From contig MPMX01000002.1 in the NCBI GenBank assembly GCA_002238725.1, positions 62,001-126,000 of the forward strand: 64,000 bases of DNA. Direction: 5' to 3'. The DNA comes from Rhodospirillaceae bacterium bin65. Lineage in GTDB: Bacteria; Pseudomonadota; Alphaproteobacteria; Bin65. Positions 1 through 64,000 of the stretch are shown here, in pieces. Numbering within the stretch: the first letter of the stretch is position 1; every line of letters begins with the position of its first letter. Both the position numbers and the translations under genes were made by a program. The notes under the pieces were generated by a model that was given only the letters and a program-made list of their open reading frames with translations, made no database searches and was not told where the DNA came from.

Positions 1-1
1 C

Positions 2-73
2 CGGGAACTTCCCGTTTATCTGGCCGAAGCGCATGGGTTCGATTTCAGGGTCGTCAGCCAACTGGCCCGTTAA
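2..73 (+). CDS. 3' end of an unidentified gene
   Basis: An open frame enters from the left edge and stops at the TAA at 71-73. It ends in RELPVYLAEAHGFDF, then RVVSQLAR. The composition is protein-like, and the stop lies 40 bp before a good promoter, as expected for a gene end. Only 23 codons are visible, so no family can be named. It could be a chance open frame. Confidence 0.4.
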   Translation, partial: RELPVYLAEAHGFDFRVVSQLAR

Positions 74-112
74 GCGGCGCATTGAGCGGTATTTCGTCAA
101 TCGACAATTTAT

Positions 113-140
113 TTGACATGGAAAATAAAGCAAGGATAAC
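113..140 (+). promoter_or_regulatory. Candidate sigma-70 promoter for the flotillin-like gene
   Basis: TTGACA at 113-118 matches the -35 consensus exactly. It is followed, after 16 bp, by GATAAC at 135-140 (four of six match the -10 consensus). The stretch is clearly AT-richer than its surroundings. Transcription would start near 147, leaving a leader of about 60 nt before the ATG at 209. Confidence 0.55.
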
Positions 141-208
141 CTGAATAGCTTGATCGGCGCCGCAGGACTGTCAAAATCGCGGCAGTCGAACGAACCGAGG
201 CGGTCCCG

Positions 209-1840
209 ATGGCGACCTTCATCACCATTGTCATCGTTGTTGTCGCGCTGGCGATTCTCATCGCCTTCCTGCAACGCTTCTACCGCAAGGCGACCCGGGA
301 AACCGCGCTGATCCGGACCGGTTTCGGCGGACAGAAAGTGGTCATGGACGGCGGCTGCATCGTCATGCCCTTCCTGCACCGGGTGGAAGAAATCAACATG
401 CGCGCCATGCCGCTGGAAGTGGCCCGCAGCGGCAATACCTCCCTGATGACGGAGGACAGGCTGCGGCTGGATGTGGAGATGGAATTCAACCTGCGCGTCC
501 TGCCGACTCCGCAGGGTGTGGCGACCGCGGCCCAGGCCGTCGGCTCCCGCTCGCTGCGCACGGAGGGCCTGCATGAATTGCTGGACGGCCGGCTGGTCGG
601 CGCCATGCATGCGGTCGTCGCGACCAAGACCATGGACCAGCTGCACGAGAACCGCGGCGAGTTCGTTCATGAGGTTGAAAGCCTGCTGGCGGACAACCTT
701 GAGCAAAACGGCCTGCGGCTGGAATCGGCCTCGCTCACCCGGTTCGACCAGGCGTCCCTGGCGTCGCTCGACGAAAACAACGCCTTCAACGCCGTCGGCA
801 TGCGCAGGCTGGCCGAGATCATCTCCGCCAACCGGAAACAGCGGGCGAGTATCGAGGCCGACGCCGATGTCTCCGTGCGCCAGACCCAGCTCGATTCGCT
901 GAAGCGCAAACTGGAGATCGAGCGCGAGCAGCAGGAAGCGGAAATCGCCCAGCGCCAGACAGTGGAGGAAACCCGCGCGGCAAGCGACGCCGCCCAGGAA
1001 GCGGCGCGCCAGCACGCCCGGCAGGAGGCCGAACGGGCCAGGATCGACGCCGAGCGCCAAACCCGTCTCGCCGAAATCCAGCGCGACCTGAGACTGAGGC
1101 AGGAAGAGTCCGAAGCCCTGCTTGCCGCCGAAACGACGAAGATCGACAGCCAGATCGCGCTCAGCCTGAAACGCGCCGAGGAATTCGAGGCCGAGGCCGA
1201 AACCGAGCTACGCCGAATCGGCATTGTCTCTGCACAAGAAAAAGTGCAACGCGAGAAGGAAAAGCTGGCGGCCGAGCGCGACGCGGCGACGGCGCTCTTG
1301 CGCGCCAAACGCGATTCCGACATTTCGGACGAGGTCACTAAGTCGGAGGTCAAGACCCTGCTCGACAAGGTGCAGGCCGAGGCCAAGGCGACTTCCGTGA
1401 AAGCCGAGGCCCGGCGCAACGAGTTGAAGGCCGAAGCCGAGGGCAAGGCGGCACTGGCCGAGGCCGAGAACGCCGTGAGCGAACAGGTGCTGCACACGCG
1501 GCTGGAGCAGCATCGGATCGACAGGATGCCTGCGATCATCGAACAGATGGTCAAGCCGGCGGAAAAGATCGATTCAATCCGGATCAACCAGGTGACCGGG
1601 CTGGGCGCAGGCGGCAAGAGCGGCGGCGACGACCACGGTGGCGGGGGCGGGGGCGGCGCATCCTCGCCGTTCAACCAGGCCGTCGAGGGTGTATTGAACA
1701 TGGCGGTGCAATTGCCGGCCATGCAGAAGCTGGGCAAACAACTGGGCGTCAATCTCGATGTCGGCGGCGACAAAAGCGCTGCGGACGGCGGCCCGGCCGA
1801 CGATAGCCCGGGCGAGAACAAGGCCGGCGACGATCGCTAG
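209..1840 (+). CDS. Flotillin-like SPFH/band-7 membrane protein
   Basis: The 543-residue protein starts with a hydrophobic anchor at residues 4-22. An SPFH/band-7 region follows (about 25-200), then a very long charged coiled coil (about 205-440) rich in Glu, Ala, Arg and Lys with repeated AEAE/EAE patterns. The C-terminus is glycine-rich and probably disordered (about 468-490) with an acidic tail. This is the architecture of flotillins such as YqiK/FloT, which oligomerise on the inner membrane face and organise membrane microdomains. No NfeD partner lies next to it. The next gene starts 33 bp downstream on the same strand, but a functional link with the ABC importer is not evident. The family call is firm; the cellular role is inferred. 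Confidence 0.85.
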   Translation: MATFITIVIVVVALAILIAFLQRFYRKATRETALIRTGFGGQKVVMDGGCIVMPFLHRVEEINMRAMPLEVARSGNTSLMTEDRLRLDVEMEFNLRVLPTPQGVATAAQAVGSRSLRTEGLHELLDGRLVGAMHAVVATKTMDQLHENRGEFVHEVESLLADNLEQNGLRLESASLTRFDQASLASLDENNAFNAVGMRRLAEIISANRKQRASIEADADVSVRQTQLDSLKRKLEIEREQQEAEIAQRQTVEETRAASDAAQEAARQHARQEAERARIDAERQTRLAEIQRDLRLRQEESEALLAAETTKIDSQIALSLKRAEEFEAEAETELRRIGIVSAQEKVQREKEKLAAERDAATALLRAKRDSDISDEVTKSEVKTLLDKVQAEAKATSVKAEARRNELKAEAEGKAALAEAENAVSEQVLHTRLEQHRIDRMPAIIEQMVKPAEKIDSIRINQVTGLGAGGKSGGDDHGGGGGGGASSPFNQAVEGVLNMAVQLPAMQKLGKQLGVNLDVGGDKSAADGGPADDSPGENKAGDDR

Positions 1841-1873
1841 CCGGCAGAGATTCAATCAAGAGGGAGTAGCATC

Positions 1874-3094
1874 ATGACGATCAATCGCAGACAATTCATG
1901 CAGGGCGCGACGGCAGCGAGTGCGCTGGCGACGGTGCCATCGGTCGCGATGGGCGCCGACACCATAAAATTCGGCAGCATCCTGGACACGTCGGGCATCT
2001 TCGAGGCCTACGGCAAACCGATGGAAAAAGCGCACCGGCTGGCGATCGACGAGATCAACGCCGCGGGCGGCCTGCTGGGCAAAAAGATCGAGATGATCCC
2101 CTACGACACCCAGTCCAAGATGGCGCTCTACACCCAGTATGCTCGCCGCATGACGCGCAAGGACAAGGTCGACGTGATACACGGCGGCATCCTCTCGGCG
2201 TCACGCGAGGCGATCCGGCCGAGCCTGCGCAAGGCCAAGACGCTGTATTTCTACAACACGACTTATGAAGGCGGCGTCTGCGACCGCAACGTCTTCTGCG
2301 TCGGCACGACGCCGGCCCAGCAGTCGGCCATCCTGGTGCCCGAGGCGATCAAGCGCTGGGGCAAGAAAATCTATGTGCTGGCGGCGGACTACAACTACGG
2401 CCAGATCACGACGAACTGGATCAAGCATTACGCCAAGGAGGCCGGCGGCGAGGTCATCCAGGCCGATTACTTCCCGCTCAACGTGTCGGATTTCGGCTCG
2501 ACCATCGCCAAGATCCAGAAGGCCAAACCGGACATGATCTGCGCCGTGCTGGTCGGCCTGGCGCACCTGTCCTTCTACCGCCAGTGGGCGGCCGCCGGCA
2601 TGAAGAAGAAGATTCCGATCGCGACCACGACCATGTCGTCGGGCAACGAGCACAAGATCCTGACACCGAGCGAAGGTGACGGCATCGTCGTTTGCCAGAG
2701 CTTCTCGCCCCAGGCCGATTTCCCGTCGAACAAGGCGTTCCTGGCCGCATGGAAAAAGAAGTTCGGCCACACCAACGACATCCACGAGATCGCGGCGTCG
2801 AGCTATGACGGCGTCCGGCTGTGGGCCGAAGGCGTCAAGAAGGCCGGCACGCTCGACCGGATGAAGGTCATCCAGGCGCTCGAAAGCGGTATCAGCTACA
2901 CCGGGCCGACCGGCAAGGTGACGATCGACGGCAAGACGCATCACGTGACTCACGACATGCATCTGATCGAGGTCAAGAACCAGACGCTGACGATCGCCAA
3001 GAGCTACAGCCAGATCCCGCCGTCGGACACCCAGCGGGTCTGCGACCTGGAGAAGAACCCGAACGATACGAAGCAGTACGAGATCAAGATCTGA
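1874..3094 (+). CDS. Urea/amide-type ABC transporter substrate-binding protein
   Basis: A periplasmic receptor of the branched-chain amino acid/urea/amide class (Peripl_BP_6), 406 residues. A Tat signal is seen: R5-R6 in NRRQFMQ, then a hydrophobic stretch and an AMGA cleavage site near residue 28. The mature part has the LDTSGIFEAYG start and a YNTTYEGG segment typical of the UrtA/FmdD/AmiC side of the family rather than LivJ. It is the first gene of a transporter operon that ends in an amidase, so an amide or urea-like ligand is the best inference. An SD-like AGAGGGAGT precedes the ATG. Confidence 0.88.
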   Translation: MTINRRQFMQGATAASALATVPSVAMGADTIKFGSILDTSGIFEAYGKPMEKAHRLAIDEINAAGGLLGKKIEMIPYDTQSKMALYTQYARRMTRKDKVDVIHGGILSASREAIRPSLRKAKTLYFYNTTYEGGVCDRNVFCVGTTPAQQSAILVPEAIKRWGKKIYVLAADYNYGQITTNWIKHYAKEAGGEVIQADYFPLNVSDFGSTIAKIQKAKPDMICAVLVGLAHLSFYRQWAAAGMKKKIPIATTTMSSGNEHKILTPSEGDGIVVCQSFSPQADFPSNKAFLAAWKKKFGHTNDIHEIAASSYDGVRLWAEGVKKAGTLDRMKVIQALESGISYTGPTGKVTIDGKTHHVTHDMHLIEVKNQTLTIAKSYSQIPPSDTQRVCDLEKNPNDTKQYEIKI

Positions 3095-3148
3095 TCCCGG
3101 CTGCCTTGCGGCCCCGTTCGACACTGTAGGAAGGACGGCAGCGCTTCG

Positions 3149-4018
3149 ATGGATCTAGCGGCGGTTGTCGTCTACGAAGTCCTGTACACGATCGCGTTTC
3201 TGGCGCTCATCAGCGCCGGACTCGCGGTCGTGTTCGGGATGATGCGCGTCATCAACCTCGCCCATGGCGAGTTCGTTCTGCTTGGCGGCTACGCGGCGAT
3301 CGTCTCCCACAATACGCTGGGCATCGATATCTTCGTCTCCATGCTGGTCATCGCCCCGCTGGTCGTGGCGGCGTTCGGCGTCGTCGCCGAGCGGCTGATC
3401 ATCCGCTTCCTCTACGGCCGGCTGATCAACACCATGCTGGCGACCTGGGGCCTGAGCCTGGCCATGATCGGCGGCTTCACGCTGATCTTCGGGCCGACCA
3501 CGACCAGCATCAAGGCGCCGATCGGCGGCTTCGCGGTCGGCGACTATTCGCTCAGCGGCTATACGATCTTCATTATCGCCAGCGCCATCGGCGTCATATT
3601 GCTGATCTTCGGCGTGCTGAAATATACCCGCGCCGGCCTGATCGCCCGCGGGGCGATGCAAAGCGCCGACATGGCGAGCGCCTTCGGCTACGACACCTCG
3701 AAGGTCTACATGGTAACCTTCGCGGCGGGCTCGGCTCTCACCGGCCTGGCCGGCGGCGTGCTGGCGCCGCTGGTCGGCATCGGCCCGACCGCCGGGCTGC
3801 TCTACATCGCCAAGGCCTTCATCACGGTGATTTCGGGCGGCGCCTCGGTCGTCTCCGGCCTGATCGCCAGTTCCGGTTTCTTCGGCATCGTATCGCAGCT
3901 CGTCACCTTCGCGACCAATTCCGTGATCGGCGAGATCGGCCTGCTGGTCGCCGCCGTCATCCTGCTGCGGCTGCTGCCGACCGGCATTTCCGGCCGGTTC
4001 TTCCGCAACCGGTTGTAA
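3149..4018 (+). CDS. ABC transporter permease, LivH/UrtB type
   Basis: The 289-residue protein is almost entirely hydrophobic, with about eight membrane segments. It carries the family motif near residues 29-45 (VFGMMRVINLAHGEFVLLGG), and a conserved GLIARGAMQ segment around 167. It forms one half of the inner-membrane pore of a high-affinity branched-chain-type importer, with the permease encoded 12 bp downstream. Length and order (receptor, LivH-like, LivM-like, LivG-like, LivF-like) match the classical operon. Confidence 0.9.
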   Translation: MDLAAVVVYEVLYTIAFLALISAGLAVVFGMMRVINLAHGEFVLLGGYAAIVSHNTLGIDIFVSMLVIAPLVVAAFGVVAERLIIRFLYGRLINTMLATWGLSLAMIGGFTLIFGPTTTSIKAPIGGFAVGDYSLSGYTIFIIASAIGVILLIFGVLKYTRAGLIARGAMQSADMASAFGYDTSKVYMVTFAAGSALTGLAGGVLAPLVGIGPTAGLLYIAKAFITVISGGASVVSGLIASSGFFGIVSQLVTFATNSVIGEIGLLVAAVILLRLLPTGISGRFFRNRL

Positions 4019-4030
4019 GGGCGCCCGGCC

Positions 4031-5092
4031 ATGACCGCCCGGCAGGTCCTTTCCTCCGTCGTCGTTGCGGCGATCCTCATGTTCGTCCTGCCAGTCTTCT
4101 TCGACGTCCTGAACCTGACGACATTCGCCGCCTACGCGCTGCTGGCGCTCAGCCTCGGTTTCGTCTGGGGCTATGGCGGCATCCTGTGCTTCGGCCAGAC
4201 CGCCTTCTACGGCCTCGGCGCCTACGTCTACGCGCTGACCGCGATCAATACGGGCGAGGCCTGGAGCGGCTTTTTCCTCGCCATCCTGCTGCCCGCCCTG
4301 TTTGCCGCCATTCTCGGCGCCATGATGTTCTACGGACGGCTGAGCGACGTCTACCTGGCGGTCGTGACCCTGGTGGTGAGCCTGATCCTGTTCCGCTTCA
4401 TGAACCACACGGCCGGCGAGCAATGGGTCATCGGCGAGGCCCGGCTCGGCGGCTTCAACGGCATCCCCGGTTTTCCGACGCTGCACATTCCCGGCGACCC
4501 GGAAGCCTACATTTACGACGAGAACCTGTATTACTTCACCTTCATCGTCCTGGTGCTGTGCTACCTGCTGACGCGCTGGCTGCTCGGCAGTCCGTTCGGC
4601 CGCATCCTGGTCGGCCTGCGCGAGAACGAGCAGCGCATCGAACTGCTGGGCTACGACGTGCGCGCCCGCAAGACCGCAGCCTTCGCCTTCGGCGGCGGGC
4701 TCGCCGGGCTCGCCGGCTGCCTCTACGCCAACGCGGCGGAGATCATCACGCCGGAGCTGTTCGGCCTGGGCCTTGCCGCCGAGATCATCATCTGGGTCAT
4801 CGTCGGCGGCGCCGGCACCCTGATCGGGCCGATGATCGGCGCGGCCGTATTGGGCTACCTGAAATTCGTCCTCGGCCTGCGGGCGGTGAAGGAGGTCTTC
4901 GGCAGGGAGAACCCGCTGGAGGCAACGCTGGTCTTCGGCACAATCCTGATCCTGTTCATCCTGTTCCTGCCGCGCGGCATGGTGCCGTCGATCCGGGACT
5001 GGCTCGGCCGGGCGCGCCTCGGGCGCGGCGGCCCCCGCAGGAGCAGCCGGCGGCGGCGCACACAGGCGGAAAGGGCGCGACCCAATGCGTAA
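4031..5092 (+). CDS. ABC transporter permease, LivM/UrtC type
   Basis: The second permease, 353 residues, with about nine membrane segments. The LivM signature LSLGFVWGYGGILCFGQTAF is at residues 41-60, and the cytoplasmic loop GRILVGLRENEQRIELLGYD (near 194-213) is the part that contacts the ATPases. The C-terminal 25 residues are very basic (RRSSRRRRTQ), which may be a cytoplasmic anchor or simply divergent. Its stop overlaps the start of the ATPase gene by 8 bp, indicating translational coupling. Confidence 0.9.
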   Translation: MTARQVLSSVVVAAILMFVLPVFFDVLNLTTFAAYALLALSLGFVWGYGGILCFGQTAFYGLGAYVYALTAINTGEAWSGFFLAILLPALFAAILGAMMFYGRLSDVYLAVVTLVVSLILFRFMNHTAGEQWVIGEARLGGFNGIPGFPTLHIPGDPEAYIYDENLYYFTFIVLVLCYLLTRWLLGSPFGRILVGLRENEQRIELLGYDVRARKTAAFAFGGGLAGLAGCLYANAAEIITPELFGLGLAAEIIIWVIVGGAGTLIGPMIGAAVLGYLKFVLGLRAVKEVFGRENPLEATLVFGTILILFILFLPRGMVPSIRDWLGRARLGRGGPRRSSRRRRTQAERARPNA

Positions 5093-5813
5093 GGGCGCGC
5101 GTGACGCGGTCGTGGAGGCGCGCGGGGTCAGCGTCCGCTTCGGCGGCGTGGCGGCGCTCGACGCCGTCGATTTTGTCCTTGCCGACAAAGAGCTGCGCTG
5201 CCTCATCGGCCCGAACGGTGCGGGCAAGAGCACGTTCTTCAAATGCCTGACCGGCGTCCTGCGGCCGAGCGAGGGCGACATCCGCATCCGCGGCATCGAT
5301 TGCGTGGGCGCCCATCCGCACGAGATCGCCGGCCTCGGCGTCGGCATCAAGACCCAGGTGCCGAGCGTGATGAACGGCCTGAGCGTGCGCGAGAATATCT
5401 GGATCGCCGCCCGCAAGCGCAATTCCACCCGCGACGCCGACCGAATCGTCACCGAAACGCTGGAGCGCATCGGCATCGCCGACAGCGCCGGCGAGCCGGT
5501 CGGCAACCTGGCCCACGGCCGGCGCCAGCTGGTCGAGTTCGGCACGGTGCTGGCCGGCGACCCCTGGCTGATCCTGCTCGACGAGCCGGCCGCCGGCCTG
5601 ACCGCCGAGGAGGCGGAGCGCGCAGTCGACATCATTATCGAGATGAACGACCGCGCTGCGATCATCGTCGTCGAGCACGACATGCATTTCATCCGCCAGC
5701 TGGCGAAGACCGTCACCGTACTGCACCAGGGCCGCATCCTCACCGAAGGCCATGTCGATACGGTGCTGGGCGACCCGCTGGTCCGCGACGTCTATCTGGG
5801 CAAGTCGCAATGA
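5085..5813 (+). CDS. ABC transporter ATP-binding protein, LivG/UrtD type
   Basis: A 242-residue ABC ATPase. Walker A is GPNGAGKST at residues 42-50, Walker B is LILLDEP at 162-168, and the switch histidine is H198. The signature motif reads NLAHGRRQL (141-149). This departs from LSGGQ but resembles the LSHGQ form common in urea-type UrtD proteins, in line with an amide/urea importer. It overlaps the permease gene upstream by 8 bp and the next gene by an ATGA, so the block is one translation-coupled operon. Confidence 0.9.
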
Positions 5814-8272
5814 ACGCCCCGGCCGCAGAGAACGGCAGCCCGGCAACCGGCCCGGGCGGGAGGGCCGACGCGATCCTGTCGGTCCAGGGCCTGCGCGCCG
5901 GTTATGGCGACATCCCCGTGCTCCGCGGCGTCTCGATGGACCTGGCGGAGAACGAGGTGCTCGGCCTGCTCGGCCACAACGGCATGGGCAAATCCACCCT
6001 GCTCAAGACCCTGATGGGCCTCCTCCCGGCGACCGGCGGCCAGATCGCCTTCGAGGGGACACCGATCACGAAGCTGCCGACCTGGCGGCGCAGCCGGCTC
6101 GGCTTCGGCTACGTTCCCCAGGGCCGCGGCATCTTCCCCAGCCTCACGGTGCGCGAGAACCTGCACTTCGCCTGGAGCGAGGAGACCGGCGACGCCAGCG
6201 CCGAAGCCGGAATCGACCGGATCGTTGCCGATTTCCCGCGCCTTGCCCCGCTACTCGACCGGCAGGGCGGCGTGCTGAGCGGCGGCGAGCAGCAGATCCT
6301 CGCGGTCGCGCGCTGCCTGATTTCCGATCCGGTGCTGTTCCTGCTCGACGAGCCGACCGAGGGCATCCAGCCGTCGATCATCGAGGAAATGGCGGAAACG
6401 CTGGTCGCGATCCGGGCGAACCGTGGCCTGACCCTGCTGCTGGTCGAGCAGAATCTGGAATTCCTGACCCAGCTGTCCGACCGCATCCTCGTGCTCGAAC
6501 GCGGTGCGGTGAAAGCGGAGATCGCCCGCGACCAGTTCGGCGCCACCGGGCTGATCGAGGAATTCGCCGGCCTGGGCGGCGGCGGCGCGCGGACATCGGC
6601 TGCACCTGCGGTGGCGGCGGCGGTCCCGCGGCGCGAGGCCGCCTCCCCGCCTCCCCGGCCGCCGTCGCAAGCGCCCGCCCCGGCCCCGGCAGCGAAGCCG
6701 TCTCCGGCCCGGGCCGAAGTGCCGCCACCGCCCCCGGCCCAGCCGATCGGAAACGCCATGACCGTCAGACGCCCCACCCTGGACCAGATGCGCGACATCG
6801 TCCGCGCCTTCGGCATGAGCATGAGCGACGGCGAGGTCCAGTCCTTCCTCGACCTGATGGAGCCGACACTGGCGGCCTACGACCGGGTCGACGCGCTGCG
6901 CGACGCGCCGCCGGCGGTCAAGTATCCGCGCACGCCCGGCACCCGGCCCGCCGACAGCGAAAACCCGATGAACGCCTGGTACATCAAGTGCGAAATCCGC
7001 GGCGCGCCGGGCGGCAGGCTGGACGGCAAGACGGTGGCGCTCAAGGACAATGTCTGCCTCGCCGGCGTGCCGATGATGAACGGCGCCTCGACCCTGGAGG
7101 GCTATACGCCGGACCTCGACGCCACCATCGTCACGTGGATGCTGGACGAAGGCGCCACCATCGCCGGCAAGGCGCATTGCGAATATTTCTGCCTGTCGGG
7201 CGGCAGCCACACCAACGCGTCCGCGCCGGTCCACAATCCGTGGAAGATCGGCCACACGGCCGGCGGCTCGTCCTCAGGCTCCGGCGCGCTGGTCGGCGCC
7301 GGCGAGGTCGATATGGCGATCGGCGGCGACCAGGGTGGGTCGATCCGGATCCCGGCGTCGTTCAGCGGCTGCTACGGCATGAAGCCGACCCATGGCCTCG
7401 TGCCCTACACCGGCGTCATGCCGATCGAGCCGACCATCGACCATACCGGCCCGATGACCGGCAATGTCGCGGACAACGCCCTGCTGCTCGAAGTCCTCGC
7501 CGGCGAGGACGGCCTGGACCCGCGCCAGTACAAGCCGCGGGTGGACGAGTATACCAAGGCGCTCGGCCGCGGCGCCGGCGGCATGCGCATCGGCGTGGTC
7601 CAGGAAGGGTTCGGCTGGGACAACAGCGAGCCGGGAGTCGACGCCAAGGTGCGCGCGGCGGCCGAACGGTTCCGCGCCATGGGCGCGACGGTCGAGGATG
7701 TCTCGATCCCGATGCACCGGGACGGCCTCGCAATCTGGACGCCGGTCGCCCTCGAGGGCGCGACCGCCACGATGATGCACGGCAACGGCTTCGGGACGAG
7801 CTGGAAGGGCCTCTACGTCACCAGCCTGCTCGACGCCCACGCCAACTGGCGCGCACGGGCCGACGAACTGTCCCACAGCCTCAAGCTCACGATGATGATC
7901 GGCGAATACATGCTGAAGCACCATCGCGGGCATTATTTCGCCAAGGCGCAGAATCTGAGCCGCCCGCTGACCGCCGCCTACGACGACGCGCTAGGCCGCT
8001 GCGACCTGCTGCTGATGCCGACCCTGCCGATGGTCGCGCCGCCGATTCCCGGCCCGGACGCGCCTTTGGCGTTGTATATTCAGCGGGCGTTCGAGATGAT
8101 CGCGAACACCGCGCCGTTCGACATCACCGGGCATCCGTCGATGAGCATTCCCTGCGGCCTGAGCGACGGCCTTCCCGTCGGCCTGATGCTGACCGGAAAG
8201 CACTACGACGAAGCCACGATCTACCGGGCGGCGCACGCCTTCGAACAGGACGAAGACTGGCGGACATTGTAG
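5810..8272 (+). CDS. Fusion: LivF/UrtE-type ABC ATPase plus amidase-signature hydrolase
   Basis: A single uninterrupted frame of 820 codons. Residues 21-255 are a complete LivF/UrtE-type ATPase: Walker [10 protein letters not shown] at 55-63, signature VLSGGEQQ at 155-162, Walker B FLLDEP at 177-182. Residues 256-316 are a Pro/Ala-rich linker. From 317 onward is a complete amidase-signature enzyme with Lys412 (LKDN), cis-Ser487 (GGSSSGS) and nucleophile Ser511 (DQGGSIRIP); the 24-residue spacing between the two serines is the canonical one. The start is the ATG of an ATGA overlap with the upstream ATPase gene. An in-frame ATG at 6758 (M317, followed by TVRRPTLDQ) looks like a typical amidase start, so a free amidase could also be made, but only a weak SD-like sequence precedes it. 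Inferred role: imported amide is hydrolysed at the transporter. Confidence 0.82.
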
Positions 8273-8309
8273 CCCCAAACCGGTCGTCGACGGACCGCGG
8301 GCCGGAGCT

Positions 8310-8900
8310 TCATTTGCGATGGCGTTCCAGTACCCGGTTGCGCAGCGCAATGTTGGCCTTCCGGTAAGCGGGCTCGACCCAATCGGAGTCCCAGAACCAG
8401 ACCCAGAACCCGCGGTCGACCTCGTGTTGCGTCACTTTCGTGCCACCCTCCGCGGCTTCCAGTAGCCAACGGTGATCGAAGGTGATGAAGCCGCGTATGC
8501 CGCCGAACTGGTTCAATTCCCCTTCCGGAACCAGCCGCACGATTTCCGACTCTATCGCCACCTCCGGCTTACCGGGTTCCTTTACGGTTGTCTTCACCGT
8601 TGCGCCTTGCCGGAATTCTCCCGCGACATGCGTAAACACCGGATTCCAGTCGGCATATCCCCTGGCATCGGTCAGCACGGCCCACACCGCTGCCGGCGGC
8701 GCCGGGATAACGATCTCAACATGGAAGGTTTTCTTGCCGGTGAACGCCAGAAGGGCGACGGCCAGAACCGCCAGCCCGAAGCTCCACAGGAATAACGATC
8801 GAAGCACGGACCGGCCGGCTCTCTTCCCCGGATTGTCGATCGTGCCGGCCGGAACGGCTACAGACTCCCGAACTCCGCCCGACACAGACGGTGCAGGCAT
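8310..8900 (-). CDS. SRPBCC/polyketide-cyclase-like protein with N-terminal membrane anchor
   Basis: With the start at 8900 the protein has 196 residues. A short basic N-terminus leads into one hydrophobic segment (about 32-52, SLFLWSFGLAVLAVALLAF). An SRPBCC fold follows, beginning VEIVIPAPPAAVWAVLTDARGYADWNPVF, the usual start of a lipid- or hydrophobe-binding START-like domain. The frame stays open upstream to 9038, but that would run into the divergent ligase gene. The ligand is unknown. It is convergent with the fusion gene upstream. Confidence 0.7.
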   Translation of the reverse strand: MPAPSVSGGVRESVAVPAGTIDNPGKRAGRSVLRSLFLWSFGLAVLAVALLAFTGKKTFHVEIVIPAPPAAVWAVLTDARGYADWNPVFTHVAGEFRQGATVKTTVKEPGKPEVAIESEIVRLVPEGELNQFGGIRGFITFDHRWLLEAAEGGTKVTQHEVDRGFWVWFWDSDWVEPAYRKANIALRNRVLERHRK

Positions 8901-9026
8901 CTTTGCGATATTGCGTTCGGCGTCAATCGATTCCAACCTCGACCGTAGGAGAAGCGGTCCCGGCCGGCCGCCGCCGCGCGGCACGCTGGCGCCGCTTGGA
9001 AAGCCCGATGCTGAGGGTGTCCGGAC

Positions 9027-10811
<1,785 letters not shown>

Positions 10812-10910
10812 GGCGCCTTGACGCTTTCGTTTCCGGAAACCCGCGGCCGTCCCCCGGGGGCATCCGCTTCGCGCACCGTCGATGCGCCGCGCCCGTGTCG
10901 CCGGGCGGCC

Positions 10911-12080
10911 CTAGCCGGCCCTGAACTCGTTGAAAATGTCGATCCAGGCTTTCGCATCCTGCTGCACGGGGAGGTCGCGGCCGACGCTGCGGTCGATCAG
11001 CGTCTCCACGCGCATCCGGCCGCGGTTTTCGGGATCGGGGTCGTAGCCCATGAGCCGGTTCTGCTCCGCGGTCCAATGGTCCGCAATCTTGAGGTTCGGG
11101 CCGCGGGCCTTGAACGCCCTGGCGAAACCGAGCTTCGCCTGAACATGGGCCTGACTGACATATCTGATCCACTCGAGAGCGAGATCCTTGTTCCGGCTTT
11201 GCTTGCACACGGTGGCCACTTCCTGCCAGCGGATGCCGCCCTGTTTCGGAATCGTCGCCTCGAAATTCTTGTAACCGGCGAATTTCAGATCGATATCGAG
11301 ATCGCCGATCATGGCGGCGACGATATCGCCCTCGATCATTGCCTGCACGATGGGCCGGCTGCTTGCGCCCAGCATGCCGACCTGAGGCCTGAGCCGGAGC
11401 AGCCACGCCCTGACCGCGCCCAATTGCCCGTCGCTCAGGTCATAGGGATTTTCCGTGTTGGGATGAACCGCGAGGCTCGCAATGCCCATGTTCGGCAGAT
11501 ACCAGTCCAGAACGCCGATTCTGCCGGCAAGTTCGGGCAGAAACAGCGAATTCCAGTCCTCGCTCGCCTCCCGGCTCATACGGTCGGCGTTGTAGGACAT
11601 GGCGTAGAATCCGAAGCGTGTGGCCGTACCCCAGATCCGGCCGCCGCCCGCCTTGATCTGGCGCATGTTCCTGAACCGGGGATGGTAGTTGGCGAGTTCC
11701 GGTATGTCTTCCGGACTGTAGGGCTCGATCGCGTCGATAGCGGCGAGCTTGTGAACATATTCGGCGTCGACCAGCACGTTGTCGTAAGTCCCGCGCGGCG
11801 CCCGGTTGAATGACCGGAGCATCTGTTCGCCGCCGATATAGACCTTGAATTCTATCTTGATGCCGTGCGTGTCCTCGAATTCCTCGGCGACATTCTTTTC
11901 TTCGTAACCCGGCCAGGTCAGCACCCGCAGCCGGTCCGCAGCGCGCGCGCTGCGGGAAAGAACGGCGAGCGGGCCTGCCGCGACCGCGCCTGCCGCCGCG
12001 GCGCCGGCCTTCAGAACGGTCCGCCGACCCACCGTGGGGACGGGACGGGCGGCGCCATTTCGCCTGCCGGCGCCTCTCAT
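10911..12080 (-). CDS. Polyamine-type (PotD-like) ABC substrate-binding protein, Tat-exported
   Basis: The start at 12080 is fixed by a good ribosome-binding site (AAGGAGG ending 7 nt before the ATG). The 389-residue product has a twin-arginine signal (R19-R20 in VGRRTVLKAG) with an ARA cleavage site near 47. The mature start LRVLTWPGYEEKNVAEEFEDTHG is typical of spermidine/putrescine-type binding proteins (SBP_bac family). No permease or ATPase genes are adjacent, so it is an orphan here. The isochorismatase-like gene is divergent, 66 bp away. Confidence 0.85.
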   Translation of the reverse strand: MRGAGRRNGAARPVPTVGRRTVLKAGAAAAGAVAAGPLAVLSRSARAADRLRVLTWPGYEEKNVAEEFEDTHGIKIEFKVYIGGEQMLRSFNRAPRGTYDNVLVDAEYVHKLAAIDAIEPYSPEDIPELANYHPRFRNMRQIKAGGGRIWGTATRFGFYAMSYNADRMSREASEDWNSLFLPELAGRIGVLDWYLPNMGIASLAVHPNTENPYDLSDGQLGAVRAWLLRLRPQVGMLGASSRPIVQAMIEGDIVAAMIGDLDIDLKFAGYKNFEATIPKQGGIRWQEVATVCKQSRNKDLALEWIRYVSQAHVQAKLGFARAFKARGPNLKIADHWTAEQNRLMGYDPDPENRGRMRVETLIDRSVGRDLPVQQDAKAWIDIFNEFRAG

Positions 12081-12146
12081 CGGAGCCTCCTTCTCATCGT
12101 CGATGCAGGGCGTTAGTGTATACGGGTCTGAAGCCGGGAGGCCACA

Positions 12147-12785
12147 ATGGACACCTTTTCCGCCCACCGGCACGGCGATGACAGCATGACCCTGTCGCCG
12201 CCGCACACCGCGGTCCTCGTCGTCGACATGATGAACGATTTCTGCGCCGAGGGCGGCGCGATGGTGCTGCCGGGCTCGGAGCGGCTGGTGCCGCCGCAGA
12301 ACGCCGTGATCCGGGCGGTGCGCGGCACCGGCGGGGTCGTCGCCTTCATCAAGGACACCCACCGGCCGCAGGCCAGGCGCGAGCGCGAATTCCTCAAGCG
12401 GACGCCCCATTGCATCGAGGGCAGTTGGGGCGCCGAAGTGATCGACCCACTGGACCGGCGGCCCGGCGACATCGAGATCGTCAAGCGGCGCTATTCCGGC
12501 TTCTTCAACACCGACCTCGACCTCAGCCTGAAGGACATGGTGGTCGACACCCTGATCGTCGTCGGCGTCGTCACCAACATCTGCGTCCGCTCGACGGTCC
12601 ACGACGCATTCTTCAACGGCTACCGGGCGATCGTGCCGGAAGATTGCGTCGCCGCAACCGGCCCGCGCGAGCAGGAGTCGAGCCTGTACGACATCGGCAC
12701 CCATTTCGGCCTGGTCACGACCTCCGAAGCCGTGGTCCGGGCGCTGCGCGAAGGCGTGGCGGTGGAAAACCGGATCACCGCATAG
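12147..12785 (+). CDS. Isochorismatase-like cysteine hydrolase
   Basis: A 212-residue member of the cysteine hydrolase family that includes N-carbamoylsarcosine amidase, nicotinamidase and ureidoacrylate hydrolase. The catalytic triad is present: Asp27 (VVDMMNDFC), Lys113 (IVKRRYSGF) and Cys146 (VVTNICVRS), with the cis-peptide-forming VVT before the cysteine. An SD-like GGGAGG precedes the ATG at 12147. A second in-frame ATG lies at 12186. The substrate is probably a C-N compound. With the divergent PotD-like protein it may form an amine or amide-utilisation pair, an inference from position only. Confidence 0.82.
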   Translation: MDTFSAHRHGDDSMTLSPPHTAVLVVDMMNDFCAEGGAMVLPGSERLVPPQNAVIRAVRGTGGVVAFIKDTHRPQARREREFLKRTPHCIEGSWGAEVIDPLDRRPGDIEIVKRRYSGFFNTDLDLSLKDMVVDTLIVVGVVTNICVRSTVHDAFFNGYRAIVPEDCVAATGPREQESSLYDIGTHFGLVTTSEAVVRALREGVAVENRITA

Positions 12786-12884
12786 GGAGCGAGAGCCCCG
12801 CCACGGCGCTGCAAGAGCTATCGATCCAATAGGACGCATTGGACCGGGCGGGAACTTTCCGGGGGAAATCCCCGAATGATCCGC

Positions 12885-15263
12885 TCAGTCCCGCACGGGT
12901 GACGGCGCGGGCTCGCCGGCACCGTCGCTTCGGCGGGTGCGGTATCCGTGCCAGCCGATCCAGACCACCGCAGCGGCGACGGCGGGACCGTAGACCGCGG
13001 GGTCGTTCGATATCACAAGGATGGCCAGCGCGAGGCGCAGCCCGATCTCCCACAAGGGCAGCGCGGCCCGGTCGAAGCGCGCCAGCGCGCTTGCGAGCAG
13101 AAACAGCGCCAGCACAAGGCGCGCGAGCAGCCAGAGCAGGGGCACGGTATCCACGGTCCCGTCATAGCCCGGCAGGTAGGAAACGTTGGTCCCGCTCGCA
13201 GTAGGATCCAGGAACGCTTCTTCTATCAGGAGCAGTTCCGGATAAATCGCGAAAACGAAGGGTATGACGAACATCACGATGCCCGACCGGACCGCCGAGA
13301 AGCCGGTCGCCATCGGCTCGGCCTTGGTAATCGAACTGGCCGCGAACGCGGCGATCGCCACCGGCGGTGTGATCGCCGAGGCGACCGCGAAATAGAAGAT
13401 GAACATGTGCGCCGAAAAAATTGAGATTCCGAGCCCGGCGAGAACCGGCCCCATCAGGAGCGCCACGTTCACATAGGCCGGCACCGCCGGCATCCCCATG
13501 CCGAGGAGCACCGCAAGCATCATCGTCATGAGGAGAGCCATGAACTGGAAAGCGACGGAGCCGCCCGCCCCGAGGTTGAGGCTCTGCAGCCATCCCAGCA
13601 CGTCGAGGGAGATGAAGAAGGGCAGGCCGGTCAATTTCAGGCAAAAGTCGATAATCGAAACCGCCAGGAACATCAGATAGAGCGTGGCAATCAGAATTCC
13701 GGCATTCGACAGCGCGTCGAGCAGCTTGCGCGGGCGGGCGCGCATTTCGGGATCCAGAAAGAGCAGGAAAATCAGCAGGAAGACCGCCCACCAGCCCGCG
13801 CTTCCGGCATCGCCGGCGGCGTTCTGCACAATTTTCAGCAGCCACGGAAGCTCGGAGACCTTGCACACCCCCTCGGCAAACACGCGCTCGGCGCCGAGCA
13901 GGCCGTCGAACCAGCCGCAGCCGACATTCTGTTTCGGCGTCAGCAACAGGAACAGGATGATCAGGATCGGCCCGAAGATCATGATCAGGTTGTAGATATC
14001 CTGGCGCGACAGGTGCATGTCCTCGGTCAGCACGCCCAGGGCCTCGATTTTCTGCTTTCGCGACTGGAAGACCGCGGAGAGGAAGAGGCAGAGGAAATAG
14101 GCGAACGCGGGAATGGCCGCCGCCACGATCACGTCGCTGTAGGGAACCCCCGTCATCGCCGCGAGGACGAAAGCGGCAACGCCCATGACCGGCGGCATGA
14201 CCGAACCGCCGGACGAGGCCGCGGCCTCCATCCCGCCGGCGAACACGCGCGAGAAACCGCGCTTGATCATCATCGGAATGGTCAGCACACCGGTCGAGAG
14301 CACGTTGACGATCGGCCCGCCGGAGATTGTGCCGAACATCGCCGAGGATACGATGGCCGCGTGGGCGGGCCCGCCCCGAAGGCGCCGCGTCCAGCGGAAG
14401 GCGAGTTTGATCAGGGACTTGCCACCGGCCGAGGCGCCGAACAGCGATCCCAGGATCAGGTACGGGAAAATCTCGTTGAGCGTGATATCGATGAACCGGC
14501 CGAGCAGGCCGGACGCGTTGTTGGTCAGGATGTCATGGACCCGCGGCCGGCCGTCCGCCAGCGATCGCGGCTCGCCCCCCAGCTTGGTCACAAGATATTT
14601 GTCGATGTCCTGGGCGCCGTAGAAGTACCAGATCAGGATGGTTCCGATGGTGTAGGCGGCGATCAGAAGGGCGACCAGGACGAGCGGAAACCCCCAGACC
14701 TTGATGTTGAAGGTGAGGAAAACGACGATCGCGAGCCCCACGATCGCCACGATCCAGCCGCCCGTGGTGTACAGGCATTGCGGGTCTTCCACCGTGAGGG
14801 GCTCGGGCAGGCCGAGCATCAGGGCGGTTTCTTTTTCGACCTTCAGGCTCTCGGCGATCATGCGCTCGCGGTCGCCGGTGATCCGGTCGATGAGGCAGAC
14901 CGATTCGAACTCGACCAGGTAGGTGAGCGAGATGGCGATCGCCATCGTCACGAGCGCCAGGTCCATGAACAGGCCGAAACCGCGGCGCAGGCGGCTTCTG
15001 TCGGTCCAGGCGCGCCACATCGAATGGTGCAGCGCAACCGTCAGCATCATCGCGGCGAAGTAGAGCGGGTAGTAATATTCGTACGGGAACTTGCGGATGA
15101 TGAAGCGGGGATTGCCCGCGATGTCCCGCGCCAGATCGTCGAGACCGGGTATTCCCGGCATCATATTGATCAGGCCGACGACGACGAGCGCGATCGACAG
15201 GACATAGACAATACGATGATTGAGGCCGCGGCGGGCGGGGCCCGGAATTACATCTTCGGACAC
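12885..15263 (-). CDS. TRAP transporter fused permease (DctQM), TAXI type
   Basis: A highly hydrophobic protein of about 792 residues in which the small (DctQ) and large (DctM) TRAP permease subunits are fused. The N-terminal third holds the four-helix Q part and a periplasmic loop; the rest is the DctM part with SSAMFGTISGGPIVNVLSTG and GMGMPAVPAYV motifs. I chose the GTG at 15263. The frame is open to an ATG at 15317, but that stretch contains a perfect GC-rich stem-loop coding for an alanine-rich run and lacks an SD. It forms an operon with the TAXI receptor upstream and probably imports dicarboxylates or other organic acids using a sodium gradient. Confidence 0.88.
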   Translation of the reverse strand: MSEDVIPGPARRGLNHRIVYVLSIALVVVGLINMMPGIPGLDDLARDIAGNPRFIIRKFPYEYYYPLYFAAMMLTVALHHSMWRAWTDRSRLRRGFGLFMDLALVTMAIAISLTYLVEFESVCLIDRITGDRERMIAESLKVEKETALMLGLPEPLTVEDPQCLYTTGGWIVAIVGLAIVVFLTFNIKVWGFPLVLVALLIAAYTIGTILIWYFYGAQDIDKYLVTKLGGEPRSLADGRPRVHDILTNNASGLLGRFIDITLNEIFPYLILGSLFGASAGGKSLIKLAFRWTRRLRGGPAHAAIVSSAMFGTISGGPIVNVLSTGVLTIPMMIKRGFSRVFAGGMEAAASSGGSVMPPVMGVAAFVLAAMTGVPYSDVIVAAAIPAFAYFLCLFLSAVFQSRKQKIEALGVLTEDMHLSRQDIYNLIMIFGPILIILFLLLTPKQNVGCGWFDGLLGAERVFAEGVCKVSELPWLLKIVQNAAGDAGSAGWWAVFLLIFLLFLDPEMRARPRKLLDALSNAGILIATLYLMFLAVSIIDFCLKLTGLPFFISLDVLGWLQSLNLGAGGSVAFQFMALLMTMMLAVLLGMGMPAVPAYVNVALLMGPVLAGLGISIFSAHMFIFYFAVASAITPPVAIAAFAASSITKAEPMATGFSAVRSGIVMFVIPFVFAIYPELLLIEEAFLDPTASGTNVSYLPGYDGTVDTVPLLWLLARLVLALFLLASALARFDRAALPLWEIGLRLALAILVISNDPAVYGPAVAAAVVWIGWHGYRTRRSDGAGEPAPSPVRD

Positions 15264-15289
15264 GTGTTCATTCGCCCGGTGCGGCGGGA

Positions 15290-15313
15290 GGGCCGCGGCG
15301 AAAGCCGCGGCCC
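15290..15313 (-). other. Intercistronic stem-loop with GNRA-type loop
   Basis: Perfect 10-bp arms (GGGCCGCGGC / GCCGCGGCCC) enclose the four bases GAAA on the + strand, so the transcript of the minus-strand operon reads TTTC in the loop. It lies between the TAXI receptor stop and the chosen permease start. Such stem-loops commonly protect the upstream binding-protein mRNA and lower permease expression. The same arrangement recurs at 43626-43655. Confidence 0.55.
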
Positions 15314-15343
15314 CCATGAGCCGGTTTGGACTGCGGGTTCAGA

Positions 15344-16390
15344 CTACGGCTTTGCGCAATCGGGAACCTTGTGGCCGGCTTCCTCCCAGGCCGCCACGGC
15401 GCCCGGATGATATTTCACCGGTACCGGGCCGCACATGCCGGTCTTCGCCGGATCGATTTCGCCGAGGAAGATGTTCGCCATGTAGGGCGCCTTCGACTTG
15501 AATTTTTTCACGTTGGAGATCGCCGCCTTGGTCAGGGCCTTGGCGAGGTCGAAACTCATCGACGTCTGGACCATGTCGGCGCCCGCCGTGCCCGGGGCGC
15601 GGTAAAATCCGTCCCCGGAGACGATGGTAAGCCCCTTGATCGGCTTGACGGTCTTGAGGTCGACGACCCACGGCGCCGTTCCGGGCGCCTTGAGATATCT
15701 TTGCATGGGTTTGGAATCCCATGCCTTCTTGGGCACCGACCACAGGGTGATGCTTCCGGAGCCGAGCGACCGTAGGATCCGGGTATCCGGGAAGGTGATC
15801 GGCAGGACCATGGCGTCTCCGGTGCCGTCGGTGATGGTCTTGACCATCTGGCCCCAGTTGGACTGCACGCCCTTGTAGTCCTTGCCATCGGAATAGCCGG
15901 TTACGATCCTCACGATTGCCCGGGCGATGTTCAGCGCAGCGCCCCGGGGCGGGCCGTTGACGATCGTCTTGCCCTTGATGTCCTTCCAGCCTTTGACGCT
16001 CGAACTGTCAAAGGCATAGAGCCCGTAGCCGCCATAGGTGTAGGTGTAGAGCGCTGCCGTGTTCTTGACGAGCTCGGCGCCCTTTTTCTTGCCGAGCTTG
16101 CCGTAGGGGCCGGCGCCGCGCGAAAGCAGGAACGGCAGGATGAGCGGAACCGCAGAGACATCCGTCTTGCCCTGGGCCAGGTTCTGAAGCGAGTTGGTCA
16201 GGGTCTGACCCTCGGCGACCTGGAAATTGGCAATCCCCTGAGCCGCAGCCAGTTCGGCGAGGGTCGTGATCACGGCATGGGGCACGCCGCCGGGGCTTGC
16301 GGTTTCCGCGGTCAGGTTCTGCTGGGCGTTGGCCGAAACGGCGAAGGCGACGGTTGCCGCCAGGGCCGTTAGCGTGATTTTGCCGGACAT
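15344..16390 (-). CDS. TAXI-family TRAP substrate-binding protein
   Basis: A 348-residue periplasmic receptor with a Sec signal peptide (hydrophobic 5-19, cleavage near ANA-Q, residue 22). The LTAETASPGG start of the mature domain and the later NGPPRGAALNIARAI segment fit the TAXI (TRAP-associated extracytoplasmic immunogenic) family. A strong ribosome-binding site (GGGAGGAATC) precedes the ATG. It is the first gene of a two-gene operon with the fused permease and would capture an organic anion for it. Confidence 0.87.
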   Translation of the reverse strand: MSGKITLTALAATVAFAVSANAQQNLTAETASPGGVPHAVITTLAELAAAQGIANFQVAEGQTLTNSLQNLAQGKTDVSAVPLILPFLLSRGAGPYGKLGKKKGAELVKNTAALYTYTYGGYGLYAFDSSSVKGWKDIKGKTIVNGPPRGAALNIARAIVRIVTGYSDGKDYKGVQSNWGQMVKTITDGTGDAMVLPITFPDTRILRSLGSGSITLWSVPKKAWDSKPMQRYLKAPGTAPWVVDLKTVKPIKGLTIVSGDGFYRAPGTAGADMVQTSMSFDLAKALTKAAISNVKKFKSKAPYMANIFLGEIDPAKTGMCGPVPVKYHPGAVAAWEEAGHKVPDCAKP

Positions 16391-16723
16391 GATTCCTCCC
16401 TGTTTCTTTGGTCGTTAGACAAGCGAAAGTCTATAGCGGCAACGGCAGCACAGGGAAAGCCGGATCGCGGCGCAGGCCGCGGCACGAGCGCGCCGTGTGG
16501 ATTGTCGGCTGTCTCCTGCCGGATGCTTTCCTGCCGGTCCGGCTATCGGCGCCCAGCGCCGGCCTCGAAGCGGATGTCGTCCTCGACCGGGAGGGGCCGG
16601 TTTGACGAGAACCGCGGCCAGTGCCGAATCGGCAAGATTGCGCCTTGAACCGGACCCCGGCCGGCCCCGATAATCCGCGTCCGTCGGGGCGTCCGGCCCA
16701 GGGCATCGAACAACGGAACGAAC
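16391..16723. other. Divergent intergenic region with a small inverted repeat
   Basis: 333 bp between the TAXI receptor and the oxidoreductase gene, which diverge. No convincing reading frame is present. Near the receptor start, TAGAC at 16416-16420 and GTCTA at 16429-16433 form an inverted repeat with an 8-bp spacer. On the minus strand the far arm overlaps TATAGA, a possible -10. This could be a regulator site controlling the TRAP operon. The remainder is GC-rich without clear signals. Confidence 0.35.
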
Positions 16724-17617
16724 ATGAACGAACCAGAGAAAACAGCACCGCGGAAGGTCGCCTTCCTCGGCCTCGGGGTCATGGGCTACAACATGGCCGG
16801 CCATCTGGCCAAAGCCGGTCACGCGGTCACCGTCTACAACCGGACTGCCTCGAAATCGGCACGGTGGTTGGATGAGTTCGAAGGGAAGAGTGCGGCGACG
16901 CCGGTCGAAGCCGCGGACGGCGACGAGATCGTGTTCGCCTGCGTCGGCAACGACGACGACGTGCGCGCAGTGACGGTCGGCGGCGGCGGCGCCTTCGAGG
17001 CGATGGGCGCCGGCACCGTCTTCGTCGACCACACGACCGCGTCGGCCGACGTCGCTCAGGAGCTGGCAGCTGCGGCGGCGGAGCGCGGTTTCGGCTTCAT
17101 CGATGCCCCGGTATCCGGCGGCGAGGCCGGCGCCGTAAACGGCATGCTCACGGTCATGGCCGGCGGAGAGCAGGCGGACTTCGACCGGTGCAAGGGCGTT
17201 ATCGACGCCTATGCCCGCGCCGTGACGCTGCTCGGCCCGGTCGGTTCGGGCCAGCTCACGAAAATGGTCAATCAGGTCTGCATCGCCGGTCTGGTGCAGG
17301 GGCTCGCCGAAGGGCTGAACCTGGCGCAACGTTCGGGGCTCGACGCCAGGCTCGTGCTCGACGTCATTTCCAAGGGCGCCGCGCAATCCTGGCAGATGGA
17401 CAACCGCGGCACGACGATGGCCGACGACGAATTCGAATTCGGCTTCGCGGTCGACTGGATGCGCAAGGACCTCGACATCTGCCTGGCCCAGGGACACCGG
17501 GTCGGCGCGCTCCTGCCGGTCACCGCGCTGGTCAACGAGTTCTATGCCCGGGTGCAGGCGCGCGGCGGCGGGCGTTGGGATACCTCGAGCCTGATGCGGC
17601 TGCTCAGCACGCCGTAG
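16724..17617 (+). CDS. 3-hydroxyisobutyrate dehydrogenase-family NAD(P)-dependent oxidoreductase
   Basis: A 297-residue beta-hydroxyacid dehydrogenase. The NAD(P)-binding loop is GLGVMG at residues 16-21 and the substrate signature DAPVSGGEAGA is at 127-137. The catalytic lysine is K180 in GQLTKMVNQ. The length equals that of MmsB, GarR and related enzymes, which oxidise or reduce a 3-hydroxyacid. It overlaps the convergent CoA-transferase gene by 14 bp. The substrate cannot be assigned, but with the neighbouring CoA-transferase and TRAP genes an imported hydroxyacid is plausible. Confidence 0.88.
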   Translation: MNEPEKTAPRKVAFLGLGVMGYNMAGHLAKAGHAVTVYNRTASKSARWLDEFEGKSAATPVEAADGDEIVFACVGNDDDVRAVTVGGGGAFEAMGAGTVFVDHTTASADVAQELAAAAAERGFGFIDAPVSGGEAGAVNGMLTVMAGGEQADFDRCKGVIDAYARAVTLLGPVGSGQLTKMVNQVCIAGLVQGLAEGLNLAQRSGLDARLVLDVISKGAAQSWQMDNRGTTMADDEFEFGFAVDWMRKDLDICLAQGHRVGALLPVTALVNEFYARVQARGGGRWDTSSLMRLLSTP

Positions 17618-18809
17618 CCGGCCCCCGGCTGGCCAGAACGCCGTTTCCGGCCAGGCGCTCGATCTCCGCTGCCGAATATCCGAGTTCGCTCAGGATGGCG
17701 GCGTTGTCGGCGCCCAGGAAAGGCGCGAGCGTCTGCACCGCCGCCGGCGTCCGGTCGAAGCGCGCCGCCGGCCGCGGCTGGCGCACCTTGCCGAGCAGAT
17801 CGTCGTCATGGATCTCGATGGTCCCGTTAGCTTCGATCTGCGCGTCGTCCAGCAGTTGCCAGCGGGTCAGCACCGGCGCAGCCGGGACATCCTCGCGGTC
17901 GAGCCGCGCCAGAATCTCGTCGGTCTGCCATTTCTGCATTTCCTCGCCGACGATCTCCCGGCGCGCCGGCCGGTTCTGCGCCCGGGCCCCGGCGGTCGCA
18001 AAGCGTTCGTCTTCCAGCAGATCCTCGCGGCCGAGCGCCCGGCACATGCCCTGCCACTCCGAATCCGACACCGCGCCTGCCGTGATGTATCCGTCCCCGG
18101 TTCTGTAGACCAGATCGAGCCCCATCTGGCCCTGCGCCGGATCGATCTCCTTGCCGACGAAGGTCAAGCTGGAAATGGCCTCCGGCCACAGATACGCCAC
18201 CATGGTATCGAGCATCGCAAGGCGGACATGCTGGCCCTCGCCGGTTTGCGAACGCGCGAACAACGCCGCCGTGATCGCCTGTGCCGCCGCGACCGCCGTG
18301 GTCTTGTCGGGAACGATCGTGCGCACCATGCGCGGCTGACCGGTGGCCTGGTCGGTCTGGATATCGGCAAGGCCGCACAGCGCCTGGATCACCGGGTCGT
18401 AGACCCGTTGGCCCGAGTAGGGACCGGTTTCCCCGAAGCCGCTGATCGAAACGAAAACGATGTCGGGGCGGATTTCGCGGACAACGTCTTCGCCCAGCCC
18501 CATCCGTTCGATCGCGCCCGGGCGGAAGTTCTGCACCAGGACATCGGCGGTCGCGGCGAGTTTTCTGACGATGGCGAGCCCCTCGGCGCTCTTGATGTCG
18601 AGCGCCAGTCCCCGCTTGCTTCGGTTGCACGACAGGAACGAGGCCGACATTCCCCTGTTCATGGCGCTGACGTGGCGCATGTGGTCGCCCCGGGGGGATT
18701 CGATCTTGATGACGTCCGCGCCCTGGTCCGCGAGCATCATCGTCGCCATCGGCCCCGAGACCATCGTGGTCAGATCGAGGATGCGCACGCCTTTGAGCGG
18801 TCCGGTCAT
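17604..18809 (-). CDS. Family III (CaiB/BaiF) CoA-transferase, copy 1
   Basis: A 401-residue CoA-transferase that moves CoA from an acyl-CoA donor to a carboxylic acid. The start MTGPLKGVRILDLTTMVSGPMA and the LLADQGADVIKIESPRGD stretch are the family N-terminus. The catalytic aspartate is Asp138 in RVYDPVIQ. By eye it is very similar along its whole length to the protein at 43830-45032, so the two are paralogs about 25 kb apart. It is convergent with the dehydrogenase upstream and followed on the same strand by nothing obvious. The acid substrate is unknown. Confidence 0.88.
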   Translation of the reverse strand: MTGPLKGVRILDLTTMVSGPMATMMLADQGADVIKIESPRGDHMRHVSAMNRGMSASFLSCNRSKRGLALDIKSAEGLAIVRKLAATADVLVQNFRPGAIERMGLGEDVVREIRPDIVFVSISGFGETGPYSGQRVYDPVIQALCGLADIQTDQATGQPRMVRTIVPDKTTAVAAAQAITAALFARSQTGEGQHVRLAMLDTMVAYLWPEAISSLTFVGKEIDPAQGQMGLDLVYRTGDGYITAGAVSDSEWQGMCRALGREDLLEDERFATAGARAQNRPARREIVGEEMQKWQTDEILARLDREDVPAAPVLTRWQLLDDAQIEANGTIEIHDDDLLGKVRQPRPAARFDRTPAAVQTLAPFLGADNAAILSELGYSAAEIERLAGNGVLASRGPATAC

Positions 18810-18892
18810 TCGTCCGTTTCGTCCTTGTCCGTATTCCTGGGTCTGCTTCCGGCTCTGTCGCGCATGGCCGGCCGCGAGGTTCGGCGGGGGCG

Positions 18893-19528
18893 TCAGGCAA
18901 AATTGATTTCGCGTGCGTGCTTGTAGGCCGGCCGCTCGATCAGGCTTCCCCGATACGCCAGAAGCGACTCCGGTATCGGAATTTCCAGCGTCATTGCATA
19001 GTCGAGGCAGGTCACCATCAGGATATCGGCAACGCTCATGCCCTCCGGCATCAGCGTGTCCACGCCGTCCGGAAATTTCTTCATCATGCCGTCGATCTGT
19101 TCGCAGAAATAGTCCCGGGCCGACTCGACGGCGTGCGGCGCCTCGCCGTAGATGTGTGCCAGTTGCAGGTGGCGCCGGATCAGGTAGAGCGGGTGGGCGT
19201 CCAGCTCCGTCATGACGAAAAAACACCATTCGTTCAGCGCGGCGCGGCGCGCCGGATCCTCGGGCACGAAAAAGCCTTCGGGCGCCGGGAAGGTTTCGCT
19301 CAGATAGTTGATGATCGCCGCGCTCTCCGCCAGGACGAACGGGCCATGCTCGATCACCGGGACCTTGTGCCGGGGGTTCAGGCGCAGATATTCCTCGGTC
19401 AGGGTCTCGCCGGTGCGCGGCCCGATGGGGCGCAGGTCGTACTCGATATCCATTTCAGCGAGCATCCAGTGCGCGCGCATGGTGCGGGCGGTCCCTATGC
19501 CCCACACCCTGAGATCGTTCTTCGACAT
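18893..19528 (-). CDS. Glutathione S-transferase family protein
   Basis: 211 residues. An N-terminal thioredoxin-like half (residues 6-85, with NPRHKVPVI and the ESAAIINYL motif) is followed by the all-helical C-terminal half, as in bacterial GSTs. The start is set by AAGGAAACCGATCG before the ATG at 19528. The thiol-activating residue is not a clear Ser or Cys (GIGTARTMRAHW), so the class is uncertain. It precedes the CoA-transferase gene by 83 bp on the same strand and may be co-transcribed. Confidence 0.82.
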   Translation of the reverse strand: MSKNDLRVWGIGTARTMRAHWMLAEMDIEYDLRPIGPRTGETLTEEYLRLNPRHKVPVIEHGPFVLAESAAIINYLSETFPAPEGFFVPEDPARRAALNEWCFFVMTELDAHPLYLIRRHLQLAHIYGEAPHAVESARDYFCEQIDGMMKKFPDGVDTLMPEGMSVADILMVTCLDYAMTLEIPIPESLLAYRGSLIERPAYKHAREINFA

Positions 19529-19871
19529 CGATCGGTTTCCTTGTGCAAAATGACTCGCGGTGTTGAACGGGATGGAATGACTGGAAAGATTCGAAAAACC
19601 GGCCTGTCGGCGTTCCCGGCGCCGCCCATCCCGGGCCCGGGATGCGATCCTTGAACCGGACCGCAAACTGCCCCATCGCGTCGGCCCGATCAACGGGCCA
19701 CCTCCGGCGCATAGGCCGCCGCCGCGGATCGTTACGGCCTGCCGGCCAGAGGCCTCAAGCCCCGGGTACTTCCATACGATCGGTGGCGAAAGACGGAATG
19801 ACGGTTCGCTGCACTCGCAATGCCCGTCCAAGTCGATTAAATACTGACAACCACGTCAAAGAGGCCAGTCG
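19529..19871. other. Divergent intergenic region, no gene seen
   Basis: 343 bp between the GST gene and the DctP-like gene. Short open frames here lack ribosome-binding sites and look like GC-driven noise. An AT-rich patch (GATTAAATACTGACAACC, about 19836-19853) just before the DctP-like gene may hold its promoter. No repeat or strong hairpin is apparent. Confidence 0.4.
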
Positions 19872-20993
19872 TTGAATCCTTTCTTCATCCGGATCGTCAC
19901 CGTTGCCATCGTATTCCTGGTAGCCGGCGGCGCGATCGGCCGCTTCGTGCTTGCGCCGGGGCCGCAGAAAATCATCGTGCGGGAAACGGTGACCAAGAAG
20001 CCCGAGTTCAAGGCGCCGGAATCGGTTTACCTGAAATGGACGATGGCGAGCGCATTCCCGGGCGACACGCCGCAGTTCGGCACGCTCGGCAAGGCGTTTA
20101 CGGCGAAGTTGCGCCGGGCGTCGGCCGGCGCCATGCAGATCGGTTTCGCCGAACCCGGCCAGCCGATCGCGGCCGAAAAATGTTTCGCGGCCGTGATCGA
20201 CGGCAAGGTCGAGACCTGCTGGTCCTCACCGGGCTACTGGACATCCACCGAGAAGGCGCTCGCCCTGTTCTCCGGCGTGCCGTTCGGGCCCGACGCCCGG
20301 GAATACCTGGCCTGGTACTATTATGGCGGCGGCGAGGAGTTGCTCGACGAAATCTATGGCGGGCACGGCCTGAAATCCGTTCTGTGCGGCGTCACAGCGG
20401 CGGAGGGCGGCGGCTGGTTCCGCGAAGAAATCGCCAGCACCGGTTTCTTCAAGGGCAAGAAGATCCGGATTTTCGGCCTGGGCGCCCAGGTGGTGGCCAA
20501 ACTGGGCGCGACCGCGGTCCGTCTCGACGCGAAGGAAATGAAGAAGGCGCTGGAGACCGGCAAGATCGCCGGCGCCGAATATTCGATCCCGCTGATCGAT
20601 CTCAACATGGGCCTGAATACGGCAGCGAAATTTTACTATGTGCCCGGCTGGCACAAGCCGGCGACACTGCTGGAATTGCTGGTCCGCCGCGGCGTCTGGA
20701 ACGGCCTGGCCGACGCAGCCAAATCCACGATCGAGAACGCCTGCGGCGACACGATCCGCGAGGGCATCGCGGAAGGCGCCTCGCTTCAGCCGGCGGCGAT
20801 TCGCGAGCTGACCGCCAAGGGAGTTGAGATCAGGAAATTCCCGAAAGACGTACTGAACGCCCTCGAGAAAGCCTGGCAGCAAGTGGCCGAAGAGGAAAGC
20901 GCCGCCAATCCGCTATTCAAACGGGTCTGGCGTTCGCTGATCTCTTTCCGGGCCGAGTACAGGCTGTGGGACAACAAGAGCCGGGTGCCCTGA
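19872..20993 (+). CDS. Membrane-anchored DctP-type TRAP substrate-binding protein (orphan)
   Basis: 373 residues starting at a TTG (the AGAGG at 19859-19863 could serve as an SD). Residues 6-28 form a hydrophobic segment without a clear cleavage site, so the protein may remain anchored. The rest is a DctP-like receptor (LKWTMASAFPGDTPQFGTLG; later the GFFKGKKIRIFGLGAQV segment). No TRAP permease gene is adjacent: the nearest are the fused permease at 12.9-15.3 kb and the one at 35 kb. It may serve a distant permease or act as a sensor-type receptor. The family is clear, the partner is not. Confidence 0.78.
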   Translation: MNPFFIRIVTVAIVFLVAGGAIGRFVLAPGPQKIIVRETVTKKPEFKAPESVYLKWTMASAFPGDTPQFGTLGKAFTAKLRRASAGAMQIGFAEPGQPIAAEKCFAAVIDGKVETCWSSPGYWTSTEKALALFSGVPFGPDAREYLAWYYYGGGEELLDEIYGGHGLKSVLCGVTAAEGGGWFREEIASTGFFKGKKIRIFGLGAQVVAKLGATAVRLDAKEMKKALETGKIAGAEYSIPLIDLNMGLNTAAKFYYVPGWHKPATLLELLVRRGVWNGLADAAKSTIENACGDTIREGIAEGASLQPAAIRELTAKGVEIRKFPKDVLNALEKAWQQVAEEESAANPLFKRVWRSLISFRAEYRLWDNKSRVP

Positions 20994-21028
20994 TCGCGGA
21001 CCGCTGCGCGACCTTGCGCGCTTGAGAA

Positions 21029-22390
21029 CTATTCCGCAGCCTGGAGCAGGACCGGCCGGTTGAGGTCTTCCATCTCGCGGCGAAGTTGCACGGCCGGATG
21101 CGCGCTGTCGGCCGCCACGTCGGACCAGCGGACGACCTGCCCCTTCGAGACCGGATTCACCATGCGGACGCCGTGGGTCAGACCCATCGGCAGGGCGCTT
21201 TCGGCCAGCGAGCGCGCTGCCGGCATCAGCTTGCCGGAAACCGTGTAGCCGCCCTCGCCGTCGAGCAGTTCGCCCGCCTTCAGGTCGCGCTTGGCGACCG
21301 CGACGGCGTCGGCCCGCCAGCCGGTCGCCGCGCCCGTCGGCTCGCCGCGCAGGGCGACATTGGCGACGCTGATGCCCAATTCCAGGCCGATCAGGTGCCA
21401 GCGCTTGTACATCGCAGCGTAGCGGCCGCTGTCGTCGGTCTGCAGGCCGTATTCCATGAAGCAGCGCGCGATATAGTCGGTGTCCGCCTCGAAGGCGACG
21501 AACACGCCGAAGCGGATATCGTAGTCGATCGGCGTACCGTCCCCGCGCAGCGAGGAAATGACCTCGACCTGTCCCTTGTGGTCGAGCGCGCCGCCTTCGG
21601 AACGCGGCCGGCAGATATTCGGAATTTCGTCGATGCGGCCGGGCGGATAGGTCAAGCCGTCCGGCGTCGGCGTGAGGCCGGTGGCGTTGGCGACCGCCGT
21701 GCTTTCGATCGCCGGCTTGGTGCCGTCGAGGAAAGAGGTGAACATTTTCGGGTTGAGGCCGCCCTCTTCCGCCTGTTCCGGCGTCAGGCCGTAGCCGCTC
21801 CACACATTGTCCGGCGTGTAGAATTGGAATTCCGGCAGCCATTTGTGGCCCCGGCCGGCCGCGGTCACGTCGAAGCCGCTGGCGCGCGCCCAGTCCACCA
21901 GATCGCAGATCAGGGCCGGCTGATCGCCATAGGCCAGCGAATAGACGATTCCGGCCTCGCGCGCCTTCTGCGCCAGCATCGGGCCGGCCAGCGCGTCTGC
22001 CTCGACATTGACCATGACAATCGACTTGCCGTGGCGGCAGGCGAGCAGCACATGCTGCACGCCCGCCGGCGGATCGCCGGTCGAATCGATGACCAGATCG
22101 ATCGCTTCCTGGCGGAACAGTGCCTCGGCATCGTCGGTAATCCAGGTTGCGCCGGAGCGGAGCGCTGCGCCGCAATCGGCCGCCCCGCAGCGTTCGGCCG
22201 GCCAGCCGATGCGCGCCAGATTCTCCCGCGCATTGGCCGGGTTAAGGTCGGCGATGGCGGCGATGTGGATGCCCGGCGTGCGGATCGCCTGGGCCAGGAA
22301 CATCGAGGCGAACTTGCCGCAGCCGAGGATGCCGACCCGGACGGGATTGTCCTGTGCCTGGCGCTCCAGCAGGAGGCGGTGAAGGTTCAC
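21029..22390 (-). CDS. NAD(P)-dependent oxidoreductase with C-terminal SAF domain
   Basis: 453 residues from a GTG start at 22390. The N-terminal Rossmann fold opens with RVGILGCGKFASMFLAQAI, as in homoserine-dehydrogenase/Gfo-like enzymes. The C-terminal part, from about residue 360 (RDLKAGELLDGEGGYTVSG), is an SAF-like domain. Proteins of this layout are usually annotated as SAF-domain or homoserine dehydrogenase-like; their reaction is poorly defined. It starts 5 bp after the stop of the PhyH dioxygenase gene, so the two are one operon and probably one pathway. An ATG-initiated longer form (to 22714) would overlap the dioxygenase and is not favoured. Confidence 0.75.
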   Translation of the reverse strand: MNLHRLLLERQAQDNPVRVGILGCGKFASMFLAQAIRTPGIHIAAIADLNPANARENLARIGWPAERCGAADCGAALRSGATWITDDAEALFRQEAIDLVIDSTGDPPAGVQHVLLACRHGKSIVMVNVEADALAGPMLAQKAREAGIVYSLAYGDQPALICDLVDWARASGFDVTAAGRGHKWLPEFQFYTPDNVWSGYGLTPEQAEEGGLNPKMFTSFLDGTKPAIESTAVANATGLTPTPDGLTYPPGRIDEIPNICRPRSEGGALDHKGQVEVISSLRGDGTPIDYDIRFGVFVAFEADTDYIARCFMEYGLQTDDSGRYAAMYKRWHLIGLELGISVANVALRGEPTGAATGWRADAVAVAKRDLKAGELLDGEGGYTVSGKLMPAARSLAESALPMGLTHGVRMVNPVSKGQVVRWSDVAADSAHPAVQLRREMEDLNRPVLLQAAE

Positions 22391-22395
22391 CCCGC

Positions 22396-23220
22396 CTATT
22401 CCGCGGCCACCTGAATCCCGCTTCCGTCCTCCGCGAACGGCGTCATCGGCGCGAGCAGGCAATCGTCCGGCAGCGGCTCGATGGGCGCAAAGTCGCGGTG
22501 GGCGACCCAGTCCGGCCGCTTGAAGCGCCGGATGTGGTTCTCGACGTGGCACAGCGACAGATAGACGATGGTCCGGCCCCAAGGCGACAGGTTGGGCGAG
22601 GAGGCGTGGACGATATTGCTGTGGAACATCAGCACGCTGCCGGCATCGCCCTTGGCCGAATAGATGCCGCCGCGTTCGGCCAGTTCGCTCACCTTCGCCT
22701 TGTCGAGCGTCCACAGCGGATAGCTGGTCGTCTCGATATCGTGGCCGGCCTCGTAGACGCCTTCGCGATGCGAGCCCGGTATGATCCAGAGCGGGCCGTT
22801 GAATTCCGTCGCTTCATCGACGAACAGCGCGATGTTCATGGCGCGGGCTTCCGGCATCAGGTCGTCGCGCGACCAGGTCCCGTAATCCTGGTGCCATTGC
22901 CAGACCGCGCCGTCGAAGGCGACCTTGGCGTTGACCTTGTACTGGTGCATGTACACCGGCCCGTCGACCAGCTGCATCACCGGCTCGATCAGGCGCGGAT
23001 GGCGGCCGAGCCGCCGGAAGGCCTCGTGGTAGCAATGCGCCGCAAATGCGGTACGCGGCGAGACGCCGTCCAACTCGCGCACCACTTCCTTGCGCTCCAT
23101 GGCGTAGACTTCCTCTGCCCCCTGCCGGAGGACGTCCGCCTCCTCGGTCGAGAACAGGTTCGGCAGCATGAGGTAGCCGGTCTCGTGGAACCGGTCGATC
23201 TGGTCTTGTGTGAGCTTCAT
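22396..23220 (-). CDS. Phytanoyl-CoA dioxygenase (PhyH) family oxygenase
   Basis: A 274-residue Fe(II)/2-oxoglutarate oxygenase. Iron ligands are His110 and Asp112 (WQWHQDYGTW) and probably His205 (SNIVHASSPN); Arg216 (GRTIVY) would bind 2-oxoglutarate. The iron-binding triad is therefore complete. The start at 23220 gives the usual MKLTQDQIDRFHETGYLMLP; an upstream ATG at 23241 is possible. It is first in an operon with the SAF-domain dehydrogenase. The substrate is unknown: PhyH enzymes hydroxylate CoA esters, ectoine or other small molecules. Confidence 0.87.
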   Translation of the reverse strand: MKLTQDQIDRFHETGYLMLPNLFSTEEADVLRQGAEEVYAMERKEVVRELDGVSPRTAFAAHCYHEAFRRLGRHPRLIEPVMQLVDGPVYMHQYKVNAKVAFDGAVWQWHQDYGTWSRDDLMPEARAMNIALFVDEATEFNGPLWIIPGSHREGVYEAGHDIETTSYPLWTLDKAKVSELAERGGIYSAKGDAGSVLMFHSNIVHASSPNLSPWGRTIVYLSLCHVENHIRRFKRPDWVAHRDFAPIEPLPDDCLLAPMTPFAEDGSGIQVAAE

Positions 23221-23345
23221 CGTCGTGCGCCCTTTCGACATCTGGGCCGGCCGGAACGGGTTAAGGCAAAGGATAGTCGCGTAAAGCCGCGGATTCAACG
23301 GCGCGCGCCCGGAAATCCACCGATTCATCTATGCCGGCGGGAACC

Positions 23346-24269
23346 ATGAAAGCAGCGTATATCGACGAACAGGGCGGACCGGAAGTCCTGCACTATGGCG
23401 ACCTGCCCGATCCGCAGGCGGCACCGGGCGAAATCGTGGTGGACATTCACGCCGCCTCGGTCAACGCCGCGGACTGGAAAGTGCGCTCCGGCAGCTATGC
23501 CGCGATTACGGATTTCCCCTATGTGCTGGGCCGCGATTTCTCCGGCGTCGTCGCCGAGACCGGCGCGGGCGTGAGCGATCTGGCAACGGGCGACCCGGTG
23601 TTCGGCGTGCTCGACGCCGGCCAGGAGGGCGCCTATGCCGAGAAGGTGGCGGTCCGGGCCGACCTCGCCGCGAAGAAACCTGCCGGCTGGTCCCACGAAG
23701 AGGCGGTCGCCCTGGCGCTTGCCGGGCTGACGGCGATCGTTTCCCTCGAGGACACGCTGCATCTCCGGGCCGGCGAAACCATCCTGATCCAGGGCGGCGC
23801 CGGCGGCGTCGCAGGCTTTGCCATCCAGTTCGCCAAGCATCTCGGCGCGACTGTGATTACCACGGCAAGCGCGGCGAACCACGACTATGTCAAGGGCCTC
23901 GGCGCCGACCGGGTCATCGACTACCGCACGCAGGATTTCACCGAGGAAGTCTCCGGCGTCGACGCGGTCTTCGAGACGGTCGGCGGCGATGTGGCGCGGC
24001 GGTCGTTCGAGGTGCTGCGGCCCGGCGGCCGCGCGGCCTTCATCGCCTCGGGCGGCCAGGCGCCGGCGTCGCCGCGCACGGACGTGACGGCGCTCCGGCC
24101 CAACGTCGCCCGCGCCCGGCGCCATATGGAACGGGTCGCCAAACTGGCCGCGGCCGGCGCGGTGACCGTCCCGCCGATCCGCACCTTCCCCCTTGCCGAA
24201 GCGACCGACGCCCACCGCGTCAGCGAAGGGCGTCACCTCAGGGGCAAACTGGTGCTGAAGGTGCGGTAA
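23346..24269 (+). CDS. NADPH:quinone oxidoreductase-like medium-chain dehydrogenase
   Basis: 307 residues of the zinc-free quinone oxidoreductase branch of the medium-chain dehydrogenase superfamily. It starts MKAAYIDEQGGPEVLHYGDL; an in-frame ATG 15 bp upstream at 23331 has no ribosome-binding site, whereas GGCGGGAA precedes 23346. The cofactor loop is QGGAGGVAGFAIQFAK (about 150-165). It lacks the zinc-ligand cysteines of alcohol dehydrogenases. It diverges from the PhyH gene and runs convergent to the thiolase; no pathway assignment is possible. Confidence 0.85.
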   Translation: MKAAYIDEQGGPEVLHYGDLPDPQAAPGEIVVDIHAASVNAADWKVRSGSYAAITDFPYVLGRDFSGVVAETGAGVSDLATGDPVFGVLDAGQEGAYAEKVAVRADLAAKKPAGWSHEEAVALALAGLTAIVSLEDTLHLRAGETILIQGGAGGVAGFAIQFAKHLGATVITTASAANHDYVKGLGADRVIDYRTQDFTEEVSGVDAVFETVGGDVARRSFEVLRPGGRAAFIASGGQAPASPRTDVTALRPNVARARRHMERVAKLAAAGAVTVPPIRTFPLAEATDAHRVSEGRHLRGKLVLKVR

Positions 24270-24278
24270 CGCGCGGTC

Positions 24279-25484
<1,206 letters not shown>

Positions 25485-25775
25485 GGTCGGGGGCCTCCTG
25501 CGGCGGCGGGTTCATCGCGACTTGGGTAAGCGCCGCCGGTCGGACCGTCATATCGGCCGGATACCGCCCTTCTGCAACCCCCGGTCCGCGGTCCCTCGCG
25601 ATCCCGCTCAGCCGCAAACCGGCTTCGGCGGCCACAGGACCGGCTCCTGGACAATTCCCGCCGGATTCAGCGCCGGCTTATCCCGGCCTGTTCGGCCCCG
25701 CTCTTGCCGCTGGCGCGTATCAAACGCTATCGTTGGCCTTACCAGCAGTTATAGCGAGCGTTTCGGAGTTGGACG

Positions 25776-26687
25776 ATGACGGTTGAAATCTGGCCGGTCA
25801 CAGAATCTTTTGCCGCCGAGGTCGGCGATGCCGACCTGTCGACGCCGCTTTCTGCGGAAGATTGGCAGACCGTCGAAAACGCCTTTCACGAATTCGCCGT
25901 CCTGATCTTTCCCGGCCAAACGCTGACCCAGCAGCAGCATGTCGATTTCACGAAGCGTTTCGGGCCGATCGATCCCTCCATGATTACCGATCTGGACGGC
26001 GTGAAACCGCGGGTGCTGACCTATATCGCCGACGTTTCGAACCTGCTCCCCGACGGCAGCCTGTGGAGCGAAGACAGCCGCCTGCGCGGCTTCCAGATGG
26101 GCAACCAGCTGTGGCACACCGACAGCTCCTTCAAGGAAGTGCCGGCAAAGGCGTCGCTGCTCTACATGCAATCGATCCCGCCGGTCGGCGGCCAGACCGA
26201 GTTCGCCGACATGCGCGCGGCCTGGGATGCCCTGCCCGACGATCTGAAGGTGCAGGCCGAGGGCCGGATCGCGCGCCACGCCATCGCCTATTCGCGGGCG
26301 CGCCAGGGTTTCGAGATGTCGGAGACGGAGAACACCAGCATGCCGGCGGTGCCTCAGGCCATGGTGCGGCACCATGGCTACAGCGGCCGGACCGGCCTCT
26401 ATCTGGCGTCCCACGCCGGGCGGATCGACGGCGTGGCGGACGACGAGGCTGCAGCCCTGTTGCAACAACTGATGGACCACGCCACCCAGCGGCAGTTCGT
26501 GTACGCGCATCGCTGGCGCGCCGACGATCTCGTCATGTGGGACAATCGCTGCACCATGCACCGCGGCCTGGCCTACGACGATCTGCGCTGGCCGCGCGAT
26601 GCCCAGCGGGCAACGGTGCTCGATGTTGCGCCGACCTGCGAGCAGGAAGGCCTGACGCCGGACGCGATGGCGGTCGCCGCCGAATAG
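25776..26687 (+). CDS. TauD/TfdA-family Fe(II)/2-oxoglutarate dioxygenase
   Basis: 303 residues. The iron-binding HxD is His114-Asp116 in WHTDSSF. The distal histidine and the 2-oxoglutarate arginine lie in the C-terminal WDNRCTMHRG...RATVLD region. The layout matches TfdA/TauD enzymes that release a side group from sulfonates, phenoxyacids or similar compounds. A GGAG lies before the ATG. It stands alone between a thiolase and a GFA gene, and the substrate is unknown. Confidence 0.88.
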   Translation: MTVEIWPVTESFAAEVGDADLSTPLSAEDWQTVENAFHEFAVLIFPGQTLTQQQHVDFTKRFGPIDPSMITDLDGVKPRVLTYIADVSNLLPDGSLWSEDSRLRGFQMGNQLWHTDSSFKEVPAKASLLYMQSIPPVGGQTEFADMRAAWDALPDDLKVQAEGRIARHAIAYSRARQGFEMSETENTSMPAVPQAMVRHHGYSGRTGLYLASHAGRIDGVADDEAAALLQQLMDHATQRQFVYAHRWRADDLVMWDNRCTMHRGLAYDDLRWPRDAQRATVLDVAPTCEQEGLTPDAMAVAAE

Positions 26688-26699
26688 CGGCGCGGCGGA

Positions 26700-27143
26700 T
26701 TACGTCTGCGCGGCAGCGGCGGGCGGCGGACTCCCGAGCCGGAGTTCGGCCGGCGTCCAGCGTTCGCGGCGGCGGGCGCGGCGGCTTTCGGCGGTCTCCA
26801 GCCCGTAGCTGGTTGCAGCGCCGGACCGGCCGTGGTGGGCCGTGGCACGCAGGTTGAGGGTTGCGAAGCCGCCCGCCTCATCCTCGGCAAAGGCGCCGAC
26901 ATAAACGCCGCAGGATTTGCAGACGAGGAACTCCGCCGTGCGCAGGCCGAAACGGTAGCGGACGAGCCGTTCCGGATCGGCGACGAATACCGTCGCCCGG
27001 CCATTCGGGTCCGAGACGCAGCGCGCGGCGTGTGCGCGGCAGAACGAGCAATCGCACTCGCGCGGCCGGATCGTTTCCCAGCTCAGGGCCGTCTCGAGCT
27101 CGAAGCCGAGGTTGCCGCAATGACACCGACCGTCGATTCGCAT
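26700..27143 (-). CDS. GFA-family zinc protein (glutathione-dependent formaldehyde-activating-like)
   Basis: 147 residues starting MRIDGRCHCGNLGFELE. The zinc cysteines are C7/C9 (CHC), the ECDCSFC cluster near residue 35, and CKSCG near residue 80, which is the CENP-V/GFA pattern. Despite the family name most members have no proven reaction with formaldehyde. It is convergent with the TauD dioxygenase gene. The C-terminal 30 residues are rich in Arg and Ala and not conserved in the family as I know it. Confidence 0.8.
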   Translation of the reverse strand: MRIDGRCHCGNLGFELETALSWETIRPRECDCSFCRAHAARCVSDPNGRATVFVADPERLVRYRFGLRTAEFLVCKSCGVYVGAFAEDEAGGFATLNLRATAHHGRSGAATSYGLETAESRRARRRERWTPAELRLGSPPPAAAAQT

Positions 27144-27240
27144 TGCATCGCTCCGTTCTTGCCAAACCCGTCGAGGCGTCGCTCCGGGCGGAGAATCGCC
27201 GAATAGGGACCGGCGGCGGATCGTGGCGCGCAAGCCGCGC

Positions 27241-28578
27241 CTAGACCGGGAGCCGCATCACCGCGCGCAGCCCGCCCATCGGCGATTCGGCCAGAATTAT
27301 CTCGCCGCCGTGGCCGCGCAGAATGTCCCGCGCGATCGTCAGTCCCAGTCCGGCCCCGCCGGCATCCCGATTGCGCGCGTCGTCGAGGCGATGAAAGGGC
27401 TTGAGGGCATTGTCGCGTTCGTTTTCGGGAATGCCCGGGCCATTATCGTCCACGACTACCAGGATCATGCCGGCGCGGCGGCTGGCGCGCACCTTGACCT
27501 CGCTGGCGAAGCGCACGGCATTGCCGACGATGTTGGTCAGGGCGCGTTTGAAGCCGTTCGGCCGAACGGTGGCCTTCAGGCTTGACGGCAGCGTCAGTTC
27601 AATGCTGGCGCCGTCGTCCTGCGCCTTCGCGACGACATCGCGCACCAGCAGGTTCAGGTTGGCCTCCACCGCCTGCTCCAGCCCCTCGCCACGGGCGAAG
27701 GCGAGATACTCCTCCACCATCCGCTCCATCTCGTCGACATCGCGCCGGAGCGCGGCGGTTTCGGGGCTTTCCCGCTCCAGGGCGAGTCCGAGCTTCAGGC
27801 GGGTGATCGGCGTGCGCAGATCGTGCGACACGCCGGCCAGCATTTCCGTGCGCTGGTCGATCTGGCGCCGGATCCTTTCGCGCATGATCAGGAACGCGGT
27901 CGCCGCCTGGCGCACCTCGGTGGCGCCCCATGGCTTGAAATCGGGCACGTCCCGTCCCTTGCCGAACTGGTCCGCAGCCGCAGCCAGTTCCCGGATCGGC
28001 CGCACCTGGTTCAGCATGAAGAGCCCACCGATGATGAGCAGGATAACGGCGGCGCCGATCGACCAGGCCACATAGAGTTCCGTCGTGATCGGCCGGATTT
28101 TCTTCTTCGTCGCGACGATGTCCAGCGCGCCGCCCGGCGCGGTCACCCGGATCCGGATGTGCCGGTCGTCATGGTCGCCGTCGATGACGAAATCTTCTGC
28201 AAGGATACTGTGGAACTGGCGCAGCACCTCCCGGCCCACCTGGCCGCCCATGTTCCGGCTTTCCAGGCCGTCCAGGGTCTGCCCCTTGCGGAAGGTCACG
28301 CGCATGCCCTGCCCGGATCGCAGCGCGGACAGAATCCAGGCCCTGTCTTTCGCCTCCGGGAAATACCGCATGTGGTTGACGGTCAGCTGGATGTTATGGG
28401 CGAGATTCTGCGCCATCCGCCGCGTCACATTCTGAACGTGGCGGTCGTAGAAGAACCAGAGCGAGACGAGCTGGACCGCGACGATCGGCAGACCGAGGAT
28501 CAACAGGGAACGGCCGAGCAGGCTTCGCGGCAACAACCGGCGTAACGGCGAAATGGACCGGTCGTCGGACGACGGCAT
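27241..28578 (-). CDS. Sensor histidine kinase, EnvZ type
   Basis: 445 residues from the ATG at 28578 (a TTG at 28596, overlapping the regulator's stop, would add six). Two membrane segments (about 22-42 and 172-190) flank a periplasmic sensor region. HAMP, dimerisation and catalytic domains follow, with His252 in AGVSHDLRTPITR, Asn353 in the N box (NIVGNA) and DDNGPGIP as G1 box. This is the EnvZ-type layout. It is cotranscribed with the OmpR-type regulator, and the pair would sense an envelope signal and control transcription. Confidence 0.88.
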   Translation of the reverse strand: MPSSDDRSISPLRRLLPRSLLGRSLLILGLPIVAVQLVSLWFFYDRHVQNVTRRMAQNLAHNIQLTVNHMRYFPEAKDRAWILSALRSGQGMRVTFRKGQTLDGLESRNMGGQVGREVLRQFHSILAEDFVIDGDHDDRHIRIRVTAPGGALDIVATKKKIRPITTELYVAWSIGAAVILLIIGGLFMLNQVRPIRELAAAADQFGKGRDVPDFKPWGATEVRQAATAFLIMRERIRRQIDQRTEMLAGVSHDLRTPITRLKLGLALERESPETAALRRDVDEMERMVEEYLAFARGEGLEQAVEANLNLLVRDVVAKAQDDGASIELTLPSSLKATVRPNGFKRALTNIVGNAVRFASEVKVRASRRAGMILVVVDDNGPGIPENERDNALKPFHRLDDARNRDAGGAGLGLTIARDILRGHGGEIILAESPMGGLRAVMRLPV

Positions 28579-28596
28579 CTCGGTTCCGCCCCTCAA

Positions 28597-29283
28597 TCAG
28601 TCCGGCAACAGGGCGTAGCCCTTGCCGCGGACAGTTTGCAGATAGCGCGGGTCCCTGGGATTCGGCTCCACCTTGCGGCGCAGCCGGGTAATCAGGACAT
28701 CGATCGCCCGCGCGCTGCCTTCCAGTTCGCCCTCTTCGGTCAGGGTATCCCGCGCGACCGGCTCCCCCGCCCGCACGGCCAGAACCTTCAGCACCCGCGC
28801 CTCGGTCTCGGTCAGCCGGACCCTCGCGCCGCCGCGGGTCAACTCGAGCCGGCGCATATCGAACAGGCACGGCCCGAAGGACAGCGCGCTGCCGATATTG
28901 GCGGAATCCGTCCGCTGACGCCGCATCGCCGTCTTGATGCGCAGCAGTAGCTCGCGCGGTTCGAAGGGTTTGGGCAGATAGTCGTCGGCGCCGCGCTCCA
29001 GTCCGGCAATCCGGTCGTCCGCCTCTCCCATCGCACTCAGGATGAGGATCGGCACCGACGAGGTGCGGCGCAGGCCTTCGGTGAGCGAAAGCCCCGTTTC
29101 GCCCGGCATCATCACGTCGACGATCAACAGATCGAAGGTGAAGGATTCGAGCTTTCGCCGGGCCTCTGCAGCATCGGCCGCCACATCGACCAGAAAGCCG
29201 TTGTCGGCCAGGAAGCGCCGCAGCAGGTTGCGCAGGCGCTTGTCGTCGTCCACGACCAGTATATGGGCGCCGCTGTCATCCAT
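28597..29283 (-). CDS. OmpR-family response regulator
   Basis: 228 residues. The receiver has the acidic pocket D12-D14 (VVDDDKR) and the phospho-acceptor Asp56 (LIVDVMMPGETG). A winged-helix DNA-binding domain makes up the C-terminal half, ending RKVEPNPRDPRYLQTVRGKGYALL. It is the first gene of the two-component operon, with the kinase directly downstream. The combination regulator, kinase, then divergent branched-chain aminotransferase is a gene order I recognise from alphaproteobacteria (PetR/PetP- or OmpR/EnvZ-like pairs). Confidence 0.9.
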   Translation of the reverse strand: MDDSGAHILVVDDDKRLRNLLRRFLADNGFLVDVAADAAEARRKLESFTFDLLIVDVMMPGETGLSLTEGLRRTSSVPILILSAMGEADDRIAGLERGADDYLPKPFEPRELLLRIKTAMRRQRTDSANIGSALSFGPCLFDMRRLELTRGGARVRLTETEARVLKVLAVRAGEPVARDTLTEEGELEGSARAIDVLITRLRRKVEPNPRDPRYLQTVRGKGYALLPD

Positions 29284-29604
29284 GGCCGTTGCCCGTTTAT
29301 CCTCTCCGGCGGACTACCGGCGAATGACGGCGCCCGCAACCCCGGCCGGGAGCAGTCCGAAACCCTGCACGACCCGGGCGCCGGCCACGCGGCAAAAGCG
29401 AAAGGCCGCACTGGCTGGCATCGAGTTGCATGGACGATATGACGTAGGCCATCGTTGACTCGTTTCCCTAACAATGTTACCCAGCGCGCCCTTTTGTTGA
29501 AAGAATCTAACCCGAATCGTCGGGAAAGGCCATGGGCCACAGCAGGAGCCATTCCGCTGCCGCCGAGCCGGAACCGCGACGGGCAATTCCGGGAGTCGCG
29601 ACGA
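29284..29604. other. Divergent intergenic region between the two-component operon and ilvE
   Basis: 321 bp with no convincing gene. TTGACT at 29455-29460 with TACCCA 17 bp downstream could be a weak promoter for ilvE. The AT-richer patch 29460-29515 supports this. The frame of ilvE is open back to 29455, but the segment codes for nothing family-like and lies upstream of a good ribosome-binding site. No leader peptide rich in Leu, Ile or Val was found. Confidence 0.35.
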
Positions 29605-30516
29605 ATGTCCACGCCGCCGTTTCACGACCGCGACGGCCTGATCTGGCTCAATGGCGAGTTGATCCCCTGGCGCAATGCCAATGTGCATGTGCTCACTCAC
29701 GGTTTGCACTATGCCAGCTGCGTCTTCGAAGGCGAGCGCGTCTATGGCGGCGAGATTTTCAAGCTGACCGAGCATACCGAACGGCTGCACCATTCGGCCA
29801 GTCTGCTGGATTTTGAGATTTCCTGGTCGGTGGCTGAGGTGGACGAAGCCTGCCGGCAGGTCGTCGCACATCAGGGGATCGTCGACGGCTATGTCCGCCC
29901 CGTCGCCTGGCGCGGTTCCGAGATGATGGGAGTGTCTGCCCAGGAGACGAGGGTGAACCTCGCCATCGCGGCCTGGGAATGGCCGGCCTATTTCACGCCG
30001 GAAGCGCGTCTTCAGGGCATCCGCATGACGGTGGGCAAATACCGCCGTCCGGACCCGGCGACGGCGCCGACCGACAGCAAGGCCGCCGGCCTTTACATGA
30101 TCTGCACCCTGTCGAAGCACGCCGCCGAAGCCGCCGGCTACAACGACGCGCTGATGCTCGACTGGCGCGGGCAGGTCGCCGAGGCGACCGGCGCCAACAT
30201 TTTCCTGGTCCAGAAGGGCGTGCTGCACACGCCGGTTCCCGACTGTTTCCTGGACGGCATTACGCGCCGCACGGTCATGGGGCTGGCCCGCAAGCGCGGC
30301 TACGAGATCGTCGAACGCGTCATCATGCCCGAAGAATTCGCGCACACCGACGAAGTGTTCTTGACCGGAACGGCGGTCGAGGTAACGCCGGTGCGCGAGA
30401 TCGACGACTACCGCTTCAACGTCGGCGAAATCACCCGTACCCTAGTCGGCGACTATGACGCCCTGGTGAACCGGAGCAGCGGCATGGCCGCGGCAGCCCG
30501 GGCGAGCGCGGCCTGA
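29605..30516 (+). CDS. ilvE: Branched-chain amino acid aminotransferase
   Basis: A 303-residue class IV PLP aminotransferase that interconverts leucine, isoleucine and valine with their 2-oxo acids. The predicted PLP lysine is Lys159 (TDSKAAGLY), the same number as in E. coli IlvE. The PLP-binding glutamate region is EATGANIFLVQKG, and the FEGERVYGG segment is at 41-49. The start at 29605 has GGGAG upstream; the longer open frame from 29455 is not used. It would serve branched-chain biosynthesis along with leuA at 47 kb, or the reverse degradation reaction. Confidence 0.92.
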   Translation: MSTPPFHDRDGLIWLNGELIPWRNANVHVLTHGLHYASCVFEGERVYGGEIFKLTEHTERLHHSASLLDFEISWSVAEVDEACRQVVAHQGIVDGYVRPVAWRGSEMMGVSAQETRVNLAIAAWEWPAYFTPEARLQGIRMTVGKYRRPDPATAPTDSKAAGLYMICTLSKHAAEAAGYNDALMLDWRGQVAEATGANIFLVQKGVLHTPVPDCFLDGITRRTVMGLARKRGYEIVERVIMPEEFAHTDEVFLTGTAVEVTPVREIDDYRFNVGEITRTLVGDYDALVNRSSGMAAAARASAA

Positions 30517-30572
30517 GCGCTTTTCCCGGAGCGCATTTCCCGGAGCGCATTTCCCGGAGCGCATTTCCCGGA
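30517..30572. repeat. Four tandem copies of a 14-bp unit
   Basis: Units of GCGCATTTCCCGGA start at 30517, 30531, 30545 and 30559; the first has TTTT in place of ATTT. A fifth partial copy (GCGC) follows at 30573. The array begins right after the ilvE stop and ends just before the DUF3179 stop, between two convergent genes. Each unit contains CCCGG/TCCGGGA-like bases, but no stable hairpin forms inside one unit. Slippage is the likely origin. Confidence 0.9.
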
Positions 30573-30575
30573 GCG

Positions 30576-31619
30576 CTACTTCGTTGCCGGAAGGCTGTGG
30601 ATTTTCCCCTCCGGGTGGAAGGCATGGAAGGCGAAGGCGAAGGAGACGTCGTGCACGGCATCCTGCCATTGGCCGCGCGCGCCCTTGCGCTGCACCACGA
30701 CGTTGCCGATATCGCGTCCCTCCGCAATCACGACGCTGTCGAGGGCTGAGGCCTGCCCCTTCTCCCAGGTAATGACGTAGGCGCCGGCGGTCACCTTGCC
30801 CTTCTCCCGCAGCAGGCTGAAGGTCCAGGCCTGTTCGCCGATCACGACGACCCGCTCCAGCGGCGGCACGCCGGGCGGCAGGCTGCCGACATCGAAATAG
30901 GGGCGGCTGCGGCTGTCGTAGCGGCGGTAGGGATTGCGGCCGTAGGCCCGCATCCCTTCGTTATTCGGAACCTGCACCTTGCCGTCGGGGTAGCGGCCGG
31001 CAAAGCGCTCGAAGCTCTCGACCCTCATCGGCAACCGCTTGAGTTTCCGGCCGGCCAGTCTGCCCACGATTCCCAGGCCGAGAAACTGCTGCCACCAGGT
31101 CTCGGTCTGGCGGTCGTACATGACGAGGTCGGAATGGCGCAGCTTGCCGGTGGTGCCGAAATCGAGAACCCGCTCGCCGAGCCGGCGGTCGAACACCACC
31201 GCGGAATTGCACAAGGGGCAGTAGGTGACCGAGACCGGCATCCCGCCGACGGTATCGTTGACGATTTCGTGCCACATCAGGATGCGCAGCGGGTAAGCCC
31301 GGGCATCGTCGCCGACGACGACGGAAACGACCGGTTCCCGCCCGGCGAGTCCTTTCATGGCGGCCTGTCCGACCGTGGTGAATTCCGGCTTGTCGATCGA
31401 CGGGATGCCATCCTTGGGCGGGCCGCCGGAGCGGATCGAGGACAGATCGACCCGGACGTTCGAGAAATCGGTTTTCGGCCATTCCGACTTCCAGGACGAA
31501 GGCGCATCGGCCGCCGCGCTCCCGTCGACCGGAACGAAAGCGCTGGCGAAGACGAAAATCGCAATGAGCAGAAACGGCCCGCGGCCCGGACCGAAAAGAG
31601 AGGGGCGAAGGCGGATCAT
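30576..31619 (-). CDS. DUF3179-domain exported protein
   Basis: 347 residues. An N-terminal signal peptide (hydrophobic 14-32) suggests export. The DUF3179 hallmark TYCPLCNSAVVFDRR, with its CxxC, lies near residue 134, and the MWHEIVNDTVGG segment before it is also conserved. The function of the family is unknown; the CxxC suggests metal binding or redox chemistry. The start is set by GGAGACTTCGCC before the ATG. It faces ilvE across the 14-bp repeat array. Confidence 0.85.
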   Translation of the reverse strand: MIRLRPSLFGPGRGPFLLIAIFVFASAFVPVDGSAAADAPSSWKSEWPKTDFSNVRVDLSSIRSGGPPKDGIPSIDKPEFTTVGQAAMKGLAGREPVVSVVVGDDARAYPLRILMWHEIVNDTVGGMPVSVTYCPLCNSAVVFDRRLGERVLDFGTTGKLRHSDLVMYDRQTETWWQQFLGLGIVGRLAGRKLKRLPMRVESFERFAGRYPDGKVQVPNNEGMRAYGRNPYRRYDSRSRPYFDVGSLPPGVPPLERVVVIGEQAWTFSLLREKGKVTAGAYVITWEKGQASALDSVVIAEGRDIGNVVVQRKGARGQWQDAVHDVSFAFAFHAFHPEGKIHSLPATK

Positions 31620-31872
31620 GGCGAAGTCTCCGTCCGGCGCTGTCCTGCGGTTCGCGGCGCCGGCTTCCTGCAACCGTTCAATAATCCCGCGCGGCCGGGC
31701 CGATCCACCGTTGCTCACAGCTTGGTGAGACTGCCGGCCGGGAAGGCGATTGCGCGGCGGCTGACGACCGGCAGCGCCATTTCGGTGATGACTCCTCGCG
31801 CCGCGCCACGATAATGCCGGCCATGGCCGATACAGGACTTCTGCCCCCGGTCCCACGCCGCGGTCCCCGTGG

Positions 31873-32622
31873 ATGCAGCAACGGAATCGAGGAAGGGCGC
31901 GCCGGGCGCGCGGAAACCGCCTGATGCTGCGGACCGGCGGCGCGATACTGCTGGCCGCTGCGGTTAGCGCACTTGTCTTCGGCCTGTCGGCCGTCGCCTC
32001 TGTCATCGTGCACCGGGCGGTCCCGCCGACCCATACGCCGCTGATGGTCCTGCGGGCGGTACAGCGCCGCGACGCCTATCCGGCCCGCTGGCGCTGGCGC
32101 CCGCTCAACCGGATTTCGCCGCAACTCGTGCGCGCCGCCATCGCGGCGGAGGACAGCCGGTTCTGCAGTCACACCGGATTCGACTGGCAGGCGATTCGCC
32201 AGGCCCTGAAGGCGCTGGAGGAAACCGGGGGAATTCGCCGCGGCGCTAGCACGATTTCGATGCAGACCGCCAAGAACGTCTATCTCACCCCGCACCGTTC
32301 CTTCGTCCGCAAGGGGCTGGAGGCCGGATTCACGGTGTTGATCGAGGTCCTCTGGGGCAAACGGCGGATCCTGGAGACCTATCTGAACGTCGCGGAATGG
32401 GGGCCGGGCATCTATGGCGCCGAAGCGGCCGCCCGCACCTGGTTCCGCCGCAGCGCCGCCCGCCTGACGCCGCAGCAGGCCGCGTTGCTTGCCAGCACCC
32501 TGCCCGGCCCCTTGCGCTGGCGGCCGGACCGGCCGAACCGCCGGATCGCACGCAAGGCGCGCATCGTCCGCGAACGGATGCGTCTGGTGAAACCGGGCAG
32601 GAACGGGGCGTGCGGCGCCTGA
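31873..32622 (+). CDS. mtgA: Monofunctional peptidoglycan glycosyltransferase
   Basis: 249 residues with an N-terminal membrane anchor (about 22-46) and a single GT51 domain. The catalytic glutamate is Glu93 in AAEDSRFCSH. The downstream motifs RGASTISMQTAKN, KRRILETYLN and EWGPGIYGAEAAA are the family signatures. There is no transpeptidase domain, so this is MtgA, which polymerises lipid II into glycan strands at the inner membrane. An alternative ATG lies at 31924. It is convergent with a lytic transglycosylase gene that cuts the same polymer. Confidence 0.92.
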   Translation: MQQRNRGRARRARGNRLMLRTGGAILLAAAVSALVFGLSAVASVIVHRAVPPTHTPLMVLRAVQRRDAYPARWRWRPLNRISPQLVRAAIAAEDSRFCSHTGFDWQAIRQALKALEETGGIRRGASTISMQTAKNVYLTPHRSFVRKGLEAGFTVLIEVLWGKRRILETYLNVAEWGPGIYGAEAAARTWFRRSAARLTPQQAALLASTLPGPLRWRPDRPNRRIARKARIVRERMRLVKPGRNGACGA

Positions 32623-32646
32623 GCGCGTTGCTCCGGCGCCAGCGCC

Positions 32647-33750
32647 CTATCGAGCGCCCTTTCGCGCGCGCCGGCCCGCCGGGGCCGCGCGAAAGGCAGG
32701 ATCGTCCGGCACCAGGCCCGAAATCCGCGACTGCAGGGAAATCCGCGCGCGCAGGTGGCGGTTGAGACGGGACAGGTAATTCCCGGATTGGCTGGCTCTG
32801 CCCGGGCTGACGGCATTCCCGGACCGGCCGCTTGCAAGGACCAGTTCGCTGCCGATCTCGTAGGCCAGGGGCTGCCGGACCGCGCGCGCGCTCGGGCGCC
32901 GGAACCGATAGTCGGGCACCTTCGCACAGGCCGCGACGATCGAATCCTTGGCGAACAGCGCTGCGAAACTCTCCCGCGGCCGATGCGGGTGCCGGGCGAA
33001 ATAGCGCATCGACTCGTCGAACACGGCGACGAAGAGATCGATATAGACCGAACGGCCTATCGGATAGTTGCGCAGCTTCCAGCGGTTTTTCCGGCCGTTC
33101 TGCCGGTACAGGCCGCCGGCGTTGTAGGCTGCCGCCACCTTCGGCGGATCGAAGCCGGTCAAACGGTACTGCCGGTGCAGATAGAGACCGATCATGCGGA
33201 TATTGTTGACCGGATTCTCCAGCCAGGCCCGGTCGATCGAATTGTCTCTCAGCATATAGCGCGCGGTGCTGATCAGGATTGCGCCGAGCCCGACGGAAAT
33301 CCGGTCCGGAGTTTCCTCGTCGTTGATATAGCCGCGATAGGTCTGGAAGGCGCGCGGATCGAGAGTCGATTCGTTGATGATGATCGCCAGGAACAACTCG
33401 GCAGGGACGCGGTATCTGCGGGCGGCGGTGCGGATCAGCGCACCGTATTTCCGCCACGCCCGCGGCACAAGCCGCAGCCGGTAATGTTCCCGCGGACGAA
33501 TGCGGACGGGGCCTCGGCCGGTCAGGATGCCGTTGGCGGTCAGGCGCCAGGGGACGCTGTTGCGGAAGGATTGCCAGTGGGTGAGGCGGCCGATCTCGAC
33601 GCGACGGCCGTTCCAGTTATTTGCGGCAGGATAGCCGGGCATGGCCGGGCGGCAGTGCCGGTCGACCGAAGCAGCGAGGACGGGCGGCGCGAAGGATGCC
33701 ATGCACACTGCTGCGCCCGCCATGAACGGCAGAAATCGAAACAAGGCCAA
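32647..33750 (-). CDS. Secreted lytic transglycosylase (SLT domain)
   Basis: 367 residues. A signal peptide at 1-26 (ending VLAAS) leads to a periplasmic protein. The SLT core has its catalytic glutamate at Glu127 in IIINESTLDPRAF and a typical AAYNAGGLY motif further on. The region before the core (30-100) and the basic C-terminus (about 310-367) match nothing I recognise. The enzyme would cleave glycan strands to 1,6-anhydro products. It is convergent with mtgA, separated by 24 bp. Confidence 0.8.
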   Translation of the reverse strand: MALFRFLPFMAGAAVCMASFAPPVLAASVDRHCRPAMPGYPAANNWNGRRVEIGRLTHWQSFRNSVPWRLTANGILTGRGPVRIRPREHYRLRLVPRAWRKYGALIRTAARRYRVPAELFLAIIINESTLDPRAFQTYRGYINDEETPDRISVGLGAILISTARYMLRDNSIDRAWLENPVNNIRMIGLYLHRQYRLTGFDPPKVAAAYNAGGLYRQNGRKNRWKLRNYPIGRSVYIDLFVAVFDESMRYFARHPHRPRESFAALFAKDSIVAACAKVPDYRFRRPSARAVRQPLAYEIGSELVLASGRSGNAVSPGRASQSGNYLSRLNRHLRARISLQSRISGLVPDDPAFRAAPAGRRARKGAR

Positions 33751-33999
33751 ACAACCGTTATCTCTCCAAAGCGTCCGCCTGGCTTGTCCCGCCCGGTCGA
33801 ACCGGCGGAACCTAGGGCATATGCCGGACTATTTGAACCCGGAATTCTTGCGGTGGCCGATTAGTCGCGAAATTCAGCAAGAGGGTGCAAAAATGCGACC
33901 GGCGCGATTGCCATTGGCGAAGTCCCGCCAGGGCGATATCCTGCCCGTAGTGTCGGTCTGTCTCAGGATGATCGCCGCCCAGGATCGAGGAAGAAAATC

Positions 34000-34983
34000 A
34001 TGCGGAAAGTGACATCGTTGCACCTTGCCGGACTGCGCTATACGGCTTGGAGCCTCGTGGGCGTCGGTGCAATCGCGCTCACTGCGCCGGCCCAGGGGCA
34101 GAGCGTCGGCATCGGCACGACCAAGGGCGGCGCGACGGCGCAGGTCACGGCGGCCATCGCCAAGGTCGTCTCGGCCCATGCCGGCCTGCAGATGCGACCG
34201 CAGCCTTATGCCAACACCTCGCAGTACATCCCGGTCGTCAACAGCGGAAAACTGGAATTCGCCGCATCGAACATCTTTCAGCTCACATTCGCCATCAAGG
34301 GCACCGGTATGTCGGAGGGCCGGCCGAATCCGAATCTGCGGATGGTCGCGACACTGATGCCTTTCCGTGTTGCTTATTTCGTGAGCGAAAAGTCCGGAAT
34401 CAAAGCCTTTTCCGATCTCAAGGGCAAACGCCTGCCCGGTTTCAAGAAGCGGGCGCTGGGCGCCTATTTGATGCTCGGCACCGCCGCCAACCTCAATGTC
34501 AGCACGGCCGGCTGGAATTTCGTGCAGGTGCCGAATTTCCCGCGCATGTGGGACGGTTTCAAGCGCGGCACGCTGGATGCCGCCATCGCCGCCGTCGGCT
34601 CCAAACCGACCCGGGACATGAAAGCGGCCCAGGGCGCGTTGCGCATCCTGCCGATCGACGACGACCGGGATTCCGTTGCGCGGATGCGCCGGCATCTGCC
34701 GCAATCCTACGTCATCGCGATGAAGGCCAATCCGAAGTTGCCCGGCCTGAGCAGCGACGTGAACATCATGGCCTTCGACTATACGCTGTGGGCGCACAAG
34801 GACGTGAAGGCCGACATCGTCTACCGCGTCGCCCGGGCGATGCACGACCGGGTCGCCGACCTGCGCGCCGCCGCCCCTCTGTGGCGCAGCTTCAAGGCGG
34901 CGGGCATGGCGAAGAAGGTCGATATCGCCTATCACCCCGGCGCGATCCGTTTCTATCGCGAGAAGGGCCTGTGGCGGCAGTAA
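34000..34983 (+). CDS. TAXI-family TRAP substrate-binding protein
   Basis: 327 residues with a Sec signal (hydrophobic 15-31, cleavage after PAQGQ, near 34). SVGIGTTKGGATAQVTAAIAKVVS is the TAXI opening. A GAGGAAGAAAATC sequence provides the ribosome-binding site. It is followed after 51 bp by a fused TRAP permease, so the two make a complete TAXI-TRAP importer, a second one distinct in sequence from the system at 12.9-16.4 kb. Ligand unknown, likely an organic acid. Confidence 0.87.
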   Translation: MRKVTSLHLAGLRYTAWSLVGVGAIALTAPAQGQSVGIGTTKGGATAQVTAAIAKVVSAHAGLQMRPQPYANTSQYIPVVNSGKLEFAASNIFQLTFAIKGTGMSEGRPNPNLRMVATLMPFRVAYFVSEKSGIKAFSDLKGKRLPGFKKRALGAYLMLGTAANLNVSTAGWNFVQVPNFPRMWDGFKRGTLDAAIAAVGSKPTRDMKAAQGALRILPIDDDRDSVARMRRHLPQSYVIAMKANPKLPGLSSDVNIMAFDYTLWAHKDVKADIVYRVARAMHDRVADLRAAAPLWRSFKAAGMAKKVDIAYHPGAIRFYREKGLWRQ

Positions 34984-35034
34984 GGGCCTGACCGGCCGCC
35001 TCCGGGAATCGCCCCCCAGGAATCCGGCCGGGAG

Positions 35035-36987
35035 ATGCGCCCCGGCGGCGACGCCCCATCGTCGGACGACTCCGCCGGCGCCGTTTTGGCGGACGCCCCG
35101 GCTACCCGGTACATTTGCGCTTTCCTGGCCGCCCTGATCTCGGCGCTCGCCGTGGCCTGGGCGGCCGACCTGCCGCGCCTGGCCGGCCTGTCATCGCTCT
35201 ATACCGAGCAAATGATCGCCGTGGTTCTGGGCGCCGCCAACGCGCTCATCTTCCTGCGCCGGCCGTTCCGGCGGGGCGGCGCCCGGCCGAGCGCGCCGCT
35301 CGCAGACCGGGCGATCGCCCTCGCCTGCCTCGCCGCCGGCCTGTGGCTCGCCATCCGCTTCCCGGTGCTCACCGAAGACGCCTTCTACCATCCCGACGAA
35401 GTCCTGGTTATCGGCCTGGTGCTGGTGCCGCTGACCGTCGAAGCCCTGCGCCGCGCCACCGGGCTGAGCCTCTTGCTCGTGGTGGCGGTGTTCATCCTCT
35501 ACGGCCTGTACGGCGATATTTTCGACGGCAAGCTGCAGGCCCGGACCATGACCGCCGCCGAAATGGTCCGCTATGTCGGCCTCGATTCGACCGCGATGCT
35601 GGGCCGGCCGATCGTCATCGGCGTCACCATCGTCACCGTCTTCGTGCTGCTTGGCCGGTTGCTGCTGCTGTCCGGCGGTTCGGACTTCTTCACCGATATC
35701 GCCGCGGCGCTGATGGGGCGCAGCCGCGGCGGCTCCGCCAAGATCGCGGTCACGGCCTCGGCCATGTTCGGCTCGATCTCGGGCAGCGCCGTATCGAACG
35801 TCGCCTCGACCGGGGTCATCACCATCCCGCTGATGCAGCGCGGCGGCTACAGCGCGCGCGCCGCCGGCGCCATCGAGGCGGTGGCCTCGACCGGCGGGCA
35901 GCTCACGCCGCCGATCATGGGCGCGGCGGCCTTCCTGATGGCGGAGTTCCTGCAGATGCCCTACCAGGACATCGTTCTGGCGGCGATTATCCCGGCCCTG
36001 CTGTTTTACGTCGCCCTGTTCGTTCATACCGACCTGGAGGCCGCGCGCACCGGCGTGACCGCGCTGGATCCGGACCGGATACCCGCGGCGCGCAAGGTGC
36101 TCGCCGGCGGCTGGTTCCTGATCGTGCCGTTCGCCGTGCTCATCGTCGTGCTGTTCAGCCTCAACCAGCCGGCGGAGACCGCGGCGCTGGCGGCCTGCGC
36201 CAGCCTGGCGGCCATCGCGCTCTTCGTCGGCTACGGCGCGCGCAGGCTGACGCCCGTTGCGGTGCTGACCGCACTGCGCGACACCGGCTACGCCGTCGTC
36301 GATATCATCGTCATCACGGCTGCCGCCGGCATCATCATCGGCATCCTCGACCGCTCGGGCCTCAGCTTCGGCCTCGGTTTCGTGCTCGTCCAGTTCGGCG
36401 AGAACAGCCTGTTCCTGCTGCTCCTGCTGACGGCGGGCGTGTCGATTCTGCTCGGCATGGGTATGCCGACGACGGGCGTCTATTTCCTGCTCGCCGCGCT
36501 CGCCGCGCCGCCGCTCATCAAGCTCGGGGTCGAGCCGATCGCCGCCCATTTGTATGTGCTGTATTTCGGCATGCTCTCGATGATCACGCCGCCGGTCGCG
36601 ATCGCGGCCTTCACCGCAGCCAACATCTCCGGCGCCGGGCCGATGGCGACGGCGGTGAGCGCGGTCCGCTTCGGCTGGCCGGCCTATGTCGTGCCCTTCC
36701 TGTTCGTGCTGTCGCCGACCCTGCTGATGCAGGGGGGTGCGCTGGAAATCCTGCTGGCGGCGGCGACCGCTGTGCTCGGCGTCGCCGCTGTGACGGCCGC
36801 GCTCGCCGGCTATGCGCTGAAACCCCTGCATCCGGCGGCGCGCATCCTGATCGGCGTCGCCGGCCTCGGCCTGCTCCTGCCGCCGGAAGCCTTCGCCGAG
36901 GCCGCCTGGATCAACCTGGCCGGCGGCGCAATGCTGGCTGCCGGCCTGCTGCTCTCCATCCTGCCGCGGCAAGCGGACCCGGGCTGA
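35035..36987 (+). CDS. TRAP transporter fused permease (DctQM), TAXI type
   Basis: 650 residues. The first about 150 form the small-subunit part; the remainder is the DctM-type core with SASAMFGSISGSAVSNVASTGVI, the second repeat GMGMPTTGVYFLLAAL, and SMITPPVAIAAFTAANISG. These are the TAXI-associated permease signatures. It lies 51 bp after its receptor gene. The ATG at 35035 has GGGAG abutting it, so a slightly later start is possible, but the first hydrophobic segment starts near residue 22 and is kept. Confidence 0.88.
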   Translation: MRPGGDAPSSDDSAGAVLADAPATRYICAFLAALISALAVAWAADLPRLAGLSSLYTEQMIAVVLGAANALIFLRRPFRRGGARPSAPLADRAIALACLAAGLWLAIRFPVLTEDAFYHPDEVLVIGLVLVPLTVEALRRATGLSLLLVVAVFILYGLYGDIFDGKLQARTMTAAEMVRYVGLDSTAMLGRPIVIGVTIVTVFVLLGRLLLLSGGSDFFTDIAAALMGRSRGGSAKIAVTASAMFGSISGSAVSNVASTGVITIPLMQRGGYSARAAGAIEAVASTGGQLTPPIMGAAAFLMAEFLQMPYQDIVLAAIIPALLFYVALFVHTDLEAARTGVTALDPDRIPAARKVLAGGWFLIVPFAVLIVVLFSLNQPAETAALAACASLAAIALFVGYGARRLTPVAVLTALRDTGYAVVDIIVITAAAGIIIGILDRSGLSFGLGFVLVQFGENSLFLLLLLTAGVSILLGMGMPTTGVYFLLAALAAPPLIKLGVEPIAAHLYVLYFGMLSMITPPVAIAAFTAANISGAGPMATAVSAVRFGWPAYVVPFLFVLSPTLLMQGGALEILLAAATAVLGVAAVTAALAGYALKPLHPAARILIGVAGLGLLLPPEAFAEAAWINLAGGAMLAAGLLLSILPRQADPG

Positions 36988-37065
36988 TTGCCGGCGCCGA
37001 TCCCTGCGAGGCGCTTTCCCGCTGTCCGGACTCCTTTTTTCGTTACGGTTCGGAGCGTCCTGTAC

Positions 37066-37101
37066 TTGACGGCGCGGAAACACGATATCAGTATCTGATA
37101 T
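37066..37101 (+). promoter_or_regulatory. parDE promoter with overlapping palindromic operator
   Basis: TTGACG (37066-37071) and CAGTAT (37089-37094) are spaced 17 bp. The -10 lies inside a perfect palindrome, ATATCAG-TAT-CTGATAT (37085-37101). An AT-rich palindrome over the -10 is what autorepression by a ParD ribbon-helix-helix dimer needs. Assignment to ParD is by position. Confidence 0.6.
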
Positions 37102-37127
37102 TATCCGACATATATTCGGGGGACCGG

Positions 37128-37367
37128 ATGCCAAATGTGCATCTTACAAAGCAGATGGAATCGTATGCTCGGGGCCAGATCGGGTCCGGCGCCTACGCCA
37201 ATCTGAGCGAGGTCGTGCGTGCCGGAATCCGGTTGCTGATGGAACGCGACGGTGCGCGCCAGTTCTATGCGCTGAAAGCGAACCTGGAAGAGGCGGCGCA
37301 CGAGGCTGAGGCAGGCAACTTCAGCGAGTTCGATCCCATCGCCTACGAGCCGGACGCCGGAAGATAG
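37128..37367 (+). CDS. parD: ParD-type antitoxin
   Basis: 79 residues. The N-terminal part (VHLTKQMESYARGQIGSG...NLSEVVRAGIRLLMERDG) is a ribbon-helix-helix DNA-binding domain as in ParD/CC2985-type antitoxins, followed by an acidic, probably disordered toxin-binding tail (AHEAEAGNFSEFDP). A GGGGGA ribosome-binding site precedes the ATG. The ParE gene follows after 10 bp, and a perfect palindrome upstream fits autoregulation. Confidence 0.88.
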   Translation: MPNVHLTKQMESYARGQIGSGAYANLSEVVRAGIRLLMERDGARQFYALKANLEEAAHEAEAGNFSEFDPIAYEPDAGR

Positions 37368-37377
37368 TCGGAACAGG

Positions 37378-37695
37378 ATGACGATCCGACTGTCCCGCCT
37401 GGCACGGCAGGATCTGGACGATATCCGCCGCTACACGATGAACACCTGGGGCCGGGGCCAGTGGTTGAACTACTATCGGGGCCTGGTGCTGGCCTTCGAG
37501 GGTATCGCGGCCGATCCCGATGGCGGACGCGACAGAAGCCTGTTCGCTGCGGGCCTGCGCTCGGTGCCCTACAAACGGCACGTTATTTTCTTTGCGCGCA
37601 TAGCCGCTGCCGGCGACGAGCCTGTTATCCTGCGAATCGTTCATCAGCGACGAAACATGCCGGCTTTGACATATTACGAGGATATCGGCAGCTGA
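37378..37695 (+). CDS. parE: ParE-type toxin
   Basis: 105 residues of the RelE/ParE fold: RLSRLARQDLDDIRRYTMNTWG at the N-terminus, a central SVPYKRHVIFF strand and the C-terminal ILRIVHQRRNMPALTY, which is the family's most conserved tail. ParE toxins poison DNA gyrase; RelE relatives cleave mRNA. Pairing with a ribbon-helix-helix antitoxin favours the ParE assignment. No mobile-element remnant is next to the pair. Confidence 0.87.
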   Translation: MTIRLSRLARQDLDDIRRYTMNTWGRGQWLNYYRGLVLAFEGIAADPDGGRDRSLFAAGLRSVPYKRHVIFFARIAAAGDEPVILRIVHQRRNMPALTYYEDIGS

Positions 37696-37717
37696 ACGCT
37701 TCGCACGGGAACGACAG

Positions 37718-39157
37718 CTAAACCGCCGGCAGGTCGGCGCCTTCCGCTGCCAGAATTGCCCGGAGGCTTTCGACCAGCCGAGCCAGGCCCGCCTCGGTCG
37801 GCGATTCGCAGCGCAGCGACAGCGCGGCCTGGGTGTTCGATGCGCGAAGCAGCCACCAGCCGTCGGCGGTCTGCGTGCGGACGCCGTCGATGGCGACGAA
37901 TTCGGCGCCCTGCGCCTCCAGCCGCGCCCGCACCGCTTCGACGATGGCGAATTTCCGCGCCTCGTCCACGTCGATGCGGATTTCCGGCGTGTTGAACGCC
38001 GGCGGCAATGCGGCGCGGAAGGCCGAGAGCGGCGCCGGGTCGCCCGCCACGATCCGCAGCAGCCGCACCGCGGCGTAGAGCGCATCGTCAAAACCGTAAT
38101 AGCGGTCCCTGAAGAACAGGTGCCCGCTCATCTCGCCGGCCATCGGCGCCCCGGTCTCCTGCATCCGGCTTTTGATCGGGGAATGGCCGGTGCGGTACAT
38201 CTCCGGCCGGCCGCCGAGCCGCGCCGCCTCGTCGAAGAAGACCCGGCTCGCCTTGACGTCGGCGATCACCCGGGCGCCGGGATGCTGCCGGAGCAGGTCG
38301 GCGGCGAAATAGACCATCATCTGGTCGGCCCACAGGATCGCGCCGCTGTCGTCCACGATGCCGATCCGGTCGCCGTCGCCGTCGAAGGCGATCCCGACAT
38401 CGGCGCCGTGCCGCGTGACGGCCGCCTGCAGATCGGCCAAGTTTGCCGCGACGGTGGGGTCCGGATGATGGTTCGGAAAGTCGCCGTCGATTTCCGCGAA
38501 CAGCAGATGGTGCGTGCCGGCCAGCCGCCCCGTCAGCCGGGCCGCAATCTCGCCGGCAGCGCCGTTGCCGCAATCCCACACCGCGGTGAGCGGCGACAGA
38601 TCGGCATCGCCCAGTTCGGCGATCAGACGGTCGGTATAGGCATCGGCAACATCGATGGCGCCGGTCTCGCCCGGAACGGCGGCCGCGTCGAATCCCGCCG
38701 CCGCACTTCGGCCCAGTTCCCGGATCTCGGCGCCGAACACCGGCCGGCCGCCGCCGCAACCCGGCCCGAAGGCCATCTTGAAGCCGTTGTGATTGCCGGG
38801 ATTGTGCGAGCCGGTGACCATGACCCCGGCATCCGCGCCCCGTTCGTGGACCGCAAAATTCAACATCGGCGTGGGGCCGCGCCCGACCGCGATAACATTC
38901 CGGCCGCTTATCGCCAGCCCCTCGGCCAGGGCGTCGCGCAGGGCGGGCGAACTGTGCCGGCCGTCCCAGCCGACGCACACCGTCGATCCGCCTTCCCGGC
39001 CGACCAGCGCGCCGAAGGCGGCGCCCAGCGCCCGGCCATCCGGCGGGAACAGTGTCTGGCCGACAATGCCGCGCACATCGTATTCGCGCAGGATATCGGG
39101 ATGGAAGGAATGGCCGGAAAGGCGGCGGCCCGATCCGGTCTCTCCGGGGCCGGTCAT
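37718..39157 (-). CDS. Phosphomannomutase/phosphoglucomutase (ManB/AlgC-like)
   Basis: A 479-residue alpha-D-phosphohexomutase. The phospho-serine is Ser117 (VMVTGSHNPGNHNG). The Mg-binding loop is AFDGDGDRIG (around 258-266) and the sugar-binding GEMSGHLFF motif lies further on. The start MTGPGETGSG at 39157 is chosen; the frame is open into the tRNA-Arg gene. The enzyme converts mannose-6-phosphate or glucose-6-phosphate to the 1-phosphate for exopolysaccharide, LPS or GDP-mannose synthesis. Confidence 0.9.
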   Translation of the reverse strand: MTGPGETGSGRRLSGHSFHPDILREYDVRGIVGQTLFPPDGRALGAAFGALVGREGGSTVCVGWDGRHSSPALRDALAEGLAISGRNVIAVGRGPTPMLNFAVHERGADAGVMVTGSHNPGNHNGFKMAFGPGCGGGRPVFGAEIRELGRSAAAGFDAAAVPGETGAIDVADAYTDRLIAELGDADLSPLTAVWDCGNGAAGEIAARLTGRLAGTHHLLFAEIDGDFPNHHPDPTVAANLADLQAAVTRHGADVGIAFDGDGDRIGIVDDSGAILWADQMMVYFAADLLRQHPGARVIADVKASRVFFDEAARLGGRPEMYRTGHSPIKSRMQETGAPMAGEMSGHLFFRDRYYGFDDALYAAVRLLRIVAGDPAPLSAFRAALPPAFNTPEIRIDVDEARKFAIVEAVRARLEAQGAEFVAIDGVRTQTADGWWLLRASNTQAALSLRCESPTEAGLARLVESLRAILAAEGADLPAV

Positions 39158-39202
39158 GGAAAGCTCGATTCGGCAGGGCCCGGTCCGGGCGGATTTGCGG
39201 CT

Positions 39203-39279
39203 TGGCGACCCCGGCAGGACTCGAACCTGCGACACCAGGATTAGGAATCCTGTGCTCTATCCTGCTGAGCTACGGGGCC
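39203..39279 (-). tRNA. tRNA-Arg (anticodon CCU)
   Basis: The minus strand folds into a full cloverleaf. The acceptor stem is GGCCCCG with CGGGGTC, G73 and an encoded CCA. The anticodon loop reads TTCCTAA, giving CCU. The T arm is GCAGGTTCGAGTCCTGC. The gene lies between the hexomutase and bactofilin genes, 46 bp upstream of the former. Confidence 0.95.
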
Positions 39280-39370
39280 GTCCCGAGGCGGTATCTTGGC
39301 GGCGGGGCGGGAACTGTCAACAAATGCCAAGGCCGGCAGGACGCCCGCGCCGGCCCTCGCAGCCGCCAGG

Positions 39371-39754
39371 CTACCGGGCGCCGGCCCGGCCGGCCGTCTC
39401 GAGCAGCGTCGGCTGGGCGGCGGCCTTGGCCTTGCCGCCGCGGCGCATGCAACGGCCTTCGAATTCGGCGCCGTTCTCGATCGACAGGCTCTCGTATTCG
39501 ACATCGCCGTCGACCTGCGCAGTCCGGCAGAGGGTCACGGTCCGCCCCGCGATCCCGCCGGTCAGCTTGCCGTGGACCATGACCTCGTCGGCAGTGACCT
39601 TGCCTTCGACGTGGCCGCCCGAGCCGACCGTCAGCTTCCGGACCTCCACATCGCCCTGGACATCGCCCTCGACCAGCAGATCGCCTTCGGAAGCAATGTT
39701 GCCTTCGACCCTCAACCCGTCGCCGACCAGCGACGCTTCGGCTATCTGAGACAT
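39371..39754 (-). CDS. Bactofilin (polymer-forming cytoskeletal protein)
   Basis: 127 residues made mainly of short beta-helix repeats (EGNIASEGDLLVEGDVQGDVEV, GKVTADEVMVHGKLTGGI). This is the bactofilin DUF583 core, which polymerises without nucleotide into membrane-associated filaments used for cell shape and polarity. The start at 39754 has a strong GGAGGAACGAAATC site. It contains one Cys-Arg pair (GRCMRRGG) in a basic C-terminal tail. It lies between two tRNA genes. Confidence 0.87.
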   Translation of the reverse strand: MSQIAEASLVGDGLRVEGNIASEGDLLVEGDVQGDVEVRKLTVGSGGHVEGKVTADEVMVHGKLTGGIAGRTVTLCRTAQVDGDVEYESLSIENGAEFEGRCMRRGGKAKAAAQPTLLETAGRAGAR

Positions 39755-39881
39755 GATTTCGTTCCTCCGTCCCTGTCGGGTTGTTGGTCCGGCCGATTCG
39801 CATCCTCGCCCCTGTCCCTGGGACCGGGAGACCCGTACCGGCGCAGCATTGCCAACGGTTGCTTCCGCAGTTGTACACTCA

Positions 39882-39968
39882 TGGTGCCCCCAGGGAGACT
39901 CGAACTCCCACGCCGTTGCCGGCAACAGATTTTGAGTCTGCCGCGTCTACCAATTCCGCCACAGGGGC
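39882..39968 (-). tRNA. tRNA-Leu (anticodon CAA)
   Basis: The minus strand has acceptor stem GCCCCTG paired with TGGGGGC, A73 and an encoded CCA. The anticodon loop is CTCAAAA (anticodon CAA), the variable arm is long (TTGCCGGCAACGGCGT), and the T arm includes GGTAGACGC-linked D-loop features and GTTCGAGTC. These are leucine tRNA traits. Length is 87 nt with CCA. Confidence 0.95.
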
Positions 39969-40181
39969 CGGGCAGCGCCCCGGCCGGGACCGAAGGCCGG
40001 TCGCCTCGATCGCCGGCGCGGTGCGCCGGGCGGAAAACATAGCGGCGCCTGTGCCGTTTGCAAGGTGCGACCGTGTCCGCCCCCGGCCCCCACCCCCGTC
40101 GGGCGGGCGCCGGCCAAAAACTGCTGGAACGGCGCGGCCCGGCGACGCATTCTGCCGGCCGGACAATGGAGGGAGCGACAT

Positions 40182-41381
40182 ATGCCGGGCGTGCTGGACG
40201 GAATTCGGGTGCTGGACTTCGGCCGCTACATCGCGGGGCCCTATGTCGGCGCCCTGCTGGCGGATTTCGGCGCCGACGTTATCCGGGTGGAGAAACGCGG
40301 TGGCAGCGAGGACCGCTTCGTCCTGCCGCTGTCGACCGACGCCGACGGCCGGCCCCGCGAAGGCGCCCTGTTCTTCCAGATGAACCGGAACAAACGGTCC
40401 GTCACCCTGGATCCGATGAAGGCGGAAGGCCGCGCCGCGCTCGACAAGCTGGCCGCCACGGCGGATGTCGTCGTCGCCAACCTGCCGCCGCAGACCATGG
40501 CGCGCATGGGCCTGGATTACGAAAGCCTTTGCAAGGTCAAGCCGGACATCATCCTCGCCAACCTCTCGTCCTACGGCAAACACGGCCCCTGGGCGACCCG
40601 GCCGGGCTTCGACAGCGTCGGCCAGGCGATGTGCGGCTCGGCCTATCTGACCGGCGAGCCGGGACGGCCCTGGCGCGCCCAGATCGCCTTCGTCGATTTC
40701 GGCACCGCCCTGCACGCGGCTTTCGGCGTTGCCATGGCGCTGATCGAGAAGCAGCGCTCCGGCCGCGGCCAGGAGATCGTCGGCGCCCTGCTGGCGACCG
40801 CCACCGCCTTCAACGCGCCCCTGCTGACGGAGCAGTCCGTCCTGGCGCCGGACCGCGGTCCGATCGGCAATCGCGCTTTCAATTCCGGCCCGACCGACCT
40901 GTTCCAGACGAAAGACGGCTTCATCGTGGTCCATGTCGTCGGCAATCCGCTGTTCAAGCGGTGGGCCGACCTGCTGGGCGAGCCGGAGTGGCTGGAAGAC
41001 GAACGCTTCGCCACCGACGACGCGCGCGGCGACAACGGCGCGGTCCTGTCGGAGCGCATGGCGCCCTGGTGCGCCGAGCGAACCCGCGACGAGGCGCTGG
41101 AGGCGCTGGCCGCGGCCCATATCCCGGCCGGTCCGGTGCTCAAACCCCAGGAAGCGCTGGACCATCCGCAGGTCCGGGCGCTCGGCCTGCTCCATCCGGT
41201 GGCGCTGCCCGGCGCCGGCTCTCCGGCCATGGTGGCGCAGGCGCCGGTCTGGCTGAGCGAGACGCCGGCCCTGCCGCCCACCGGGCAGGCCGGGATCGGC
41301 CAGCATACCGACGAGGTGCTGGCGTCTGTCGGCTACAGCGACGAAGACCTGGCGGCGCTGCGCGAGGCTGGCGCGATATAA
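40182..41381 (+). CDS. Family III (CaiB/BaiF) CoA-transferase, divergent member
   Basis: 399 residues starting MPGVLDGIRVLDFGRYIAGP, with a GGAGGGAGC ribosome-binding site before the ATG at 40182. The catalytic aspartate is Asp144 in PGFDSVGQAM. It belongs to the same family as the two other CoA-transferases here but is clearly more distant from both. It is convergent with a LysR gene. Upstream lies tRNA-Leu. The transferred acid is unknown. Confidence 0.88.
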   Translation: MPGVLDGIRVLDFGRYIAGPYVGALLADFGADVIRVEKRGGSEDRFVLPLSTDADGRPREGALFFQMNRNKRSVTLDPMKAEGRAALDKLAATADVVVANLPPQTMARMGLDYESLCKVKPDIILANLSSYGKHGPWATRPGFDSVGQAMCGSAYLTGEPGRPWRAQIAFVDFGTALHAAFGVAMALIEKQRSGRGQEIVGALLATATAFNAPLLTEQSVLAPDRGPIGNRAFNSGPTDLFQTKDGFIVVHVVGNPLFKRWADLLGEPEWLEDERFATDDARGDNGAVLSERMAPWCAERTRDEALEALAAAHIPAGPVLKPQEALDHPQVRALGLLHPVALPGAGSPAMVAQAPVWLSETPALPPTGQAGIGQHTDEVLASVGYSDEDLAALREAGAI

Positions 41382-41404
41382 CGCCGGTGCGCGCCAGATG
41401 CCGG

Positions 41405-42310
41405 TCACATGCGGCCGGCGTCGCCGGCGACCGACAGAATCGGGTCGGCCGCGAGTTCCTGCACCAGAAAATCGATGACCGCCTGCATCTTCGCCGCTCC
41501 GCGGGTGTGGGGATGAACCAGCAGCCACAGGTCGAGAACGGTCTCGAACAGGCCGGGCGGCAAGCGCTGCAGTTTCCGTTCGGGCGAAGCCATGTAAAGG
41601 GGCAAAATCCCAATTCCCAGGCCGGCCTCGACGGCCGCCGCGACACCGAGCATGCTGTTGCAGGCCAGAGCCTCGGAATTCGTGGCGTCTCCGAACCACT
41701 CAGTTATACGCGTATTGGCCAGCCGGCCGGCCGGCCCGATGACGGCGTGGCGGCTCAAATCCTCCATGGCGAGCGGCGTACCGTGGCGCTGAAGATATTG
41801 GGCCGCGGCATACAGGCCGAACCGCGCGCGTCCGACCTTGCGCGCCAGCAGAACATCGTCGTCGCCCGGCCGGTCGAAACGCAGCGCCAGGTCGGCCTCG
41901 CCCCTGGCGATATCGGCGAACGCCGCGGCGGAGTGAACTTCGATACGGATTCCCGGGTGCAGTCGCCTCAGCCGGGACAGCCTCGGAATGAGCCAGAAGA
42001 TGGCCATGCTCTCCGGCGTGGAAATGGATACGGTGCCGACGAATCTGGTGTCCCGACCCTTGATCCGCAGGCCGATGTCGCGGACGTTCGAATCCAGGTG
42101 CCGGGCGAGATCGAGGATCGCCTCGCCCGCCGGCGTCAGCGAATAGCCTCGCGGATGGCGCTCGAACAGGTGCACGTCCAGCCGTTCCTCCAGCAATGCG
42201 ATGCGCCTGCCGACCGTGGGCTGGCTGGCGCGCAACCGCTTTGCCGCCGCCGACAGGCTGCCCGCGTCGGCGACAGCGAGGAAAAACCGGTAATCGTCCC
42301 AATCGGTCAT
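41405..42310 (-). CDS. LysR-family transcriptional regulator
   Basis: 301 residues. The N-terminal winged helix (MTDWDDYRFFLAVADAGSLSAAAKRLRASQPTVGRRI) and the C-terminal periplasmic-binding-like effector domain (about 90-295) are the LysR layout. LysR proteins usually control a divergent operon, and the divergent neighbour is the DctP/CoA-transferase/DctQM transport locus, so that is the likely target. The start at 42310 lacks a clear SD. It is convergent with the CoA-transferase at 40.2 kb. Confidence 0.9.
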   Translation of the reverse strand: MTDWDDYRFFLAVADAGSLSAAAKRLRASQPTVGRRIALLEERLDVHLFERHPRGYSLTPAGEAILDLARHLDSNVRDIGLRIKGRDTRFVGTVSISTPESMAIFWLIPRLSRLRRLHPGIRIEVHSAAAFADIARGEADLALRFDRPGDDDVLLARKVGRARFGLYAAAQYLQRHGTPLAMEDLSRHAVIGPAGRLANTRITEWFGDATNSEALACNSMLGVAAAVEAGLGIGILPLYMASPERKLQRLPPGLFETVLDLWLLVHPHTRGAAKMQAVIDFLVQELAADPILSVAGDAGRM

Positions 42311-42634
42311 TGCAGGGACACCGCCATTATTCACACACGTATAGCACGTAAACGAAATTATGCGTTTTTTGCGGTCCGGCAGCAGATTATCTTTGGTAAA
42401 ATCTCGTCCCTGTGCGGCCGTCCGTCTATGGCTGGTCCCTGCATGGTGGCTTGAACGCAAGGCAAGTCGATCTCCACGCGGGAGAAGACCGGGCCGCATC
42501 GGCACCCGGAGGGCCGGTCGGGCGCCAGGCCGGAATCGGGTGCCGGCGAAAGACCGGGTTTAGGGGGCGCTTGGGCAAAATGCCGCCAACCGGCGCATTG
42601 ACGTTATTCGCATGATCAAACTGGGAGGAAAATC
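42311..42634. other. Divergent regulatory region of the LysR and TRAP genes
   Basis: 324 bp without a gene. The 60 bp next to the LysR gene are AT-rich (42325-42365), the probable place for promoters and a LysR box, though I could not define a clean T-N11-A site. The TRAP side ends in a strong ribosome-binding site, GGGAGGAAAATC. A TTGACG at 42598-42603 is a possible -35 but no matching -10 lies at the right distance. Confidence 0.4.
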
Positions 42635-43603
42635 ATGAATTTCACCAAACTGACGTGTATCGCCGTTGCCGCGATAGGCGGCCTGGCGGCAGCGCCCGCC
42701 TCAATGGCCGCGGAACGCGTGCTGAGCGGCGCCAGCTCTTTCCCGGTCGGCCATATCTTCTCGGTCAAGTTCGAGAAGTTCGTGAAGGTCGTCAACGAGC
42801 GGGGCAAGGGCCTGCTGAAAATAGACTACAAGGGCGGCGCGCCGGCGATCGGCAGCCCCTTCACGCTCGGCGCCAAGGTCCAGCAGGGGGCGTTCGACAT
42901 CGCCACGATCACGGGCCCGTACTATGCGAGCGTGGTGCCGGAGGCGCAGGCGCTCCAGCTGGCGGAGATCCCGATCCAGGAGCAACGCAAGAACGGCGCC
43001 TTCGACTATGTGAACAAGGTGCATATGGCCAAGGGCATCTACTATCTCGGCCGGACCTTCAACACGGTGTTTCACGTCTATCTGAAAAATCCGATCAAGG
43101 GTCCGCAGCTGAAGGGACTCCACCTCCGGATCGCGCCCCACCATCGCGACTTCATCACCTCGCTCGGGGCCACGGCCCAGCGATCCAACCTGGCGGAAAT
43201 CTATACCTACATGGAAAACGGGACCATCGACGGCTTTGCCTGGCCGGCCCAGGGGTTCCTGCCCGACTGGTACAAGGTGACGAAATATCGTGTCGATCCC
43301 AGCTTCTACACGCCGGCCATGCACGTTCTGCTCAACCTCAAGACCTGGAAATCGCTTTCCGGGAAGCAGAAGAAGCTGCTGAACGATCTCATCGTCGAAT
43401 TCGAGGCCACGAACGCCCAGGAGCAGCGCGCGGGCGACGCCGCGGCCTGGAAAAAGATGGCCGACAAGGGCGTGAAGGTGATCGAGTTCAAGGGCGCCGA
43501 CCGCGATAAATGGCTGACAACGGCCAAAGTCGCGGCCTGGAAAGGCATCGCCAAGCGCAGCCCGAAACACGGGCCCGCCCTGAGGAAACTGCTCGCCAAG
43601 TGA
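42635..43603 (+). CDS. DctP-type TRAP substrate-binding protein
   Basis: 322 residues with a clean Sec signal (hydrophobic 8-22, cleavage after SMA-A, residue 26). The RVLSGASSFPVGHIFSVKFE start and the GPQLKGLHLRI segment are the DctP pattern; the arginine in LHLRIAP probably contacts the carboxylate. It heads a locus with a CoA-transferase and the two permease subunits, all on one strand, so it delivers an organic acid to DctQM. A strong hairpin follows its stop. Confidence 0.87.
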   Translation: MNFTKLTCIAVAAIGGLAAAPASMAAERVLSGASSFPVGHIFSVKFEKFVKVVNERGKGLLKIDYKGGAPAIGSPFTLGAKVQQGAFDIATITGPYYASVVPEAQALQLAEIPIQEQRKNGAFDYVNKVHMAKGIYYLGRTFNTVFHVYLKNPIKGPQLKGLHLRIAPHHRDFITSLGATAQRSNLAEIYTYMENGTIDGFAWPAQGFLPDWYKVTKYRVDPSFYTPAMHVLLNLKTWKSLSGKQKKLLNDLIVEFEATNAQEQRAGDAAAWKKMADKGVKVIEFKGADRDKWLTTAKVAAWKGIAKRSPKHGPALRKLLAK

Positions 43604-43625
43604 CGATGCAGTAGAGCCCTGGCTG

Positions 43626-43655
43626 AGTCGCGGCCGCCGTGCGGCGGCCGTGACT
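43626..43655 (+). other. Strong stem-loop after the DctP gene
   Basis: Arms AGTCGCGGCCGCC (43626-43638) and GGCGGCCGTGACT (43643-43655) pair over 13 bp, with one G-T pair, around a GTGC loop. No T-run follows, so it is less like a terminator than like an mRNA-protecting intercistronic hairpin. It would leave the receptor mRNA more abundant than the transferase and permease mRNA. Confidence 0.6.
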
Positions 43656-43829
43656 GCCGGGCCTGGGCACATCGGATTTAGCAGCGATCGTCCCAGGGGG
43701 CGGCCCGAACCGGCGCGTCCCGGACACTTCGGCCAATCGATCGGTTCGGCCGCAAACCGGATGTGGACGCCGGCCTCCCTTGAGCGCCGAACGGGGCGTC
43801 AACGCAGATTTTGACAGGATGACACTAAA

Positions 43830-45032
43830 ATGGCGGGACCCCTGCATGACGTTCGCGTCCTCGACCTCACGACCATGGTGGCGGGCCCGGTCGCGACCAT
43901 GCTGCTGGCGGACCAGGGCGCCGAGGTCATCAAGATCGAATCGCCCCGCGGCGATCTCATGCGGAACTTCGGCAGCATCAACAACGGGATGTCGGCCTCG
44001 TTCCTGTCGTGCAACCGGAACAAGCGCGGGTTGGCCCTCGACATCAAGACGCCCGAGGGAATTGCCGTCCTCAAGAAGCTGGTCGCCACCGCCGACGTCC
44101 TGGTCCAGAACTTCCGCCCGGGCGCGATCGAACGAATGGGCCTGGGCGAAGATGTCGTTCGCGCCATTCGGCCCGACATTATCTATGCTTCGATCAGCGG
44201 CTTCGGCGAGAGCGGACCCTACGTTCATCAGCGGGTCTACGATCCGGTGATCCAGGCATTGTGCGGACTGGCGGATATCCAGACGGACTACGCGACGGGC
44301 CAGCCCCGCATGGTGCGGACGATCGTACCGGACAAGACGACGGCGGTCACCGCGGCCCAGGCCATCACGGCGGCGTTGTTCGCACGCGAACGCACCGGCG
44401 AGGGGCAACACATCCGCATCGCCATGCTCGATACGATGATCGCCTACCTCTGGCCGGAGGCCATCTCCAGCCTGTCCTTCGTCGGCAAGGAGCTCGATCC
44501 GGCAAGAGGCCAGATGGGCCTCGACCTCGTCTTCAAGACCCGGGACGGATACATCACCGCGGGCGCGCTGTCGGATGCGGAGTGGACCGGCATGTGCGCG
44601 GCGCTCGACCGCGAGGACCTGCTCGAAGACGAGCGCTTCAGGACCGCCAAGTCGCGCGCCGCAAACGGGGCCGAGCGGCGGCAGATCGTAAGCGCCGAAA
44701 TCGGGAAATGGCAGACGCGGGAAATCCTCGAGCGGCTCGACCGCGAGGAAGTTCCCTGCGCGCCGATCCTGACCCGGTGGCAGCTGCTGGACGACGAACA
44801 GGTCAGCGCGAACGAAATCATCGAGATCCATCGGGACGAAACGCTGGGGGAGGTGCGCCAGCCCCGGCCGGCCGCACGCTTCGACCGCACACCCGCGGAG
44901 ATCCGCGCGCTTGCGCCCTATCTCGGCGGCGACAACGCCGCGATCCTCGGGGAAATCGGCTATTCGGAAACGGAAATCGCGCATTTGGGCGAGAGCGGCG
45001 TCCTGGCCGGCCGGGAGCCGGCGCCGAATTGA
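43830..45032 (+). CDS. Family III (CaiB/BaiF) CoA-transferase, copy 2, inside a TRAP locus
   Basis: 400 residues; catalytic Asp138 (RVYDPVIQ). By direct reading it is near-identical in long stretches to the copy at 17604-18809 (for example SASFLSCNR, VLVQNFRPGAIERMGLGEDVVR, RMVRTIVPDKTTAV), so they share a recent ancestor. It lies between the DctP receptor gene and the permease genes on the same strand, suggesting that the imported acid is turned into its CoA ester by this enzyme. An AGGATG lies upstream of the ATG. Confidence 0.9.
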   Translation: MAGPLHDVRVLDLTTMVAGPVATMLLADQGAEVIKIESPRGDLMRNFGSINNGMSASFLSCNRNKRGLALDIKTPEGIAVLKKLVATADVLVQNFRPGAIERMGLGEDVVRAIRPDIIYASISGFGESGPYVHQRVYDPVIQALCGLADIQTDYATGQPRMVRTIVPDKTTAVTAAQAITAALFARERTGEGQHIRIAMLDTMIAYLWPEAISSLSFVGKELDPARGQMGLDLVFKTRDGYITAGALSDAEWTGMCAALDREDLLEDERFRTAKSRAANGAERRQIVSAEIGKWQTREILERLDREEVPCAPILTRWQLLDDEQVSANEIIEIHRDETLGEVRQPRPAARFDRTPAEIRALAPYLGGDNAAILGEIGYSETEIAHLGESGVLAGREPAPN

Positions 45033-45106
45033 GCGCCGCCGCCCCACCCCCTGCCCGGCCGGTTTTCTTGCGCCGATACGCAGCCTTGAGCTAGCGTCCG
45101 CCCACC

Positions 45107-45652
45107 ATGACTGGTTCGATACGGCGGACGAAGGCGGTTTTCGGTGCGGGTTACAGCCGTTTGCTCGCCGGCATCGGCTATCTGGTTGCGGCCTCGATCT
45201 GCGCCATGGCGGTCCTGATTACCGTCGACGTCGGCCTCCGGGCCTTTCGCATCGGCAACCTGCCCTGGCTCAACGAAGTGGCCGAATACGCGCTCTATGT
45301 CGGCACGTTTCTCGCCGCACCCTGGGCGCTCCGCCTCGGCGCCCATGTCCGTATCGACATTATCGTCGACGGCCTGCCTGATCGGGCATCGCGGCGCCTC
45401 GAGCAGTTCGTCGACGCGCTGGGCGGCAGCGTCTCGGCGGTCCTGTTTTATTTCGGATGCGTCGGCGCGCTCCAGGCCTATGAATTCGGGCATATGCAAT
45501 TCAAGACGATCACCCTGCCCAACTGGCCGCTCCTAAGCGTCTTCGCCTTCGCGATGCTGCTCCTCACGATCGAGTTCGCGCTCAGATTTTTCCGCGCTTT
45601 CCGACCGGACGCAGCGCGCGGCGACGACTACACCCTGACAAGCGGGATGTGA
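45107..45652 (+). CDS. TRAP transporter small permease (DctQ)
   Basis: 181 residues with four membrane segments (about 20-42, 60-78, 102-122, 142-162), the DctQ plan. LNEVAEYALYVGTFLAAPWALRLGAHVRIDII is the family's conserved central segment. It is followed after 3 bp by the large permease subunit, so the two are co-translated and form the QM membrane complex for the DctP receptor at 42.6 kb. Confidence 0.87.
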   Translation: MTGSIRRTKAVFGAGYSRLLAGIGYLVAASICAMAVLITVDVGLRAFRIGNLPWLNEVAEYALYVGTFLAAPWALRLGAHVRIDIIVDGLPDRASRRLEQFVDALGGSVSAVLFYFGCVGALQAYEFGHMQFKTITLPNWPLLSVFAFAMLLLTIEFALRFFRAFRPDAARGDDYTLTSGM

Positions 45653-45655
45653 GAT

Positions 45656-46969
45656 ATGGCATGGCCCGTGGCGATGGCATTGATGCTGGGCATTGTCTGC
45701 TTTGCCATGGCCCCGGGATTGCCCGTCGCCTTCGCCTTCCTGCTCGCCAATATCGTCGGCGCCTTCGCCTTTCTCGGCGGTTCCGCCAGCCTCTCCACGT
45801 TCGCGGCCGAATGCATGCAGGCGATCGGCCGGTTCTCGCTGACGCCCATTCCCCTGTTCATCCTGATGGGCGAGATCCTGTTTCAGAGCGGGGTGGCGCT
45901 GAACGCGATCGCCGCGGTCGACCGGCTGATCGCGCGGGTGCCCGGACGGCTGTCGATCGTAACGATATTCGGCGGCACCCTGTTTTCCACGCTGTCGGGA
46001 TCGACGATCGCCAATACGGCCCTGCTCGGCAACGTTCTGCTGCCCCAGATGGTGGAGCGGGGATACGCGCCGAAATTCGCCATGGGGCCGATCATGGCGA
46101 CCGGCGGAATCGCCATGCTGATACCGCCGTCGGCGCTGGCCGTCCTGCTGGCGAGCCTGGCCGAGCAACCGATTGCGGCACTGCTGATCGCCGGGATCGT
46201 TCCCGGCATTTTGATGGCCATGCTGTTTGTCGGCTATGTCGTCGTACGCAGCACGGTAAGCCCGCATCTGGCGCCGTCTTACGATCCGTCGGAGCAGGAA
46301 TCGGGATCCCGGTGGCGGCCGTTCCTCGTGCAGGTGGTCCCGCTGCTGTCGATCTTCGCGGTGGTCGTCGGGAGCATCTTTGCCGGCATCGCTTCGCCGA
46401 CGGAATCGGCCGCCCTGGGATGCGTGGCATCGACGATCGCCTGCGCCGCCTATCGCTCGCTGTCCTGGCAGAAACTGGTCAAGGCGGCCGTCGAGACCGC
46501 CAAGATCACCACCATGATCCTGTTCATCATCGCCGGGTCGCTCACCTTTTCGCAGGTGCTTGCCGTTTCGGGCGCGACGACGGGGTTGATCGCGGCGATG
46601 CAGGGCCTCGACCTGGGGGCGCTGACGGTCGTGATCGTGATGCTCCTGATCCTGCTGTTCCTCGGCGCCTTCATGGACCAGGTGAGCATGCTGCTTCTGA
46701 CCCTGCCCTTCTTCATTCCGCTGGCGATGCAGCAGGGCGTCGAAATGCTCTGGTTCATGGTGCTGATCCTGCTGGTCATGGAGATTTCGCTCCTGACCCC
46801 GCCATTCGGCCTCCTGTTGTTCGTGATGAAGGGCGTCGCCCCGATGCGGGTCACCCTCATCCAGGTGTATGCCGCCGCCGTTCCGTTCGTTGTGCTGGAG
46901 CTTGCCGTCCTTGCCCTGATCGTCCTGGTCCCTAGCGTCGCAACCTGGCTGCCGAAGCTGATCGAATGA
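45656..46969 (+). CDS. TRAP transporter large permease (DctM)
   Basis: 437 residues, about twelve membrane segments. Conserved DctM motifs are seen: TPIPLFILMGEILFQSGVA near 63, TLFSTLSGSTIANTALLG near 105, and the PPSALAVLLASLAEQPI segment near 157, with a repeated inverted-topology half in the second part. It completes a three-component sodium-coupled TRAP importer with the DctP and DctQ proteins encoded upstream. Confidence 0.9.
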   Translation: MAWPVAMALMLGIVCFAMAPGLPVAFAFLLANIVGAFAFLGGSASLSTFAAECMQAIGRFSLTPIPLFILMGEILFQSGVALNAIAAVDRLIARVPGRLSIVTIFGGTLFSTLSGSTIANTALLGNVLLPQMVERGYAPKFAMGPIMATGGIAMLIPPSALAVLLASLAEQPIAALLIAGIVPGILMAMLFVGYVVVRSTVSPHLAPSYDPSEQESGSRWRPFLVQVVPLLSIFAVVVGSIFAGIASPTESAALGCVASTIACAAYRSLSWQKLVKAAVETAKITTMILFIIAGSLTFSQVLAVSGATTGLIAAMQGLDLGALTVVIVMLLILLFLGAFMDQVSMLLLTLPFFIPLAMQQGVEMLWFMVLILLVMEISLLTPPFGLLLFVMKGVAPMRVTLIQVYAAAVPFVVLELAVLALIVLVPSVATWLPKLIE

Positions 46970-47022
46970 GCCGGGTATCCGGGCGGGTGGCGGGCACACC
47001 CTGTGCTGCGGCGCGTTGCAGC

Positions 47023-47051
47023 TTGACCGGCGACAAGGCCGCCGTTACCGT
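47023..47051 (+). promoter_or_regulatory. Candidate promoter for the leuA leader transcript
   Basis: TTGACC at 47023-47028 and TACCGT at 47046-47051 are spaced 17 bp; the -10 is weak (three matches). Transcription would start just before the leader-peptide ATG at 47062. The rest of 46970-47061 has no gene. Confidence 0.3.
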
Positions 47052-47061
47052 CCGCCCCGAT

Positions 47062-47105
47062 ATGCACATGCCGCACGCCATTATCGGTCTGCTTCTGCTT
47101 AGCCA

Positions 47106-47118
<13 letters not shown>
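47062..47118 (+). CDS. Leader peptide of leuA (candidate attenuator peptide)
   Basis: An 18-codon frame, MHMPHAIIGLLLLSHPAL, with four consecutive leucine codons (CTG CTT CTG CTT) after two isoleucine codons, and a stop at 47116-47118. It lies about 200 bp before leuA. Four leucines in a row in a short frame directly upstream of a leucine-biosynthesis gene is the classic sign of ribosome-mediated attenuation: stalling at Leu codons when leucine is scarce. The ribosome-binding site is weak, as often in leaders. Confidence 0.6.
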
Positions 47119-49014
<1,896 letters not shown>

Positions 49015-49021
49015 GGGACGC

Positions 49022-49129
49022 CCCTCGATACGTCCCCCTGCGGGTGGCTACTCGGGATGAGGGTGCTGGAAGGCTGACATTCTCACCCCCTCATCCTGAG
49101 TAGCGGCCGCAGGCAGCGTATCGAAGGAC
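49022..49129. repeat. Dispersed palindromic repeat, copy A
   Basis: Begins CCCTCGATACG and ends CGTATCGAAGGAC, with GGCTACTCGGGATGAGG and CCTCATCCTGAGTAGC as an inner inverted pair. The whole unit can fold into one long hairpin. It directly follows leuA. Copies B (50951) and C (55559) share the outer and inner arms while the loop differs. No gene is inside. It resembles a REP/RIME-type mobile palindrome. Confidence 0.85.
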
Positions 49130-49179
49130 AAGGCGCATCGGAGAATGGTTCCACTAGCGTCGTCCGATGCCCCCTTCCC

Positions 49180-49305
49180 TCACCCGTACCTCAGGCCGAG
49201 CTGGCTGAGGCGCTCTTCGAACCAGGCGTCGAGCAGCGGGAAGCCGACGAGACAGGCACCGGTGTGGTCGATGCGGGTGTCGCGCGCTTCCCGGAGCGCG
49301 GTCAT
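49180..49305 (-). CDS. Possible small third gene of the HigBA operon
   Basis: A 41-codon frame starting at an ATG that overlaps the HigA stop (ATGA). It reads [16 protein letters not shown], then ends [16 protein letters not shown]. No family is recognised. The tight overlap argues for translational coupling, but the frame is short and may be spurious or a remnant. Confidence 0.3.
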
Positions 49306-49592
49306 GCCGCCGGCGATAACCGCTCGACCTTGATCCGGTCGGCTTTCTCCATTGCCTGAGCCAGTTCGTAGGCCGATTGAAGCCGGTACCAGGTTTCCGC
49401 GCCGCCCCCGAAAGCCTTGTCGAGGCGGATCGCCATCTCGGGCGAAATCCCCGAACGGCAATTGACAATATCCGAAAGCTGCTTGCGGCTGACGCCGAGC
49501 CTGTGCGCCGCGTCGGTAACGCTGAGCCCCAAAGGCTCCAGACAATCGTGACGCACGGACAGGCCCGGATGGGGCGGATTCTTCATTGGCAC
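49302..49592 (-). CDS. higA: HigA-type antitoxin (XRE helix-turn-helix)
   Basis: 96 residues starting at a GTG, eight bases after an AGGAGG; an ATG two codons later is possible. The start [22 protein letters not shown] and the helix-turn-helix [20 protein letters not shown] (about 25-44) match HigA/VapI antitoxins. The C-terminal part binds the toxin. It follows the toxin gene, the usual inverted higBA order, and would autorepress through the upstream palindrome. Confidence 0.88.
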
Positions 49593-49604
49593 GGTTCGAT
49601 CCTC

Positions 49605-49883
49605 CTAGTGGTAATCGACCAGATCCACATCCCTGACGTCCCGTCCATCGAAGCGGAAGACGACGCGCCAGTTACCGGACACACTGACTGCCCAATAGCC
49701 CGCCAGATCGCCTTTCAACGGGTGCAATCCGAAACCCGGCAGGTTCATGTCTCCCGGCTCAGCCGCTTCGTCGAGACGGGCAAGAACCCGCTCGGCCTTG
49801 GCAATCAACCTCGGGGAAACCCGCCTGCGGTCTCCCTTCTCGAACAAACGCTCAAGGCATTTGTGGCGAAAGCTGAGAATCAC
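49605..49883 (-). CDS. higB: HigB-type toxin (RelE superfamily)
   Basis: 92 residues. MILSFRHKCLERLFEKGDRRRV is the typical HigB start, and LPGFGLHPLKGDLAGYWAVSVSGNWRVVFRFD with the C-terminal VDLVDYH is the conserved RNase core. HigB cleaves mRNA on the ribosome. The start codon is a GTG at 49883, with no SD; a promoter embedded in the palindrome just upstream suggests an almost leaderless mRNA. Confidence 0.87.
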   Translation of the reverse strand: MILSFRHKCLERLFEKGDRRRVSPRLIAKAERVLARLDEAAEPGDMNLPGFGLHPLKGDLAGYWAVSVSGNWRVVFRFDGRDVRDVDLVDYH

Positions 49884-49888
49884 GAGCC

Positions 49889-49922
49889 GATTTGTAACCT
49901 ATCACCGCGCAGGTTACAAATC
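49889..49922 (-). promoter_or_regulatory. higBA operator/promoter: perfect 12-bp inverted repeat
   Basis: GATTTGTAACCT (49889-49900) and AGGTTACAAATC (49911-49922) are exact reverse complements with a 10-bp spacer. On the minus strand, TTGTAA and TACAAAT inside the two arms are spaced like -35 and -10 elements, so HigA binding would block transcription. The start codon lies 5 bp downstream of the near arm. Confidence 0.7.
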
Positions 49923-50057
49923 GAAAGGATCGTCTGCGCGGCGCGTTCCTGCCCGGCGACGGGCGGCTTCCGCCTCCCGGCCTTTCGTGGTTTAACCGCC
50001 TTGCCGCCGGCACCGGATTCTGCCGGAGGGTTCCGTCCGTCGGAAAGGGTACGGGGC

Positions 50058-50900
50058 ATGCCGCAGGGTACAGCGGAAAGGATCGAAAAAGCCGGCGACC
50101 TGATGGCCGGCCGGCGCGGGCTGGTCATGGGCGTGGCGAACGAGCGCTCGCTGGCCTGGGGCATCGCGCGCGCCGCGGCGGCCCAGGGGGCGGAGATCGC
50201 CTTCACCTACCAGGATATCGAGGCCATCTCGCGCCGCGCGATCCCGCTGTGCGAGAGCACCGGCTCGCCCATCGTCATGCCCGCCGACGTCACCCGGCCG
50301 GACATGATGGACGCGCTGTTCGACCGGATCGGCAGCCTGTGGGGCGGGCTCGATTTCGTCGTCCACTCGCTGGCCTTCTCCGACCGCAATGAACTCGCCG
50401 GCCGCTATATCGACACCAGCCGGGACAATTTCCGCCAGACGCTGGAGATCAGCGCCTATTCCTTCACCGACCTGGCGCGCCGCGCCGAGCCGCTGATGAC
50501 GGCCGGCGGGGATGAGGGCGGCGACGGCGGCGGCGCGCTGCTCACGCTGACCTTCGACGGCTCGAACCGGGTGTTCCGCTCCTACAACGTCATGGGAGTC
50601 GCCAAGGCGGCGCTGGAGGCCAGCGTGCGCTACCTCGCCAACGACCTGGGCGCGGCCGGCATCCGGGTGAACGCGCTCTCCGCCGGGCCGATGCGCACCC
50701 TCGCCGGCGCCGGCGTCGGCGACGCGCGCTATCTCTACCAGTGGGTCGAGCGCAACGCCGCCCTGCGCCGCAACCCGACGCTCGACGAGGTCGGCAACAC
50801 CGGCCTCTACCTGATCTCCCCGCTCAGCGCCGGGGTCAGCGGCGAGGTCCACCACGTCGATTGCGGCTACAACGTCATCGGCATGGGCGTGGTGGACTGA
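50058..50900 (+). CDS. fabI: Enoyl-ACP reductase (FabI family)
   Basis: A 280-residue short-chain dehydrogenase of the FabI type. The cofactor region is GLVMGVANERSLAWGIA (21-37). Catalytic Tyr176 (SYNVMGVAKA) and Lys183 are present. The position equivalent to the first conserved tyrosine of E. coli FabI (Tyr146) is Phe166 (LTLTFDGSN), an unusual substitution. The protein reduces the enoyl-ACP double bond in fatty-acid elongation; given the Phe, a specialised paralog is possible. The start at 50058 is chosen over the longer frame that overlaps higB. It is followed by repeat copy B. Confidence 0.85.
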   Translation: MPQGTAERIEKAGDLMAGRRGLVMGVANERSLAWGIARAAAAQGAEIAFTYQDIEAISRRAIPLCESTGSPIVMPADVTRPDMMDALFDRIGSLWGGLDFVVHSLAFSDRNELAGRYIDTSRDNFRQTLEISAYSFTDLARRAEPLMTAGGDEGGDGGGALLTLTFDGSNRVFRSYNVMGVAKAALEASVRYLANDLGAAGIRVNALSAGPMRTLAGAGVGDARYLYQWVERNAALRRNPTLDEVGNTGLYLISPLSAGVSGEVHHVDCGYNVIGMGVVD

Positions 50901-50950
50901 GGGCGCGGCTTGAGCGTGTCCGCCTTCGATGGAACCGTGGCAGCGAGGCG

Positions 50951-51058
50951 TCCCTCGATACGCCCCGGACTAAATCCGGGGCTACTCGGGATGAGGGTAT
51001 TTTGTTGCTTTCCTTCTCCCTCATCCTGAGTAGCCGCGAAGCGGCGTATCGAAGGACC
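50951..51058. repeat. Dispersed palindromic repeat, copy B
   Basis: Same outer arms (TCCCTCGATACGCC at the left, GGCGTATCGAAGGACC at the right) and inner pair (GGCTACTCGGGATGAGGG / CCCTCATCCTGAGTAGCC) as copy A. It contains an extra small palindrome (CCCCGGACTAAATCCGGGG) next to the left arm, shared with copy C. It lies between convergent fabI and mcd. Confidence 0.88.
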
Positions 51059-51123
51059 GGCCCAGAACCTGTCGCAAGGACATTCCCGGCTGCGCCGGCG
51101 GTTCCGATAGAAACGGATGCGGC

Positions 51124-52806
51124 CTAATTCCGCCGCTCGATCAGGCCCCGGGCGATGATGTGGGCCTGGATTTCGGCGGCGCCTTCGAAAATGTTGAGAA
51201 TCCGGGCGTCGCACAGCACGCGGCTGATCTCGTATTCCTGGGCGTAGCCGTTGCCGCCATGGACCTGCAGCGCGTTGTCGGCGTTCGCCCAGGCGACCCG
51301 GGCGGCGAGCAGCTTGGCCATGCCGGCCTCGATATCGCAGCGCCGGTCGCTGTCCTTCTCGCGCGCCGCGAACCAGGTCAGCTGGCGCACCATCATGGTC
51401 TCGACCGCCATCCAGGCGATCTTGCCGGCGACGCGCGGGAATTCGTAGATCGGCTTGCCGAACTGGAGCCGCTCCCGGCCGTAGGCGAGGCCGAGTTCCA
51501 TGGCGTTTTGCGCGACGCCGACGGCGCGCGCCGCGGTCTGGATGCGGGCGCTCTCGAAGGTCGCCATGAGCTGCTTGAAGCCCTCGCCCTCGGCCTCGCC
51601 GAGCAGGCAGGCGGCGGGCACCTCGAAGCCGTCGAAGCCGATTTCGTATTCCTTCATGCCACGGTAGCCGAGGACGTGGATCTCCCCGCCCGTCATGCCG
51701 GGCGCCGGGAAGGGCTCGGCGTCGGTGCCGCGCGGTTTGGGCGCGATGAACATGGAAAGCCCGCGATAGCCCGCCCGGTCCGGATCGGTGCGCGCCAGCA
51801 GGGTCATCATGTCGGTGCGCGCGGCGTGGGTGATCCAGGTCTTGTTGCCGGTCACCCGGTAGACGTCGCCGTCGCGGATCGCGCGGGTGCGCAGGCTGGC
51901 GAGGTCGGAGCCGGTGTTGGGCTCGGTGAACACGGCGGTCGGCAGCACCGCGCCGGAGGCGATCCTGGCCAGCCATTCGTCGCGCTGGGCCGGCGTGCCG
52001 GCCAGCCGGATCAGTTCGCCGGCGATCTCCGAGCGCGTGCCCAGCGAGCCGACGCCGATATAGCCGCGCGACAGCTCCTCGGTGACGATGCACATGGCGA
52101 CCTTGCCGAGGCCGAGGCCGCCGAATTCCTCGGGAATCGTCAGGCCGAACACGCCCAGTTCGGCCAGTTCGTCCACGACCTCCATCGGGATCAGCACATC
52201 CTCGACGTGCCAGCCATGGGCGTGAGGCGCGACCTTCTCGTCGGTGAAGCGGCGGAACTGGTCACGGATCAGGACCAGCATCTCGTCGTCCAGCCCGTCG
52301 TCGCCGAAGCCGCTTTCCGCGATCAGCGCAGCCAGGCGCATCCGGGCGGCGTCGGAATTGCCGCCGGCGATCAGCGCCCGCACCGCCGGAGTGCCGAATG
52401 CCGCCACCGCCGCTTCCGGCACGCCCATATCGGCCGGGCGCAGCACCTCGCCCTGGCTGATCGCGATGCCGCCCTTGAGCTGGGCGAGATATTCGCCGAA
52501 CCCGGCCTGGAGGATGAGCCGCTCGGCCTCGCCGAAGCGGCCGGCGGCGTCGAGCCGTTCGGCCCAGGCCAGCGTCTGTTCGAGCGCCGCAACATAGGTG
52601 TTGAACCAGGCCAGGCCGTGGGCGGCGAACTGCTGCCGCTCCAGGAGCGCCGGATCGACCCTGCCCGAAGGCGCAACCAGCCCGGCGACCGCCCGGCGCG
52701 CCGAGTCCTTCAGCGCTTCGGCAGCCTCCAGGGCCTCGCGGCACAGTGCCAGCGGATCGGGAAGCAGGCCGCTGTCAGCAGCAGCGGGGCGGGCTGTATC
52801 GTTCAT
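51124..52806 (-). CDS. mcd: (2S)-methylsuccinyl-CoA dehydrogenase
   Basis: 560 residues, an acyl-CoA dehydrogenase with an extra N-terminal region of about 175 residues, as in Mcd of the ethylmalonyl-CoA pathway. The FAD core starts near 180; the AVFTEPNTGSDLASLRTRA motif is near 290, and the C-terminal FEGAAEIQAHIIARGL carries the usual catalytic region. Mcd oxidises methylsuccinyl-CoA to mesaconyl-CoA. Genes for Ecm and Ccr lie within 10 kb, supporting this call over a generic dehydrogenase. The start at 52806 (MNDTARPAAAD) is the only good one. Confidence 0.88.
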   Translation of the reverse strand: MNDTARPAAADSGLLPDPLALCREALEAAEALKDSARRAVAGLVAPSGRVDPALLERQQFAAHGLAWFNTYVAALEQTLAWAERLDAAGRFGEAERLILQAGFGEYLAQLKGGIAISQGEVLRPADMGVPEAAVAAFGTPAVRALIAGGNSDAARMRLAALIAESGFGDDGLDDEMLVLIRDQFRRFTDEKVAPHAHGWHVEDVLIPMEVVDELAELGVFGLTIPEEFGGLGLGKVAMCIVTEELSRGYIGVGSLGTRSEIAGELIRLAGTPAQRDEWLARIASGAVLPTAVFTEPNTGSDLASLRTRAIRDGDVYRVTGNKTWITHAARTDMMTLLARTDPDRAGYRGLSMFIAPKPRGTDAEPFPAPGMTGGEIHVLGYRGMKEYEIGFDGFEVPAACLLGEAEGEGFKQLMATFESARIQTAARAVGVAQNAMELGLAYGRERLQFGKPIYEFPRVAGKIAWMAVETMMVRQLTWFAAREKDSDRRCDIEAGMAKLLAARVAWANADNALQVHGGNGYAQEYEISRVLCDARILNIFEGAAEIQAHIIARGLIERRN

Positions 52807-52863
52807 CGCAGATCGAATCCGATTGCGGTTCGCCCGGCGGCAACGCGCCTTCCGGGCGGCGGT

Positions 52864-54192
52864 TCAATATTCTTCGGTCAATCGGTCCTGTCGATGGGCC
52901 GGGCCGCAGGCATTTTGCCGCCAGTAGTCCGGGCTCGCCGGCAATCGGTTGGCGGGCGGCAGGTGCGCTTGCAGATGCTCCAGATGGCGCTGCGCCGCCG
53001 GGCCGGCCCGGTCGATCGCCTCGACCTGCATCCGGCCGTCCTCGTTGCGCACCCAGATCGGGATCCAGCCGAAGGCGGCGAGGCGCAGCTTGCCGGCTCC
53101 ATCAGGCTTGGAATCCGGCGCCAGGCCGAGCAGCAGGATCAGCGAGCTGCGCCGCGCCAGGCTGATCTGGTTGGAGACGAAATTGCCGAGCGAATAGGCG
53201 ATCAGCCCTTCGCGCCCGTCCCTCGCGACATGCCTTTCGACCGGCTGCATGACGTGGGGATGGGTGCCGATCACGGCGGTGGCGCCGGCCTCGATGGCTG
53301 CGCCGGCGAGCGCCCGCTGCCGCGGCTCCGGCTCGTGCTCGTATTCCGCGCCCCAGTGCGGCGCGAACATGACCGCGTCGATATCGTCGCGCCGGGCGAG
53401 CGCCCGGATCGTCTCCAGCGCCCGCGCCTTGTCCCGGTAGCAATTCAGCACCTGGCCGTGCCGGTCCGGCAGGCCGTTGGTGCCGTAGGTGCAGCCCAGC
53501 CACGCGATCCGCCGGGTCTTGCCGTCTTTCATGGTTTCGGTGACCGCATACCAGGGCGGTTCGCTCCCGCCGCGTTTGCGCGTCCCGGTAAAATTCAGGC
53601 CTGCCGCCTCGATCGCGTCTATCGTCCGGTCGGCGCCGACGGCGTAGCGGTCCAGCGCATGGTTGTTGGCGGTCAGCAGGACGTCGAACCCCGCCCCTTT
53701 CAGCGCGTCCAGCACCGACGGATGGTAGTTGAACATCGGATAGCCGCTGTAGACCCAGTCGTCCCAGAGCCGGTCCGGCGGGGCGGTCGTGCGCCCGGTC
53801 TTGGTGATCCCGGCCGCCGCCGGCCCTTCAAGATTGGCGAAGGCGATATCGGCGCCCCGGGTCAGGTCGGCGACCGGATGGAACAGGCTGGCGAATCCGT
53901 CCGGCCGGGTCATGGCGAACTTCTGGACCGCGTCGTGCAGCAGCACGTCGCCGACCGCGGCCACGGTGATGAGGTCCGACGGATCGGCCCCGTCCCGAAA
54001 GGCGATCCTGCCCTCGGCGGATGTCATATCCTTCCCGCCTCCCGCGCAGGACTGCGGCGCCGCCGATTGCGCCGCCGCGGGGCCGGTCCCGCCCCCGAGC
54101 AGGGAAACGGCGAACAGGATGACGGCGACGAGCGAACAGCGGCTGACATGGCGCGCGGCATCGTGCGCGCGCCGCCGGAAGAGCGCAACCAT
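52864..54192 (-). CDS. CapA-family (poly-gamma-glutamate/capsule) exported protein
   Basis: 442 residues from the ATG at 54192, with a signal anchor (about 20-42). The CapA/PGA_cap metallophosphoesterase-like fold is shown by ITVAAVGDVLLHDAVQ, DIAFANLEGP, LLTANNHALDRY, HWGAEYEHEPEPRQRALA and GTHPHVMQPVE, which hold the expected metal ligands. CapA-type proteins take part in gamma-glutamyl polymer or capsule handling at the cell surface. It diverges from the lytic transglycosylase gene. Confidence 0.85.
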   Translation of the reverse strand: MVALFRRRAHDAARHVSRCSLVAVILFAVSLLGGGTGPAAAQSAAPQSCAGGGKDMTSAEGRIAFRDGADPSDLITVAAVGDVLLHDAVQKFAMTRPDGFASLFHPVADLTRGADIAFANLEGPAAAGITKTGRTTAPPDRLWDDWVYSGYPMFNYHPSVLDALKGAGFDVLLTANNHALDRYAVGADRTIDAIEAAGLNFTGTRKRGGSEPPWYAVTETMKDGKTRRIAWLGCTYGTNGLPDRHGQVLNCYRDKARALETIRALARRDDIDAVMFAPHWGAEYEHEPEPRQRALAGAAIEAGATAVIGTHPHVMQPVERHVARDGREGLIAYSLGNFVSNQISLARRSSLILLLGLAPDSKPDGAGKLRLAAFGWIPIWVRNEDGRMQVEAIDRAGPAAQRHLEHLQAHLPPANRLPASPDYWRQNACGPAHRQDRLTEEY

Positions 54193-54294
54193 GATCGGGT
54201 CTGTACCGGACAAACGGGCCGGCGGGCAACGGCGGATAACCGGAAAGCGATGCGGAGAACGCAGACGCTGGCCCGGCATTCGATTTCCTGCGAT

Positions 54295-55515
54295 ATGAAC
54301 GGGCGGATCGTCCGGAAGCCTCGTCTCATGTGTCATGTCCCGACGGCGGCGCTCGTTGCCGCCCTCTGTATCGCCCTACCTGCGCCCGGCCACGCCGCCG
54401 GCTTTCCGGCCTGCGTCGACGGCCTGAAGCGCGCCGCCGGCAAGGCCGGCATCCGGCAGTCGGTGGTGCGCAAGGCGCTCGACATCGCGGAGCCGGACGC
54501 GCGGGTCCTGCGCCTGTCGAAGGTGCAGCCGGAAAGCCGCATCGCGATCTGGGATTACCTGGCCTTCGTGGTCGACGACCAGCGCGTCCGCGAGGGCAAG
54601 GCGGCGATGCGCCGGCACAGCGCCGCGCTGCGCCGGGCCGGGAAGCGCTATGGTGTCAGCCGCCATGTCATCGCGGCGATCTGGGGCGTCGAGACCGACT
54701 ACGGCAAGACGGCGGGCCGGAATTTCCTGCCCCATGCGCTGGCGACGCTGACCTGCCGCGGCGGGCGGCGGGCGAAATTCTGGCGGCGCGAATTGCTGGC
54801 GGCATTGCGCATCGTCAACGCCGGCGACCTGCCGCTCGGCAAGCTCTACGGCTCCTGGGCCGGCGCTTTCGGCCAGACCCAGTTCATGCCCTCGACCTAC
54901 CGGCGCCTCGCGGTCGATTTCGACGGTGACGGCCGTAAGGACCTGGTGAGTTCCGTGCCCGATGCGCTCGGCTCGGCCGCCAACTATCTGCGCCGCGCCG
55001 GCTGGCGCGCCGGGCAGCCGCGCATCCTTGAGGTGCGGGTTCCGAACGGCTATCGCGGGCCGGAAGGGCGGAAACGCAAGGCGGCGCTGAACACATGGTC
55101 GGCGCGGGGCCTCAAGCGGGCGGACCGGCGGCGCCTCAAGGGCAAGCTGCGCGCCGGGCTGCTGCGCCCGGCCGGCGCGGACGGCCCAGCTTTCCTGACC
55201 TTTCGCAATTTCGACGCGCTGTACGCGTACAACCACGCCGAATCGTACGCGTTGGCGGTGGCGCATCTGGCTGACCGCCTGGCCGGCCGCGGCCGGTTCC
55301 GCGCGAAGTGGCCGACCGACGATCCGGGCCTGTCGCGCAGGGAGCGCAAGTGGCTCCAGGAATTGCTGATCGTCGAGGGCTACGATCCGGGCGCGCCGGA
55401 CGGCAAGATCGGCCCGAAAAGCCGCGCCGCCATCCGCGAAGCCGAAAGGAACCTCGGCCTCCCCGTCACCGGCCGCGCCGCCCGCCGCATCTACCGGGCG
55501 CTCGGGGGGAAGTAG
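54295..55515 (+). CDS. Lytic murein transglycosylase (MltB-like) with peptidoglycan-binding domain
   Basis: 406 residues. A signal peptide (hydrophobic 16-32, cleavage near GHA-A) is followed by an SLT-2 (MltB-type) domain with catalytic Glu133 in IWGVETDYGKTAG and the GAFGQTQFMPSTYRRLAVDFDGDG motif. A C-terminal PG_binding_1 repeat (about 345-405, GYDPGAPDGKIGPKSRAAI) completes the typical layout. The start could also be at 54328. It cuts glycan strands during wall remodelling. Repeat copy C follows. Confidence 0.88.
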   Translation: MNGRIVRKPRLMCHVPTAALVAALCIALPAPGHAAGFPACVDGLKRAAGKAGIRQSVVRKALDIAEPDARVLRLSKVQPESRIAIWDYLAFVVDDQRVREGKAAMRRHSAALRRAGKRYGVSRHVIAAIWGVETDYGKTAGRNFLPHALATLTCRGGRRAKFWRRELLAALRIVNAGDLPLGKLYGSWAGAFGQTQFMPSTYRRLAVDFDGDGRKDLVSSVPDALGSAANYLRRAGWRAGQPRILEVRVPNGYRGPEGRKRKAALNTWSARGLKRADRRRLKGKLRAGLLRPAGADGPAFLTFRNFDALYAYNHAESYALAVAHLADRLAGRGRFRAKWPTDDPGLSRRERKWLQELLIVEGYDPGAPDGKIGPKSRAAIREAERNLGLPVTGRAARRIYRALGGK

Positions 55516-55558
55516 GGGCGCGAACTTTGCGAATATCCCGATGATAGGGCTTCGGCCC

Positions 55559-55684
55559 GCCCTTCGATACGCCCCGGATTGCATCCGGGGCTACTCAGGG
55601 TGAGGAGGTTATTTTGCTCGGGATAGGCGGCAACACCAAAGCCCCTCATCCCGAGTAGGCGCGCCAGCGCCGTATCGAGGGGCG
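55559..55684. repeat. Dispersed palindromic repeat, copy C
   Basis: Outer arms CCCTTCGATACGCC and GCCGTATCGAGGGG, inner arms GGCTACTCAGGGTGAGG and CCTCATCCCGAGTAGG. It shares the CCCCGGATTGCATCCGGGG side palindrome with copy B. The central loop (about 40 bp) is unlike those of A and B. A further half-arm (CGTATCGAAAG) sits at 55688-55698. Confidence 0.82.
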
Positions 55685-55712
55685 CACCGTATCGAAAGAT
55701 CCAAAGGTATCG

Positions 55713-56183
55713 CTACGTCACCGGCACCCAGATCGAGGCCTCGCCGGTCAGCGTCGCCGGGTCGAAGCGCTCGTCGTAAACTTCGAAATCGTACCAGGCG
55801 CGCAGGCAGGACCGGTTTTCCTGCACCCACGCGCCGTAGATGAAATCGTAGGCGCGGCGAAATTCCGCGCCGATATCGTCCCCGGCGAGCGGGAAGGCGA
55901 AGACGGCGAACCGCCCGCCTTCCAATACCTTGCCGAACAGTTCGTCAGGCAAATCGCCGATTTCGCTGACCTCCACGGCCGGCGCGTAGACCAGTTCGCC
56001 GGCCGCCATATCCACCACTTCGTTGAGGCCGAAGGTGTGCGTGCCGACGCGATTCGGAATGCGCTCCACGAACGGCCGGAACCGCCGCCAAACCGCCGGC
56101 CCGTCCAGCGCCTCGCCCCGCCGGAACGGTTGCGCGAGGCCGACGATGGGGAGGTCGGGGCGGGTGGTGAAGGTGGGGTTCAA
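55713..56183 (-). CDS. GyrI-like/AraC-effector-type small-molecule-binding protein
   Basis: 156 residues. The fold is suggested by RFAVFAFPLAGDDIGAEFRRAYDFIYGAWV and the closing SIWVPV, both characteristic of the GyrI-like (AraC effector-binding) family. There is no DNA-binding domain. Such stand-alone proteins bind hydrophobic or cationic ligands; the role is unknown. It lies on the same strand as the PIN/AbrB pair, 60 bp downstream of the PIN gene. Confidence 0.7.
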   Translation of the reverse strand: MNPTFTTRPDLPIVGLAQPFRRGEALDGPAVWRRFRPFVERIPNRVGTHTFGLNEVVDMAAGELVYAPAVEVSEIGDLPDELFGKVLEGGRFAVFAFPLAGDDIGAEFRRAYDFIYGAWVQENRSCLRAWYDFEVYDERFDPATLTGEASIWVPVT

Positions 56184-56243
56184 TTTCTGAATCTCCGAAG
56201 TTGCGATCCCGGGATCGAATTATTCGGCAGGCAAGGCAGCGCC

Positions 56244-56684
56244 TCACCCGTCCGTCCGCTCATCGCCATACACCTGCCGCTTGAGTCCCACCGGGGTCAG
56301 GATGGGCACGGCGAAAGCGTCCGACAGCGCTTGCAGGTCGGCGTCGCCGGTCACCAGCGCGTCGGCGCGGCCAGCGAGCGCCAGTTCCAGGAACGGCCGG
56401 TTGAAGGGATCGCGGCATTCGGGAACCGCGGGCGGCGGATCGGGAACGGCCACGGTTTCGCAGAAGGGCAGATAGTCCTCCAGCAGGTCCTGCCGGTCGG
56501 CTTCGCTCAGCTTGAACTTCGGATAGCCGAGCACGCGGATCAGTTCGGCCGTTGTCTCGCGGCCGGCGAGCGGGCGGATGCGCCCGGAGCTCCAGGCGCC
56601 GCGCAACCACGACAGCCGCCCCGAATGGAACAGGAGCGCCGAGAGCAGGATGTTGGTGTCGAGAACCAGGCCCGGCGGCGTCAT
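56244..56684 (-). CDS. PIN-domain toxin (VapC-like, COG1569 type)
   Basis: 146 residues from the ATG at 56684, which overlaps the antitoxin stop. The N-terminal LVLDTNILLSALL carries the first conserved Asp; GDADLQALSDAF holds the later acidic residues. PIN toxins are Mg-dependent RNases. The ETTAELIRVLGYPKFKLS segment is typical of the putative toxin-antitoxin PIN group. It pairs with the AbrB-like gene upstream. Confidence 0.82.
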   Translation of the reverse strand: MTPPGLVLDTNILLSALLFHSGRLSWLRGAWSSGRIRPLAGRETTAELIRVLGYPKFKLSEADRQDLLEDYLPFCETVAVPDPPPAVPECRDPFNRPFLELALAGRADALVTGDADLQALSDAFAVPILTPVGLKRQVYGDERTDG

Positions 56685-56917
56685 TCGCCGGGGCGTACCC
56701 CGGAACGCACCCAAGAGACTGCGTCGGCCACGTCGGTCTCGGAAAGACCGAGTTCGGCCAGTTTCGCGCGGACAGCGCCGGCGCGGTTCACCCGCACCGG
56801 CGTCAGCACGATGCGTCCGTCTTCCGCTGTCACGTCGAAATACTCGGCGGCGTCGACGGCGGAGATCGCGGCCTTAGGCAGAGTCAATTGGTTCTTTGCG
56901 GTCAGCTTGGCGAGCAT
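56681..56917 (-). CDS. AbrB/MazE-like antitoxin
   Basis: 78 residues. MLAKLTAKNQLTLPKAAISAVDAAEYFDV is the swapped-hairpin AbrB fold, followed by a C-terminal toxin-binding stretch. AAGGAG lies upstream of the ATG. The four-base overlap with the PIN gene shows translational coupling. The upstream inverted repeat at 56926-56946 is probably its own operator. Confidence 0.83.
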   Translation of the reverse strand: MLAKLTAKNQLTLPKAAISAVDAAEYFDVTAEDGRIVLTPVRVNRAGAVRAKLAELGLSETDVADAVSWVRSGVRPGE

Positions 56918-56925
56918 GGCTATCT

Positions 56926-56946
56926 CCTTACAAACGGAATGTAAGG
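56926..56946 (-). promoter_or_regulatory. Operator of the AbrB/PIN operon
   Basis: CCTTACA and TGTAAGG are exact reverse complements with a 7-bp spacer. One arm overlaps the antitoxin's ribosome-binding site (AAGGAG), so binding could hinder transcription initiation close to the gene. Confidence 0.55.
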
Positions 56947-57007
56947 AAACAATGAATTCGGGACAAGACCGAATTAAGGGAATGTGCCAGCGGCTTCGGC
57001 CGCCGCC

Positions 57008-59125
57008 CTACGCCGCCTCCCGCGTCCCGCGCTCCACGATGTCGACGATCTCGCTCACGATGGCTGTCAGGTCGAAGTCCTTGGGGGTGTAGACGGCGGC
57101 GACGCCGGCGTTCTTCAGGGCCTGTGCGTCGGCGGGCGGGATGATGCCGCCGGCGACGACCGGCACGTCGCCCAGCCCTTCGGCCGCCAGCCGTTCGACG
57201 ACTTCGCCGACCAGCGCGGCGTGGCTGCCGGACAGGATCGACAGGCCGACGATGTGGACGTCCTCCTGCAACGCCGCGTTGGCGATCTGCGCCGGGGTCA
57301 GGCGGATGCCCTCGTAGACCACCTCGATGCCGCAGTCCCGCGCCTTGACGGCGATCTGCTCGGCGCCGTTGGAATGGCCGTCCAGCCCCGGCTTGCCGAC
57401 CAGCATCTTGAGCCGCCGGCCGAGCCGCTGCGACAGGGCCTCGACCCGCCCGCGCACCGCTTCGAGCGCGGCGATGCCGTCGTCCGAAACCGGCCGGACC
57501 GCCGGGGCCGCGCCGACGCCGGTGGGCGCCCGGTAGAGGCCGAAGATGCCGCGCAGCGCCTCGCCCCATTCGCCGGTCGTGACCCCGGCATGGGCGCAGG
57601 CGATAGACGGCGCCATGACGTTGCCGCCGTCGCGCACGGTACGCTCCAGTCCGGCGATTGCAGCCCGCGCCCCGGCTTCGTCCCGCGCCGCGCGCCATTC
57701 CGCCAGGCTGGCGATCTGTGCCGCCTCGGCCGCCGGATCGACGGCGAGGAAGCCGCCGTCCCCGCCGCCCTCCCCGTCATCGCCGGTGAGCGGCGAGGGC
57801 GCGCTTTCGGTCCAGCGGTTGACGCCGACCACGGTCTGCTCGCCGGCCTCGATCGCTGCGACCCGGGCCGCGTTCGACGCGACGAGCCGCTGTTTCATGT
57901 AGCCGGACTCGACCGCGGCCACCGCCCCGCCCATCGCCTCGATCCGGTCGAGCTCCGCTGTCGCTTCGCGCTTCAGCTCCGCGACCCTGGCCGCGATCTC
58001 GGCCGAGCCGTCGAAGATATCGCCGTATTCCAGCAGGTCGGTCTCGTAGGCCAGGATCTGCTGCAGGCGCAGCGACCATTGCTGGTCCCACGGCCGGGGC
58101 AGGCCGAGCGCCTCGTTCCAGGCCGGCAGCTGCACCGCCCGGGCCCGCGCCCCTTTCGACAGGGTGACGGCGAGCGCCTCGAGCAGGATGCGGTAGACGT
58201 TGTTCTCCGGCTGCTGCTCGGTCAGGCCGAGGGAATTGACCTGCACGCCATAGCGGAAGCGGCGCAGCTTAGGATCGTCGACGCCGTAGCGGCTCTCGCA
58301 GATCTCGTCCCACAGCTCGGTGAAGGCGCGCATCTTGCAGATTTCGGTGATGAAGCGCAGGCCGGCGTTGACGAAGAAGCTGATCCGGCCGACCGCGGCG
58401 GGGAAATCCGCCGCCGGCACGATGCCGCGCACCCGGTCGAGCACCGCGACCGCGGTGGCGAGCGCGTAGGCGAGCTCCTGCACCGGCGTCGCCCCGGCCT
58501 CCTGCAGATGGTAGCTGCAGACGTTGATCGGGTTCCACTTCGGCGCCTCGCGGCAGGTGAAGGCGATCGTGTCTGCGGTCAGCCGCATCGAGGGCTCGGG
58601 CGGAAAGATGTAGGTGCCGCGGGAGAGATACTCCTTCACGATGTCGTTCTGGGTCGTGCCGGTGAGTTCGGCGCGCGTTGCCCCCTGCCGTTCCGCCGCC
58701 GCGATATAGAGCGCGAGCAGCCAGGGCGCGGTCGCGTTGATCGTCATCGACGTGTTCATCCGGGCGAGCGGGATATCGCGGAACAGGGTCTCCATGTCGC
58801 CGAGATGGGAGACCGGCACGCCGACCTTGCCGACCTCGCCGCGCGCCAGCGGGTCGTCGGCGTCGTAGCCGGTCTGGGTCGGCAGGTCGAAGGCGACCGA
58901 CAGGCCGGTCTGCCCCTTGGCCAGGTTGGTCCGGTAGAGTTCGTTCGACGCCGCGGCCGAGGAATGGCCCGAATAGGTCCGCATGATCCACGGCCGGTCT
59001 TTCGTGGGCCGGTCTTTCATGGGCCGGTCTTTCATGGGCCGGTCTTTCATGGGCCGGTCTTTCGTGGGCCGGTCTTTCGTGGGCCGGTCGCGATCCGGCC
59101 GGGCGGGCGGTGCTGTGTCGTTCAT
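57008..59125 (-). CDS. ecm: (2R)-ethylmalonyl-CoA mutase
   Basis: 705 residues from the ATG at 59125. The B12-dependent mutase core begins at PWIMRTYSGHSSAAASNELY and includes TGLSVAFDLPTQTGYDADDP. The C-terminal cobalamin-binding domain has D582-G-H584 (DGHSNGAEQ) and SILSGSH. The enzyme turns ethylmalonyl-CoA into methylsuccinyl-CoA. It is distinguished from methylmalonyl-CoA mutase by the single-chain short N-terminus and by ccr lying divergent. Residues about 13-45 are an unusual DRPTK/DRPMK repeat (see the 15-bp repeat). An upstream ATG at 59158 is possible. Confidence 0.9.
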   Translation of the reverse strand: MNDTAPPARPDRDRPTKDRPTKDRPMKDRPMKDRPMKDRPTKDRPWIMRTYSGHSSAAASNELYRTNLAKGQTGLSVAFDLPTQTGYDADDPLARGEVGKVGVPVSHLGDMETLFRDIPLARMNTSMTINATAPWLLALYIAAAERQGATRAELTGTTQNDIVKEYLSRGTYIFPPEPSMRLTADTIAFTCREAPKWNPINVCSYHLQEAGATPVQELAYALATAVAVLDRVRGIVPAADFPAAVGRISFFVNAGLRFITEICKMRAFTELWDEICESRYGVDDPKLRRFRYGVQVNSLGLTEQQPENNVYRILLEALAVTLSKGARARAVQLPAWNEALGLPRPWDQQWSLRLQQILAYETDLLEYGDIFDGSAEIAARVAELKREATAELDRIEAMGGAVAAVESGYMKQRLVASNAARVAAIEAGEQTVVGVNRWTESAPSPLTGDDGEGGGDGGFLAVDPAAEAAQIASLAEWRAARDEAGARAAIAGLERTVRDGGNVMAPSIACAHAGVTTGEWGEALRGIFGLYRAPTGVGAAPAVRPVSDDGIAALEAVRGRVEALSQRLGRRLKMLVGKPGLDGHSNGAEQIAVKARDCGIEVVYEGIRLTPAQIANAALQEDVHIVGLSILSGSHAALVGEVVERLAAEGLGDVPVVAGGIIPPADAQALKNAGVAAVYTPKDFDLTAIVSEIVDIVERGTREAA
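58992..59096. repeat. 15-bp tandem repeat in the ecm N-terminus
   Basis: Six copies of GGCCGGTCTTTCRTG (starts 58992, 59007, 59022, 59037, 59052, 59067) and a degenerate seventh (59082). On the minus strand each encodes DRP(T/M)K in frame. The unit replicates the KDRPW junction that precedes the conserved core, so it arose by slippage within the gene. Confidence 0.92.
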
Positions 59126-59388
59126 ATGCTGCATCCGGCGGGAGGGCTTTCGCCGCACTGCATCAAGAATGCGCCCGCTTCGCCGGGCGGATCAAGCGGC
59201 GAAACCGCCGACTTCGCAAATATATTACCTTGAGCGCCCGGTCACGTAACATTGAACAAATATTCTGCGCCCTTGCGCAATTTTATGTCTTTTTGCATTG
59301 CAACATAACCCGCTGGCGCGTATGAATTCCGCCCCGGCGCGCGCCCGGGCCACAGATATCCGGGCCGCAGTTTCCAGGAGACAGAGCG
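59126..59388. promoter_or_regulatory. Divergent ecm-ccr control region with TTGC-type sites
   Basis: 263 bp, AT-rich in 59210-59310. TTGCGCAA at 59273-59280 and TTGCATTGCAA at 59293-59303 are small palindromes resembling the TTTGCAAA-type sites known for RamB/PccR-like regulators of ethylmalonyl-CoA genes. That link is inference. The ccr side ends in AGGAGACAGAGCG before the ATG. Confidence 0.4.
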
Positions 59389-60696
59389 ATGAGCGGAGCC
59401 TCTCCCGTGGTCGAACTGGCCGAGCATCAGGAACCGGCCAACCCGCTGCTGCGCGGCGACAAGAAGGATCTCTACGAGGTCGGCGAGATCCCGCCGCTCG
59501 GCCATGTGCCGAAACAGATGTACGCCTGGGCGATCCGGCGCGAACGGCACGGCGAGCCCGAAACCGCGATGCAGGTCGAGGTCGTCGACATGCCGGAGCT
59601 GGACAGCCGCGATGTGCTGGTCTTCGTGATGGCCGCCGGCGTCAACTACAACGGCATCTGGGCTTCCCTCGGCACGCCGGTCTCGCCCTTCGACATCCAC
59701 AAGGCGCCGTTCCACATCGCCGGCTCCGACGCCAGCGGCATCGTCTGGGCGGTCGGCGAGAAGGTGCGCAACTGGAAGGTCGGCGACGAGGTCGTCATCC
59801 ACTGCAACCAGGACGACGGCGACGACGAGGAATGCAACGGCGGCGACCCGATGTTCTCGACCACGCAGCGCATCTGGGGCTACGAGACGCCGGACGGCTC
59901 CTTCGCCCAGTTCACCCGGGTCCAGGCCCAGCAGCTCATGCACCGGCCGAAGCACCTGACCTGGGAGGAGAGCGCCTGCTACACGCTGACCCTGGCGACG
60001 ACCTGGCGGATGCTGTTCGGCCACCGGCCGCACATCCTGCGGCCGGGCCACAACGTGCTGGTCTGGGGCGCCTCGGGCGGCCTCGGCTCGATGGCCGTGC
60101 AGCTGTGCGCGGCGACCGGGGCCAACGCGATCGGCGTGATCTCGGAGGAGGACAAGCGCGATTTCGTCATGTCGCTGGGTGCCAGGGGCGTCATCAACCG
60201 CAAGGAATTCGATTGCTGGGGCCAGCTGCCCGAGGTCGGCACCGACGACTACCGCGCCTGGTTCGGCGAGGTCCGCAAGTTCGGCAAGGCGATCTGGGAC
60301 ATCACCGGCAAGGGCAACAACGTCGATTTCGTGTTCGAACATCCGGGCGAGGCGACCTTCCCGGTTTCGACCTTCGTGGTGAAACGCGGCGGCATGGTCG
60401 TCTTCTGCGCCGGCACCACCGGCTACAACATCACCTTCGACGCGCGCTATGTCTGGATGCACCAGAAGCGCATCCAGGGCAGCCACTTCGCCCACCTGAT
60501 GCAGGCGTCCCAGGCCAACCGGCTGGTGATCGAGCGGCGCATCGACCCGTGCATGTCCGAGGTCTTCGCCTGGGAGGACATCCCCGAAGCCCACATGAAA
60601 ATGCGCCGCAACGAGCACAAGCCCGGCAACATGGCCGTGCTGGTCAGCAGCAAACGCCCCGGCCTGCGCACCATCGAGGACGCGATCGAGGAGTAG
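59389..60696 (+). CDS. ccr: Crotonyl-CoA carboxylase/reductase
   Basis: 435 residues, the usual Ccr length. It reductively carboxylates crotonyl-CoA to ethylmalonyl-CoA with NADPH. Family marks include HVPKQMYAWAIRRERHGEP, AAGVNYNGIWASLG, IWGYETPDGSFAQF, the cofactor motif VLVWGASGGLGSMAVQLCA and QKRIQGSHFAHL. The VNYNGIWA asparagine and QGSHFA histidine are among the CO2-site residues described for the family. It diverges from ecm, which uses its product after epimerisation. Confidence 0.93.
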   Translation: MSGASPVVELAEHQEPANPLLRGDKKDLYEVGEIPPLGHVPKQMYAWAIRRERHGEPETAMQVEVVDMPELDSRDVLVFVMAAGVNYNGIWASLGTPVSPFDIHKAPFHIAGSDASGIVWAVGEKVRNWKVGDEVVIHCNQDDGDDEECNGGDPMFSTTQRIWGYETPDGSFAQFTRVQAQQLMHRPKHLTWEESACYTLTLATTWRMLFGHRPHILRPGHNVLVWGASGGLGSMAVQLCAATGANAIGVISEEDKRDFVMSLGARGVINRKEFDCWGQLPEVGTDDYRAWFGEVRKFGKAIWDITGKGNNVDFVFEHPGEATFPVSTFVVKRGGMVVFCAGTTGYNITFDARYVWMHQKRIQGSHFAHLMQASQANRLVIERRIDPCMSEVFAWEDIPEAHMKMRRNEHKPGNMAVLVSSKRPGLRTIEDAIEE

Positions 60697-60732
60697 GGGG
60701 CGGGGCGGCTTCCGTTTCGGCCGGGGCGGGGC

Positions 60733-60753
60733 AGCAGAAAGCGCATTTCTGCT
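60733..60753 (+). terminator. Candidate terminator hairpin after ccr
   Basis: AGCAGAAA and TTTCTGCT form an 8-bp stem around GCGCA, 37 bp after the ccr stop. The following bases (TGACTTG) have few T residues, so termination strength is doubtful. Confidence 0.4.
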
Positions 60754-60777
60754 TGACTTGTCGACTGAAGAACATTA

Positions 60778-61404
60778 CATGAACTTGCATGACTGCTGCA
60801 AGCGGTTTTCCAGCGCTTGAAGCCCGGGTGGGCGGTGCTGCCGGCGAACGCTCGGGCATCCGGCAGAGTGCGCCCGGGCGGGGCGGCCGGGGCGGCATGG
60901 CAGAACATGACATTTCCTGACACCTGCCGAAGGCCTCCCCTCCGGCACCGCTGCAGCGGCGGCCATGTCGCCGCGCCCGAATGGCCGTCCGATGGGCAAG
61001 ACTTGGGAATTTATACGTAAAGCCGCCTTCGGCGGTTCGCGACTGTCAGAGCGGGAATGGCGGATTTCAGCGGATTCCGTGACGGAAAAGGGGCAAACGG
61101 CGCCGGGCCGATGAAAAAAAGTGCTATATAAAGACAGGTCTGTCTTAAGTTGAGCCGCGGCGGAGCATGACATTTCATGACACATCATGACATCCCGGAA
61201 CTTCTCTTGCGCCTCCCCGGACGGCGCGGAGCGACGATCCGGGGTCCGGGGACCACCCCGCAAGGCCCGAGCGTACGTCCCGAGCGCACGGCCCCTTCGA
61301 CAAGCTCAGGGCATGCTCCGGGCCCCGGCTCAAGGCCGGGGCGGCAGGGAGAGTGGAAGTGCAGGATCCTGACGGCTCATGACAATTCATGACATTTCAT
61401 GACA
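60778..61404. repeat. Four clusters of 10-bp-phased CATGACA motifs
   Basis: CATGAAC/CATGACT at 60778 and 60788; CATGACA/CCTGACA at 60906 and 60916; CATGACA at 61166, 61176 and 61186; CATGACA at 61378, 61388 and 61398. Spacing inside every cluster is exactly 10 bp. Most central copies sit in TCATGA, itself a palindrome. The region lies between ccr and an acyl-CoA synthetase gene. Confidence 0.85.
61131..61146. promoter_or_regulatory. Perfect palindrome downstream of a TATA-like box
   Basis: AAGACAG-GT-CTGTCTT is exactly symmetric. Immediately upstream is GTGCTATATAAAG. This has the form of an operator placed at a promoter, but no clear -35 is seen and no gene starts within 350 bp downstream. 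Confidence 0.45.
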
Positions 61405-61518
61405 CGTCCGCCCCTACCCTGCCTCTTCCTGGGCATCGGCCTCTTGCGATTCCGCGTGGCAGGCGGCAAGAACGGGCGGCTGTTGTTCAAGTGACGGGGC
61501 GAAGGGGCAGGCCCGACC

Positions 61519-63108
<1,590 letters not shown>

Positions 63109-63272
63109 GCGCGCCCGGTCAACTTTGGCCTGGAGCGAGGCTCAGTATCTTTTCGGCGTACATCGCCGGACCGCTGCGACGCTGAGTGATGCCTGAGCCC
63201 GCATTGACAGTGCCGGCCCGCTGCCTAGACTCCCCCGCACAGTCGAATACACCGAGAGAGGATTCAGCACGA

Positions 63273-64000
63273 TGGCCCCGGCAACCGAATTTGCGCACCC
63301 GGAACAGGTAGGCGGCGCCTACAAGGAGCTTCTGGTCCGCCTGATGACACGGCAGATCTATGCCGAGACCGCAACCGCCGAGGTGTTCGGAAAGGCGATC
63401 TCGGTCGCGCCCAACTGGAAGGAAAAGGCGCTCGCGGCCGAATTCGCGGCCGAGGAGGCGCGCCACAGCCAGGGGCTCTACGACCTCCTGCTCGACCTCG
63501 GCGAGGATCCCGAGGAGATCATTGCGGGCCGCCCCGACGCAGCCGATTTCTGGCAGCTCGACCTCGACAACTGGCTCCATATCGCGGTGTTCAACTTCAC
63601 CGTCGACCGCGCCGGCAGCCACCAGATCATGGAGTACCGCCAATCGTCCTACACCCCCTGGGCGGACAGCCAGGAAGAGGTGCTGGCGGACGAGGAAGAC
63701 CACTACGACAACGGCGTCGAAAACCTGAAAGCGGTCGCCAAGGACCCGGTCCAACTCGCTGAATTCCAGGCAATCTTCAACAGCGTGCTGCCCAACTGCG
63801 TCAAGCGCGCCTTCGGCCGGCTGACCGGTGCGGACAACGATTTCTGCCTGGAGCACGGGCTCAAGCGGAACTCGACCGAGGAGATCGTCAACCGCTACCT
63901 CACCGAGATGCGCGGCCACATGGAGGGCACCGGCCTGGTGTTCCCGCCGCTCTCCGCCTTCGACGCGATCAAGTGCGAACTCGCCCCGTCGAGCCGCGAA
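63273..64000 (+). CDS. PaaA/PaaC-like ferritin-type diiron protein (3' truncated by the window)
   Basis: The frame is open from the ATG at 63273 to the window end (242 codons seen). It shows two ExxH iron motifs, E62-x-x-H65 (EEARH) and E141-x-x-H144 (EEDHYD), plus E32 on the first helix (QIYAETATAEVFG), as in the phenylacetyl-CoA epoxidase (PaaA/PaaC, PF05138) and BoxB-like families. The full length and C-terminus are not visible, so the exact subgroup is open. A GAGAGG precedes the start. Confidence 0.75.

Follow-up and report, generated by a model that had tools for sequence, protein, structure and literature searches.

We propose that the clusters of CATGACA units between ccr and the acyl-CoA ligase gene are probably recognition arrays for a phage-type, TerS-like DNA-binding protein, and that they form the 3' end of a dispersed element composed of an SOS promoter, a terS-like gene and the array. 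From the array statistics, the linkage to terS, the co-distribution among species, a second motif system, insertion polymorphism and SOS-type promoters, we infer direct binding of the TerS-like protein to its own putative sites, its assembly into a ring and, with less confidence, a purpose in packaging. The element carried by the window, which is the whole 64,000-nucleotide stretch analyzed here, is a gene-less derivative that retains the SOS promoter and three arrays and has acquired inserted REP-like modules (Table 1).

Table 1. Coordinates of the array-bearing region and its flanking genes in the window.
Feature	Position	Strand	Details
ccr	59389-60696		Flanks the element-bearing region
ccr to acyl-CoA ligase intergenic region	60697-61518	.	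822 bp, carries the element; no credible ORF inside
TTGACT promoter-like sequence with LexA/SOS-type box	60753-60784	+	Box GAACATTACATGAAC at 60770-60784; box type also found 5' of the genome's own lexA
Array A1	60896-60925	+	Units CATGGCAGAA CATGACATTT CCTGACACCT
Module F3	60926-61165	+	Dispersed repeat segment with arrays at both bounds; also at L163, L164, L170, L174, L180
TetR-type palindrome	61127-61144	+	TATAAAGACAGGTCTGTC, over a -10-like sequence; recurs in F3 modules
Array A2	61166-61195	+	Units CATGACATTT CATGACACAT CATGACATCC
REP-like hairpin module	61196-61367	+	CCGGACGG..GATCCGGGGTCCGGGG; CCCTTCGACAAGCTCAGGG
Array A3	61368-61407	+	Four units CCTGACGGCT CATGACAATT CATGACATTT CATGACACGT
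Acyl-CoA ligase gene	61519-63108		Flanks the element-bearing region

Exact CATGACA units are located on the plus strand at 60906, at 61166, 61176 and 61186, and at 61378, 61388 and 61398. The region holds six pairs at a 10-bp distance, and none of 5000 first-order shuffles contained even one, which bears out the exact phasing noticed in an earlier, sequence-only reading; the two three-unit arrays that it placed 212 bp apart are likewise present as exact copies starting at 61166 and 61378. That reading counted four clusters, three of which stand as arrays, and the first (CATGAAC at 60778 and CATGACT at 60788) is better described as the LexA/SOS-type box GAACATTACATGAAC. Its second cluster, given as two copies, is indeed a 10-bp array but has three units, CATGGCA at 60896, CATGACA at 60906 and CCTGACA at 60916, and its last cluster contains, besides the three exact units, a fourth degenerate one, CCTGACG at 61368. 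About 11 bp downstream of A3 the alignment to an array-less ortholog begins; at the acyl-CoA ligase locus, arrays are found only in G000, G002 and G005. The palindrome TATA(T/A)AGAC(C/A)GGTCTGTC, resembling a TetR-family operator over a -10 box, recurs in the F3 modules at the loci given in Table 1. Elsewhere in the window (58990-59090), a methylmalonyl-CoA mutase-like gene on the minus strand shows in-frame 15-bp tandem repeats (KDRPM/KDRPT) near its N-terminus.

A genome-wide search for the motif at this period, which the sequence-only reading had put forward as a check, returned 55 exact CATGACA-N3-CATGACA pairs in the 4.29-Mb genome against none in the reversed control, and 142 against one when up to two mismatches were allowed, so that the motif is clearly not as frequent at random sites. 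Of the 111 same-strand CATGACA distances of up to 60 bp in the 230 kb around the arrays, 99 are exactly 10 bp. The unit consensus is C[A/C]TGAC[A/G]NNN, in which A2 is replaced by C and A7 by G, while C1, G4, A5 and C6 are almost invariant. Close relatives conserve the pattern: five same-genus genomes contain 39 to 56 exact pairs each, and none occurs in the sixth (G006) or in the other relatives searched. CATGACA arrays were also found in several Alphaproteobacteria MAGs of a public collection, some accessions of which match the same-genus genomes. Long CATGACAAC(A/T) arrays with a 10-bp period and up to eight units were observed in the unrelated Bacteroidota genus Dyadobacter (L036, L037, L046, L049).

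Adjacent arrays share the same strand in nearly all cases. Their contexts include all gene arrangements, with positions between convergent genes as common as positions 5' of genes, and they show no promoter bias, being close to the downstream gene on either strand and far from the upstream gene, which speaks against promoter operators of any kind. A multi-site, Pho-box-like operator of an OmpR/PhoB-type response regulator, as suggested by the sequence-only reading, is therefore very improbable. Direct repeats about one helical turn apart are typical of this family, and TorR and CpxR sites also show a spacing of about 10 bp, which speaks for an operator; however, the arrays lie in every gene context, including many convergent gaps, rather than 5' of regulated promoters, the period is 10 and not 11 bp, no tie to a response regulator was seen, and the presence of arrays tracks that of TerS-like genes, both of which are missing in G006.

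Genes that read into arrays usually have their stop codon inside the array (protein ends ..HDIS and ..HDKT). The main family of such genes belongs to PF03592, Terminase_2 (E 3e-11; PHROG 51, E 7e-13); the second array unit contains the stop codon, and the Terminase_2 helix-turn-helix (HTH) matches score 44.7 and 44.5 bits against a curated cut-off of 26.1. The phage relatives recovered with tblastn are annotated terminase small subunits with 28-45% identity. Structure prediction for the N-terminal 130 residues gave a model of moderate quality (pLDDT 72 overall, about 90 in the HTH), whose first 13 Foldseek matches in the PDB are small terminases, including 3zqq, 4zc3 and 2cmp; the E-values are weak (best 0.016) and the ranking is consistent. 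The SF6 DNA-binding domain fits the predicted model at 1.5 Å with 41% identity. The similarity to TerS is limited to the N-terminal HTH/core, and the tail of ~250 residues has no match.

The TerS-like genes are solitary, and their 12-kb neighborhoods contain housekeeping genes and no adjacent large terminase, the TerL genes being located elsewhere. G000 to G005 possess two to six copies each and G006 has none, exactly as for the arrays. Most of these genes are associated with an array that lies at the stop codon or a few hundred bp from it at most, much as phage pac repeats lie in or beside terS, and nearly all have arrays on their own strand; for several copies in genus g4 and a few in the window's own genus, no array was detectable within 400-900 bp. 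Most arrays, for their part, have no terS gene nearby. The position of the stop codons brings in another explanation, in which TGA at a 10-bp period serves to close every reading frame after small ORFs. Three units do place TGA in all frames, and the stops of genes and small ORFs fall inside arrays, but C1 and C6 are conserved as strongly as the TGA, many arrays have no preceding ORF, and the unit AAAGCCAANN of the AAAGCCAA arrays in another genus lacks a stop codon, which leaves this explanation hardly credible. In other MAGs (L055, L116, L118), genes of a second, unrelated family (MTATDPRP..., with a weak match to an uncharacterized PHROG) likewise end in CATGACA arrays, and short ORFs in L034, L043 and L063 resemble deletion remnants of it.

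Between the arrays lie dispersed modules in which homology begins and stops at arrays; these include REP-like hairpins and a TetR-type promoter module. In other MAGs, paralogous similarity extends ~400 bp upstream and stops at the array, so the array marks the 3' end of the element. Arrays are found at repeat boundaries, contig ends and synteny breakpoints, and several clusters coincide with breakpoints relative to a sister genome. In G004, for example, two direct arrays 44.6 kb apart (C35:112285 and 156844) have outer flanks that are adjacent in the window's genome, where a single array cluster joins them (L164), and arrays thus lie at both ends of the rearrangement. Insertion polymorphism is clear at the mnmE-parS-gidA junction: the mnmE-gidA spacing is ~95-135 bp in G006, G007 and G009, which carry no terS-array unit, whereas in G005 a unit of ~1.5 kb separates the mnmE stop from the parS-like palindrome, in G004 the terS-like gene is truncated and the arrays are kept, and in G001 and G003 the insertions are larger. 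Derivatives with an internal deletion, L128 and L079, kept both ends, the start of TerS being fused to an array-coded end. A group II intron (Rfam D1-D4-6) is located at L062:1-169, immediately 3' of a CATGACA array.

As in REP/BIME and MITE families, dispersed intergenic copies with common termini thus derive from a gene-bearing element, and no parental transposase was found. That the arrays are ordinary REP/MITE-like repeats, with the 10-bp units a mere part of the repeat that binds nothing specific, would agree with their position beside REP-like modules and at repeat boundaries, contig ends and synteny breakpoints. Against this stand the exact 10-bp spacing, the skewed substitutions that leave C1, G4, A5 and C6 almost fixed, the linkage to TerS genes and the fact that another genus shows this geometry with an unrelated motif; we consider the repeat explanation unlikely. 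The suggestion of the sequence-only reading that came essentially right is a decayed mobile element combined with a protein-binding array, given that the arrays are the 3' end of repeats linked to TerS-like genes; neither the SOS box nor the connection with TerS was noticed in that reading. Three other ideas were dropped: a structured RNA, since Rfam covariance models gave no match in the elements; a fixed canonical order of modules, since further loci had shuffled orders; and a site-specific cassette system for the module joints, since these are sufficiently explained by insertion of repeats or by recombination at arrays.

Solitary TerS-like genes also occur in other genera of the same family, where they are accompanied by different arrays, namely AAAGCCAANN in G008 and G010, AAGTAGGTGA in G010 and TTCCCCAACA-like units in G009. 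Such other 10-bp arrays are present at six of 12 TerS-like loci in genera g3 and g4, against a background of about five per Mb, and AAGCCAANNAAAGCCAA occurs 85 times in G008 and 36 times in G010, with no occurrence in the controls or in other genera. Extended arrays in g3, up to ~140 bp long, have steps of 10, 22, 32/33, 43, 54 and 64/65 bp, with one of 17 bp; in the CATGACA arrays of other MAGs, blocks lie 21/22, 32/33, 43/44, 54 or 66 bp apart in all 35 cases below 120 bp. Both motif systems therefore keep separate blocks on a helical grid of ~10.75 bp, although these counts include related copies, so that the independent events are fewer and the spacings may partly be inherited. No phasing was seen between distant arrays in the window's own genus. 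A helix-by-helix covariation of protein and motif was considered and rejected, as several g3 recognition helices share one motif and covariation exists at the lineage level only.

The promoter of the element points to SOS control. The sequence TTCCTATAT-N(6-9)-GAAC-N7-GAAC lies directly 5' of many, though not all, TerS-like genes, and at 18 of the 37 array loci of the window's genome the array is preceded by TTGAC..GAACATTATATGAAC in the same orientation. The LexA box of Alphaproteobacteria is GTTC-N7-GTTC (PMC3323433). The GAAC-N7-GAAC box matches that of the genome's own lexA (L322), which has GAACCAAAGTAGAAC in its upstream region, though not every copy of the element carries it.

The element would thus run from an SOS/LexA promoter through a solitary terS-like gene to an array of 10-bp units that contains the stop codon or begins just past it. 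The TerS-like protein probably forms a ring of HTH domains, around which the DNA would wrap so that one CATGACA unit per helical turn faces one HTH; the exact 10-bp spacing and the ~10.75-bp grid of blocks would arise because DNA wraps the ring in this manner. According to one account, TerS rings present their HTH motifs at intervals of about one turn of B-DNA and may have DNA wrapped around them, and the pac site of SPP1 contains direct repeats next to terS (PMC4737164); the P22 pac site lies inside terS (PMC9611059). The arrays suit this ring geometry better than they suit an operator model of any kind. In vitro, phage TerS proteins usually show weak binding to pac and little specificity, which counts against a reading of specific arrays.

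Upon SOS induction, the TerS-like protein might mark arrays as pac-like starts for the TerL encoded by a resident prophage or satellite; the element would then be packaged and spread together with neighboring chromosome. Such hitchhiking is made plausible by the SOS promoter, by arrays placed like pac sites and by the presence of genes for TerL and head proteins at other genomic loci, and we tentatively suggest a minimal packaging hitchhiker, consisting of an SOS-induced terS-like gene and a pac-like array with gene-less derivatives at ~40 sites per chromosome, through which phages, whether resident or invading, satellites or transfer agents would package and transduce many host regions; within this same tentative proposal, at least two motif systems, CATGACA and AAAGCCAA, would have evolved, and the arrays would be putative packaging signals. 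About equally possible is that the TerS-like protein binds the arrays as a domesticated regulator, a nucleoid-type wrapper or an anti-phage decoy with no role in packaging, and a purely selfish role is also conceivable. SPP1 TerS-pac complexes are reported as transcription repressors (PMC4737164), the solitary genes lie amid housekeeping genes, and a portal gene was found in only two of the seven genus genomes. However, the elements show high turnover, polymorphic insertions and derivatives with deletions, which looks like selfish behavior and not domestication; the arrays lack promoter bias, and TerL and capsid genes exist in both G000 and G001.

Searches with PF03237 and PF04860 had indicated that these genomes lack TerL, a conclusion overturned by PHROGs matches. 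G000 has a TerL at C37 and, on C68, an island with an integrase, a replication-initiator-like protein, TerL, major head protein, protease and portal, and similar islands exist in G001. These small islands, L326 (G000:C68:56000-73137), L328 (G001:C6) and L329 (G001:C16), share an integrase, TerL, an HK97-type head protein, protease and portal; no tail genes were seen in them, and they resemble capsid-forming phage satellites. A CATGACA array lies just 5' of the L328 integrase, and arrays are ~2 kb from L326. A further TerL (PHROG 38, E 2e-77) is located near a tail-fiber-like gene and unknown genes in L327:9318-13835 and L330, a locus kept in G000 and G004 with no obvious prophage around it.

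If the TerS-array reading is correct, small terminases have left phages and satellites and now exist as dispersed elements in their own right, with recognition arrays of their own on the chromosome, which suggests that a bacterial chromosome can carry many phage-style packaging marks or their relics. In sponge-associated Alphaproteobacteria it would account for rearrangement points and a large class of intergenic repeats, and it could indicate a chromosomal gene-transfer route. DNA recognition by TerS is poorly understood, since the phage proteins show weak binding and no clear motifs; TerS-type arrays that occur naturally and repeatedly, are defined in sequence, have two or more specificities and follow a clear helical grid would make the ring-wrapping ("nucleosome") model directly testable.

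Among openly available papers we found no account of solitary terminase small subunits with dispersed arrays, which is weak evidence of novelty. The pac systems of SPP1/SF6 G1P and P22 gp3 share with the present element an HTH protein of the TerS type, direct repeats located within terS or next to it, and DNA that may wrap a ring whose HTHs are spaced by one helical turn; here, however, the terS-like gene is solitary and multicopy, the exact 10-bp repeats occur at ~40 chromosomal loci, and the pac role is putative. PICIs and capsid-forming PICIs are also SOS- or phage-linked elements in which TerS redirects packaging, whereas the terS-array elements comprise a promoter, one gene and an array, with no integrase, AlpA, replication or capsid genes; the satellite-like islands of these genomes (L326, L328 and L329) lie elsewhere. 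Pho box and OmpR operators have direct repeats near one turn, and TGTCAT resembles the reverse complement of the unit, but the arrays lack a promoter link, have a period of 10 bp and follow TerS in their distribution. REP/BIME repeats, such as BIMEs with IHF sites, and MITE-like repeats are likewise dispersed, modular, intergenic, protein-binding arrays with gene-less derivatives, but the parent gene in the present case is TerS-like, not a RAYT or a transposase, and the arrays are exact 10-bp direct repeats.
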